DNA from: Arabidopsis thaliana
Taxonomy: Eukaryota > Streptophyta > Magnoliopsida > Brassicales > Brassicaceae
Length of the DNA: 64,000 nucleotides
Assembly (NCBI RefSeq): GCF_000001735.4
Contig: NC_003075.7
Location: forward strand, 15,439,001-15,503,000
Reading direction: 5' to 3'
Part shown: one piece after another, positions 1 through 64,000 of the stretch
Numbering within the stretch: position 1 is the stretch's first letter
How the letters are laid out: each line of letters opens with the position of its first letter
Translations under genes and position numbers: made by a program
The notes under the pieces: generated by a model
The model's input: only the letters and a program-made list of their open reading frames with translations
Databases searched by the model: none
Told to the model about the DNA's origin: nothing

Positions 1-2124
1 TATATAAACTGTTGATTTCTCTAATTTAGATATACATGGAAAGAACATTCCCTAACCATATCAATTAGGTTGGATTTGATCGTATTTATTGTTCTATAGG
101 ATATATTAGTAAAATTAAGAAACAAAAGAAATAGAAATGGGAAATACAAAAAGAGAAAAAGAGAGGAGCTGCAGAAAACAGGGAAAATGGTGGGAAAGAA
201 GAGACAAAAGAGAAAGGCTTTAAATCCACGCTTACTCCAACTTCCAAACATATACCTACTTCTCCACTCTTTTCCACTTTACTCTTTTATACCTATACCC
301 ATCTTATATTATATTACATGTACAAAAATATTGTTTTCAGTTAAATCTGCATTTATTCTACAGTTCAACGCGATTACTGTAGAATAATTTTAAGCCAACG
401 ACTGTTTGGAACTAATTTTTCAGTTTGATACGAGAGCAATAACAAAATTTCAAAGAAGGTTTTTTTGGGGTTAAATGTCAAACCAAAACTCGTTTTAGAC
501 AGTAAAAAATATATACGATTAAACTATAGTCTAATACATATACAAATTTTACTTTGCATATACAATTTAATTCTTAGTAAATCCAAATAAGAATCTAAAT
601 AGATGATAATGATCAAAATCTGTATAGAGATGCACATAGTAACTTCGTGAATTCTAAGTATTAGACTAAATTCTCATATACAGCATGCAGATATGTCATA
701 TGCATGCATACACATTTTTACGCATTTCAGTCCGTACGTATCGTGTATATACGGTAACGATGGTTGGATATACATGTGCATGTTTCAAAGTTATGTACAC
801 CGAAGGGACAAGCTAGGCTGTGATGCTCCTAATTCAAGCTTCCTTCTTACGAATGTCAACTTTTATTTAATTTTCTTTATTGTGGCCTGGCCGAATAATC
901 AAAGATATAATAAATATTTAGAGGCAATTATTGATTAGTGTCCTTTAATTCTCCTTAAATTGTTTGGTTTTTGGTCGGTTGGTTCCGAGATTTTATTTTC
1001 TGTGTTAAAATGTTACTAACCAATAACGGTTGACCCTAATTATAAGTTCTCCAACAAGATGTGAACTTATTTGCTAATTATAAACGTGAACGCTAAACAT
1101 AAACGGAAGATTTATTTGGTTTGAGTTTGGCGTCTGCATTTACATGTCGTAGTAATATAAATTTACATTAAAAATTAATGTTTCTATATTAAAGATGTGA
1201 ATTATTTCGTTTTTTCATGCACATAAACGCATATGTATTGTGTTGAAACTAGACGAGGCTATAATGAAGACAACTGTTGTTTCTTTTTATCTGCAACAAT
1301 AGTGTATATTTGACCGTTAATGTAATAAGTTCATGATAAGGTTGGGAGGATAGCTTCCCCGTGATGGAGGTCGTAGGGTTTGTATGATTGTGTACAGTCT
1401 TTTCATTTCACCTAGCTAACCCTATTGACGCATTGTGCAAGTGTAAGACAGTTCATACTTCGTACTACTCTTCAATTATATATATTTACACCACATTATC
1501 AACCAAAATATATGTATTTCAATCCAACTGTATACTAGACTTTTCGAAACTAATATAAGATTAATGTTGAATTATGTTTTCTTCACAAAATTCTAGCATT
1601 AGTACATTTGAGGTGAAAAAACACAAAATTCATCCTAATGAACACATAAAGAAAATAAAATTTTAAAACTCTTCTTCGTCACCGAATATTTACAAATAAA
1701 ATGATATGTGTGTGTGTGAACCTAATTTAAAGCCTATGCCAATGAGCACATATAGGCTTTTGCTCTCTTTTTTTTTTTTTTTTTTTTTAATTATCACAAT
1801 AGCATAAAATATGCAAAACGGAAGTACCTTTACAATCATTTGTATTCGAATTTAAATAAAAATGATAAAACACCACCAATAGTAAGCAAAAGATAATTAG
1901 TGTTGAAACTAATCATCCGTAAGCATATAGAGCACTTCGATGAAAATTAGAGTATTAAATAAAATTAAAATAAACCCTCAAAACTATCTGAAGAGACACA
2001 TAGAGTGGCTCCTTGGCATATGATTAAGCTCCCTTAATTTATCTTCTCGTATATATATAGGCATTACACATCTTACTTATTACATTCACACACACCCACA
2101 TTTTACATTCAACTCTTATACAAT
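1..2124. other. Intergenic region upstream of the BAHD gene
   Basis: AT-rich DNA with no convincing coding region. Short open frames here have no recognisable domain and start in purine- or pyrimidine-skewed sequence. A long T run lies near 1770-1790. A likely TATA element, TATATATATAG, lies near 2050-2060, about 70 bases before the acyltransferase start, and would fit its core promoter. Confidence 0.5.
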
Positions 2125-4696
2125 ATGCCCATGTTAATGGCGACACGTATCGATATAATCCAAAAGCTTAATGTATATCCAAGGTTTCAAAACCATGACA
2201 AGAAGAAACTAATCACTCTCTCCAATTTGGACCGTCAGTGTCCTTTACTCATGTACTCTGTCTTCTTCTACAAGAATACCACAACTCGTGACTTTGACTC
2301 CGTCTTCTCCAACCTGAAGCTCGGGCTGGAGGAGACTATGTCTGTGTGGTATCCCGCGGCAGGGAGACTGGGTTTGGACGGAGGTGGCTGCAAGCTCAAC
2401 ATCCGGTGTAACGATGGTGGCGCAGTCATGGTGGAGGCGGTGGCGACAGGTGTCAAGTTGTCCGAGCTTGGTGATTTGACTCAGTACAATGAGTTTTATG
2501 AGAATTTAGTTTACAAGCCTTCCTTGGATGGTGATTTCTCTGTGATGCCTCTTGTTGTTGCTCAGGTAAATTTATTGCAAATTCTATACGTTTCCTTTCT
2601 CAAGAATTTTGAATAATTTACGTGTAAAAATGTTAGGATTTTATGTTACTACTAGATTTTAACCCGCGGTATACCGCGGAGATAATTTATTTTTTAAAGT
2701 TACTATATATAATAGTTTGCAAATTATATTTATTTATAAAATATTTTTGTTTTATAGTTTACGATTGTTATTAAGTAACGTCCTGTCAAACCCGTCCCGC
2801 CAATCCGTCCCGTAAAAAAAACTCACTGATTTTATTTATGATATGTTTATGAATCATTGTCTAAATATTTTTTAATTTTGTAGTAATTAAATGCTATCAA
2901 ATATCTCTGCGGTTTGATGATTATAATCGAATTATTATAGTCATGTAGAAAAACAATATCAAAAATGATAATTTTGTAGTAATTAAATGATATTAAATAT
3001 TTTGGAAGTTTTATTTTAATAACTAATCGTGTAGTTAATGTGGAGAGATTTTGGGAAGATTGTCAAATATTTAATTCAAAGATTTTCTTTCTAATTATCA
3101 AAAACAATTATTAAATGTCAGTAGCAGCCACTGTAAATAAATCTCAACTCCAAGATTTATTTTACAAAGTGGCTGCAAAAATGTATATATAGATATCTAT
3201 ATATCAATATTTAGTTATATACGTACTTTGACTAGATGTCTACAATTTTCATCAATACGAATGGCCAGTTAAAGTAAACCTATATAAGCACAAACATTCA
3301 TTAGCAGAGTTATAATAAGGAATTTTGAGATCAAATTCAGATTAGAACGTACATTCTAAGCAAACCTTTACACACAAATATCTACGTCCACATGAATAAA
3401 TATATAATACTTTTGCTGTAATTAAAGTTTTGGATGGGTTTTTAATTTATGTGTATGCTAAGCTAAAGTGATTATTACTAAAATCCACTAAATTTATATA
3501 TTTAAACAAATAGATATGAAACGCCTGAGAAACGGGTAGTGATTTAGTTAATATTTGATGATATATCGACGTATAATAAATGTAGGTGACAAGATTTGCA
3601 TGTGGAGGTTACTCAATTGGAATCGGTACAAGCCACTCTCTATTTGATGGAATCTCAGCTTACGAATTCATTCACGCGTGGGCCTCCAACTCTCACATTC
3701 ACAACAAATCCAACAGCAAGATTACTAATAAAAAGGAAGATGTGGTCATCAAACCGGTTCATGATCGACGAAATCTACTGGTTAACCGGGATGCTGTCCG
3801 AGAAACCAATGCTGCAGCCATTTGTCATCTGTACCAGTTGATCAAACAGGCGATGATGACCTATCAGGAGCAAAACCGTAACTTAGAGTTACCAGACTCT
3901 GGTTTTGTGATCAAAACGTTCGAGCTTAATGGCGATGCGATAGAAAGCATGAAGAAGAAATCACTAGAAGGGTTCATGTGCTCCTCCTTTGAGTTTCTTG
4001 CTGCTCATTTGTGGAAGGTGAATTCAAGAAATTTATTTTACAAATTACTGTTTTCACCCAAAAATTTAGGTGTGCGTTTTAAAATTTTCAAAACATTTTT
4101 GATGATTTAAAAAAAAAACTATATTAAGAATTTTTTAAAATAGCCATTATAAGAAAGTTAGAAACATAAATATTAAGCGTATAATTTTGCAGGCAAGAAC
4201 AAGGGCTTTAGGGTTGAGGAGAGACGCCATGGTGTGTTTACAATTCGCAGTGGACATAAGGAAAAGAACGGAGACACCGCTGCCAGAAGGGTTTTCCGGC
4301 AACGCATACGTGCTTGCCTCGGTGGCATCCACCGCCAGAGAATTACTTGAAGAGCTAACACTCGAGTCAATAGTCAACAAGATCAGAGAAGCCAAGAAAT
4401 CAATTGACCAAGGTTACATAAACTCTTACATGGAAGCACTCGGAGGTAGTAATGACGGAAATCTCCCTCCTCTCAAAGAGCTAACCCTAATCTCCGACTG
4501 GACAAAAATGCCATTTCACAATGTTGGCTTTGGCAACGGCGGCGAGCCAGCGGATTACATGGCCCCACTGTGTCCACCGGTGCCACAAGTTGCTTATTTC
4601 ATGAAGAACCCTAAAGATGCCAAAGGTGTTCTTGTGAGGATTGGCTTGGACCCACGAGATGTTAATGGCTTTTCAAATCATTTCCTTGATTGCTAA
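2125..4696 (+). CDS. BAT1: BAHD (HXXXD-type) acyltransferase, BAT1/PIZ-like
   Basis: Three exons, 2125-2565, 3586-4017 and 4193-4696, joined by GT-AG introns give a 458-residue protein, the normal BAHD length. BAHD enzymes are cytosolic and transfer acyl groups from acyl-CoA to alcohols or amines. The catalytic motif is HSLFDG at the start of exon 2. The usual C-terminal DFGWG structural motif is replaced by NVGFGNG in exon 3. Sequence and chromosomal position match the Arabidopsis gene known as BAT1 or PIZZA (At4g31910), which has been linked by overexpression to brassinosteroid inactivation; that function is from memory. The first intron is about 1 kb and holds a Helitron end and a hairpin, listed separately. 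A second ATG four codons in is possible, but the first gives the expected length. Confidence 0.9.
2652..3050 (-). mobile_element. Helitron 3' terminus in BAHD intron 1
   Basis: Read on the minus strand, the palindrome CCGCGGTATACCGCGG (2664-2679) is followed after eight bases by CTAG (2652-2655) and then T. This is the layout of a Helitron 3' end: hairpin, CTRR, insertion at AT. The adjoining 200-300 bases resemble the AT-rich tail of Arabidopsis ATREP-type elements and include CCCGTCC-type repeats near 2783. The 5' end was not located, so the right boundary is only a guess. The element is non-autonomous and carries no Rep/helicase frame. Confidence 0.55.
3124..3176 (+). repeat. Intronic inverted repeat (hairpin)
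   Basis: The arm starting GCAGCCACT at 3124 pairs with the arm ending AGTGGCTGC at 3176. About 21 pairs form, with two small bulges and an eight-base loop. It lies in the first intron of the acyltransferase gene, so it would be transcribed. It may be a MITE relic or a structured intron element; nothing more specific can be said. Confidence 0.5.
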
Positions 4697-5289
4697 TATA
4701 TTAGCTGGTGATAATTAATTAATTAGTAGAATCTTTGTGGTAGTATACAGTATGATAATGGCTCCTCTATATGCATGCGTGTGCGCTAAAGACACTTTAT
4801 TGTAATTGGGTTATGATGATGTATAATTTAATGACATCTCTCTGCTTTGTATTTGTTGTCGTTATCACTTTTATACTCATTTCGTGATAGGCTTTATTTT
4901 CTTCCAGAATTTCTGGATAAATAATTATAAAGTTATGTTTCTTTGTAGACTTTTTTCTTAAGGTCGCCAATGTTGGGTGGTTGACACCTAAGCCAGGTTA
5001 TTGGGCATATGGGGCCGATTTAGGCTGGTAGTACAAATCATTGTACTACTTTGATTCTAACGTTATTTTGCACTTAGACACGAAGACTTTGACTTCCTCT
5101 TCAAAACACCTTTACATTTGTAGCAAAGAGGGTACTTTTTGAATTTTATTTATGGATTTGGATCTTCCTAAGTTGCTCAAACCAGTGGGGGAGCGGTAAA
5201 CAATAGCTTACACTTTCATTACAGAGAAGAGAGAAGAGACAGAACCAAAAGATAATAATAATTGATTGTGTCTGAATAAAACAGGTTTC

Positions 5290-7766
5290 TCAAGCTGACA
5301 AAGAAAAGGGAAAATGGAGTTTCTCGTATGCATGTTCCGAGTGAGCTAAACCATCCAAATCCCAATCACCTTCCGAGAAATCAGATTGGCTCTGTTCCTG
5401 TTACAGTCAAAGTAACAAATCTTCAGAAATCTCCAAAAGAATAAGGTGCAAAAAGTAAATGGTTTTTATTGTATACAATACCTGTGTCATTAAGGAATTG
5501 ACTATATCATCTAAGGAACCAGCATCAGAAGCCATCAAACCACTCTGAAGCTTCTGTTGTCCCATGAGTAAACCTTCGTTTGGATTGCTACTTCTAAACA
5601 GTTGAGCTTCTGTCACTGGACCTGAGTTGTTTGCAGGCTGCTGATTCATCTGTAATGGATAAAAGAAGTCTGTTTGTGCAGCATTTGTGGATCCAAAACC
5701 CGTGTTTCTGCAGAGAGATGCCGGATTTGTATCCAGGTTTGGGTTTACTAGCGGACTAGCTGAGTCGCAGAACGCATTCCATTCCAAGGTGTCAGGTTTT
5801 GAATGAACATCACTCTGTGGAATGTTGGTTGACAATGCAGCGTTTGACCAATGTTCTAGACGCTTGCTGATCTCGAAATGAGGAGAAAAACCCGGGTTTG
5901 AGGGTAAAGATGATGACTGCGGGTTACCCTCGAGAAGTAACAGATTACTGGGAGCTACCATTGGAGAGTTTTGTTGTGAAGTAAAGCTTGGAAAAGCCCT
6001 GTTGATGTTGTTGTTGATCTGAAGCTCTTCTAGCGGCAAACCCTGAAGTATGTTTCCTCCATCATTATGGTTACGAGGAAACGATGATGAGACTGGTTGG
6101 AACATTCCTGCTCCAAGGGAATTCAGACGACCAAGATTCCTATTTGAAGAGTAATGCCTCATCATTGTGGTTCCACCATGGAACTGACCGGATCCAACAG
6201 GTATTCCGCGGTGGTGGTGGTAGAAGCCACCAAGTCCTTTCTGAGAATTCATTTGCATAAAATGTGAGTCAATAGCCGCCCTGTTAGCTTGTTGAATGGC
6301 GTCATCAGACACCTTCTTCAGAGCAACGCGGAATTTCTGCAACCAAAAGACATTACAAATGTGTTTAATGGAATCATACATATATCAACACTAACAGATC
6401 AAATCTGAAGAATCATAGTCTAACTCTCACCTGAAGGTGGCTTGCAACATTCTCTCTAGTGAGTTTGTCAACATTCATCAGATCTAGAATCTTTTTTGGA
6501 ACAGCTCCTGCATCATCAATACTTATAAATCAGAACATGATTCACAGCTAAATGAAAACTAGAGGTAGAGAGATCAAGAAACATTACTCTCAACGCCTAA
6601 ATGATCAACAGCTGCTAGGAATTTATTGTGCAGCTCATGCGTCCAAAGAACACGAGGCTTCTTCTGCGCCGTTGGATCATCATTATCATTCCCTCTTTCT
6701 TCCTCTTCCTCCTCTTCATACTGTTCTTTACGTTTTCTGTTTGCTTTATCACAGTTTCCTGAACCATTACTCACATTGCTCTTATTCTTCTTAAGTTTGC
6801 TCTTTCTCACAACATGTTGCCATATGTTCTTAAGCTCCTCAATTCGAACCGGTTTAAGCAGATAATCACAGGCACCGTGCTTGACTCCTTTCATCACATA
6901 CTTTGGATCGCTATGCGCAGATAACACTGCAAGAATTCAATCATCATGTTAAAGATTCAAACAGTCAAATCTGTCTAACGATCAAAACTTTCTCTAGGAA
7001 CTATGAACTAGAACAAGGAGAGCTGCATACTTATGACAGGTAAGTCCATTTCAAGACCAACAAGCTCAAGCAGCTTGAAACCATCCATGTCTGGCATGTC
7101 GACATCGCTAATAACAAGATCAAACTTATTCTTGTTCTCCCTCAACAACTCCAATGCGGTCTGTGCCTGATTCGTTGTTGTAACTGCACATTACAATAAT
7201 AATAATCACCCACAAAGTTTCAGTTTTGACTCATTCAAAAGTAGTAAAGCAAGAACCAATGGCTCTGTGACACATGGGGAGCAATCAAATATGTAATAAT
7301 TCCCCAAAGTCTCAATTTTTACAGAACAAGAGACTGTTTCAAATCGAACGAACAAGAACCAATGACCTTTGAAACACAAGTGAAGCAACAAAATCTGAAG
7401 CATGGATTTTTAAAAGTAAAAAAATATGCAGAGAGTGAATCTAGCTAATATAGTCTTAATTGATTCTTCAAGCTCGTCTTCAAAAATATAAAAATCTAGA
7501 GAGGAATCGATTTATGGTGTTATGACAAGAAACGAATCTGATGTTAAATTTTGTAGCTTAACCAAATCCAAAATCTAGAAAACATCAAGAAATTTGGTAT
7601 TAAAAAAAAACAAAGAGAGAGAGAGAGAAGGAACCAAACCGTGATATTGGCAGCGCTGAAGCAAAGTCTGGAGAATACGGAGACAAGTCTGGTCATCGTC
7701 AACAGCAAGAACTCTCATCCCAACCGGAAACTGGTCCAAGACTTCAATTTCTTGCTCCATAGTCAT
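5290..7766 (-). CDS. ARR10: Type-B response regulator ARR10
   Basis: Six exons on the minus strand, 7766-7640, 7183-7031, 6926-6588, 6507-6431, 6336-5482 and 5397-5290, give a 552-residue protein. The N-terminal receiver domain shows the acidic cluster AVDDDQ, the phospho-accepting aspartate in [10 protein letters not shown] and the conserved lysine in DYLLKPVR. An acidic linker (EEEEEEE) leads to a GARP/Myb-like DNA-binding domain, [13 protein letters not shown] to NVASHLQKF, followed by a glutamine- and asparagine-rich activation region. Type-B ARRs are nuclear transcription factors activated by cytokinin phosphorelay. An in-frame ATG three codons upstream (7775) is also possible; 7766 gives the length I recall for ARR10. 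Intron phases all agree with uninterrupted translation. Confidence 0.95.
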
Positions 7767-7775
7767 CGCCGTCAA

Positions 7776-10709
7776 AGATTATGAATTGAAGTAGAAGAAC
7801 AAACAAAGTTCGGATTATTATTATTAGTAGAGAAAGAGACAAAAAGTTGTATGGCAGAGTAAAATTTTCTTCTTTGGCAAAAGAGAATCTAAGACTACAT
7901 ATGGTTTCTGAAAACTCTGTAATGATCTTCAAGACTGGCGAATTAACTCATTTATGGAATTCTCTTTTCAAATTTTAATCATTTCTGGTAAATTTTCTTT
8001 TTGACATAAGAAAAAAACAAAAAACATTTTCAGAGGAGAATCTCTGAGAAAATTCAGTGGAACCGATCGGTCATTTGAGCGTGATAATCACGCGCCACCT
8101 TTTTTAAATTAGTTTGGTTTCTTTTGACTGTGGGAATAATATTTTTTAGTTTAGTGATAATTAATTGAAAAGGAAAGAGGATCATAATATTTTTTTTTTT
8201 AAATGGATAAAAATGTGAAAGTGTTTATGTAAATGATTCTGCAGATCATGTAATTAATTTAGAGATATGTTTGTGATATTGTACCAAGTATTCAAGGCAG
8301 GAAAGAAGAATTTGAGTTATTACCATAACTTCAAAAAGAATTGAATACTTTCCTTAATCTGTGTCTTAAGGAATGGACAACTAAGTTGAGTATCTCATAA
8401 AACGGATTTACCATAAGAATTAGTGCAAATTATGGTATTATGATTTTAAAATATGTAAAAGAAAGAAAAAAAAAGACAGGCTTTAGTGAGAGCATGCATG
8501 GTGAAAGTTGGGAAGTGCGAGACACGCGTGACCGTGGTTCATGGCTTTTTCGCTTATCTCGTACAGGTTCTGAAAGATTTAGCAAAATTAAGTATCCCAT
8601 AGTAACGACCAATAATGGCTAATGCCGATATTATTCAAACCTAAGACAAGACTATTTTTAACGTCAGAGAAAGACTTTTAAAATTGATGAAAAAAAAAAA
8701 AAAAAAAGACTTTTAAAATTTACACCATTACTTGGATAATTTTACACTCTTACCATATGAAATTAATTTTAGGAATATGTATAATCAAGAAACACATGTT
8801 ACAATGGTTCACAATGTTTATAAAACTTTCAAGTCAACAAATTAAACTCATAGCACGATATTTATCACCGACCAAATGTATCGTACGCTCGAATTAAACT
8901 TTGAAGTCAACAAAGAAAACTGCTGTCACAAGTCTATTGTTACATGATATTAGTCATTGAATTTAGTTGTTAACTACAAATTATATATTATTTATTTATT
9001 TGATTGTCCGTTTAAATTTAGCAAAATACATTTATATAACTATGACAAGACAAAAAAAAGCCATAAAACAAAAGGCAAGAATTTCTTGAAGTTGGGTTCC
9101 ATCCGCATCTTCAGCCTACAAGCTTGGTGGGTGCAAAATAAGATCCCAATGATTTTATTATAGTTTATGAATTAATTTTGTATGATTTCTTGGATTAACC
9201 ACACAGCGTGTTCATTTCCGTGCCTCTCCTTTTCTTATAGAAAATAGCGTACTTCGGATCAATAATATGTTTTGGCTAGCTTATTAACATAAAAAAATAA
9301 AACATTATTACAATTATGCATCGTTTTTATTAATGTAAAATAGGTTATCAGTTAGTTTTGTTTTCCAAATTAGAATCATAAGGTTTAATAAAAGTATCAC
9401 CAGCATAAGATTTACTAAAAAAAATGCAAGATCTAGAAAGAGATCCTAAATGACTTTTTGAATCTAGCCTAAGAACCTTCTACAAATCTACGATAATTTA
9501 TTTAGTATATGAAGAAAATTAGAGAAAAGTTGTATTCTCATTGTCTTGTGACAAAGCCTTGATAAACCTAGAATAAAAGAATACAGAACTAGATTTTACG
9601 ATTTTAAAAGAACATCAACATATGTTCGATGCAATGCATTGGAAAATAAAGGACAACTTTCTAATACAAATCATTATCATTAGCTCTTCCAATTTTATTT
9701 TATTTTGTGTGTGTGTATGTTAAATAGTTGCAGATGACATTAGAGAGATTAAAGAAATCAGTTTTCTAGAAGATCCATGTAAACATCAAATCTGTAAAGA
9801 TTCTACTTCTTAATAAGTTATTGGAAGTCACTTGTCATTAGCTAATACCTACTGTCATTGGCTTATGGTCTCATATAGGATACACACATGTATATTAGTA
9901 TATAGTATATATCTATTCACATTTAAATATGAGAAATTAACAGCAACACTTTGGTGTAATGTTTAATTTTAAGAAAAATAATTAAAGAGAAAGATGCTGA
10001 TAAAAATAATAATAAAAAGAAAGAAAATAAGTAATAATAAAATGGAGGAGGAAAATCAAGATTAGCCAAAAATTGAGGTAATCTTGTCTCCCACAAGGGC
10101 TAACCACACCGGTCATAAAATATGCTTCTTGTTCGGTTGCTTCCTAATCACTTCCTACTCTATTACTCTTACTAGATTTTCCACATCTAAATAAAACTAT
10201 GACATTTAAATGTCAACTCTAGAACGCCAGATAATAGCAGTTACTATTCCATATGGAGTAGTATATAGCAGTACTAATAAGTAATAACAATCATTTTCTT
10301 TTTCTTTCTTATTATTAAGTAATTATTAACTAACAGCTAGCTTTTCACGATGGATGATGATGTATATGATTAGTTCATCATGGCTCGTTTTAATTGATCG
10401 AACATTTTTTAATTGATGTATATGAAAGACTTTAATCTATTTTTCTTTCTTTGGCTCACACCAAAAGGGGTTAATTTTTTAATTAATAACCACACTAAAA
10501 GACACAGTTATTAAACATCCCGGTGGAGGGTTGGGCCCAAGTTCTATTGTTTATTACTCATCTAAGGCCCAATTGTACATTTTGTTTCAGATAAAAGTAA
10601 CTAAAGCCAATATTACTACTTTTTTTTTTTGTCAATAAGCCAATATTACTACTTTTAACTGATAAAACAGTTTAATTAGAAGATGTGTAAACATCGAAAT
10701 ATTTCGTGT
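7776..10709. other. Intergenic region between ARR10 and the mitochondrial glycoprotein gene
   Basis: About 2.9 kb of AT-rich DNA holding the ARR10 upstream region and the 3' flank of the next minus-strand gene. A 60-codon frame near 8440-8622 shows no homology I recognise. Poly-A and poly-T tracts near 8689 and 10620 are simple repeats. No RNA gene or clear transposon was recognised. Confidence 0.4.
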
Positions 10710-11804
10710 TTATTGTGAGATGAATGAATTTAGCTTTCTCAACCATTGAATGAGCTCAATCCTATCCTTATTCATCATATATTCATGCAAGAAAAAACAA
10801 AGCTCTGCGTCGATTCCTCTTACTCGTAAAAACTCCCGAATCGCTGTCTGAAAATCATACTTCAAATTCCTGCAAAGAAACAAAGATCACAAGGTTCAGT
10901 AGCTGAATTCAACTAGGCAATTTCCTTGACTGTATCAACAAATTCAAGACCAGTTAAATGCTACACTCTACATTTAAAGTGATTCAAGAAAGCAGAGAGA
11001 TTAGTAGTAAGTACCCAAAATTAGGTCCCATGTAAGGCTGACCAGTGATTTTGTTGCGTCTAAGCTTGTAAAGCTTTCGAATTTCAATACGGTTAGGCCA
11101 GACGGAGCAAAGGAACTCGATCTCTTCACTTCCATCAACCTTGGAAATGTCAACAAGCAAGCTAATATGAAGACGGACATCGTGCCCTGAAGCATCTAAA
11201 CCGGCTCTTGGAACATTCATAAACCCATCAAACATAGTTGCTTCCATTTTGATATCCTCATCTTCTCCAAACTTCCCTTTCATCACAATGCATTGCTCAC
11301 CGGGACAATCCTCCACAGAGAACGATTTGAATTCAGTCGCTGGCTGCATTATAGTTTTAAGTGAAACAAAAACAAATCATCAGTATCTCTTCTCTTCCGA
11401 TTTACTTGGATCTTGAACAAATAAAGTCTACTTCTTGATAAACAAATTGATTCAAATACAGTGATACTTGTCTCCCTCATCTATCTACTTCAACAGAACA
11501 ACTGAATTACACAAATCCGAAATCTAGGACTAGCATAAACATTGATTCCAGCTGTCTAGATAGTGATTATAAACGAAATAGATGATACCTGATGCGGAGG
11601 AGCATAATCGGATTGATACTCGATCTCGTTTCTTATGATTCGAAGAATGTTGGACCGGAAGGGTGATTTAGCTGGCGATGTGGTGACGTCTCGTGATTGG
11701 TGATTTGGCAAGAGAGATTTGCATCGAACCCAAGAAATTAGGGTTCTTGAGGAATGAGAAGGAGAAATGCGTGATTTTTGAAGAGTACGGAGCAGAAGAG
11801 CCAT
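10710..11804 (-). CDS. Mitochondrial glycoprotein (p32/MAM33) family protein
   Basis: Three exons, 11804-11589, 11343-11015 and 10869-10710, give a 234-residue protein. The first 70 residues are rich in Arg, Ser and Leu with few acidic residues, as in a mitochondrial presequence. The middle carries family-typical stretches (FSVEDCPGEQCIVMKG, VPRAGLDASGHDVRLHISLLVDI), and the end (REFLRVRGIDAELCFFLHEYM) matches the conserved C-terminal helix pair. p32/MAM33 proteins form acidic doughnut-shaped trimers in the mitochondrial matrix; their plant roles are poorly defined. The position matches At4g31930. TGGGC/GCCCA elements in the upstream 170 bases (about 11888-11975) are typical of genes for mitochondrial and ribosomal proteins. 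Confidence 0.85.
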
Positions 11805-13039
11805 CGATGTTCGTCGCCGACGTTTAGGGCTCTTCCGAGGTTTTCTCTGATTGGAAATTGAACTGAATCGAAATAGCAGAGCTCTTTGTGGGCTTTTTGG
11901 ATGTCCAATAGTCCAATACAAATATTAATGGGCTTCCATGAATAAAACATTGTTTCTGAGTTTTTAAAGCCCAATTTTGCGTTTGTGTAAAAAGACAAAT
12001 AGCCAATGAAAGTTGTTTAAGACCATGCATGAATCATGAATGTTGTCCATTTATTTCAACAAGAAACTATATTTTGAACATTAAAACAGTGGTGTTTAGA
12101 TAGTAGTTGTCTCGGATGGGCTAGACAAGTTGTTTCGGCCGGGGTAAGGGTTAATCACTTCTTGAATTGGTTTGGTTTGGTTTGGTTCATGCATACAATA
12201 CAACTAAGTTTCTTCTGATAAATAATAATTATTATTTCTGATCATTTTGATTAATAATGTTTTTTTATATACCGCATGAATGGTTTACTCCAAGCACGCA
12301 GGATTCCGAATCCAATCCGGCTTAGTTGTGTGTTATGTATTCATTGTACAATAGTACATGCAAGTTTTTAAGATTATTTATACAAGTTAGTCACCACCAG
12401 GCGAAGTCCAAGGCAGGTCCGACCAATGCAAAGATCGAATAAATTCATCAATCAATATATAATTGAGTTAAAGATTTCTTAATTACGTTGACTTAACTCT
12501 AAAAGTCTAATATTGGTGACGTTGGTCACGCTATGCACTTCACTAGTGAAACAGCAAATAAGGCATTAACTAATCACTCGAATTTCATTGCGTGTAATCA
12601 ACAGACGTATAATGATAGAAAAAAGCAGCTTATGCATGGATCTTGCAAGATGTGAGAAAAACAATATTAACTAATAATTACAGAGTATTAATCGAAAAAC
12701 AAATTATTAAATTTTGTTTCTTAAAAAAGGTTTATTATTAATGCTCTTGATTCAATGCATAAATCCTTGCTCGAGCCATTAATTTTTTTAAAAAATGGTT
12801 TTTTTAATTACTGCTCTTTTTGTTCATTGTCAATATCCTTACTCGTGCATGCATTAATAAAAATTAAAATTGGGGCCCTATAGTTTTGATCATCAATCGG
12901 TAGGTGTATGTCTCATGCGTTCATGGTGTTGAACCGATCATCTCTGTGTGTGTATATATATAGAGAGACAGACACTACTCTTCAATCATTCAAACAAGAA
13001 ATCACCAAACACACATCTCTTCTGCACTCTCAAAACACT
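11805..13039. promoter_or_regulatory. Divergent intergenic region and CYP82C4 promoter
   Basis: Lies between divergently transcribed genes. On the CYP82C4 side there is a TATATATATAG element near 12953-12963, about 80 bases before the ATG, and an imperfect palindrome TGACGTTGGTCA near 12517-12528. The proximal block from about 12903 to the ATG is closely repeated upstream of CYP82C2 (23275-23407) but largely absent upstream of CYP82C3. CYP82C4 is known to be induced by iron deficiency; I did not find a motif I can firmly tie to that. Confidence 0.5.
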
Positions 13040-14966
13040 ATGGATACTTCCCTCTTTTCTTTGTTTGTTCCAATCCTTGTTTTCGTTTTTATCGCTCTTT
13101 TCAAGAAATCAAAGAAACCAAAATATGTAAAAGCTCCTGCACCAAGTGGTGCATGGCCCATCATCGGCCATCTTCACCTTCTCGGTGGCAAGGAACAGCT
13201 TCTCTACCGAACCTTAGGAAAAATGGCTGACCACTACGGTCCAGCCATGTCGCTACAACTTGGGAGCAATGAAGCATTTGTTGTGAGCAGTTTTGAGGTG
13301 GCTAAAGATTGTTTTACTGTGAACGACAAGGCCTTGGCTTCACGTCCTATGACTGCAGCTGCAAAGCACATGGGTTACAATTTTGCTGTTTTCGGGTTTG
13401 CCCCTTATAGCGCTTTCTGGCGTGAGATGCGTAAAATCGCAACCATCGAGCTTCTTTCTAACCGGCGGCTTCAGATGCTCAAGCACGTTCGTGTTTCTGA
13501 GATCACAATGGGTAATTACTTTTCTTAAAAACCATGTCTACCGTACCAAACGTATATAACAATAATTGTCGATATTGTTATATGATACGATGCCATATTG
13601 TCACATGCAGGTGTGAAAGATTTGTATTCCTTGTGGTTCAAGAATGGCGGTACAAAACCAGTAATGGTTGATCTAAAGAGCTGGTTAGAGGACATGACTC
13701 TGAACATGATCGTGAGAATGGTGGCAGGAAAACGATACTTTGGAGGCGGAGGCTCAGTATCGTCGGAGGATACTGAAGAGGCAATGCAATGCAAAAAGGC
13801 CATCGCAAAGTTCTTTCACCTCATCGGTATATTCACTGTGTCAGATGCTTTTCCGACACTAAGTTTTTTTGATTTGCAAGGACATGAGAAGGAGATGAAG
13901 CAAACGGGAAGCGAATTAGATGTGATCCTTGAAAGATGGATTGAAAACCATCGACAACAACGCAAATTTTCAGGAACGAAAGAGAATGATTCAGACTTCA
14001 TCGACGTTATGATGTCGCTTGCGGAACAAGGAAAACTCTCGCATCTCCAGTATGATGCAAATACTAGCATCAAATCTACCTGCCTGGTATACCTTTCTAT
14101 ACACAAATCTTGATTTTTAAGAAAAAAATATGAGATAACTAAAATACTTACCAAATTGGGATTTAACCCAAAATATAATGTTTTATAATATATAAGTTTA
14201 ACTAGAAATGTTAGGTGGAGAGACGCACTTGGGTCATATTTAAAAGAAATCAATTACAACCTAAAATGTGATGTGGAGATTAATTAGATGATATTGACTC
14301 TTTTAATGTGTGTGATATAAATATACTATGAATAATCAGGCACTGATTCTTGGAGGAAGTGACACTTCAGCATCAACCCTTACATGGGCCATTTCTCTTC
14401 TTCTAAACAATAAAGAAATGTTAAAGAAAGCACAAGATGAGATCGACATCCACGTCGGCAGAGACAGGAACGTCGAGGATTCAGACATAGAAAATTTGGT
14501 GTATCTTCAAGCAATTATCAAAGAAACATTGAGATTGTATCCAGCTGGTCCTCTCTTAGGCCCTCGAGAGGCGATGGAAGATTGCACGGTCGCTGGTTAC
14601 TACGTTCCGTGCGGCACAAGACTCATAGTGAACGTATGGAAAATCCAAAGAGATCCGAAAGTTTATATGGAACCAAACGAGTTCAGACCAGAGAGGTTCA
14701 TTACAGGAGAAGCAAAAGAGTTTGATGTGAGAGGACAAAACTTTGAGCTGATGCCATTTGGTTCAGGAAGAAGATCATGCCCAGGCTCTTCATTGGCCAT
14801 GCAAGTGCTTCATTTAGGTCTTGCTCGTTTCCTTCATTCATTTGACGTGAAAACTGTTATGGATATGCCTGTTGATATGAGTGAGAACCCTGGCTTAACC
14901 ATTCCTAAAGCCACGCCTCTTGAGGTTCTGATCAGTCCACGTATTAAGGAAGAACTTTTTGTGTGA
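13040..14966 (+). CDS. CYP82C4: Cytochrome P450 CYP82C4 (fraxetin 5-hydroxylase)
   Basis: Exons 13040-13511, 13611-14086 and 14340-14966 give 524 residues. Visible P450 features are the N-terminal hydrophobic ER anchor, the proline hinge APAPSGAWPIIGH, the helix-C WREMR, the I-helix GGSDTS, the K-helix ETLR, the PERF motif and the heme-binding loop FGSGRRSCPG with its ligand cysteine. The order and length fit At4g31940. CYP82C4 hydroxylates fraxetin to sideretin, a redox-active coumarin secreted by iron-deficient roots, and also acts on methoxypsoralen (both from memory). It is the first gene of a three-gene tandem array with about 90% similar neighbours. All three genes share intron positions, which points to segmental tandem duplication rather than retroposition. 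Confidence 0.92.
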
Positions 14967-15083
14967 TTAACTATTCCAGAAACATATAACTTCAATACGG
15001 TTATTGAAGGTGCATTTTGATGTGTGTGTGTTTTTCTTTTGTTGAATAAAACCTACGTTTGTTTGTTTTCTCTTTAAAATAAA

Positions 15084-15385
15084 CTAGATTCAAACCGCAC
15101 ATTTGTGCGGTATTATGTTCGTAAACGTATTTGTTTAATATAGTATTTATATTTTGAACTCAAATGAGTCTAGTATTAAGTTTGGTTTCAGTTTGGTTTA
15201 GATAAAACGAGTGATCGAATTTTATTTTTTGTTAATTAGTAGAAATGTCTATTTCGTGACATGAAACCCGTCCAAACCCATATTTGTCAAGAATTTTCCA
15301 CCACATTTAACCATTCCCATTTAAATAATATATTCGTTTCGGAATGTATATTTTAGTCTAGCTAATAAATCTTAAAGAAAGACTA
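15084..15385 (-). mobile_element. Helitron 3' end remnant downstream of CYP82C4
   Basis: On the minus strand the palindrome CCGCACAAATGTGCGG (15095-15110) precedes CTAG (15084-15087) by seven bases, the Helitron 3' terminus layout. The adjoining DNA has the phrase GAAACCCGTCC seen in related elements. The same block, with its hairpin decayed, recurs downstream of CYP82C3 from 18212 and continues after an insertion at about 19860-20035. The element was therefore present before the tandem duplication. The far boundary is approximate. Confidence 0.5.
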
Positions 15386-15566
15386 TTTAATTACTCTATC
15401 GAAAATAATAAACCTGCAAGAATGTGAGAAACTTACTGAACATTCCAATAAAAGAATTTAAAAGTTATTTCCAACTGCCAATTTTCAAAAAAAAAAAAAA
15501 AAAAGTTGCCTACATTCTTGATTGCTCTGTTGCTCAAGGAGTCAAGGTGTGTGGCTTGTAGGATTC

Positions 15567-16162
15567 TCAGTTTCTTCACTATTCATCAGCCTTTTTAAGT
15601 TACAGTAATCGTTGTATGAAACAAGCGTGCACGGTCGTGCCCGTTTTGTCGAAGCAGCTTGCAAGAGTTAATTATGGTGATGTATAATTAGTGTATTTTT
15701 AATTATATGTGTTTTAATTTAGATTTTCTATGTTTTAGGACATTTACTTTTGATTTAGTTATTATTATGAATTCAGAATTATAAAATCATATCTAAATTT
15801 CAATATTTTGAATATAATAATATAATATTTCAAAACCCAAGTAGATAATTGGTCAAGAATTGGTTAAGATAAATGGTTGAAAATCATTCAGAAATGTTCA
15901 AAAAAGTTCGACCATTTTAATTTTCAAAATGTTCGACCACTTATACTCGTCAGTAATTTTAAAAAAAAATCGACCAAATCCAATTTGCGACACGCGCTTT
16001 TGACGACTTGCTTTTGGTCAAACATAGTAAGAAATGGCCAATTTTTGACCAATCTATTGACCTAATTCATAGTATAAAAGGGATAGTTTTCTTGTAGTAG
16101 CTCTTCAATCATTCAAAACAAAATATCACCAACACACATCTCTTTTGCACTCTCAAAACACT
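15567..16162 (+). promoter_or_regulatory. CYP82C3 upstream region (empty-site paralogue)
   Basis: The stretch 15567-16030 is paralogous to 22311-23265 upstream of CYP82C2 but lacks the 467-base LINE, preserving the unoccupied target ATAATTAGTGTATTTT at 15684-15699. W-box cores (TTGACC or its complement) lie at 15851, 16016, 16045 and 16057. The core promoter, from about 16030 to 16110, differs from that of the two sister genes and uses a TATAAAA at about 16073. Confidence 0.6.
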
Positions 16163-18090
16163 ATGGATACTTCCCTCTTTTCTTTATTTGTTTCAATCCT
16201 TGTTTTCGTTTTTATCGCTCTTTTCAAGAAATCAAAGAAACCAAAATATGTAAAAGCTCCTGCACCAAGTGGTGCATGGCCCATCATTGGTCATCTCCAC
16301 CTTCTCGGTGGCAAGGAACAGCTTCTTTACCGAACCTTAGGAAAAATGGCTGACCACTACGGTCCAGCCATGTCGCTACGACTTGGGAGCAGTGAAACAT
16401 TTGTTGGGAGCAGTTTTGAGGTGGCTAAAGATTGTTTTACTGTGAACGACAAAGCCTTGGCTTCTCTTATGACTGCAGCCGCAAAGCACATGGGTTACGT
16501 TTTCTGGCTCGAGATGCGTAAAATCGCAATGATCGAGCTCCTTTCTAACCGGCGCCTTCAGATGCTCAACAACGTTCGTGTTTCTGAGATCTCAATGGGT
16601 AATTTAAAAAAACCATGTCTACCGTACCAAACTTATATAACAACAATTGTCGATATTGTTAATTGTGATACGATGCAATACTGTCACATGCAGGTGTGAA
16701 AGATTTGTATTCCTTATGGGTCAAGAAAGGTGGTTCAGAACCAGTAATGGTTGATCTAAAGAGCTGGTTAGAGGACATGATTGCGAACATGATCATGAGA
16801 ATGGTGGCCGGAAAGCGATACTTTGGAGGCGGCGGCGCAGAATCCTCGGAACATACCGAAGAGGCAAGGCAATGGAGAAAGGGCATCGCGAAATTCTTTC
16901 ACCTCGTCGGTATATTCACCGTGTCTGATGCTTTTCCGAAACTAGGGTGGCTTGATTTGCAAGGACATGAGAAGGAGATGAAGCAGACAAGAAGAGAGTT
17001 AGATGTGATCCTTGAAAGATGGATTGAAAACCATCGACAACAACGCAAAGTTTCAGGAACGAAACACAATGATTCAGACTTCGTCGACGTTATGTTGTCG
17101 CTTGCAGAACAAGGCAAACTCTCGCATCTTCAATACGATGCCAATACGTGCATCAAAACTACCTGCCTGGTACACTTTATCTACACAAATCTTGACGTAT
17201 TTTAGATGGACTAGATATAAATACCTAACCAAATTGTCTTGGAATCTTACCCAAAACTTATTGTTTCTAATATAGAAAGTTGGTTACTTGGTTATATGAA
17301 CGAGATATTAACTAGATAGGTTAGGTGGAAAGACGTAATTGGAACGTACTTAATTTTTAAGAGAAATCACTTACAACCTAAAATGTGACGTGGTGAATCG
17401 TTATTAGATGATAATTGTCTCTTTTAATATATGTCATAAAATGATAATAAATTGAATAATCAGGCACTAATTCTTGGAGGAAGTGAGACTTCACCATCAA
17501 CCCTTACATGGGCCATTTCTCTTCTTCTAAACAATAAGGACATGTTAAAGAAAGTACAAGATGAGATAGACATCCACGTCGGCAGAGACAGGAACGTTGA
17601 GGATTCAGACATAAAAAATCTGGTATATCTTCAAGCGATTATCAAAGAAACATTGAGATTGTATCCAGCTGCTCCTCTCTTAGGCCATCGAGAGGCGATG
17701 GAAGATTGCACGGTCGCAGGTTACAACGTTCCGTGCGGCACAAGACTCATAGTGAACGTATGGAAAATCCAAAGAGATCCGAAAGTTTATATGGAACCAA
17801 ACGAGTTCAGACCAGAGAGGTTTATCACAGGAGAAGCAAAAGATTTTGATGTTAGAGGACAAAACTTTGAGCTGATGCCATTTGGTTCGGGAAGAAGATC
17901 ATGCCCAGGCCCTTCATTGGCCATGCAAATGCTTCATTTAGGTCTTGCTCGTTTCCTTCATTCATTTGAAGTGAAAACTGTATTGGATAGGCCTGTTGAC
18001 ATGAGTGAGAGCCCTGGCTTAACCATTACTAAAGCTACGCCTCTTGAGGTTCTGATCAATCCACGTCTTAAGAGAGAGCTTTTTGTGTGA
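16163..18090 (+). CDS. CYP82C3: Cytochrome P450 CYP82C3, shortened B-C loop
   Basis: Exons 16163-16598, 16694-17169 and 17464-18090 give 512 residues, twelve fewer than CYP82C4. All missing residues are in exon 1. One falls at the RPMT of its sisters, which reads LMT here. Eleven fall in the NFAVFGFAPYSAF stretch, so that MGY is followed almost directly by the helix-C WLEMR. The ER anchor, the I-helix (GGSETS), the K-helix ETLR, PERF and the heme loop FGSGRRSCPG are intact, and the frame is open throughout. The deletion lies between helices B and C, which in plant P450s contains substrate-recognition site 1. Altered or lost activity is therefore likely, but this is inference. The length agrees with what I recall for the reference CYP82C3 (At4g31950), so this is not an assembly fault. 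Confidence 0.9.
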
Positions 18091-18344
18091 TTATCTATTA
18101 CAGAAACATTTGACTTCAATACGGCTATTGAAGTGCATTTTTTATGTGTTTGTGTGTGTGTTTTTTTTTTTTTTTTAAAACCTTCGTTTGTTGTTTCCTC
18201 TTTAAAATTAACTAGATTCGGACTTCACATTTATGCTAAGTTATGTCTGTAGACGTATTGGTATTCATATTTCAAACTCACACCAGTCTTTGGTTTCAAT
18301 TCGGTTTAGACGAAACAATGATCAGACATGTTTTTGTTATCACT

Positions 18345-19855
18345 TGACCATCTTAGCATTTGTTTTAATATAGAATTTGAAAAAAAAATAAAAAAAATTA
18401 AAGTTAGAGTTTTTAGTTTTGTAACTGTCCAATGGTAGACTCTAAAGTGGGGCTCTTAGCGTTTTTTTTTATTTTTGAATCAAAATGAAATTTGTGATAC
18501 AAATAATACAAATTAGGATCAAAGTTGTATATAATCGTAATCGTCATCAACTTCATAAACCCACCAAATTGGAATGGAGAAGTTAACAAATATCAGAACA
18601 AAGCTAGTCAAAGCAAAATCATACGAAGCAAAAGCAATTCAATGGAGAAAAAGACAATCAATATTGCTTGTGTTGCAAACTTCTCCATTCCAATCAACCA
18701 GCTTTCAAGTTATGGCGACAAACTACAATCATTGCGTAATCAAGAACAAATAAGATTATGAAAATAATACCAAATGTTGAAGCATCAGACTCTGCTTATT
18801 CATCCTCTGCATCCTCTTCATCTTCCTCAATATTATCCCCATTTCATTTTCATTATCCTCACCACGACCAGCAACCATTAACTCTAAATTTCCTATGCAA
18901 AGCTCATATACCAGATTCAGAACAATATGAGAAAAGACAACCTCAAGCCCAAGAATCAAAATATACATAATACAAACGACTGAACATCAACAATCTCTCT
19001 GACATATAATCCATTACCAATCACTCATACATAACAGACAATGAGAAAGATGTAAAATTTGGATTAACATTAGCAGCCAAAACAAAAGAAGCACTCAAAT
19101 TTCTATACAAACGAATCAGAACAAGCTCAAGGCACTCAAATTTGGATTAATACAACACAAACTTACAACCGTTAACTGAAAACTCAATTACCGACCAACA
19201 GAGGATTCTAACGTCACTCACAAAATCTCTAGCAACAAAACAACACACAACAGAAAACTCACTAATCACGCGAATTCAAAGATACCTAGATTGAATCAGC
19301 AGTAAAGTTAGAATTTCTATTGTACTTAAGATCTTTCTCGTCAAAAGAGACGGTGGCTTTTGTTCTTGATATATCTCTTCCCAATGTTCCTAGAACTGGT
19401 CGACGGAGCCAGTGAACCCGCCTTCTCATTATCCAAACCTTCCTTCCTCGCGATATCTCTTCCCAATGTGCCTAGAATCGGAAACGAAGCGGTTCCGATC
19501 AAAAATTAGGGTTTGTGAGGTTTACTCAAAATAAGTCTAGGAAGAATAAGAAGAATCAGGAAGCAGAAGGACGGCCGGAGGTCATAAACATCAAACGCTC
19601 CTCCGATTTGCCTCCGTAACAGAAGAAAACCGCGTAACAGAGAGAGAGGAGAAACAAATCAATTTTTTTTGCTTTAATATTTTACCCTTCAAAATGCCAC
19701 GTCACCGCTTCTTAGAAGGGTTTGGGCCTCTCACAAAAGAAGCAACTCTTAATATTAAGCCCAATTTTACATTTATATTTTACACAAATAAGGGCCACCT
19801 AAGAGCCCACCGATAGACTGCTCTTATCAGTAAAGACAACTACATAAAAATGAGA
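18345..19855. mobile_element. Probable DNA-transposon insertion, family unassigned
   Basis: The paralogous flank downstream of CYP82C4 runs continuously through this point, whereas here about 1.5 kb intervenes. Near the ends are similar inverted sequences: AAGTGGGGCTCTTAGCG at about 18444-18460 and, on the opposite strand, GGTGGGCTCTTAGGTGG at about 19795-19815. This suggests terminal or subterminal inverted repeats. Inside are an inverted pair ATTGGAATGGAGAAGTT (18567-18583 and 18678-18694) and an approximate 28-base direct repeat (about 19370 and 19452). No transposase frame is visible, so it is non-autonomous or a relic. The ends resemble short Brassicaceae elements of the PIF/Harbinger sort, but I cannot assign the superfamily. 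Two short open frames (18525-18761 and 18758-18970) look non-coding. Confidence 0.45.
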
Positions 19856-20039
19856 GAAAGTAGACATGTCCCGAAATGGACATGAAACCCGTCGAGTCCT
19901 ATACTCGTCAAAAAGATTTCGTCTCAAAACCATTTGCGTTTAAATAATATACCCGTTTTGAATTGTATATTTTAGTCTAATACATCTTAAAGAAAGATTA
20001 TTCAGTTAGTCTATCGAAAATATTAAATTTAAGCAAACA

Positions 20040-20600
20040 AAAAGATTAGTGCGAATATGATCTCTCAACTGAAAGCAAGAGATAAACGGCTACTAAGGTA
20101 AGAACTGAGTGAACATTTCTTAGGTTTTATTTCACTTGAAGTTTTGATATATCATAGGTTCCCTTTTATAGCTAAACAATGCTAGGGTTTTACACATATC
20201 AAGACTGACACCTGTCTCACTCCTTATTAGGTCTCGCAGGTTGCCAGACAATCAAACCTATTTGTGGTGATGATTGGATCCGTACAGCCCTTCATCACGC
20301 TCCTCTTCCTTGTATCCACTCTGGTTTTGTTTGCTTGTACAGGTGGGATCGACCGTTGGCTGATGTAAGAGGACACAGCAGATTTGGGCTTCAGCTCTTT
20401 TATTGTTTTGTTGTCATTGGGCTTCTGGCCCAATAGGCCTTTGTCTTTGTTACTCACGACACTGTCGTTTTGAGTCTTCGTTTCGACTTCTCCAAAGGGA
20501 TCTTGAAGCTGTCTGGATTCAGATCTTGAAGGTGATGTCGGAGCAGTGGAGGTCATGCTAATATCAACAACCAAACCTGTAAGCATATGAGAAGCTTCCA
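20040..20600 (-). mobile_element. Insertion with retroelement-like coding remnant
   Basis: This block interrupts the duplicated flank: the equivalent CYP82C4-CYP82C3 spacer passes directly from the GAAAATAATAAA to the CCAATAAAA sequences. On the minus strand an open frame (20631-20227) encodes about 134 residues of low-complexity, Ser/Lys/Asn-rich protein ending in DPIITTNRFDCLATCET. That tail resembles the C-terminus of LINE ORF1/DUF4283-type nucleic-acid-binding proteins, but the resemblance is weak. Downstream on the same strand is a TATAAAAGGG element (about 20157-20166). It may be an expressed gene fragment or a TE remnant. Confidence 0.35.
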
Positions 20601-20669
20601 ATAAAACATTCTTAAAATTTATTTTCAACAACTGCCAATGTATTAAAAAAAAGCAATCTCATGAATTGC

Positions 20670-22310
20670 CTACACGCTAATTAGGCGGGCGAAATTTGTT
20701 TTATGTGTATGTGGTATGGTATTTGTTTTTCCTCGCCATCCTTTCCTGGTAAAACCAATAATTTTTTATATCACATATAAAGTTACGTGCTGAACGAAAC
20801 AACCGATTATTATTAAGAATCCATGTTGAAATAGAGAAAATGGATTGTGTGAATAGAAAAACAAAAACGAAAAGTCGACAAAAAAAACAAAAAACAGAAA
20901 AACCCACTAAAGTCAAGCGTTTTGTTTCAACCATGTTATAGTTTAGAACTTTATAATCAGAAATTAATTCCACGAAAATGAATAAATGTCAGCAGTCAAA
21001 CCAGACCATTAAAAGAAACAATTACCATTAAAAGATATATTGACTAACAAAATCAATACAAACCTTTGCGTCCATCTCTGTTATGGACACAGTTGACAAT
21101 TACAAAAACCCTCCATCTTCCTGTCTCTCTCTATCATCCATGACTTTTTTTTTTCTCAACAACAACTAATTATTATCCAAAGTTCTTAGATAATGAGATT
21201 AATACATGCTATTTCTTGCCCAACTAGGCACAATAGAATAAAGCTTAGGATCATAATTCAAAAATGAAAGAGACTCCCTTGATACTCTGCCAATGTGTGC
21301 CCTCTCTTGGTATGAACACAAACTTGACCTCTTCAAATTGGGGGAGCAACCTCTGCAGATCATCCATGACTTAAACTGCACAATAATTAAAATAGGAAAC
21401 TTAAGTTCATCAAGAGAGACCAAAAATATCACAAAACTCTTATTTATACCATTTCTATTGGCAATATTTAATAGTTTTTTATAATTAAAATAATAAAATA
21501 AAAGAGAAAAAAAGTAAAAAAATTCTCGCTTGAATTTTTTTGAAATACTCTATACAACTCATAGTGACATTTTTTTTTTCAATTGGTTCAATTTTTTTTT
21601 ACTAAAAAAAAAATTTTAATTACTTTTTTAGAAATTCTTTGGGGTTCTCCTTGATGGAAAAAGATATACCAAAATAGGTAAAGATTCTTGAACAATGGTG
21701 TACCATCTACGACTTCACCGAAGTGAGCTAAAGCATCCCTTTAACGTTGGTAATCAGTTACCCATGACACACACTGGACATTTACCTTCATCACTCTGGT
21801 CGTCCTGAGACTTGAACAGTTTCTTGTTTCTGTTATCATTTACAACATAAGGCCCACTTCTTGCCCACACACAGTTTATTACTCATCAATTTCTCTAATA
21901 TACTATTACTCTATAACAACAAAAAAGTAACATTGTAATTTGTACACATAGCGTTTGATCTAGCTAGTTCTATATGTAGAATTGATGTTAGCAAGTGAAT
22001 CAAAATTTTGCGGAGATGATGTTTGAACATGGGTTTGTTCATTGTGTTACCCACACGAAGCCAATTTGATTGTTCGTCCAGATCCTTGTAAAAAGAACAC
22101 ATATGGATCATTTAGTCGCAACAATAAAGAAGATGTATCAGAGCTACATATGTATGTTTCACAGTATTTCTCCTCTCGATTAACAATGAACTGGTGCAAG
22201 GATCACCCGATTCGTTCTTGAGGGAAGTATCTTGGGAAGCAGATCGATTTAGAGGCAAAGAGGGCTCAAAAGAAATCGTTGATGAAATCGCTCAAGGTCT
22301 CGCTTGAAGG
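20670..22310. other. CYP82C3-CYP82C2 spacer without duplicated counterpart
   Basis: About 1.6 kb with no equivalent in the CYP82C4-CYP82C3 spacer, so it was probably gained after the duplication or lost from the other copy. Open frames here are short. The plus-strand frames around 21270-21370 (LDLFKLGEQPLQIIHDL) and 22205-22320 (GKYLGKQIDLEAKRAQKK) read like decayed coding fragments, but I cannot name a parent gene. Confidence 0.3.
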
Positions 22311-22439
22311 TTCGCAGTTTCTTCACTAATCGTGAGCCTTTTTAAAGTTGCAGTAATCGTTGTATGAAACAAGCGTGCACGGTCATAGTCATGCTCGTTT
22401 TCTCGAGGCAGCTTGACAAGAGTTAAATTATGGTGATGG

Positions 22440-22455
22440 ATAATTAGTGTATTTT
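22440..22455 (+). repeat. Left target-site duplication of the LINE
   Basis: ATAATTAGTGTATTTT immediately precedes the LINE fragment. The same 16 bases follow its A-rich tail at 22924-22939 and occur once, uninterrupted, at 15684-15699 in the paralogous CYP82C3 upstream region. Confidence 0.85.
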
Positions 22456-22456
22456 T

Positions 22457-22923
22457 GAGGCTGTCTCAACTGAACTTTCATTTAATGACTTGGCTAGCGA
22501 TACAGAACCGTCTAGCCACAAAAGAGAGATTATTAAAGTGGAATGGCGAGGCAAATGGTGGTAGTGTGTTTTGTCAAACGGAAATAGAAACAAGAGATCA
22601 CCTATTTTTCTCTTGTTCATACTCTCATGCTTGGTCAGCTCTTACTATGAAATATATGCTCGGCTCTCGCTTCACGACTTGCTGTGATTCTCTTGTTGCC
22701 CTATCTACGACCTTTTCCTCTCCACAACTTCATTTGTTTGTGTTTAGATATGTCTTTCAACTCACTATACACAATCTATGGAAAGAATTAAATGCCCCAT
22801 AACTCAGAGCTCCCACTTCTTTTTAAATCTTGTTCTATTAAGTTTTCAAAATTTTCTCGGTTTTATGTTGAATTTATTGTAAAACCGTTTTTGAATTTTA
22901 AACTCATACAAAAACAAAAAAAT
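22457..22923 (+). mobile_element. 5'-truncated LINE (non-LTR retrotransposon) upstream of CYP82C2
   Basis: A 467-base insertion with the hallmarks of target-primed reverse transcription: 16-bp target-site duplications, 5' truncation and an A-rich 3' end (ACAAAAACAAAAAAAT). The open frame inside (to 22802) encodes the C-terminal zinc-binding domain of a reverse transcriptase (zf-RVT), with the pattern FCQTEIETRDHLFFSC giving the Cys...His-x4-Cys ligands and the following tryptophan-containing helix. The element points the same way as CYP82C2 and ends about 480 bases before its ATG. From memory, a LINE-derived enhancer called EPCOT3 was reported to have brought CYP82C2 under WRKY33 control (Barco and colleagues, 2019). 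This fragment is the natural candidate. It contains one TTGAC core, in reverse, at 22573-22577. Confidence 0.85.
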
Positions 22924-22939
22924 ATAATTAGTGTATTTT
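22924..22939 (+). repeat. Right target-site duplication of the LINE
   Basis: Second copy of ATAATTAGTGTATTTT, directly after the A-rich LINE tail. From here the sequence resumes alignment with the CYP82C3 upstream region (AATTAT-TGTGTTTTAAT). Confidence 0.85.
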
Positions 22940-23407
22940 AAATTATTTGTGTTTTAATATATTTTTTATTTTATCTTTTAAAACATGTTTTTTATTTGAG
23001 TTATTATTATGAATTCAGTATTATAAAGTCATATCTTCATTTCAATTTTTTTTTGAATATAATGTTATATAATATTTCTAAACACAAGTAGATAACGTTG
23101 GTCAATATTTGGTTAAGATAAATGGTGGAAAAATATTCAGAAATGTTCAAAAATGTTCGACCATTTTTTTTATTTCAAAATGTACGTCAGTAACTATCGA
23201 TTTTTTTTGACCATATACAATTTGCGACCCCCGCCTTTCGACGACTTGCTTTTGGTCAAACAGCAGTAAGATAGGCGTATGTCTCATGCTTACATGGTAT
23301 TGAACCGATAATATGTGTGTGTATATATAGAGAGACAGACTATACTTTTTAATCATTCAAAACTAGAAATCACCAAACACACATCTCTTTTGCACGCTCA
23401 AACCACT
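22940..23407 (+). promoter_or_regulatory. CYP82C2: CYP82C2 proximal promoter
   Basis: A chimeric region. Up to about 23268 it aligns with the CYP82C3 upstream DNA, and from about 23275 it aligns with the CYP82C4 proximal promoter (GTATGTCTCATGC ... TATATATAGAGAGACAGAC). W-box cores lie at 23100-23105, 23207-23212 and 23254-23259. The TATA element is near 23322-23330, about 80 bases before the ATG. WRKY control of CYP82C2 is known from the literature; which box is used cannot be told here. Confidence 0.6.
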
Positions 23408-25358
23408 ATGGATACTTCCCTCTTTTCTTTATTTGTTCCAATCCTTGTTTTCGTTTTTATTGCTCTTTTTAAGAAATCAAAGAAACCAAAACATGTAAAA
23501 GCTCCTGCACCAAGTGGTGCGTGGCCCATCATCGGTCATCTTCACCTTCTCAGTGGCAAGGAACAGCTTCTTTACCGAACCTTAGGAAAAATGGCTGACC
23601 AGTACGGTCCAGCCATGTCGCTACGACTTGGGAGCAGTGAAACATTTGTTGTGAGCAGTTTTGAGGTGGCTAAAGATTGTTTTACTGTGAACGACAAAGC
23701 CTTGGCTTCACGTCCTATTACTGCAGCCGCAAAGCACATGGGTTACGATTGTGCTGTTTTCGGGTTTGCGCCTTATAGCGCTTTCTGGCGTGAGATGCGT
23801 AAAATCGCAACCCTCGAGCTACTTTCTAACCGGCGGCTTCAGATGCTCAAGCATGTCCGTGTTTCTGAGATCTCAATGGGTAATTAAAAAAAAAAAAAAA
23901 CGTATATAATAATAATTTTCGATATTGTTAATTTTGTTATGATGCGATATTGACATATTGTCACATGCATGCATGCAGTTATGCAAGATTTGTATTCCTT
24001 GTGGGTCAAGAAAGGTGGTTCAGAACCAGTAATGGTTGATCTAAAGAGCTGGTTAGAGGATATGAGTCTGAACATGATGGTGAGAATGGTGGCCGGAAAG
24101 CGATACTTTGGAGGCGGCTCGTTATCCCCTGAAGATGCCGAAGAGGCAAGGCAATGCAGAAAGGGCGTCGCAAATTTCTTTCACCTCGTCGGTATATTCA
24201 CCGTGTCCGATGCTTTTCCGAAACTAGGGTGGTTTGATTTTCAAGGACATGAGAAGGAGATGAAGCAAACAGGAAGAGAATTAGATGTGATCCTTGAAAG
24301 ATGGATTGAAAACCATCGACAACAACGAAAAGTTTCAGGAACGAAACACAATGATTCAGACTTCGTCGACGTTATGCTGTCGCTTGCAGAACAAGGCAAA
24401 TTCTCGCATCTTCAACATGATGCAATTACTAGCATTAAATCTACCTGCCTGGTACATCTTTAACTACACAAATTTTGATGTTTTTTAGATGAACTAGATA
24501 TATAAACCTAACCAAATTAACTGGGATTTTGTCCAAAAATTATTGTTTTCTAAAATACAAAGTTAGTTATATAAACAAGTTTAGGTGGAAAGACGTAAAT
24601 GATAACATGTTTATTTTGTAAGAAATTACTTCAACCTTAAATTGATGGGATTAGGCGAATCCTGATTAGATGATACTTATAAGTATATTGTTTTAATGTA
24701 TGTCATATAATGATAATAAATTGAATAACAGGCACTGATTCTTGGAGGAAGTGAGACTTCACCATCAACCCTTACATGGGCCATTTCTCTTCTTCTAAAC
24801 AATAAGGACATGTTAAAGAAAGCACAAGATGAGATCGACATCCACGTCGGCAGAGACAGGAACGTCGAGGATTCAGACATAGAAAATCTGGTGTATATTC
24901 AAGCGATTATCAAAGAAACATTGAGATTGTATCCAGCTGGTCCTCTCTTAGGCCATCGAGAGGCGATAGAAGATTGCACGGTCGCTGGTTACAACGTTCG
25001 TCGCGGCACAAGAATGTTAGTGAATGTATGGAAAATCCAAAGAGATCCGAGGGTTTATATGGAGCCAAACGAATTTCGACCAGAGAGGTTTATCACAGGA
25101 GAAGCAAAAGAGTTCGATGTAAGAGGACAAAACTTTGAGCTGATGCCATTTGGTTCGGGAAGAAGATCATGCCCAGGCTCTTCATTGGCCATGCAAGTGC
25201 TTCATTTAGGTCTTGCTCGTTTCCTTCAATCATTTGACGTGAAAACTGTTATGGATATGCCTGTTGATATGACTGAGAGCCCTGGCTTAACCATTCCTAA
25301 AGCCACGCCTCTTGAGATTCTGATCAGTCCACGTCTTAAGGAAGGGCTTTATGTGTGA
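23408..25358 (+). CDS. CYP82C2: Cytochrome P450 CYP82C2 (ICN 4-hydroxylase)
   Basis: Exons 23408-23879, 23979-24451 and 24732-25358 give 523 residues. The ER anchor, the hinge APAPSGAWPIIGH, the full B-C loop (DCAVFGFAPYSAF), helix-C WREMR, I-helix GGSETS, ETLR, PERF and the heme loop FGSGRRSCPG are all present. Exon 2 begins VMQDLYSLW where the sisters read GVKDLYSLW, because its acceptor lies after a duplicated GCATGCATGCAG. The family member at this position (At4g31970) converts indole-3-carbonyl nitrile to the antibacterial 4-hydroxy derivative and can also 5-hydroxylate 8-methoxypsoralen (from memory). It is the last gene of the tandem array, and the only one with a LINE inserted in its upstream region. 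Confidence 0.92.
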
Positions 25359-25863
25359 TCTCTGTTCCAGAAACATATACTATATGACTTCAATATGGTA
25401 ATTGAAGGTGCATTTTAATTTGTTTTTTTAATTTTATTTTGAATAAAACGTACGTTTGTTACGTTGTGTACTTTTTTAAAATAAATAAATGTGGAACCAA
25501 ATGTATTCTTTAAAATATATGTATTATTTGATTTCATCTATTGTGTAAAACTTTGTATAATATAATATATTTGATTTGACGGCAAAAAAAACACAAACAA
25601 ACTGCATTTTCAATTTTGAACTTTGTAAATTAACAGAAGCGGAAATATTTTGGGGAAAAAAAAAAAGAAAAAACAGAAACGGAAGTAAATAAGCTTTTTA
25701 GGCATCGATCGAATTTTCCAGGAAACCCCGAGAGAGGGGAAGAAGAAACTGACGAAGACGAAGTCGAACCCTTAAAAATCCGGTAGAGCATCCGATTCTC
25801 CGTTGCTCGAAACCTCTCAATCGATTTTTTAAAAATTTATTTGCGATGCATTGAGCCGCCGTC

Positions 25864-25867
<4 letters not shown>

Positions 25868-25904
<37 letters not shown>
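25868..25904 (+). repeat. GA microsatellite in the 5' leader
   Basis: An uninterrupted AG/GA dinucleotide run ends directly at the ATG of the PPPDE gene (25905), so it forms the last part of the 5' untranslated region. Such tracts bind GAGA-type (BBR/BPC) factors and vary in length between accessions. Confidence 0.8.
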
Positions 25905-25907
<3 letters not shown>

Positions 25908-27119
25908 TTTTGCAGAAACGTATCGGTGAGGCGGAAGAAGAATTCTGGTACGGTACCGGTTTATCTGAATGTTTACGATCTTACCCCAATGAATGTTTAT
26001 GGTTACTGGCTCGGAATTGGGATCTATCACTCTGGTCTCGAAGGTAAATCGTTTTTTTTCCTTCTCGATTCTGGGTTTGATTGTTGTTCTAAGATTGCGG
26101 AGAAAGATGAGACAATAGTAGGTCAATTTTGTTGGATTGTAATATTAATTGTTGAAAAAATCCATTGTCTGTATTGTTGCTTGGCTTTGTTTGATTCTAA
26201 AGTCTGCTTTGATCGATGAAAACTATTTATTGTTAAAGAGTAGAATTGACTTTTGGTCATAGAATCGATTTAGAGACTAAATGTGTTTTGATGATAACAA
26301 CTTAGGAGGGTAGAGTTTTGTGGCCGTTGTTTGAACAATGACTCAGTCACACACACGCCATACGTTGTTGTTAATCCTATATTGAATGTTCTCTCGTGGT
26401 TTTGGCTATTCCTTGTTTGTAGTTCATGGGGTTGAGTATGGATACGGGGCACACGAGAAATCGAGCTCGGGGATTTTTGAGGTGGAGCCAAAGAAGTGTC
26501 CTGGTTTCACATTCAGGAAATCGATTCTTGTTGGTGAAACAGAGATGAAGGCTAAAGAAGTTCGAAGCTTTATGGAGAAATTATCAGAAGAGTATCAGGG
26601 TAACAAGTACCATCTCATCACAAGGAACTGCAACCATTTCTGCAACCATGTTTCTTTGAAACTTACTCACAAATCAATCCCTAGTTGGGTCAACCGTCTT
26701 GCTCGCTTAGGTAACCCAAAACTTCCTCTACAATAGAATCTTTCAGGGGATCAAATAAGTAATGTTGTACATTGGTTTCTTTTGAACCTTCTTAAGGTTT
26801 CCTCTGCAACTGTGTCTTGCCGGCTTGCTTGAACGAGACTAAAGTGAAGCGGGTAGGAAAAGACGGGAAGCTGCTCTTGGAAGGAGAAAATACGAAGAAG
26901 AAGAAGAGGAAGAAGAAAATACGAAGAAGCCGATCAGGTCCTTTATCTTCGTCTTCTTCAAATGCAAGATTAGATAATACTCCTACACATAACAGATCAA
27001 TATCAACGGGTAATCCTCCTCTTTCTGCTTCTCCATCTTGTCCTTTGAGACCTCGACTTCCTTCTGTTGCATCTGGAGCTGAAGATCAAAATCCTCCAAG
27101 CGTAAGCGTCAAGACATGA
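25905..27119 (+). CDS. PPPDE (DeSI-like) thiol peptidase family protein
   Basis: Exons 25905-26043, 26423-26710 and 26797-27119 give 249 residues. The PPPDE fold runs from YLNVYDLTPMN through YHSGLEGVHGVEYGYG, which has the catalytic-type histidine, to LITRNCNHFCNHV, which has the catalytic cysteine. The family stretch PSWVNRLARLGFLCNCVLP crosses the second splice junction, which supports that intron. PPPDE proteins are papain-like isopeptidases implicated in deSUMOylation or deubiquitination. The C-terminal 100 residues are basic and Ser/Pro-rich without a known domain. Reading through the second intron would end the protein after eight more codons. The position corresponds to At4g31980; some gene models may fuse it with the DUF247 frame downstream, but a stop codon and a snoRNA-like cluster lie between them. 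Confidence 0.85.
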
Positions 27120-27554
27120 TTATTTTTCATTGTTTGAACAGCTGCTAGTTATATACTTGTTTATGAATGCGAAGGTGGTGCTTGTGCTTTGTTCTCAAGT
27201 TATATATCCTCCATTCGTTTGGTTATACTTGGTATAATTTACTTATAGGAGAATCATGAATCTCTCTCTGTAGATACTAACTGTAGAGTGAATTCAACAT
27301 TTGTTTGTTATGTTTTGATGTAAAATTTTGAAAATTGTACGAATTACTTGTTTGAATATCAACAAATCGAAGTAAAATAGCTAAATATTTTGGAAACAAC
27401 AAGTGTTTTATTTTAAATTTCTAATTAATTCTTAAGCAATAAGTCCCAAATTTTCACAAATAGAGTTTTTATTAAAAGAAAAAAAATTGATGAGCGTAAA
27501 AATAAAAAAATAATGAATTTTATTTTATTTTATTACAGAACCAGGAAGTGGCAT

Positions 27555-27597
27555 AAACCCTAGTTTGACCTTTTCAGAACACAACTCACTATAAATA
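27555..27597 (+). promoter_or_regulatory. Telo-box and TATA element before the snoRNA cluster
   Basis: AAACCCTA (27555-27562) is a telo-box, and TATAAATA (27590-27597) a good TATA element. This pairing is common in promoters of plant snoRNA clusters and ribosomal-protein genes. It lies about 300 bases before the first snoRNA-like sequence. It could equally start the transcript of the DUF247 gene. Confidence 0.5.
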
Positions 27598-27892
27598 CCT
27601 ATCAAAGGACACTCTTCCGCAGCTACAACGAATTCCCCTGGAACCCTAATTCACCGTTCCTGTGAAAAGCTCGCATACATAAGATCTGTTCTATTTCTCG
27701 CTTTTTGTTTCTAGATTTCAGTCTTTGCTATTTCATTATCGTTCTGGTTTTTATATTTGTTGAAATCTGTTATGTAATTGAAACTGTTGGCTCTGCCATT
27801 TTGATTGAAGTGGGATTCCTTAGGCTTTGATTTTGGTTAGTTCTCAGATTTAGGTTTAAAGGTTCTTGTTTTTTGATTTGAAGCGTTATAGC

Positions 27893-27975
27893 AATCCCAA
27901 TGATGACTTATTAAGATTAAAAATGTTAAAAGTAGTGACTGATATCTTTTGATGAAATTTTAGCTCTGAGGGATT
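27893..27975 (+). ncRNA. C/D-box snoRNA, copy 1
   Basis: Box C ATGATGA (27900-27906), box D' CTGA (27939-27942), box C' TGATGA (27950-27955) and box D CTGA (27966-27969) are in canonical order. They are closed by a perfect 6-bp terminal stem, AATCCC with GGGATT. The D' guide ATGTTAAAAGTAGTG (27923-27937) is complementary over 15 bases, with one G-U pair, to the 25S rRNA segment I recall as CACTACTTTTAACGT. The base five before D' pairs with the U of CACUAC, so 2'-O-methylation of that U is predicted. Yeast snR78 appears to guide the equivalent site (from memory). The D-side guide is only 10 bases and probably inactive. Confidence 0.75.
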
Positions 27976-28094
27976 TGATTTGTTCTTTGTTTCCTTCTTA
28001 CATTCCGTTGTTGGACATCCATTGTGGGTTAATTTGGTGAGTTTTTGCTTTTGCTTGCTTGATGAAGCATATTGATGCACACGACCTTAGCTGC

Positions 28095-28174
28095 ATCCCA
28101 ATGATGAATGATATGAAAAAAATGTTAAAAGTAGTGACTGATTATACCTTGATTACTAGTCAATTCTGAGGGAT
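28095..28174 (+). ncRNA. C/D-box snoRNA, copy 2
   Basis: Box C ATGATGA (28101-28107), box D' CTGA (28138-28141), a weak C' (TTGATTA near 28149-28155) and box D CTGA (28166-28169), with the 5-bp terminal stem ATCCC and GGGAT. The guide ATGTTAAAAGTAGTG (28122-28136) is identical to copy 1 and in the same register, so the same 25S uridine is predicted. The flanks differ from copy 1, so selection on the snoRNA itself rather than recent duplication explains the likeness. Confidence 0.72.
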
Positions 28175-28237
28175 TCTATCAGCTAAGCTAAATTCAATCC
28201 TTTTGCGCCATCTCTTTGTTTACTTAACTCTCTATGT

Positions 28238-28315
28238 GCCCTTCGATGATTAATAATATATTAATGGTTAAAAGTAGTCTGATATCTTATTGATGAATAT
28301 TTCAAATCCGAGGGC
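28238..28315 (+). ncRNA. C/D-box snoRNA-like, copy 3 (diverged)
   Basis: Terminal stem GCCC (28238-28241) with GGGC (28312-28315), a weaker box C (GATGATT, 28245-28251), D' CTGA (28279-28282), a good C' TGATGA (28291-28296) and a degenerate D CCGA (28308-28311). The guide core GTTAAAAGTAGT is kept, but two bases between it and D' are missing. The predicted target would therefore shift two nucleotides along 25S, to the C of CUACU. It is either a decaying copy or one with a new site. Confidence 0.5.
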
Positions 28316-28401
28316 TTAACTTATTTCTTATAAAAGTTGTGACTGATAGCTTGTGCACAATCTTGTTTTCATTCTTGGTATCATCTAAGAGATACCTCAA
28401 C

Positions 28402-28493
28402 GCCAGCTTCTGCAGTGAAGTGCAATGTCGTAAGTACGATTCCACCCGGCAGAAGAAATCTCTCTCGATTGCACTTCATCTGCAGAAGCTGGC
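28402..28493 (+). ncRNA. Long hairpin, candidate miRNA/siRNA precursor
   Basis: The arm 28402-28426 (starting GCCAGCTTCTGCAG) pairs with 28468-28493 (ending CTGCAGAAGCTGGC). About 25 pairs form with a single one-base bulge, separated by roughly 40 bases. The size and near-perfect arms fit a young plant MIRNA foldback better than an H/ACA snoRNA, whose stems carry large internal loops. It lies about 90 bases after the third snoRNA-like sequence and about 470 before the DUF247 start. I do not recognise the arms as a known miRNA. Confidence 0.45.
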
Positions 28494-28959
28494 TTTTTTA
28501 GGCAGTGGGAGTGATTTTTTTGGCAGAATATCTCCATTGTATTATGCTCTTTTGTTTTCCCTGGTGTGCTTGACCATGATGAATTCGCTAGTGGTTCACA
28601 ATTTTGATAGAATAGTTGGATTAAATGGATAACACAGCGACACCATCTATTAATGATACAACCAACTAAAAATGTTATTGTCCAACCTCACCACCAAATC
28701 ATCTTTCGAAAGCTTTCCTTTGTCTTGTTAAAATCAACTATTTAAAGATGAAGTATACAAAGCTTAGCAGTACTTGTTGGACCCACGTTTGATATTTTTG
28801 GGGTTGAGATGTCTGCAAGCGTCTTTCTTAAAGTCCAAAAGAATGTGTGTGAAACGTTGACTTTCTGCAAGGTTTACCACTGTTTGTGCGCTTAGCTTCG
28901 TTTGGAGAATCTTCTTCTTCTCTTTCTTTGTAGACCGGCTTTGCTTTGCATATGAGAGG

Positions 28960-30204
28960 ATGAATCAGAATGAAGGTGACGCCCTTGTCGATTCCATCAA
29001 AGCGAAGTTAGCCTTTTTATCTTCTCTTTCCACCAAATGCTGTATATACAAGGTACCTAATAAGCTCCGCAGACTCAATCCTGATGCATATACGCCTCGG
29101 CTTGTGTCTTTTGGCCCGCTTCATCGTGGTAAAGAAGAGCTTCAAGCTATGGAAGATCAGAAATACAGGTATTTGCTGAGTTTTATCCCTAGAACGAACT
29201 CTAGTCTAGAGGACCTTGTTAGACTTGCTAGGACTTGGGAACAAAATGCTCGCAGCTGTTATGCAGAAGATGTGAAACTTCATAGCGATGAGTTTGTTGA
29301 GATGTTAGTTGTAGATGGTAGCTTCTTGGTTGAACTTCTTTTGAGGTCTCATTATCCTCGACTTAGAGGCGAGAATGATCGCATATTTGGCAATTCAATG
29401 ATGATCACCGACGTGTGCCGTGACATGATTTTGATAGAAAATCAGTTACCCTTTTTCGTTGTGAAGGAGATATTTCTTCTCTTGTTGAATTACTACCAAC
29501 AAGGAACACCTTCAATCATACAGCTCGCGCAACGCCACTTCAGTTATTTCTTGAGCCGCATTGATGATGAGAAGTTTATTACAGAGCCAGAACATTTTGT
29601 TGATCTTCTGAGGTCTTGTTATCTGCCACAGTTTCCAATTAAATTAGAATACACTACAGTGAAAGTGGACAATGCACCTGAAGCAACAGAGCTTCACACT
29701 GCTGGTGTTAGGTTCAAGCCAGCAGAGACCAGTAGTTGTTTACTTGACATTAGTTTTGCTGATGGAGTACTGAAGATTCCAACCATTGTCGTCGATGATC
29801 TCACGGAATCCCTCTACAAAAACATCATTGGGTTTGAACAATGTCGTTGCTCAAATAAAAACTTCCTCGACTACATCATGCTGCTCGGTTGCTTCATTAA
29901 ATCCCCTACAGATGCTGACTTGCTCATCCACAGTGGGATCATCGTAAACTATCTCGGGAACTCAGTAGATGTTTCAAACTTGTTCAATAGCATCAGCAAA
30001 GAGGTTATCTATGACAGAAGATTCTACTTTTCGATGCTCTCTGAGAACCTTCAAGCTTACTGCAACACACCATGGAACAGGTGGAAGGCGATTCTGAGAC
30101 GTGACTACTTCCACAATCCTTGGGCAGTTGCTTCTGTTTTTGCAGCTTTACTTCTTCTCCTTCTCACTTTCATACAGTCCGTATGCTCTATCTTGGCTCT
30201 GTAA
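28960..30204 (+). CDS. DUF247 plant protein
   Basis: A single exon of 414 residues with the standard DUF247 layout: an N-terminal CIYKVPNKLRRLNPDAYTPRLVSFGPLHRG, then MLVVDGSFLVELLL, DMILIENQLPFFVV and SCLLDISFADGVLKIPTIVVDDLTE, and a C-terminal transmembrane helix of about 25 residues (AVASVFAALLLLLLTFIQS) after the conserved region with NPWA. DUF247 proteins are plant-specific membrane proteins. Most have no known function, although grass members determine self-incompatibility. The frame has its own ATG and no need for upstream exons. It may be transcribed from the telo-box/TATA region at 27.55 kb with a long intronic leader. Confidence 0.88.
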   Translation: MNQNEGDALVDSIKAKLAFLSSLSTKCCIYKVPNKLRRLNPDAYTPRLVSFGPLHRGKEELQAMEDQKYRYLLSFIPRTNSSLEDLVRLARTWEQNARSCYAEDVKLHSDEFVEMLVVDGSFLVELLLRSHYPRLRGENDRIFGNSMMITDVCRDMILIENQLPFFVVKEIFLLLLNYYQQGTPSIIQLAQRHFSYFLSRIDDEKFITEPEHFVDLLRSCYLPQFPIKLEYTTVKVDNAPEATELHTAGVRFKPAETSSCLLDISFADGVLKIPTIVVDDLTESLYKNIIGFEQCRCSNKNFLDYIMLLGCFIKSPTDADLLIHSGIIVNYLGNSVDVSNLFNSISKEVIYDRRFYFSMLSENLQAYCNTPWNRWKAILRRDYFHNPWAVASVFAALLLLLLTFIQSVCSILAL

Positions 30205-30930
30205 TAAGTCTATTGGTCAATAAAACTAAACATTTGGCTCTGTATCTTAATGTGTCAAAATTATCTTTGGTTTCACAATGATCCATGAGATGGCACTGCT
30301 TAAAAGAACCAGTTGGTGTAGAAGTGACACTAACAACAGTTCCAGGCAAGATACGCAAACAAAGAAATTATATAGTAAATAACTAAAGTGACTAAAACTG
30401 ATGCTTGAAACTAGGATTGGAACCTATTAAGCACACAATGTACAATTGCAAGAAGAAGTAGTGTGTTTTTAGAGCCTACAGATGTCAAAATCAGTGATAG
30501 AAAAGAACAGCTATTTGTTTCACAGACATGTGAGACATAAAGCTTGCTCTAGGATCAATCACGTCCTACGAGCAAGTACAAACATTTGTAAATCAATAAG
30601 AGTACAAAAGGTTATATCAGAGCTTTCGTAGAACAGCCATTTCCCCCAAAATCTTACAACAGGAAATTTCGTTGTAAGAAATGTTGACTTCTTGAGTGTA
30701 GAAGTGTCAAACTTGGGAACGTGACCAATAAAAAATTGACGTTTCGCTACAAGACTAAAAATCATGGGCCTTGGGCCGAAACATGAAACCTAAAAAGACT
30801 GTTATCACATAAAAAGCCCAATAAAGAAGACTTTACTAGGGTTTCATCGTTTTAACTTCTTAAAAAGGTTAGTCGCCTCTTCTTCGTATTTTTTGCCTCG
30901 CTGAGCAGCTGCGAATCTCACGACTTCAAG
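30205..30930. promoter_or_regulatory. DUF247 3' flank and RPL39 promoter
   Basis: No coding content beyond a short minus-strand frame with no homology that I see. Two site II elements TGGGCC (30765-30770 and 30772-30777), a GCCCA (30816-30820) and a telo-box in reverse, TAGGGTTT (30837-30844), lie within 170 bases of the RPL39 ATG. Site II plus telo-box is the standard arrangement for Arabidopsis ribosomal-protein promoters, giving growth-linked expression through TCP factors. Confidence 0.7.
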
Positions 30931-31366
<436 letters not shown>

Positions 31367-32073
31367 GTGATAAGCCTTCTAAAAGAGTCTTCTTTATCTG
31401 TTTGGTTTAGCATTTCCTCAAGTCTTCTTTTTGTTTTAAGTTATGACATTTTCATATTTCTGTAAGACTTTTACTCTATTATGATTCATGTTACCAAATT
31501 TTCTTCGTATTGGGAGTTGTTTCTTAACATTTGTGTGATTTGACTATTGAAGTATCTCTTGGTTTGCTTCCATGTAGAGTTGTTTCTTAAGAATTTTTTC
31601 TCGCAACCTAGAATCTGGATTGGGTTTAAATTTAATCATCTACTTGCGAACTAGAAGCTTTAGAATTTCTTGCTAGTAATTGTACTGGTTTTAATATCTA
31701 GTGGTTTTGAATCTTTTGATAATGTGATAGTGAGTCGATGCTTCTTATAGCAGACAATGTGGAATTGCACTGGTATTAAGATAGATCACACTGTACAATC
31801 TGATCATTTCTGTTGTAACTCTTCCGGTCAAGTATAGTTGTGAAATTATGTAAAATACAATCGTAACAAGTTCTTCTATAACTCGATGGGAGTCTCCCAA
31901 TACAACAAGGCCTGTCAAACACGATCAAATCAAAAGTTTCCTTGAAAATTGTCTAGCAATCATAGTGTGATGCTAGCTTATTAATTTAGCCATCTGGTTT
32001 CAATCAAAGATCAAGAAGAAGCTAAAAAGGGTATATAAAACTGTTTCTTATTGTCATCTACTGAGATGGAAGC
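31367..32073. other. Convergent intergenic region, RPL39 and ASP5 3' flanks
   Basis: About 700 bases between two convergent genes. It holds their 3' untranslated regions and polyadenylation signals; no other feature was recognised. Confidence 0.5.
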
Positions 32074-34521
<2,448 letters not shown>

Positions 34522-35082
34522 GGAATCGCTATGGAGCACAAAATTAACTGCACAGATCTCAAATCAGTGAACTAGTGCGAGGATAAGCAATTCCAAAAAT
34601 AAGACAATGATGTGATCCACAAAATATGATCACGAGACTTTGTGAGTATTTTAGCAGAGCTGATTTGTCACCTGGACTTGGTTAGAATCGCGCGGTTTCG
34701 ATAACGATCAGATCGAGAGATTGAAGAAAAAGATTAACAAGGATTCAACGAGAGAGAGACACGACGATGTCTACGAAGTTGTTCTCACTTCTCAGGCTTG
34801 TCTTGATAGGGGTAAGATAGTCATTTAGGATTATGTTTAAAAGTTGAAAGAGTGGATGGATGGATACTAGTGGATTGTGATTAGTGGTTCATGCAACAAT
34901 TAATTGAATATTTACACTTAGTGACAACACAATTTATATATTAATCAATTTACAAATACAATAATGACAAGTGAATACCCTTCTGTCCTCACATTTTTCA
35001 CCCCCAAATTAAATTACTCAAAGCAATCAGAGATCAAACTGTAAAATTCAAAAAAAGAAGCAAAAAATATTATTTTCTTAAA
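34522..35082. other. ASP5 upstream region and kinase 3' flank
   Basis: About 560 bases between two minus-strand genes, containing the ASP5 5' leader (purine/pyrimidine mixed near 34730-34760) and promoter. No further feature was recognised. Confidence 0.4.
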
Positions 35083-37655
35083 TCAAGACGATGATGGTAT
35101 TAACCGGAGAGTCCCTCCTAGCTCTACCGGAACCAATGGAACTAGTGAGTGAAGAACATCGGTTATCAACGGTCGATAACTCGGTTCTGGTTGTACACAA
35201 AGCACTGCCACGGCTGCCACCTGAACAATTTATTTCCGGTTTTATTTACGTTTCAACACAAAAAATATGTAACCAATCGGATTTTTAAGCCTAAACACAA
35301 AGACAAAAGATGACGCAAACCTGGTATAAGTGCTTATGATCCATTGTATCTTTGATAACCGGATCCACGATTTTCGGAAGCTTTGATCTATCCGTAAGTT
35401 GGGGCATTGCCTGCAAATTTTTCGAAACGGTACACTCATTAACCAATGCTATCTGATTCATGTATTGATGGCAATAACGTCAACACAAACCGGACTTACC
35501 CAAGTGACAAGAGATTGACACTGAACCGAACTCAATTTCTCAACCGGCCGTCTTCCTAACAAGAGTTCAAGTAAAACCACACCAAACGCATAAACATCAC
35601 TCTTATCCGTCAATTTTCCTGAGGGACATAAAGATGTTGCAATGAGACAAACTCAATAAACCGGTTTAGCGACCCAACAACTACCATCTCTAATCAAATA
35701 ATGATTTCTATGTGTGATTAGTTGAAATAATACATCAACAAACAAAATGATTTGATTTAGAACAACAATTTTAGACGTAATGAAAGAAACTTAATGTTAT
35801 GGGGTCACATGATTATGACTATCAAACTATGTGCTATAACTCTAGTGATATGACAACGAGTCAAAGTCGATCAATATAGAGGGAAATGTTAATATTTTAC
35901 CATCTAGGAGATATTCTGGAGCAACATAACCAAGTGTTCCTGATAGTTTAATGTTGTTTTTGCCGTGAGCCCCCACCATTACCGCAAGACCAAAATCCGA
36001 AATCTGAATGTTGATCTATCGTTAGAGATGGAACTAAAGACAAATGAATGAAATGATTCTTGAATCAACGAAACAAATCTTGTTCGGTTAGCTCAGAACA
36101 GAATCATCATTAATGATTCAAGTTGTTTACCTTGGCGTTGAAGGAAGAATCAAGGAGAATATTTGACGATTTAAGATCTCTGTGGATAACCGGAGGACGA
36201 CAACGCTCGTGGAGATACTCAACAGCTCTATTTCCAAACCAACATAAGAAAACGGTTTACCTAAACCGAAATTAATCAACCGGTAGAGAGGATTGTTAAA
36301 TGTGGGCACTTGAGTGTAGTACCTTGCTGTATCAAGAGCAATCTTCATCCGCATGTGCCATGTTAAAGCCGATCCCCGAGAAGGTCCTTAACCATTAATG
36401 ATGCAAACATTAAATTTTATCAAAACAAAAATTATTTATTTCATGTGGGCACATGATTTGTTTTATCTCTGTTATACTATAGTATTAATTTAACTCATGA
36501 TCTATTACACGATGATGAGAAGATGTTTTGAGCTATTTTTACCGTGTAACTGTGTATCCAATGATCCGCTTTCCATCAGCTCGTAGACGATAAAACTCGA
36601 ACTGAGTTCATTTCCATATCCAAACAATGAGATGATGTTCGGGTGGTGAATCTTGCTCAACAAATCAACTTCATTCTGAGATTTAGATGATAAAATCAGA
36701 TATCAAGAATCCGGTAAAAAAGTAAAAATGATTAGTACTTGTGTTTTGTTTTGGTACCTGAAATTCTCGTTTTGCTTCTTGACTAACGTTTTCGATCTTT
36801 TTGACTGCTGCTAGAGTGTTGTTGCCTAAACAGGCCTTGTAAACATCTCCGAACCCGCCTCGTCCTATAAGATTACCGTCTTTGAAACCGCCTGTTGCTT
36901 TCTCTAGTGTCTTGTAATCGAAGGACTGCACAAAGCCCTTCTTGGATAATGAAATCCTACTCTCACCTTCTTCCGCATGAAACCATTTAGATATCAAAAC
37001 AGAGAGATCACAATGAAGAAACTGATACAGAATCTTGTTACAAATGTAAAGTTTTGCAGATTTGTTCTCATTCTTAATGTTAAGATGATTATTACCTGAG
37101 TTCTTGGTGTTTTTGGGAGATTTCTTAGACCAATAAACCCAAAAGCATAAACAAGATACAAGTATTAGTCCTAGAGAAGATGAGGTGATTATGAGAGCGA
37201 TTAGAAGTTTCTTGTGTGCATCTAACTTGTGTTCTTGGCCTTTGCCCATGTGGATCCCTGAAATCAGAAATCAAACGCTTGAGCTAATCTTCTCACTGTA
37301 TCTAATTTCTGAATTATCCCAAAGGGATCTAGATGAGAAGGAATTTTCAGAATAACTGATAAAGAGATACGTAGAAGATAGCAATTCACTCATTCAGCAG
37401 CTCAAAAATAGCAATTACGTATATAATTAAAAGTCAGATTTTCATTGGTTTACTAAAACACAGATCAATCCACAAAAAAAAACATAAGCATGGATAGAGG
37501 AAGAGAGAGATACCTGGAGAAAAGGAAGCCATGGAAGTGTAAACAGGAGAAAGAGAAGGCTGTGAAGCAGGTGAAGTAAAAGCAGAAACACTAATGATGA
37601 ATTCAAGAACAGAGACCTTAAGAAGAAGAAGAAGAAGATGAAGAATCTTTCCCAT
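35083..37655 (-). CDS. Receptor-like protein kinase (At4g32000 type)
   Basis: A minus-strand, multi-exon gene. Residues 1-25 ([19 protein letters not shown]) form a signal peptide. A short Ser/Pro-rich ectodomain and a transmembrane helix ([26 protein letters not shown]) follow. The cytoplasmic kinase domain has the glycine loop [12 protein letters not shown], the lysine in AAVKK, the catalytic loop [12 protein letters not shown] (RD type), DFG in ISDFGLAVM, the APEYL motif and [13 protein letters not shown], and it ends near LRLIPSSS at 35083. An active kinase is predicted. The ectodomain is too small for a leucine-rich repeat or lectin fold. An upstream in-frame ATG at 37736 would bury the signal peptide, so 37655 is preferred. 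No ligand is known to me. Confidence 0.86.
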
Positions 37656-40440
37656 TTCTCCAGACTCTTTGGGATTTTTAATGGTGAAAGAGAGATTTTC
37701 TAAGAGCAGTGTGAGAATGTGAGATTGCTCTTCCAAGATTAATCTCTCTCTCGCTCTCTCTTTCTCTAATGGAGATCTCTTTCATAAAATTTTGTTTCCT
37801 TTTTTCTTGTCTGCATAAAGGAGGGAAGCAGAAAGTGGGTTTTAAAAAAGTCGAAATCATTCTCTCTAACTTCTTTATCATCAAATCAACATGTGAGAGG
37901 GTTTGAATGTGATAGTGAACACAAATTATTAAATTCTTCCTAACCAAAAACAGTTTAAAGTGATCAATGTATGAATTTCTTATATTTTAAATTAGAACAA
38001 TTTATTCAAAACACGAATTTGTAACTTGGGCCACTACTAAAACTTCTGAAGAATAAAATTTAGAGTGGTCAAGTTAAAATATGCCTTTGTAACTTGAAGA
38101 GTTTACTTTACTGACAGCAAAAGTTGACCAGTTGTGTCAAACCGACAGAAATAAGAAGACTTTCCGTTTTGTTTTTTCTCTTTGGTCAATTATGTTATCA
38201 ATAAAATATCTTCTTAGTAGTATATTTTTATTCTAGCATATAATCCTCTTAAGGATTCACGAGAATGGATCTAACTAATTCTATGCAGCATTTGCAACTA
38301 GAGTCTATATAAATAAACAACAAAAACTTCTACACTTTTAGAAACTCAACGGGCACTAACATAAAGTATTAGCAAACTAAACGCAACGACGGTTGTGAAT
38401 GAAAGACTTTCGCAAATGTATAATGAGTGTGATTAAAGTGAAATTATATGCTCTCTTTTATCAAATGAAAGAACCAATCAATACTTCGGTAATGTATGTA
38501 AAATTGGTGTCGATACATATACAGTATATCTACACATTATATAGGAGTCAGTGATTCGTGATATATTAACTAGAGTTGCATCATCAGATAGTTATTTTTA
38601 TATTGTCAACTACTATTTTATGCTTGTAAAAATACACAGAGATGGTTCTTGGTTACAACAAGGAATATTTCATATGTGAAATCTGAAAGGCAACAATATT
38701 AGACTAATATAGCAAATAACATGATATCAACGTATGGGAGTGTAAATGTCTGAATGTTCCATTTGAGAAATGTCCTCATCATGTGACACAAGTTTATTAG
38801 GCTACTCAAGTTAGCTTAGAATTAAGAAGCTAGAACATGTGAAAATAAATAGAAAACAAAAAAGAGGAAACAAAAACTAATAACAGAACGAGAAGTTGAA
38901 ACCTTTTGGATCCAATTAAATGAATATCGATGTAATTCCAAAATGTTAGTTCATGTGTTAATGTTTGAAGATCTAGTACATATGAATAACATTTGAAATC
39001 ATTTTTGTTTCATGCAATTACATAACTACAAGGGTTTTCATCACATATTGCTAATTAATTTTGAGTTTAGAATCCAAAACATTTAACCGAAAATCTAATA
39101 ATTTTAAAAAGGGTGATTTACTCATCTATAAGACTAACTAAAAAAATACGTACTAAATTATTTACAAGAGACAATTGATAACTAGAGTATGAATTAGTTG
39201 TTTAGACTTACCCATGTGTCAAAGTCATATTGACAAATGGCTCGGTTATAACTGATTTATATACCAATAATTGCATACAAGTTTGTTTCTTAAATAAATC
39301 AAGCAATATTCATAAGATTGCATGTGTATTTTCTGCGAAACTATTAGTACGAATTCGTGGATATGCAAATTTAATGACTATGCAAAGTAGGTGAGAATGT
39401 AATAGCGATTAGAATAGCTAGGGTTTAGCCTACCAACCATGGTAATCCAGTTTCCTAATTATCGTTAGTTTTTGAATCCCATTCATGCTTTTATCTATTT
39501 TTCAACCAATCATGTCTTTTTACCAACAAAGCATTTCCAGTCTAAGCAATATGGTAGGTAACTCGGTACGATAAACAGAAAGATAATTTATTATTCATCT
39601 ATAAACGAATAATTGGTTCTCACATTACTCATACAGAGGAAAAAAAGGGATATACAAACCCTCTCTAAATTATATAGTTTTGAATTCACTGTTGTTTATC
39701 AACAACATATATAACTCTCTTACCCAATTCTTATTATTGTTCATACTTCATAGACATTAACATGTACGTATAGTGATTGCTACAATGAATGGTATGTACA
39801 GATATTGAGACAGACAGTAGAAAGGGATGAATCGAGTATTTATTAAAGAGAAAGGAAAGGGCCAATCTATGCCTAGTTTCAATTATGAAACTCAACCCAT
39901 GAACTGATTTAAATACTTTACCTATCGGATAAGACTTTTAAGGGTCTAAAATATTTTCCAACTATTTTTCATTTGCAACAAACCTTAAAGTAATATGCTA
40001 AAGAGATCTTTTCCAAAGGTGGAATGATTTTTTTGATCTAAAACGGCCCATCAACCAATCTTCGGTCCATTATCCTGACATGATTATTTGGGCTACATTT
40101 TTTTAAGTCTTTTGCAGTAAATTGTTGAACCAACAAAAATAAAGAGTTGGAGTTGGACCTAGTAGCTGATCTGCTGATGTGTTGGTGATGGTCGTCGTGG
40201 GTTCCTGTCTTATAACCCTAGAAACCAAGCCACTTCATCATTCTCAAATTCAATGCTTTACTAAATAATATTATTATCGAAATCAAAATACTAATTTAGA
40301 CGTATATAAATCTAGAAGCAAACCTTAGGTGAGGTCGAAACAGAGATGACCTTTTGCGTGCACTTTAATTAATATCTTATTACATAAAATGTCACACTTT
40401 GAGTAAACTTTACATTATTCTCTCATCCATAATAAATAAA
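37656..40440. other. Intergenic region between the kinase and VAL2 genes
   Basis: About 2.8 kb of AT-rich DNA including the kinase 5' leader, rich in CT/GA near 37740-37760. There are no open frames of substance and no recognisable transposon or RNA gene. A 15-base block TCGTCGTGGGTTCCT (40192-40206) with about 100 bases of looser similarity recurs at 47597. Confidence 0.4.
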
Positions 40441-40465
40441 TAAAGCATACTGGGTTTTAGGTCAG

Positions 40466-40477
40466 GCTGACGTCAGC
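40466..40477. promoter_or_regulatory. Perfect palindrome with TGACGTCA core
   Basis: GCTGACGTCAGC is a 12-base perfect palindrome centred on TGACGTCA, the high-affinity bZIP (TGA/C-box) site. It sits just upstream of the probable VAL2 transcription start. Its use is inferred from sequence alone. Confidence 0.5.
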
Positions 40478-40489
40478 AGTTTCTTTGTG

Positions 40490-42230
40490 TTTCATTTTTT
40501 TTTTTTTTGTAATCTAACGCTCCAGATTTGTTGTCTTCTCCACGAGCCCTTTGTTGTTGTTGGTAATGGAGATTTTCGCTCTAAGTCATTGTGGCTTCTT
40601 CTTCTTTATTTAGAAACCAATTCATCAACTCCTTCGTTATTTCTAAATCTCTTTGCCACTACCTCTTGTTGCTGCAATTGAATTGGCTCAAATCTTCTTC
40701 ACTTGGTCGACGTAAAGACGACTTTGACTTGGTTTTTAACTTCACTTCTCCGTCGAAAACTATCCCTTCTCTTCCGATCGAATCAATCGGCTCTCTCTCC
40801 ACACAAACCAAGGTAAGGGTTAACCCTCTCCGGTGATTATGCTCTGATAAATTTACTTGCTCGGCCATTAGTGTTCAGAAACTTGGTGATTTATGCATGT
40901 TTTTTTTTGTTCAAAGACCGTAGATTTCGGAATTAGGATTGTAAAAATTGAACCTTTACATCAGTGTTTTTACAAAGTTATAAGCTTTACTTGGAAATCA
41001 GTGGTTTTTTGGGTCAACCAAAGTTGAAAGATTTGAAGAAGAATGAAACTAGTTCGATTTATATATCATTTTATTGCTTCTTAAGAAAGTGTCGTCCTTG
41101 GTTCTTTATGAATTTCCAATTGCAGCCAAATATGTCATGTTATTCACCTAATTTTTGTATTTTCCAATTGCAGCCAAATATCTTCTCCTGTTACTGGAGA
41201 CAAACCTGCATACATTTCTGTCATCTCTGTTAAGGTATTACATTTAGTTTACTTGTTTACTTAATGTAGCTGCTTATTACATTTTTTTCTTCAAGTCTAT
41301 ATTCTTCTTTCAATAGCATTAAAAGTTATGTGTATCCTCAGATTAGATCTTGCTGACTCGCAAGTTTTTGGATTATTTAGCGGTTTAATAAGAATTATAT
41401 CTTCCTTGAAATTGTGCCTAGGTAGTGGAATCGTTGTTAGCCTACTGTAGCTCAGATAGGTGATGGATCATTTCCGTTCAATTGAATAATTTGACTATTT
41501 AAGGTTTGCACTTAGTTTTGTCTACAGAATCAATTCATCCTTTTTCACAGTCAAGATATTATTCTCATTATCACTATTGTAGACTTCTTGGACTTCCATA
41601 CATTCATCAGTCAACTTTTCGATGGTGCGTTTTTATCACAGTGGCACAATTATTTAAGAGGCTCCATCTCCACTGCACCACTGAGAAGTTTCGTGTGGAC
41701 ATGTCTAAGCTTAGAATTGGTTTGGTTGAAAACTGAGGAGATGGAAGTGACTCGTGGTTTCTCTTTTTTGGACAAGTTTCTTCGAAAGGTCTGTTGATTT
41801 TCTTTGTCTCTTGTGAACTTTAATTTCGTTTTTTTTTCCTTAGGATGCAATGATATCTTATCTTTAGATGTCAATATCAAATGTCCTTAACTATTCATTC
41901 ATTTACGGATTTTGATTACTTTATAACAGTTGGTATCTTCTTCTATATATCGTCATCTTATATGTTTTTATTTGTATATAGTCTTTCACAGAAGGAGCGT
42001 ATTGAGTTTCTCGACAATATATTTGACATCTTCTTCTGCCTTTTCTGGTAAGTGTTTAACTTTTCTGATACCAATTAGTTTTCTTAATCATTGCATATTT
42101 TTAATGCTTGTGCCTTTATTAAAGAGGAAAGTTGCGGTGGATTAAAGCACCATCGTGCGGAGAATACGATAAGGCTCTTGCTTCATTTGAAGTTATTGAC
42201 AGTTGAATCGAGCCGCTCAATTGGTCAATT
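40490..42230 (+). other. VAL2 5' leader with introns
   Basis: The first leader exon appears to start near 40500 and to end at the AAG before GTAAGG (about 40810). Several possible acceptors follow before the ATG at 42231. A 21-base sequence containing TTGCAGCCAAATAT occurs at 41113-41133 and again at 41161-41181, giving two identical 3' splice sites. Open frames across this span are short, have no homology and would act as upstream ORFs if retained. Confidence 0.45.
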
Positions 42231-45200
42231 ATGGAGTCAATAAAGGTTTGCATGAACGCACTGTGCGGAGCGGCCTCTACGTCGGGCGAGTGGAAAAAAG
42301 GCTGGCCTATGCGATCCGGTGATTTAGCTTCTCTCTGCGATAAGTGTGGGTAAGGGCCTTCACTCTTGTGTCTAATTTGAATACTTTTGCGACCAGTTCG
42401 ATATTCGCAACACTTCTGCGATAGATTAGTGCTGTGGGTTTGCTTACAATTAGAACAAGAGTGGGTACGTGAAGGGAATCTATATTTCATGATTACTTAT
42501 TAGTAAACTCTGTGAATGTTGGTTTTTGATAGGTGTGCATACGAGCAATCCATATTCTGTGAAGTGTTCCATGCCAAGGAATCTGGTTGGAGAGAGTGTA
42601 ATTCATGTGACAAGGTGACGAAAATCCATGGCTTACTACACATGTTTTTGCACTCAACGTATTTCAATTGTTTTCCTTAATACGTATTTACGTTTTTTTC
42701 AGCGTCTTCACTGTGGATGCATTGCTTCTAGATTTATGATGGAGCTTCTAGAGAATGGTGGTGTTACCTGTATAAGTTGCGCCAAGAAATCCGGACTAAT
42801 TTCTGTAAGACAATTTCCTCTCCATGAGTTAACTTCTTGCAAGGGATGCTTCCTTGGTCTTGGTTTCTCTGTCACTATACTCATGTAATCTCTCTTACAG
42901 ATGAATGTGAGCCATGAATCTAACGGTAAGGACTTCCCCTCATTTGCTTCAGCAGAGCATGTAGGCAGTGTTCTTGAGAGGACAAATCTCAAGCACTTGC
43001 TTCACTTTCAAAGAATCGACCCCACTCATTCTTCTCTTCAAATGAAACAAGAAGAATCGCTGCTTCCTTCCAGCCTAGATGCTCTTAGACACAAAACTGA
43101 AAGGAAAGAATTGTCTGCACAGCCAAACTTGAGCATTTCACTTGGACCTACGCTTATGACAAGCCCATTTCATGATGCTGCTGTTGATGACAGAAGTAAG
43201 ACTAATTCGATTTTCCAACTGGCCCCTCGGTCCAGGCAGCTGCTTCCAAAACCTGCAAATTCAGCTCCCATTGCTGCTGGCATGGAGCCTAGTGGGAGCC
43301 TGGTGTCACAGATTCATGTCGCTCGGCCTCCTCCAGAAGGTCGCGGGAAGACCCAATTGCTTCCCCGTTACTGGCCTAGGATTACTGACCAAGAGCTGCT
43401 GCAATTATCTGGACAGTATCCTCATCTGTATGTTATAATATCGTGTTTCTGCTTTTATTCTACCATTATGCACTATTTTTCTGTGCTAAGGAGTCCTTGA
43501 CTGTTTATTTTCCTAGCTCAAATTCCAAAATTATACCACTCTTTGAAAAAGTTCTGAGTGCGAGCGATGCGGGTCGTATTGGTCGACTGGTTCTTCCGAA
43601 AGCATGTGCAGAGGTAACTTGTTTCTCTGTACGCTTATTTGATATTCCCAAACTATTGCTATCTAAATGCCAGGTATCAGCTATAACCGTCTATGCTTCT
43701 ATGTAGGCATATTTCCCCCCTATATCTCTACCCGAGGGTCTCCCGTTAAAGATACAAGACATAAAAGGGAAAGAATGGGTGTTCCAGTTCAGGTTTTGGC
43801 CTAATAATAACAGCAGGATGTACGTTTTGGAGGGTGTGACTCCTTGCATACAGTCCATGCAGTTGCAAGCTGGTGACACTGGTACTTTTCAAATCCTTTT
43901 GTTTCGTTAACTACATTCATAACATATTGATAAACCCACCCTGGTATGGATAAATGAAACATTGGCACTAAAGCGTTCCAATCATGAGGACAGTGAAATA
44001 CATTCCACGAAGAGATGACCGTACTTTTCTATTAGGTCTGATGTCTTGGATTTTCCATGTTCTCTGCAGTAACATTCAGCCGTACAGAACCTGAAGGAAA
44101 ACTCGTAATGGGATACCGTAAAGCGACGAACTCTACAGCGACACAGGTAAATGCATAATAAGCTGAGAGTTGCCCCCTTAGGCATAAGTAACTGCCACTG
44201 TGAAGTGTATTGAATTAAAGAATCCTTTTCTGGTGCTCTCGTACTGATTCTTTCAGTGAAATATTTTTCCGTGTTTCTTCAGATGTTCAAGGGAAGCAGT
44301 GAACCCAATCTGAACATGTTTTCCAACAGCTTGAATCCGGGATGTGGTGACATCAATTGGTCTAAACTAGAGAAGTCTGAGGACATGGCAAAGGATAACT
44401 TATTTCTTCAGTCGTCCTTAACTTCTGCTAGGAAACGGGTTCGGAACATTGGGACTAAGAGCAAGCGTCTGCTCATTGATAGCGTAGATGTTCTGGAACT
44501 GAAAATAACTTGGGAGGAGGCACAGGAGCTGTTGCGGCCTCCCCAATCCACCAAACCCAGCATCTTTACGCTGGAAAATCAAGATTTTGAAGAATATGAC
44601 GTGAGTTACTGTTAACTGTTTAGTTATCAAAAACAGCTGGGAACTTTTCACTGTATTTTCTGAAATCATGTATTTGCTGCTACCCAGGAACCACCAGTTT
44701 TCGGGAAGAGGACCCTTTTTGTCTCACGTCAAACAGGGTGAGGCCTCATGTACTATGTAATGATAGGATCAGAAGAATTAAGCACCCTTGGAATGATCGA
44801 AAGATTTGAAGTAATGAACATCTGATTATTTGGTTCTGATATGTGATCCATGAATTCTCAGGGAACAAGAGCAATGGGTGCAGTGTGATGCTTGTGGGAA
44901 ATGGCGACAGCTGCCGGTGGATATTCTTCTTCCACCAAAGTGGTCGTGCTCTGATAATCTCTTGGATCCTGGCAGGTAAACGAGGTTGCATGTTCATGTG
45001 TTTAACCTAGGCTAGTTACCACAGAACATTGCGCATTTTTTTCCGAAATAACTTAGACTACACATATGGGATAATTATAGATTTTTGACTCACTGAGACT
45101 GGCCATCTGAATAATTTGAGTTGCTGTTTATATCGTCAGGTCTTCATGTTCCGCACCTGATGAACTCTCTCCAAGAGAACAGGATACACTTGTCCGGCAG

Positions 45201-45897
45201 AGCAAAGGTAAAATCCGCAGCTATTATTGGTCTGTATAATTAGAAACTTCCTTCTTTACATAACGAAACTTTCGTCTCAACAGAGTTCAAAAGGAGGAGA
45301 CTGGCATCATCAAACGAAAAGCTAAACCAGTCGCAGGATGCATCTGCTCTGAATAGTTTAGGAAATGCAGGCATCACCACAACCGGTGAACAGGGGGAAA
45401 TCACGGTTGCAGCCACGACCAAGCATCCAAGACACCGGGCAGGGTGTTCGTGCATCGTCTGCAGCCAACCACCGAGCGGAAAAGGCAAACACAAGCCGTC
45501 ATGCACTTGCACTGTGTGCGAGGCAGTGAAGAGACGATTCAGGACGCTCATGCTGCGGAAGCGGAACAAAGGAGAGGCAGGACAGGCAAGCCAGCAGGCG
45601 CAGTCACAGTCAGAGTGCAGGGACGAGACAGAAGTGGAGAGCATTCCAGCGGTTGAACTAGCCGCAGGGGAAAACATCGACTTGAACTCAGACCCGGGGG
45701 CTTCCCGAGTAAGCATGATGAGGCTTCTCCAAGCTGCAGCGTTTCCTCTGGAAGCATATCTGAAACAAAAGGCTATTTCCAATACAGCAGGAGAACAGCA
45801 AAGCAGTGATATGGTCAGCACAGAACACGGTTCGTCCTCAGCCGCACAAGAAACTGAGAAAGACACAACAAATGGAGCTCATGATCCTGTGAACTAA
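42231..45897 (+). CDS. VAL2: B3-domain transcriptional repressor VAL2/HSL1
   Basis: Twelve exons: 42231-42349, 42533-42614, 42702-42804, 42901-43427, 43517-43613, 43707-43880, 44070-44146, 44283-44600, 44688-44737, 44862-44975, 45140-45207 and 45284-45897. In order the protein has a Cys-rich PHD-like zinc domain ([32 protein letters not shown]), a B3 DNA-binding domain ([20 protein letters not shown] to [18 protein letters not shown]), a CW zinc finger ([16 protein letters not shown]) that reads histone H3K4 methylation in this family, and a C-terminal EAR motif (IDLNSDP). VAL proteins bind RY elements (CATGCA), silence embryonic genes after germination and nucleate Polycomb at FLC. The locus fits At4g32010. 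All intron phases agree. Confidence 0.95.
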
Positions 45898-48800
45898 ACA
45901 GCTTTGGAATTCTCCATGAGTATTTATTCTTCAGTGGTATGTGTTTCTTATTTACACAAAAAATGTCTTCGGTTTCGTCTCAAATTGGTTGAGTGGTTAC
46001 GACCATTCTACCAATTGTCGATCGAAGAAATGAGGAATTTGTAGTTTGCTTTTCTTTTTGTTTCTGGTGTTTTGGTTTGGTGTGTGGTGAGTTGAGGCTT
46101 GAGAGAGAGAGACAAATAGATTTGATGAGGTTTTTGAAAATACATAGGACACTAACTTAATAGTTATATCTAATATGGAAATGGATGAAGCTTCTAAGAA
46201 GAGAATCGGTTCTGGAGGTGGAGCTTCAAATTTGTACGCCTATCTATCGCAATCTTAAGTTTCAAAATTCGAACCTGTACATAATTTTTATTATTTTCAA
46301 GTTTGTTTATGAAATTTATGATTTACTTAAATTAGAGAAATTGGTTACGCGAGATCCTATTATTTTGATTTGGTGATAAACTTATGGTATGAAGACACAC
46401 AATCAGTTACATGGAAGCAAATAAATCGGCTATAGCTCGGTCGATGTTAGAAGTGTTGATCGTGTCAGTGTAATAATAAGAGTTATCACTTATCACTCAA
46501 CTAAACTCCTAAAAATAGAGCCATATGATAAGCTATCACTCATCCAAATCCTAAAAATATAAAAAACCGTTTGGTATATCCAATTTGTCTCGAGTTCTAA
46601 ACATTAGCGATAATACAGTATTAGTTTCAGAATTTGAGTCAGAAATTGATATAAATTTAGATGAAGAAGCATGTTTGTTGCTTGTTTTTGCTTCTTTCTA
46701 TGTCTCTGTTATGATAACATACAGTATCAAAGAAGTTAAGACCTGAGGTCAACTCGTTTGTTCGTGTCTGAATTCTGATTATTTTGTGGGTTTCTTTCTT
46801 CTCAAATCTCACCAATCCCCCATGTTATAAAATATCAGGAATAGCCCCAAAAGAAATAAATAATTAAATAAGAGCAACAATACTTTTCCAAATTGTTTTT
46901 TTTGGCCGGCCAAAGTTGATTGAGTCGGCTCGATTGACTGACTCCAAAATAATCAATCTCATACAGCATCACGCCATTCCTATCGTCAAATTACACGTGT
47001 CTTTTTCTGATTGATAAGTTTGTCCTCAAACACGTGGACTCTGCCTTATTTCTTCTCAATAAAGAAAATTTATTACCTAATGCCCCTACCTCTTCCCAAA
47101 ACCAATAACTAGGCGTTTTTTTTTGTCCCATTTTTCTTTGTTGGTTTCATTTATGAATACACTACATATTATTGAAAAATAACACAAATGCCCTCCTTAA
47201 ATTCATAATTTTACAATATTTATATTAGTATTACGTTTTTTGCACTAATCACTAGATATATGAATATAATTTTAATTAGTTTATGCCCAAAATACACAGA
47301 AAGGGCATCAAAAGCATCAATTTATTTTTAATTGACCAAATAGCTTTAGTGATTCTTATTATTAGTAATTTAATACTAGTTGGCGAGAAAAAAAAATACA
47401 AAGAAGATGAACAAGTGAAACAAACTTGAGAAATATCCGTGGTCAAAGAAGATAGACGAGTGGGGGTGGCAATAGAGTAAATAGAAAGGAACACGAAGGG
47501 TTTGTTTGTAAGGAATATGTTAATAATGGAAGGGCGAAGAAAAAGATGAGACAGAGAGTGGGACCCATAAACGCGTAGCTGAGGTTTTGGTAAGGATCGT
47601 CGTGGGTTCCTCCTCTCTCACCCTATAAACCACTTCTTTCTCACGCGCCTCTTTCACATTTATTATTACACCTAAATTTAAATAAATTATTATTATTATT
47701 GTGGTCGACCACTTCTTTCAAAAGTTGTTGTCATTTACCTATTCCCAACACATATATTCTACTCCACCTTAAGAATATCTATTTCCTTTTGTCATTAGAA
47801 ACACTTATACGAACCTGTTACATATTTGCAAGGTCGTATCAATATGTTTATCGACATAATCGTTAGGATCTTTGGGTTTCTCAATGTTTAATAGTCTTTT
47901 ACCTCTCGTTAATTAGATATAAAGATTGGATTTATATACATAAATACAAATTTAAAATTAGCGTTTCAATATCATATTATTATGGATGTACAATGTATGG
48001 GAATAATGTAAAGCTTACTCAAAGCCAAAGGGCGAGATATATTATGCCTAATGGGGTATTATTTTAATGTTTAACGTATGTGATCATGAAAGCGACAAAT
48101 GCGTAATGGAGGATTTTGTTGCTTGGATACTGTTCGGCAAAGTAGCTTTTTTTAATTCAATTATTTCGTATTATTATTGACAACTTGGCTTAATTATTTA
48201 GTGTTAATCATTTTGTTTGTCAACAATTACAAACATCTGCACAATAACCTTTGATGTGACTTCATTTTTGTGTAGGGGGTGATATACCATTTCTTATTCA
48301 AAATATTGAAATAGTCCTCAGTGTAAGAAGTAGAGTTTTGGGATCAGCAGCCATATGTCCTCTTCAAATTATATATGTTTATAAAGTTATCTAATGCTTT
48401 AAAATATGCATAGCTTTTTTTCTATTTTTTATAAAGTAATTTAATGCTTTCAATTGTACTTATAGATGTAAGATATTAGGTTTAAATTTTAATCTCTGGC
48501 CTTTAATTTTGACAAATTACCTTTGAACTTTTGAATTTGGAGATTGTAATCATACATCACACAGAATATCACATATTTGAATACTTTTAATTTTTTGAAA
48601 TGGTATAGGAAATGAAAAATGTAAAGCTTCTTATTGAATGATAACACACATATGTGATGAGAATAAAAAAGAAAAGAATACAGAATTTATGTGACATATA
48701 TCTTATTCACAACCATAGTATTGATCCATTGATTAACATATCAAGGAAAGTAATTATAAAGTTAAAGGAAAAAAAAAAAAAAAAAAAAGCTAAACAAAAA

Positions 48801-49075
48801 ACAAAAAAGGAAGAGACAACTAAGCGCGTGTAGTTCACAAACCAGAAGCCGAGAGTCGGTTAAGAAACCGTCTTAAGCTGTTCTTGGACACGCTGAAGCA
48901 AATTTAATCGTGTATAAAACTATCCTTCTTCCACCTTCTCATTATATTCATTTCCATCTTTCTAATTTATCTTTCCATTTCCGAGCCGTTGAGAATTTTT
49001 TCTGAGAGATAATTTAACAAATTTCTTCTTCTTCTTCTGTTTCTGAACCACCAAATCTGCCTTTCTCAATTAGCT
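45898..49075. other. Intergenic region between VAL2 and the PNRC-like gene
   Basis: About 3.2 kb of AT-rich DNA with no supported gene. It includes VAL2 3' sequence, a plus-strand frame at 46185-46376 that looks random, and a copy of the TCGTCGTGGGTTCCT block at 47597-47611 followed by CACCCTATAAACC. A poly-A tract lies near 48770-48788. The last 150 bases are CT-rich leader sequence for the next gene. Confidence 0.4.
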
Positions 49076-49621
49076 ATGGGCGTCGCTGTTCTAAATCCCC
49101 AGGATTGCTTGAAAGATCCATTCTCTCACATGAAACAACATCGTAATCCTAGCGCATGTCCCAACAGGCAGAAGAAGACGGTCTCCAACAACCGTACACG
49201 CCGGAGTCCTCCTCGTAGTCAATCCTCCAGATCTTCTTCTCCTCCTGTAGCGCCGCCGCTTCCTCCTCCTCGTGCGGCTGTCTCTGCTTTCGTTCCAAAG
49301 GGAACCCTTAAGAAGAGTCTTAGCAATACCGTTGCCGTTAGCCAGGTGAGAATCCTTAAGCGCGGCGAAGAAATCCCCAAGGAGACTTCAGATCTGGTTG
49401 TGGAAATGTCAGATCTGGGATCTACTCGTCGGATTGGACCAGATCCGGGTTTGATTCCGGGTCAGATCCGTTTATCTGGCCGCAAATCGAAATCAGCACC
49501 GTTTTACGCCGGTCCTGTGACCATGACCTCGCCGCCTCCTAGCGATGTCCCGCTTCCAGCTTTCTTCACGAAGAAGGCAACAAATGATCTCATCAGGATC
49601 CTTCGCCTAGACATCGCCTGA
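49076..49621 (+). CDS. Small proline/serine-rich protein with PNRC-like motif
   Basis: A single exon of 181 residues (At4g32020 by position). The N-terminal third is Arg/Ser/Pro-rich and predicted disordered (RSPPRSQSSRSSSPPVAPPLPPP). Near the C-terminus is SKSAPFYAGPVTMTSPPPSD followed by VPLPAFF. This resembles the short motif of vertebrate PNRC proteins, a Tyr/Phe-Ala-Gly stretch then SPxPS-x-LPxP, which binds the EVH1 domain of the decapping activator DCP1. A link to mRNA decapping is therefore an inference, not an established function. Residues after the motif form a short amphipathic helix (KKATNDLIRILRLDI). Upstream bases are CT-rich leader. No signal peptide or membrane segment is seen. 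Confidence 0.8.
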   Translation: MGVAVLNPQDCLKDPFSHMKQHRNPSACPNRQKKTVSNNRTRRSPPRSQSSRSSSPPVAPPLPPPRAAVSAFVPKGTLKKSLSNTVAVSQVRILKRGEEIPKETSDLVVEMSDLGSTRRIGPDPGLIPGQIRLSGRKSKSAPFYAGPVTMTSPPPSDVPLPAFFTKKATNDLIRILRLDIA

Positions 49622-51902
49622 CGGTGTCTGTCACCGATCATTTTTGATTTTTTAAAAATCTCCGATGATCCAAATGGTTACCAAAGTGTTACATTTCCGT
49701 ATTACCGATCGTCCGATTCCGCCTGAAAACCGGAGATCTGCAACAAAATATAATCTCCAGACGATGATGAATCTAGAAGATGAAGAAACACACATCTTCG
49801 TTATGAACCGTTTCGAATCTTCCCTTATTTTTTCAAGGGGCAAGATCGAAATATCTTCTTAACAGGTCTTAGTTTCTCTTCTTAGGGTTTAGTGTTTGTG
49901 TAGGAGTATTTGTGTATAGACTTTTTACTAGTTTTCGTATCTTTCTCTGTATCTTCGGGTTTTTAATTTCTGCTTAATCGTCAGGTTCTCTGGGTAAATC
50001 ATAGGTTGGCTTTTGTCATTTCGTCTGTGTCTTAAGTGGATTAGTTGGTCGTAAGACAAGTTATAGAGATGTGTTTACGGGTAAAGATGAAGCTTAGGTT
50101 TTGATGTAATCTTCTTCGGTTTTTCAATTCTCTGTATTTCTCTATCTTTTTAGTTTATCAAGTTTAAGTTTTATTTGGGGTTTCTTCTTCGTTTGGGTAT
50201 CTTTCTGTTTTTCCTTAAGGTTCTTCGTTTGTTTCCGTGTCGTCTAGGTTAAGTCAAAGTAAAGAGATGTAATTACTGGTTAGATGAATCTTAAGGTTTC
50301 CATGTAACCGTTTGTACTACAATTCTCTGTACTTCTCTATCTTTAATATTATCGAATTTAAGTTTTATCTTTGGCGTTTAAAGTTCAGTATTTGGACATT
50401 TGATACACATCACATGAGATTAAATAAGATGGTTGACCCAATAAAACCATAAACAAATGAACATACGATGGGTTTACGCAAATGATCTCAATGAATTGTA
50501 CCTTGGAAAATTATGGAATTTGTGACTAGTATATGTTGAGTTGTATTATTGATTAGCAATTCTGTAATCTCAAACAACTCGGAGAATATGGCGCACAAAA
50601 AAATAACTTGCACAGATGTTTCCCGATGTAAGAGCGACAGTTTTGATATGTGTGTGTGTGTGACAGGCAAAGACATTGACAAATTGATATAATCTCTAGT
50701 CCAGCGTATAAACAAATCACTAATGCCAATTTGATATCAGAAGTTGAAAGTGACTTTCTCTAAGTTGATAAGTTGATATTGTGCTATCTCAATTATCATC
50801 ATTACAATGGGTTTAATAGCAATGGATGTTATTATTGTTTAGGTGGGTAATTGATATTTCTTGCTAAGGGTGTCATTATCTCAATATCATATACCGTATG
50901 CCACTTGTTTGGTCCAAGTTGTATAAGATATAATGTTCTCTCACAATTAGACAGCCCACCTTAGCCCGATTTAAGGCCCATGTATATATCTCTTCAAGGC
51001 TGGACAGCTGGGGCTTGAATTCTAAAAAATTTCTTAGTCATAAATCTGCTGCATTTAGAGATTCTTCTATAAAAGAAACATAAGGTAAGATATATAATCA
51101 TTAATGACAGAAACTCTTTTTTACTCATCCACAATGTAGCAACTTGCCTTTACCTATTAACGGCGGTACACAGTCGTCAATTGTTCATTGGTCAAGCTTA
51201 GCAAAACCATTGAGCCACGTCAGTTTTTTTTTGTTGGTTCCTTTGCAATACTCTACGAACATCATAATTGATGAGAGCATAGGAAGATTTTCTACCTAAC
51301 AAGGGAAAAAAAAGCAAAACGAAAAAGACGAACCCTAAAGTAATTTTGCCTATTTTTAAAAATTTATTCTTTTAATTTCAGCATTATGCCAAATTTATAA
51401 TTTTGCGAGAGAATTTTAATTTGGGGAATCTTTACATATTTTTCACATACCCTTTCCCCACACAACTCAGTTTTTGGGTCCCACCTTTCCTTTCTTATTT
51501 TTTTTGTCATCACAAACAAACCATTGAGATAAAAAAATTAAATCCAAATCTGCAATCCATCCAGCCACAGACCCGATCTTGCATTTTCGCATCGACATTA
51601 AAATGGCAATAAAATAAATCATTTTTTTTTTCTTTTCGAAAAGAACAAAGAAAAATGAGAAAAGGAAGAAAAAAGAGATAGAGGAATAATTTAGAGGGAG
51701 CCTCGTATATAACACCATTCCCATCTCTCTCTCTCTCTTTCTCCTCTATTTCGATATTTCTTCTTCTTCTCCTTCTCTCTCCCTTCGTCATTATCTCTCT
51801 TCTGTAACTTCTCTTTCTTTCCCTCTCTCTCTTTCGCTGCTTCTCTTCTGTATCTGATTCCCTTTTTTACGGGAGCTGTAGATTTGAGTAGTGTAAGCGT
51901 CG
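49622..51902. other. Intergenic region downstream of the PNRC-like gene
   Basis: The first 700 bases are T-rich 3' untranslated sequence with two loosely repeated segments (TCTGTATTTCTCTATCTTT near 50131 and a similar one near 50326). The last 200 bases before 51903 are CT-rich leader (CTCTCTCTCTTTCTCC near 51727). Nothing else was recognised. Confidence 0.4.
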
Positions 51903-54007
51903 ATGAAGAAGGTTACATCGTCTAAGATTCCGGCCAAGGATGATTGGGTGGCTGTAGCGATAACTGACGACGATTTGGTCGTTGAGCTTCTTTTACGGCT
52001 GAAGCATGCCGGAACGGTAGTGTCGGATAATCCGGCGGTGATTCTCCCTCCGTTGCGGTGGGGAATCCGTCAACGACGGTCTCGTTCCTCAAGATTTGGT
52101 GGCGGCGGCGGCGTTCTCGTTTCCTTGAAGAAAGATGTCGATTCCGTTAGAGCCAGTCCGAAGACTCCTCTCTCGTGGAGCGGCGGATCTGGAAGTGGTG
52201 GCGGCTCTGCTTCTCCTTCCGCCGATGGATTCGAGGATAACAGTCGCCAAGCTAGCTGCTCTACATCTACAGGATCTGGATCTAAGGTAACTTTCTCTTT
52301 TCCCTATCGTGATTTTCAACTTTTGCCTCTCGATTTAGTCTTCTCTCTCTATCTTCTTTCTCTCAATTACGAATCCGGTAGCTCCGGAGAGATGGCAAAT
52401 CCGTCATCTCGCTGGATAATCCGATTCCGATCTGGCCGATAAATCTGGATTTAGCCGTTCGTAATTGAGAAGATCCTTGGCCGTCTCTCTGTTTTTCTTC
52501 ATTTTTTTTCCTAAAATCCATAAAGTTTAGCCTGACGTCATCTCTCGCACGCTTCAATTCTCACTAGAACGTATTTAGTCTGTTTTCTTCAACTTCTAAC
52601 AAATTCACCGGAAAAAATTCCTCCGCCGTGATTCGCCGATGACACCGTCGGCCGGAGCCATCCTGCTTCTAGGTTAAATTCATCTAATCTCCAAAAAGTC
52701 AAAGCCACTTTAAGCTTAATTTCCTTGTTTTCTGCTCATTTTTTGTAATTAGAAAACTCTACTAATCTTCTGTAACAAAGCTTAATAAGAGACCTGTTTT
52801 TCTCGGTACGCATTGAACCGGATCTTGCGTGGCCGGTTAGATGTGGATTTTTAGAAATCGGTCAACTTTAATTTTGTCTTGAGGAATAATTAAAGCTCCT
52901 TTTAGATTTTGGGGGTAGTACAGCTTAACAGCTAGTTGGTCAAACGCGTCCGCGTTTTATTGAACGTTTTGATGCTCGAGACGGTAGCGTTTTGTGGGTT
53001 GAAAGTTGAAACGAGTAAAATGATCTTGTCGGAGAGATTGGTATCACGTGATCTTTAAAAGAGTGATGACGATAGATGACAATGCCCATGACACGGAATA
53101 ATCATGATGTGGCATCAAATCCTCACTATAAAAATTCTTTCCCAATTATATATTTGAGATTTTTTAATTTTATGCTCTATTTGGTTTCTTCGATATATTT
53201 TTCTTACTTGTTTGAAATTTCTGTTGTGGGAAAAGAAACTTTTTACCGGTATGTTAAAATAAGATCTTGGGTATTGATTATAAAAGTAAAACAGTTGTCG
53301 TTATCTTCAGCCATTTAATAGTTGACTAATCAAATGCGTTTTTGTTTTGCAGGTTTTTCCCACAAACGAAATCACCAGTTGTTTCTCCAAGAGATTGAAG
53401 AAGAGGAAGGTAAATATAAAGTCTCCTTTTTGAATTTCAAGTACACACTCCAAAATTCAAATTTTATTGAGCTGATGGTTTTTTATTCTTTTAATATTTG
53501 GCAGTCATCTTTTGAGCTTAAAAATGAAGAGAACTTGAAGTTGAAGGAGAGACTTGACCTTGAAAAGGTAGATTTTCGTTGCTATTCTCTGTTTTATTAT
53601 CATGGTTTTCATTGTATTCTTAAAAAAACCCAATATTTTTCCACAGGAGATTGCAAGTCTCCGAGCAACATTCGATGAACAAAACCTTAGGAACCAAAAG
53701 CTGAAGAGGATTAAGGTAACATTTAGATTCTCCCTAACCATCTTTACAGTAATCAGATATTCCAGATCCCTTCTCTCTATTTGCTGGTCTCATCGACTCT
53801 TGTGTTTTCTTGTTTCAGCTTGACTTAAACTCAGGCCGTGTCACAAACAAGAAACCTGTTGATTTGATTCGTAAATCACAACTCGAGCGGCTACAGGGAT
53901 CAAAATCTTGCAAAACCAGTGACTCGCAAAATCAGGGGAGTTTCTTCGTCCTCCCTGATCTCAACATGGCGCCATCCGAGGAAGAGATATTGTACGGAAC
54001 TAGCTAA
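51903..54007 (+). CDS. Uncharacterised coiled-coil protein with C-terminal DLNxxP motif
   Basis: Five exons, 51903-52286, 53353-53409, 53505-53567, 53647-53715 and 53819-54007, give 253 residues (At4g32030 by position). The N-terminal half is a globular start (DDWVAVAITDDDLVVELLLRLKHAG, then LRWGIRQRRSRSSR) and a Gly/Ser-rich linker. Exons 2-4 encode a basic patch (KRLKKRKSS) and a coiled coil of about 40 residues (ENLKLKERLDLEKEIASLRATFDEQNLRNQKLKR). Exon 5 contains KLDLNSG and ends near LPDLNMAPSEEEILYG, where DLNMAP fits the DLNxxP form of the EAR repression motif. The basic stretch plus coiled coil recalls a degenerate bZIP, but no clear DNA-contact pattern is present. The first exon would read on past 52286 if its intron were retained. 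Function unknown. Confidence 0.82.
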
Positions 54008-55126
54008 AAACTGGCCTATATGAAGATTTGCGATCGAATTATAGTGAAGGGAAGAAGGGAGCTAGAGATGTCAACTAAGAAAAGTGAATGTAATAAGTGG
54101 TGTAATGAAACTCTCCCGTCACATTCTGGTTTTCCGTTTCCTTCTTTTTTTGGGGTAAAATGCTCAATTACTTCTTGATTTTTTCTTAGGAAGAGGGTGA
54201 AAATTAGGTTTTTACTTTTTACTCCCTCCCTCCCTCCCTCTCTGTTTTCTTTAATTTGATGTGTTAGAAGAAAAAATTTGTTTTAAATAGATGGTGTTAT
54301 CAATTTTTAATGCAAAATTAACTACTTTTTTTTTTCTTTCTTTCTCTTTGTACCGATTTAAAAGCTTTTGTTGGAAATTGTAAAGAGGAAAAAGTAGGAC
54401 AACTAATAGACTTTTTATGTTCCAAACATTTTCTTCTTCACTATTCTCCATACATTATTATATTAAAACCCTAGTTTCCGCTCAACTAATCCAAGACAAG
54501 AAGATCTATCAATCTCTTTGGACATTCATTTTTCTACTATTTAATTTGAATTTTTATAATATAAACTTGGGAGGTGTAATGCTATTGGTGGGTTGTCGGC
54601 GTGTTCATGGAAAAAGATTCGTTTTTAAATGCCCAATAAATTTGAGAAAAAATTGCCAACTTGTTTATGAGCTTATTTTCTTTTTCATGGATCCCAAGTC
54701 TTTTGTGTATAGAGATTAAAAAAAAATGACATTCCTTCATGTAAAAAAGAAAAAAATATCTGGGTTTTAAAAATATCTACAATGAGTTTAATGGTAAATA
54801 TACTTATCATAATTTGGAGAATAAAGACCTAAAGAAGAAAATTACACTCTAGAACAGAAGTTTTGTAAGCAAATCATTGCTCACAAAACTTGTGAATTAC
54901 AGAATTACAGGCTCTTGTAGGTTGAGTTATTTTATGCTTCATTTTGGTTACAGGCTTTATGTTGACATTAAAACAAAGAGATTGAAGTAGAGTCCAAAAA
55001 AAAAAAAAATATATATAAATATAAAATTCAAGATTAATTAAAAAATATTGGTCTTCAGAGAGATAAATAACTAGGGGAAAGAGAAAACAGTCTTCTCTTC
55101 TCCGATCCCAAAAACGCAGGAAAACA
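54008..55126. other. Intergenic region upstream of KNAT5
   Basis: A 3' flank followed by AT-rich DNA. A CCCTCCCTCCCTCCCTC tetranucleotide run lies near 54224-54241, and an A-run with ATATAT lies near 54998-55018. A short plus-strand frame at 54417-54719 has no homology I see. Confidence 0.4.
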
Positions 55127-56912
55127 ATGTCGTTTAACAGCTCCCACCTCCTTCCTCCACAAGAAGACCTTCCTCTCCGACACTTCACCGATCAATCACA
55201 GCAACCTCCGCCGCAGCGTCACTTCTCTGAAACACCTTCGCTTGTCACCGCCAGTTTCCTCAACCTCCCTACCACCCTTACCACTGCGGATTCCGATCTC
55301 GCTCCTCCGCACCGCAACGGAGACAATTCCGTTGCTGATACAAACCCACGCTGGCTCTCCTTTCATTCGGAGATGCAAAATACTGGAGAAGTACGTTCTG
55401 AAGTTATCGACGGAGTCAACGCCGATGGTGAAACGATACTCGGCGTTGTAGGAGGTGAAGATTGGCGGAGTGCTAGCTATAAGGCGGCGATTTTAAGACA
55501 TCCGATGTACGAGCAGCTTCTTGCGGCTCACGTGGCTTGCCTTAGGGTTGCGACTCCCGTTGACCAGATTCCGAGGATCGATGCTCAGCTCAGTCAGTTG
55601 CATACCGTCGCCGCGAAATACTCCACTCTTGGTGTGGTTGTTGACAACAAGGAACTTGATCATTTCATGGTAAGTTTCACTTTCTAATTTTGCAAAATTT
55701 TAATGTTTTGAACTGTGAACGATTCAGCCATTTATTTCTCTTTGATTATCTGAGTATAGCAAATTCACATTTTTGTGTGGCTCATTGTTCCCGCTTCTCG
55801 AGTCTTGCAATCGATATGATCTTTGCTTCTACTTTTTTGGTTAGCTTGTAATTCGAATTATGAACTTTGTCTGACTCAAATAAGTTATATTTGTTGCATA
55901 AAGCTTCTTCTTTGATGACTAATAGTTTGTCTGATTCTTGCTGAAAAGGACTTTGCATGTCCAAGAGAAAGAAAGCATAATCTATTTTTTGTAACGTTCT
56001 GTTTGTATGTCTTATGGATTGGAATCTTACCTTTGATTATTATGTTGATGCAGTCACATTATGTTGTCTTGTTATGTTCATTTAAAGAACAACTCCAACA
56101 CCACGTTTGTGTCCATGCAATGGAAGCCATTACGGCTTGTTGGGAGATTGAACAATCACTGCAATCCCTAACTGGTAACGTCCCAAATCATTTTTTTTTT
56201 TTGTTATTGTCTTCTTGCTTTATGTGTGTCTTGGTTTTATCGGTTTTTCTTTGTTCTGGTTTGTAGGAGTTTCTCCAAGTGAAAGTAATGGTAAGACAAT
56301 GTCGGATGATGAAGATGATAATCAAGTAGAGAGCGAGGTGAACATGTTTGATGGAAGTTTGGACGGTTCAGATTGCTTGATGGGGTTTGGTCCTCTTGTT
56401 CCAACCGAGAGAGAGAGATCTTTGATGGAACGTGTGAAGAAAGAACTGAAGCATGAGCTTAAACAGGTAATTGCTTGATCAAGCTGCAATGGTACATCAA
56501 ACTATACAAAACACATTGTTAAATCATGTTGCTCGGTTTCTTTTTTCCCCTGTAGGGTTTCAAAGAGAAGATTGTGGACATAAGAGAAGAGATAATGAGG
56601 AAGAGAAGGGCGGGAAAGTTGCCAGGAGATACGACTTCTGTACTCAAAGAATGGTGGCGAACTCACTCGAAATGGCCATACCCAACTGTAAACACCTTGG
56701 CCGAGAAGTTTTGTTACCACATTGTCAAAAGCAAGGTTTTAATTCGTGATTTGGTTTTGGAATTGCAGGAGGAAGATAAGGCAAAACTGGTTCAAGAAAC
56801 CGGTTTGCAGTTGAAACAGATCAACAATTGGTTCATCAACCAGAGGAAAAGAAACTGGAACAGCAACTCTTCCACGTCATCTACTCTCACCAAGAACAAA
56901 CGTAAACGGTAA
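55127..56912 (+). CDS. KNAT5: Class II KNOX homeodomain protein KNAT5
   Basis: Five exons, 55127-55669, 56054-56174, 56267-56466, 56556-56687 and 56769-56912, give 379 residues. Domain order is a Gln/Pro-rich N-terminus, KNOX1 ([27 protein letters not shown]), KNOX2 ([32 protein letters not shown]), the acidic GSE-like linker, the ELK domain ([21 protein letters not shown]) and a TALE homeodomain with the three-residue loop insertion (WPYPT) and recognition helix [13 protein letters not shown]. Class II KNOX factors heterodimerise with BELL proteins and promote organ differentiation. Position and sequence fit At4g32040. I recall 383 residues for the reference protein; the small difference could be memory, accession variation or one splice choice. 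Confidence 0.93.
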
Positions 56913-57619
56913 AACAAGATCCGTTCTCTTTTTCAAATTGCGCAATTTCATTAAACCAACCCGGTCAAGATCTTCTTTTGTAACCAAACTCAGGACCGGG
57001 AAGTCGTAGGTGACATAGCGGCTAACTAGAGGATGGTTCTTTGCCATGTGAATTCTTGGGAACCGTATATGAAAGAAACGAATCCGGTTCTATGCTCGTA
57101 CAGAGTGTGTTATTTGTATAGTGGATACCGGTTAGCCTATGAAACCGGATTCTGGAGTCCAAATTGTTGTTTGTAACGACTTAGTAGTTTTTGGAAGTGA
57201 TCTGTTTCGTTGGTTTGCGTCTTGTAACGAACGCTTAAGCAAGTGTGGGTTTTTTCTTGTAAAGTGTCAATATGTTCGTTTGTAATGAATGTATCAAGCA
57301 ATATTTATCATAATTAAACTAGCTTGAAATGTAGTATTACGATGTTGTTGTGTTCGTCTGATTTCTCTCACCGGTTGATGCATGGTTACGTTCGGCTCGG
57401 TTTTTATATGGTTCAATTTTTAATATATCGATAATTTTAAATGATTTCACTTGTATTATTAACAAAGCCCATTGGTATTTGGCCCAAAATCTGAATGCCG
57501 ACTTAATGACTTGTTTCTTCTTCCTTCAGCTTCTCCAACGAACGGCTTTTGTTTTAGTTTTTTTTGCTTACCTTTCTCTCGACTTGGTCTACTTTTGTTA
57601 CTCTTTGAGTTGGGTGATT
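56913..57619. other. KNAT5 3' flank and neurochondrin promoter
   Basis: About 700 bases: KNAT5 3' untranslated sequence to roughly 57300, then the short promoter of the neurochondrin gene, with GCCCATTGG and TGGCCCAAA site-II-like elements near 57467-57486. No other feature was seen. Confidence 0.45.
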
Positions 57620-60600
57620 ATGGCAGCAGCACCACAGGAGGAACGATCTCCGTCGCTTGACGATTGCCTTAAGCTATTGAAAGGGGAGAGAGACGAGCAG
57701 AGGCTCGCCGGTCTACTTCTCGTCACCAAATTCTGTAAGAACGATGACATCGTTTCTCTCAACAAGGTCTACGAAGCCGTTGGTACTCACTTTCTCGACC
57801 GTCTTTTCCGTACTGGTAATCAAAACCCCGAATTATTGATCTTTGTCTCAGTAAATACTAATATCAATTTTGGGGTTTCTACAAAGTGTGAATTTTTTAG
57901 TTGAGATACTAAAGTTTGTTGCTCTGACTGGTTTCGATTTTTTGTTTTGCAGGTAGTGGCAGTGGCGATGGGGTTGATAATCGTGATGTGTATCTGCAGA
58001 TATCTATCACTGTTCTTGCTGCATTCTGCCGTGTTCCGGAGATAGCTTCTTCAGAAGAGATGGTCTCCAGAATTCCCCTTATTCTCGAAGTAATGTCCAA
58101 AGGGTATGTTAGATCACCTGATTCTTGCATTTGCGACTTTCCATGAAGTTTTTTTTTTAATCAAGCTTTGCTTCTGTGTCTTCAACTTTTTGCATATTGT
58201 GATTGCCTAAAGTTAGGAAATTGGCTTTTGGAATTTCAGAATAACTACAAACATGCTCGAAGATTGCTATGAGCTTCTGTATTTGGTGTCCACGGCTTGT
58301 GAAGCTGGTCTCATGACTTTGATTAACTCTGGAGGCTTGAGAGTGATAGCTCCCCAGATGTCTGAGTTACCTGATGGTAATACATACTCTTTCATTGGGT
58401 TTACATTCTTTTGTTGTGTATATGATGCACATTAGATTCCATTGAATGCTATTTCGGATTGATTATATTTGGTGTCAAAGAAAACGTGCCATGTTGAGGT
58501 AGATGGATTTGATAATAGTTTTTCACTGGGAGCTAATGTGAGACATGTTATTCAGGTTCACATGCCATGGAGGTTGCTATAAAGATTCTGCAGTTATTGG
58601 TTAGTAAGCTTGATTGTGGGAGCATGACTATTGAACGCTTCTTAGAACTGTCTTTGGTGGTGAGTCTACTTACTTGGTTACTTTTTGTTTTCTTTTCGCA
58701 ATACTTACTAAAGCTGCAATGCTGAAGTTGGACTCCAAACATAATGTTAACTTTTATTCAGATTGCTGCTGTTGCACGGCAGTTTGCGGTGTTGCATAAT
58801 GCCCTGAAGTTTGAAGCACTCCATTTACTGTCTGCAGTCTTCTCGTCAGAGTATTCTGTGAGTTTTCACTTCTTAACTTCCTCCGGAAAAGTATCTATAG
58901 TTACTAGCATGATTTATGTAGATTTAATGCAGCTAAATTTTCAAAATTTCTGTCCATTGAAATTGGAAAAATTAAAGTTTTATTTTCCTTTACTTGGAGA
59001 AATACAGTTGCCTTCATCGTCTTGATGTTATTTAATATGCATGTTATGTTTCCATTGTAGAAGCTCTACATCTTTGTTTTGTGTGCTTATCTTTTTATAT
59101 GTCTCTCATAGAAGTTCGTTATGCTTAGGAACTTCTTCATGAACCTCTTCGTTCCATGCCCGACAACAATTGGGCAGACTATATGCGCACAGGTGTTGTG
59201 GCAATTCTGCAGAACCGTGTGGGTAAGTTAGTAGTTTGTTTGGAACACTGGAAATGGCATACCCATTAATGGCATTCTTTTCTTGCCAGCCCTGAATTTC
59301 ATCTACTTGTTATATGACAACAATCCTCTCAAGATACTTAAGAAACCTGTCTTGTTCATGTGTAGCACCTTCCGAAAAGCTTCATGCGTTGATTCTGGCT
59401 GAGAATATGATGTCAATATTGGGTGAAAAGTGGCTTCTCGGCGGGGTAAAATTACCCAATGTTGATATTCCAGCTGATAGGTAAATACAACATCTTTGTA
59501 TTACACTCTCACTTAACCTACATTTTCCTAGTGACATAAAGATTAATATCATTCTGATTTCTTTTGTAGGTGTCTTCTGTTGGTATTAGAGTCATCGCAT
59601 GTTGAAATTTCTGTATTGTTAAATGATCTCGCTTACAAGAAGTATGAAGCTCCTAAAGATAATTCAACTGCTGAAGACATTCTCTTGAAGCAACGGTATC
59701 TACCCATCGTGTTTTCACTGGTAGAAAAGATCATCAAATATATATCATCTGCTGGTGAAAACGAAGGTATAACTTAGACCTTAATCATGTTTTATTAATG
59801 TTTCCAATCTACTATCAGTAGTCAGTACTAGCATATTCGATCCCTTTTCTTTCACCTTTCTGTTATTCTATGTTATTCCTAAAATCAGTACTATATAAAC
59901 ATCATAAGAGCTTTTAGTTATTGCTCAAATGTCTATTAACTCCGCTGATAAACAGTGTATACATGCGTGTCAGCCTTTTCCCTTCATGAAAGAATTGGGA
60001 TTTACGTATTGATCTTTGCAGGGACTCTATCTGACGAAGCTGTCTTCCAAAAGGTGATTAAAATACTTAATGAGACAGTAGGAGCGGTGTTCGAATATCT
60101 CAGAGATGCAAAGGTACTATACATATATGATAACATCAAACTCTTAGGAATGTCTTATTGTGCTTGAAAATGTTTTTCATGTTAATTCTGTTTCATACAG
60201 GAACATGGAATTAAGAAAGGAACTGACCTTCTTGCATCTGTGCGAGTGATTGGAAGGTATAGATAATCACTCTTTTTGTTTCTTCTTATATCTCTCGTTC
60301 GATTTATTTTTGTTTAAAATGTATACCGGATTGTGTTTATGTAATCATCATTTATCATTCAAATTTGTGTAAGGACATGGATTGTATCCTTACCACTTTG
60401 GCAGGTACTGAACCTTTTTTTGTGTTTTCAACAGCTATCTTGCGGAAACTCCTGTTGCGTGCAAAGAGCAGGTCCAGGATCTTCTGGATTATATGCTTTC
60501 AGTGAAGGGCGAAGATGAATCCAGGTTTGAAGGCATCCTGACTTGATATATTGGTTCTTTTACAAAGCTTGTTTGAGTCATGCCTCCCAGGATAACTTGG

Positions 60601-61717
60601 TCTGAACTATTTTGTTTTGACAGCCCGTTTTTGTCTACTTGCTTCTTGCTCCCAATGCTTTGCCAAATAACAATGAACGCAGAAGGATGTAAACTCTTGG
60701 CCTATTCAAGAGGCGATGTAGCTGTGAGTTACTCGGCTTTATACCTTCTTTATACTGATGACAATATGTTTGAACAAATCTGATTTACAGCTTTCTTATA
60801 TCTCTCAGTATGCTGAACCAAAATGTATTTCAAGTGGGTGTTTATCTTGTATATAATCTTATAAGGAGCTGACTGATTTTTCAATACAGGTCGTTGAATG
60901 TCTAATAAAATTGATTGAGCGCTGTGGTGAGAGTGTTGATGAGGATCGAAGCATATTCTTGGCTTGTGATACAATCATGAATATTCTTTTGAAGGTACTC
61001 TCTTCCCTAAGATAGGACCTGTTTACATTTTGCCAATTGCTAAACCCTATAATGACTTCACGTTTTAAATGTTGAGAACAGAGGGAAGAAATAAGCCCGC
61101 CGGAAATTTCAACATTTGCCAGTCTATTGAAAGCTTTGGCATATTGGGCAGGTAAAAAAAAAGATTTTTACTGCTTCTGCTGATCTGCCTACTAATTTCT
61201 TGACAAAAATCGAAGACCATGTTTAATATGTCAATTTCTCTGTTCCTTTTGTCACAGATGGGAGTAATGACCATTCGGTAGTAATGATGGCTGCAAGCAT
61301 ATGCTCTCTGATCTTTGATTTCACATCAGAAGATGCTTTACAACTTAGCAGAAGCTCCCTGGATAGTTTGGCCCGGCTCGTTACAAGAAGCTTGTCCTCA
61401 AGTGGCCAGGTATAATAATCCGTGACTTGTCATAGAGTCTCTTGTACTTGTTTTGGTAGAGAGAATTGCTTGTTAGTGAACTGTTGCTTACCGTTGCAGG
61501 ATATGTCTGATACCGCGGATCTTCTTGAAATCATAAGAGCAGGTTTGGTTTCAACATCTCTCTCACTTTTTTTTCCTCGGCTTCTCTTTACTTTTTAAAT
61601 CGATAAACACAACAAGTTTTCTTCTTGCTCTAATTGTGCTTGTATGATTATGGAACAGGATACTCTCGGTGGATAAATCGATTTCCCACCATTATGAAAC
61701 ATCCCGTTGTGCAATAG
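57620..61717 (+). CDS. Neurochondrin family protein
   Basis: Seventeen exons, all in phase, give 618 residues: 57620-57815, 57953-58103, 58240-58376, 58556-58659, 58762-58857, 59129-59222, 59366-59480, 59570-59766, 60022-60113, 60201-60256, 60435-60524, 60624-60723, 60890-60994, 61082-61151, 61258-61409, 61500-61542 and 61659-61717. The protein is an all-helical ARM/HEAT-like repeat scaffold starting SLDDCLKLLKGERDEQRLAGLLLVTKF and ending RWINRFPTIMKHPVVQ. Family hallmarks include GERDEQRLAGLLL and FLSTCFLLPMLCQI. Animal neurochondrin is a cytosolic adaptor in neurite growth; the plant role is not known to me. There is no signal peptide. The locus fits At4g32050. Confidence 0.9.
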
Positions 61718-62133
61718 AAACTATTAGATTTGGTCTCAGGCTGTTTCGAGGGAGAGAAATAGTCAAAAAAGGAAATTTTGTTCAGTTTATTAGCTCCACG
61801 TTGTTGTATTATATACACTTGAGATTATAATTCATGGTTTCTCTATTTATGATGCTTCCCCACCAAGAAATGAGATACGATATATAGATATTTATGCAAG
61901 TCTAAAATTTGACTTGTTATATAGAGGCAAATCTAAAAGATAAGGTTCCGATTATGAAGGATTCAAATCTTTAAACGACGCCGTGTTTCCATATAACAGT
62001 AAACAGAAACAAACGCGTTTTTCGTTGGTTGGATAAATCCTCCTTATAAATAAACAAACCTTTAAGGAAGGTTAGTTGTCAAAAGAATCTGCGAAAAATA
62101 AGAGAGAGAGAGAGAGAAACAGGATCATTCATT
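61718..62133. other. Neurochondrin 3' flank and MICU promoter
   Basis: Short intergenic DNA. A TATAAATA lies at 62045-62052 and a GA-repeat (AGAGAGAGAGAGAGA) near 62101-62116, inside the MICU 5' leader. Confidence 0.5.
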
Positions 62134-64000
62134 ATGCCCGCCTTATCTCACTACAGATCAGTATCATCTCTACCGTCCGTTGACCGATCATTCCTTCTCA
62201 TCCAACGACTCAGGATCCACGGCAGCTCTTCTTCCTTCCCTGAATCTTCTCCTTCTGCGTCTATTCTCTCCGGCGCAGATCCGTTGAAGTGTACGGTCTC
62301 TGGTGGATCTCTTGCTAAATGGATCACCGGGATTTCAGCTGGATCCGCCTTAGGGTTTCTCTATTGGTCCTCTGGTTCTTCTGATTCCATCTCTGGTTTG
62401 TTTGGTGGGAGTAATTTATTGTCCTTCGCTGATAGTTCAACGCCTTCTGTTTGTGGTGTAAAAGTCGGCGATCTGAAACCGAGATCGTTTATTCCGAAAT
62501 TGTCGTTGCCTGGTTACAGCTCTGGATTCATCTTCGGAGGTTCGGTGATCTTCTTCTTCGTTCTTTAATTTCATTGATTCTGTTTTTTCTCTCAAATGAG
62601 CTAACTTTGATTGGTTTTGAAAACAGATGCGTATAGAAGGAAGATCTTCTTCAATTACGAGAAACGTTTGAGATTACAAAGTCCTCCTGAAAAGGTGCAT
62701 TTTAAAACCAATGTGTTTTTGTTTTCCTTAAGCTTTCTATTTCGATTATTGTAATTGATTGATTGTGAATTCTCTGTTTCTGCTTAGTTGTTGTTATGAA
62801 TTCATAAGATTATATTTTGTTCATTTGATCTGGTTGATAAGATTTGTTCATAGCCAAGTAATTTGTTTGCTTTGTTCTTAATGACATTAGGTTTTCGAGT
62901 ACTTTGCATCTGTTCGAACAGATAAAGGAGAAATACTAATGAAACCGGCAGATTTGATGAGGGCAATTGTCCCCGTGTTTCCTCCATCAGAATCTCATCT
63001 AGTAAGAGAAGGATATTTGACTGGGGAGAGAAATCCTGGTGAACTTAGATGCTCTCCTTCCGAGTTCTTCATGCTCTTTGATGTTGATAATGATGGTCTT
63101 ATATCCTTCAAAGAGTGAGTTACTGAAACCAAATCATTACTTATTATATCCCCCTTTTATGTTTTCTTCTTTTGGAAAAAATTTCAGTACTTACTTGGTA
63201 TATGTGTTTGGGAACAGGTATATATTCTTTGTGACATTACTCAGCATTCCTGAATCAAGCTTCGCAGTGGCTTTCAAAATGTTTGATACTGACAACAACG
63301 GGTGAGTAGTCGTTCACATATGTAAATAGATAAATCATGCTTTTGGTAACTTTTTTTCTGGTCCGTATTCCCATATTGTGATCCTCCAAACGGACGGGTT
63401 GTGGGAATCAGTGGAGTCTCTTTTTGAGTTTACGCTGAATCATCTGGTCAGTGCTTCTATCCTTTGTAACTTCTATTTCCTCGAGATGGTACTGACGAAT
63501 GATTGTTTTAGGGAGATTGACAAAGAAGAGTTTAAGACAGTGATGAGTCTGATGCGATCTCAGCATAGACAAGGAGTTGGCCACAGAGATGGCCTTCGAA
63601 CAGGGTTACATATGACCGGTTCTGTCGAGGATGGAGGATTGGTAGAATACTTCTTTGGGAAAGATGGCAGTCAAAAACTGAAACACGACAAATTCACTAA
63701 GTTTATGAAAGATCTAACTGAAGAGGTAACTAACTCTTAAACCCTTTAATATATCTCCTTACTCGTTTAAACTCCTAGAGATGCTCAGGCTGAAAGAGAA
63801 TGATCTTATGTTGTTTATAGATGCTGAGGCTGGAGTTTGCACATTATGACTATAAACGAAGAGGAAGTATATCGGCCAAAGATTTTGCATTGTCGATGGT
63901 TGCAGCGGCTGATGCAAGCCATTTGAGCAAGCTGCTTGATAGAGTTGAGAGTCTGAGCGAACACCCGCATCTCCGGGACATGCGTATCTCACTGAAGGAA
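62134..64000 (+). CDS. MICU: MICU, EF-hand regulator of the mitochondrial calcium uniporter (3' end outside window)
   Basis: Exons 62134-62539, 62627-62694, 62891-63114, 63218-63301, 63512-63725 and 63821 to beyond 64000. The N-terminus is Ser/Arg-rich with few acidic residues, as in a mitochondrial presequence, followed by a hydrophobic stretch (GISAGSALGFLYW). EF hands are visible as DVDNDGLISFKE (exon 3) and DTDNNGEIDKEE (across the exon 4/5 junction); both have the acidic 1, 3, 5 and 12 positions needed for calcium binding. MICU gates the uniporter in the intermembrane space and sets the matrix calcium threshold. The reading frame is still open at the window edge (RISLKE), so the C-terminal EF hand is missing from view. 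The locus fits At4g32060. Confidence 0.92.

Follow-up and report, generated by a model that had tools for sequence, protein, structure and literature searches.

A truncated LINE upstream of Arabidopsis CYP82C2 that most simply post-dates the CYP82C2/CYP82C3 duplication and is very probably independent of the enhancer EPCOT3

EPCOT3 is often cited as a retrotransposon that became an enhancer, and a LINE fragment stands about 0.5 kb upstream of CYP82C2 in Arabidopsis thaliana. Is this fragment EPCOT3, the known WRKY33-controlled exaptation, as the original prediction held, and did it arrive before or after the tandem duplication that gave CYP82C2 and CYP82C3? Both questions were addressed in a window of 64,000 nucleotides (C4:15439001-15503000), to which all positions given without a chromosome refer; whole-genome matches were searched in 119.7 Mb on 7 contigs. 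The window contains three genes that we take to be CYP82C4, CYP82C3 and CYP82C2, with start codons at 13040, 16163 and 23408, respectively. The name CYP82C2 is supported by two promoter primers given in the text of PMC6671987, because the gene-specific parts of both match exactly, at 20593 and 23389. The features of the LINE and of its paralogous counterpart are these:

15684-15699, forward strand: unduplicated target, the paralogous empty site upstream of CYP82C3 (exact match and BLAST)
16163-18090, forward strand: coding span of the presumed CYP82C3, its end approximate, from the last open frame
22440-22455 (22439-22456 under an 18-bp reading), forward strand: left copy of the target-site duplication, 16 bp exact
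22457-22923, forward strand: LINE fragment, 5'-truncated and internally deleted, with an A-rich tail, of a lineage seemingly without RNase H
22458-22799, forward strand: open frame of 114 codons, the C-terminal part of a LINE ORF with a partial zf-RVT domain; stop codon at 22800-22802
22924-22939, forward strand: right copy of the target-site duplication, exact match
23408-25358, forward strand: coding span of the presumed CYP82C2, its end likewise approximate, from the last open frame

The open frame matches the Pfam family zf-RVT (PF13966) with an E value of 1.3e-12 over profile positions 31-82 of 85, and the element is truncated inside this domain, since the match begins at position 31. The A-rich tail, ACAAAAACAAAAAAA, lies at the 3' end, where the 3' ends of the five aligned relatives also fall. 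Protein remnant, A-rich tail, duplication with an empty site and 5' truncation, which characterize an L1-type LINE, were thus all found in this fragment of 467 nt (500 with the duplications). The zf-RVT match and the BLAST breakpoints agree with the 467-base, 5'-truncated element and the boundaries originally predicted. In its zf-RVT 3' part, A-rich tail, 16-18-bp duplication and severe truncation, the fragment resembles other 5'-truncated plant L1-type copies. However, it differs from them in having also lost an internal part of the C-terminal coding end, and in its position, separating the promoter of a duplicated gene from the block that bears EPCOT3.

The same sequence was expected on both flanks, and the two 16-bp copies are indeed exact. 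Across the whole window, ATAATTAGTGTATTTT matches exactly at 15684-15699, 22440-22455 and 22924-22939, all on the forward strand, and nowhere on the reverse strand. Junction-like 30-bp windows never shared a run of more than 10 bases in 3,000 dinucleotide shuffles of 22280-23407, and 21 of 200,000 random pairs of 40-bp windows from 18401-23400 shared at least 16 bases, a count that includes the duplication itself. The target copy at CYP82C3 reads TATAATTAGTGTATTTTT intact; the left CYP82C2 copy departs from it in the first base, the right one in the last. Read in this way, the original target was probably 18 bp long, TATAATTAGTGTATTTTT, and each CYP82C2 copy has since changed once (G at 22439, A at 22940). 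In our judgement this reading is at least as good as that of an exact 16-bp duplication. Dating the LINE by the identity of the two copies was rejected, their differences being 0/16 or 2/18 according to the reading; as they may differ at 2/18, a very recent insertion is not required.

The comparison of the CYP82C3 side with the CYP82C2 side by BLAST gave two collinear blocks, 15542-15700/22292-22456 (85%) and 15683-18192/22923-25460 (83%), which overlap by 18 bases at CYP82C3 and are separated by the LINE at CYP82C2. Such an overlap is the signature of a target-site duplication. Breakpoints were taken from BLAST, and the left junction was also compared base by base. The upstream alignment that had been proposed as a check therefore recovered the repeat pair, and the intact target claimed upstream of CYP82C3 was found both as an exact match and by BLAST. 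Because of this paralogous empty site, the LINE is most simply placed after the CYP82C2/CYP82C3 duplication, as had been proposed.

Where, then, is EPCOT3? The text of PMC6671987 (Barco, Kim and Clay 2019) describes it as a stretch of 240 nt that takes in the W4 region, bound by WRKY33 after Psta infection, and that has poly(A), target-site duplications, a W-box and a WRKY33-specific motif. According to the same text, a relative, EPL1 (85.4%), has both motifs, and the WRKY33-specific motif is absent from another, EPL2 (67%); ChIP, reporter and histone-mark results, 11 retrocopies and absence from A. lyrata are among the further properties reported. A second fragment, about 1.1 kb further upstream of the LINE at 22457-22923 and in the opposite orientation, corresponds to this description:

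21133-21372, reverse strand: LINE copy of 240 nt including 14-bp duplications, with poly(A) at its low-coordinate end; EPCOT3 by its fit to the description
21133-21146 and 21359-21372: the 14-bp duplication copies, ATCATCCATGACTT, as a flanking direct repeat
21256-21262, reverse strand: WRKY33-specific motif TTTGAAT inside EPCOT3
21324-21329, forward strand: W-box TTGACC inside EPCOT3

The fragment measures exactly 240 nt when both 14-bp duplications are counted, and its poly(A) is on the minus strand. It lies at C4:15460133-15460372, or -2275 to -2036 relative to the ATG of CYP82C2, against -951 to -485 for the LINE at 22457-22923. A genome search with 20593-22060 returned an 88% match for 21145-21361 (L010). 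Nine other genomic matches overlap 21133-21372; four were aligned, and their motifs were scored by eye from the alignment columns. The nearest relative, L010 (88% locally, 87.6-89.6% for the body), has the W-box and the WRKY33-specific motif, as the fragment does; the next, L013 (70%; body 69.3-71.2%), has the W-box and lacks the WRKY33-specific motif; L023 and L027 have neither. We infer that L010 is EPL1 and L013 is EPL2, their identities to the fragment standing 2-4 points above the values in the published text. Since length, duplications, poly(A), both motifs and these two relatives match the description, as far as the text of that paper gives it, the fragment at 21133-21372 on the reverse strand fits EPCOT3, and we take it as such.

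The two elements upstream of CYP82C2 are alike in being LINE-derived and 5'-truncated, with an A-rich tail and target-site duplications. EPCOT3 differs in its strand, its 240 nt, its RNase H lineage, its W-box and the ChIP and reporter support reported in the text of PMC6671987. The LINE at 22457-22923 has eight other matches in the same genome, the best-scoring at 76% and shorter ones at no more than 81% over 83 bases. Five of them were aligned (L002 and L004-L007); L003, L008 and one match without a locus stand outside the alignment. The coding part is retained in L002 (76%), L006 and L007, compared with which the LINE is also missing part of the 3' coding, C-terminal end; L004 and L005 match towards the 3' end only. 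Past the zf-RVT part, the frame continues for about 100 residues in L002 and about 75 in L007, and a Pfam search of the final 96 residues of L002 gave no family at E 0.01. Judged from these two relatives, L002 by the Pfam search and L007 by the length of its frame, the LINE seems to belong to a lineage without RNase H. By contrast, the EPCOT3 relative L010 encodes zf-RVT followed by RVT_3 (RNase H), and the two insertions thus seem to stem from different LINE lineages.

A LINE distinct from EPCOT3 might still act in WRKY33 control. Two further features bear on this point:

22867-22896, forward strand: two WRKY33-specific motif matches, GTTGAAT at 22867 and TTTGAAT at 22890 (shuffle P of at least two, 0.063)
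23207-23378, forward strand: proximal region with TTGACC W-boxes at 23207 (forward) and 23254 (reverse) and ACCAAAC at 23372 (forward)

The WRKY33-specific motif (T/G)TTGAAT that marks EPCOT3 thus occurs twice in the LINE. No TTGAC(C/T) W-box is present in it on either strand, an absence that is unremarkable in itself, since the shuffled mean is only 0.715; its single TTGAC core, at 22573 on the reverse strand, is followed by a base other than C or T. SMRE sites for MYB51 number zero inside the LINE. Enrichment of the WRKY33-specific motif was rejected as evidence, at least two motifs being present in 6.3% of 1,000 shuffles.

The W-boxes nearest CYP82C2 lie at 23100, 23207 and 23254, about 200-390 nt from the two LINE motifs. 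The stretch 23207-23378 fits the MW region of PMC7005594, for which the text of that paper gives two TTGACC W-boxes, ACCAAAC at 113 nt from one of them, and moderate, 6.4-fold binding by WRKY33. This arrangement is what commends a reading in which both LINEs matter, EPCOT3 as the distal WRKY33 site and the LINE motifs as a means of strengthening WRKY33 at the proximal W-boxes: the motifs lie within 500 nt of those boxes, one stretch of which corresponds to a bound region, and both are missing by eye at the aligned positions in all five aligned relatives (five of the eight matches). The shuffles, however, equal their number too often, and CYP82C2 has WRKY33-specific motifs nearer the gene, at 23052 and 23355, that are mirrored at CYP82C3 (15807 and 16111), where four W-boxes accompany them, so that the LINE motifs add little that CYP82C3 lacks. 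We regard the joint action of both LINEs as unlikely. A shade less probable is a two-step build of the CYP82C2 response to WRKY33, with EPCOT3 as its distal part and the LINE raising the use of the older proximal W-boxes through motifs that would have arisen by substitution and small deletion of its own. Since 6.3% of shuffles match its motif count and both paralogues have nearer motifs, the LINE is probably a passenger, although a contribution from its motifs near the proximal W-boxes is conceivable.

The order of insertion and duplication could also be reversed. If the insertion predated the duplication, recombination between the repeats that flank the LINE would have excised it exactly at CYP82C3, with a single copy of the target left behind. 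Because the repeats run in the same direction and measure 16-18 bp, the outcome would resemble an empty site, and the gene pair is not young. Ks between CYP82C2 and CYP82C3 is about 0.14 (exons 0.125, 0.179 and 0.130, with approximate limits set by hand from open frames, as a search by GT-AG joins gave no exon model), and the ungapped noncoding identity is 76% beside the ATG (343/450 positions) and 90% upstream of the LINE (125/139). Judged by these values, the duplication is not very young. Precise loss of a LINE is nevertheless a rare event, the 114-codon open frame speaks weakly against great age, and CYP82C3 is reported, in the text of PMC6671987, from A. thaliana only. A precise loss at CYP82C3 is accordingly improbable, and insertion after the duplication is preferred. 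Within the coding region, exon 1 of CYP82C3 is about 12 residues shorter than that of CYP82C2 and CYP82C4, with most of the difference near the AVFGFAPYSAFWRE stretch found in those two.

That the LINE at 22457-22923 is itself EPCOT3, the WRKY33-bound enhancer, is scarcely credible despite its 5' truncation, its duplications, its place upstream of CYP82C2 and its two WRKY33-specific motifs, and this part of the original prediction fails: the element has 467 nt rather than 240 and zero canonical W-boxes, its best relative is at 76% with none of the eight matches near 85% and sharing both W-box and motif, and the fragment at 21133-21372 fits the published sequence properties instead. The text of PMC6671987 also names EPCOT1 and EPCOT2 and gives no coordinates for either. 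The LINE may be one of these two, as a sequence of its size that CYP82C2 has and CYP82C3 lacks could be a gap of that kind. In the accessible text of the literature on CYP82C2, EPCOT3, EPCOT1 and retrotransposon or enhancer, figures and supplements aside, no description of the LINE was found; a literature search for AT4G31970 with transposable element found no paper, and PMC9301868, PMC8725346 and PMC7385966, in their available parts, merely restate the EPCOT3 case.

EPCOT3 has empty sites of its own. Two stretches similar to its surroundings, L022 (C4:8021 kb) and L024 (C2:7170 kb), run through the EPCOT3 target without the insert and have a single target copy, slightly diverged or shortened. 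L022 codes for a partial RRM domain followed by a glycine-rich stretch, and for this reason the DNA in which EPCOT3 landed is, as read from this relative, a partial copy of a gene for a glycine-rich RNA-binding protein. The copy lies at 21005-21767 on the reverse strand, antisense to CYP82C2, and is split by EPCOT3 and by another repeat. For the latter, about 245 bp at 21424-21668, the genomic matches listed include 20 to all or some of 21444-21660 (69-86%); an inverted-repeat scan of 21400-21690 found A+T-rich partial pairs only. Just upstream of EPCOT3 and outside the element, at 20911-21045, stand three TTGACT W-boxes, at 20911 and 20994 on the reverse strand and 21040 on the forward strand, possibly the published W5 region.

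CYP82C3 cannot serve as an empty site for EPCOT3, because BLAST of the paralogous regions aligned nothing at CYP82C3 with the stretch around EPCOT3, about 20653-22291. At 21991-22319 lies a piece of an ABC1-kinase-like gene that has an internal deletion and a relative at C2:16737754-16738387. Only about 20-30 bp of the end of this fragment seem, by eye, to be left upstream of CYP82C3, a hint that the missing 1.6 kb were deleted there rather than gained at CYP82C2. A separate stretch of about 545 bp at CYP82C2 (20028-20572), between the BLAST blocks 15258-15412/19879-20027 and 15410-15494/20573-20652, also has no counterpart upstream of CYP82C3 by BLAST, through either insertion or deletion.

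Taken together, these observations are very probably explained by an ordinary LINE insertion after the tandem duplication, independent of EPCOT3 and with no needed role in WRKY33 control. Target-primed reverse transcription would have placed a 5'-truncated L1-type copy, from a lineage that lacks RNase H, some 0.5 kb upstream of CYP82C2 once CYP82C2 and CYP82C3 had been duplicated, and EPCOT3, at 21133-21372 in the opposite orientation, would be a separate and independent insertion. At most, the LINE would be a spacer that pushes the upstream block, EPCOT3 included, about 480 bp further from CYP82C2. The exact limits of the fragment matching the EPCOT3 description, its duplicated target and the two empty gene stretches are newly set here from sequence. 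With at least two LINE insertions in the CYP82C2 promoter, overlaying data on the wrong one, at 22457-22923, would mislead. In the same promoter, of the same element class and without a canonical W-box, this LINE is a natural control for EPCOT3.
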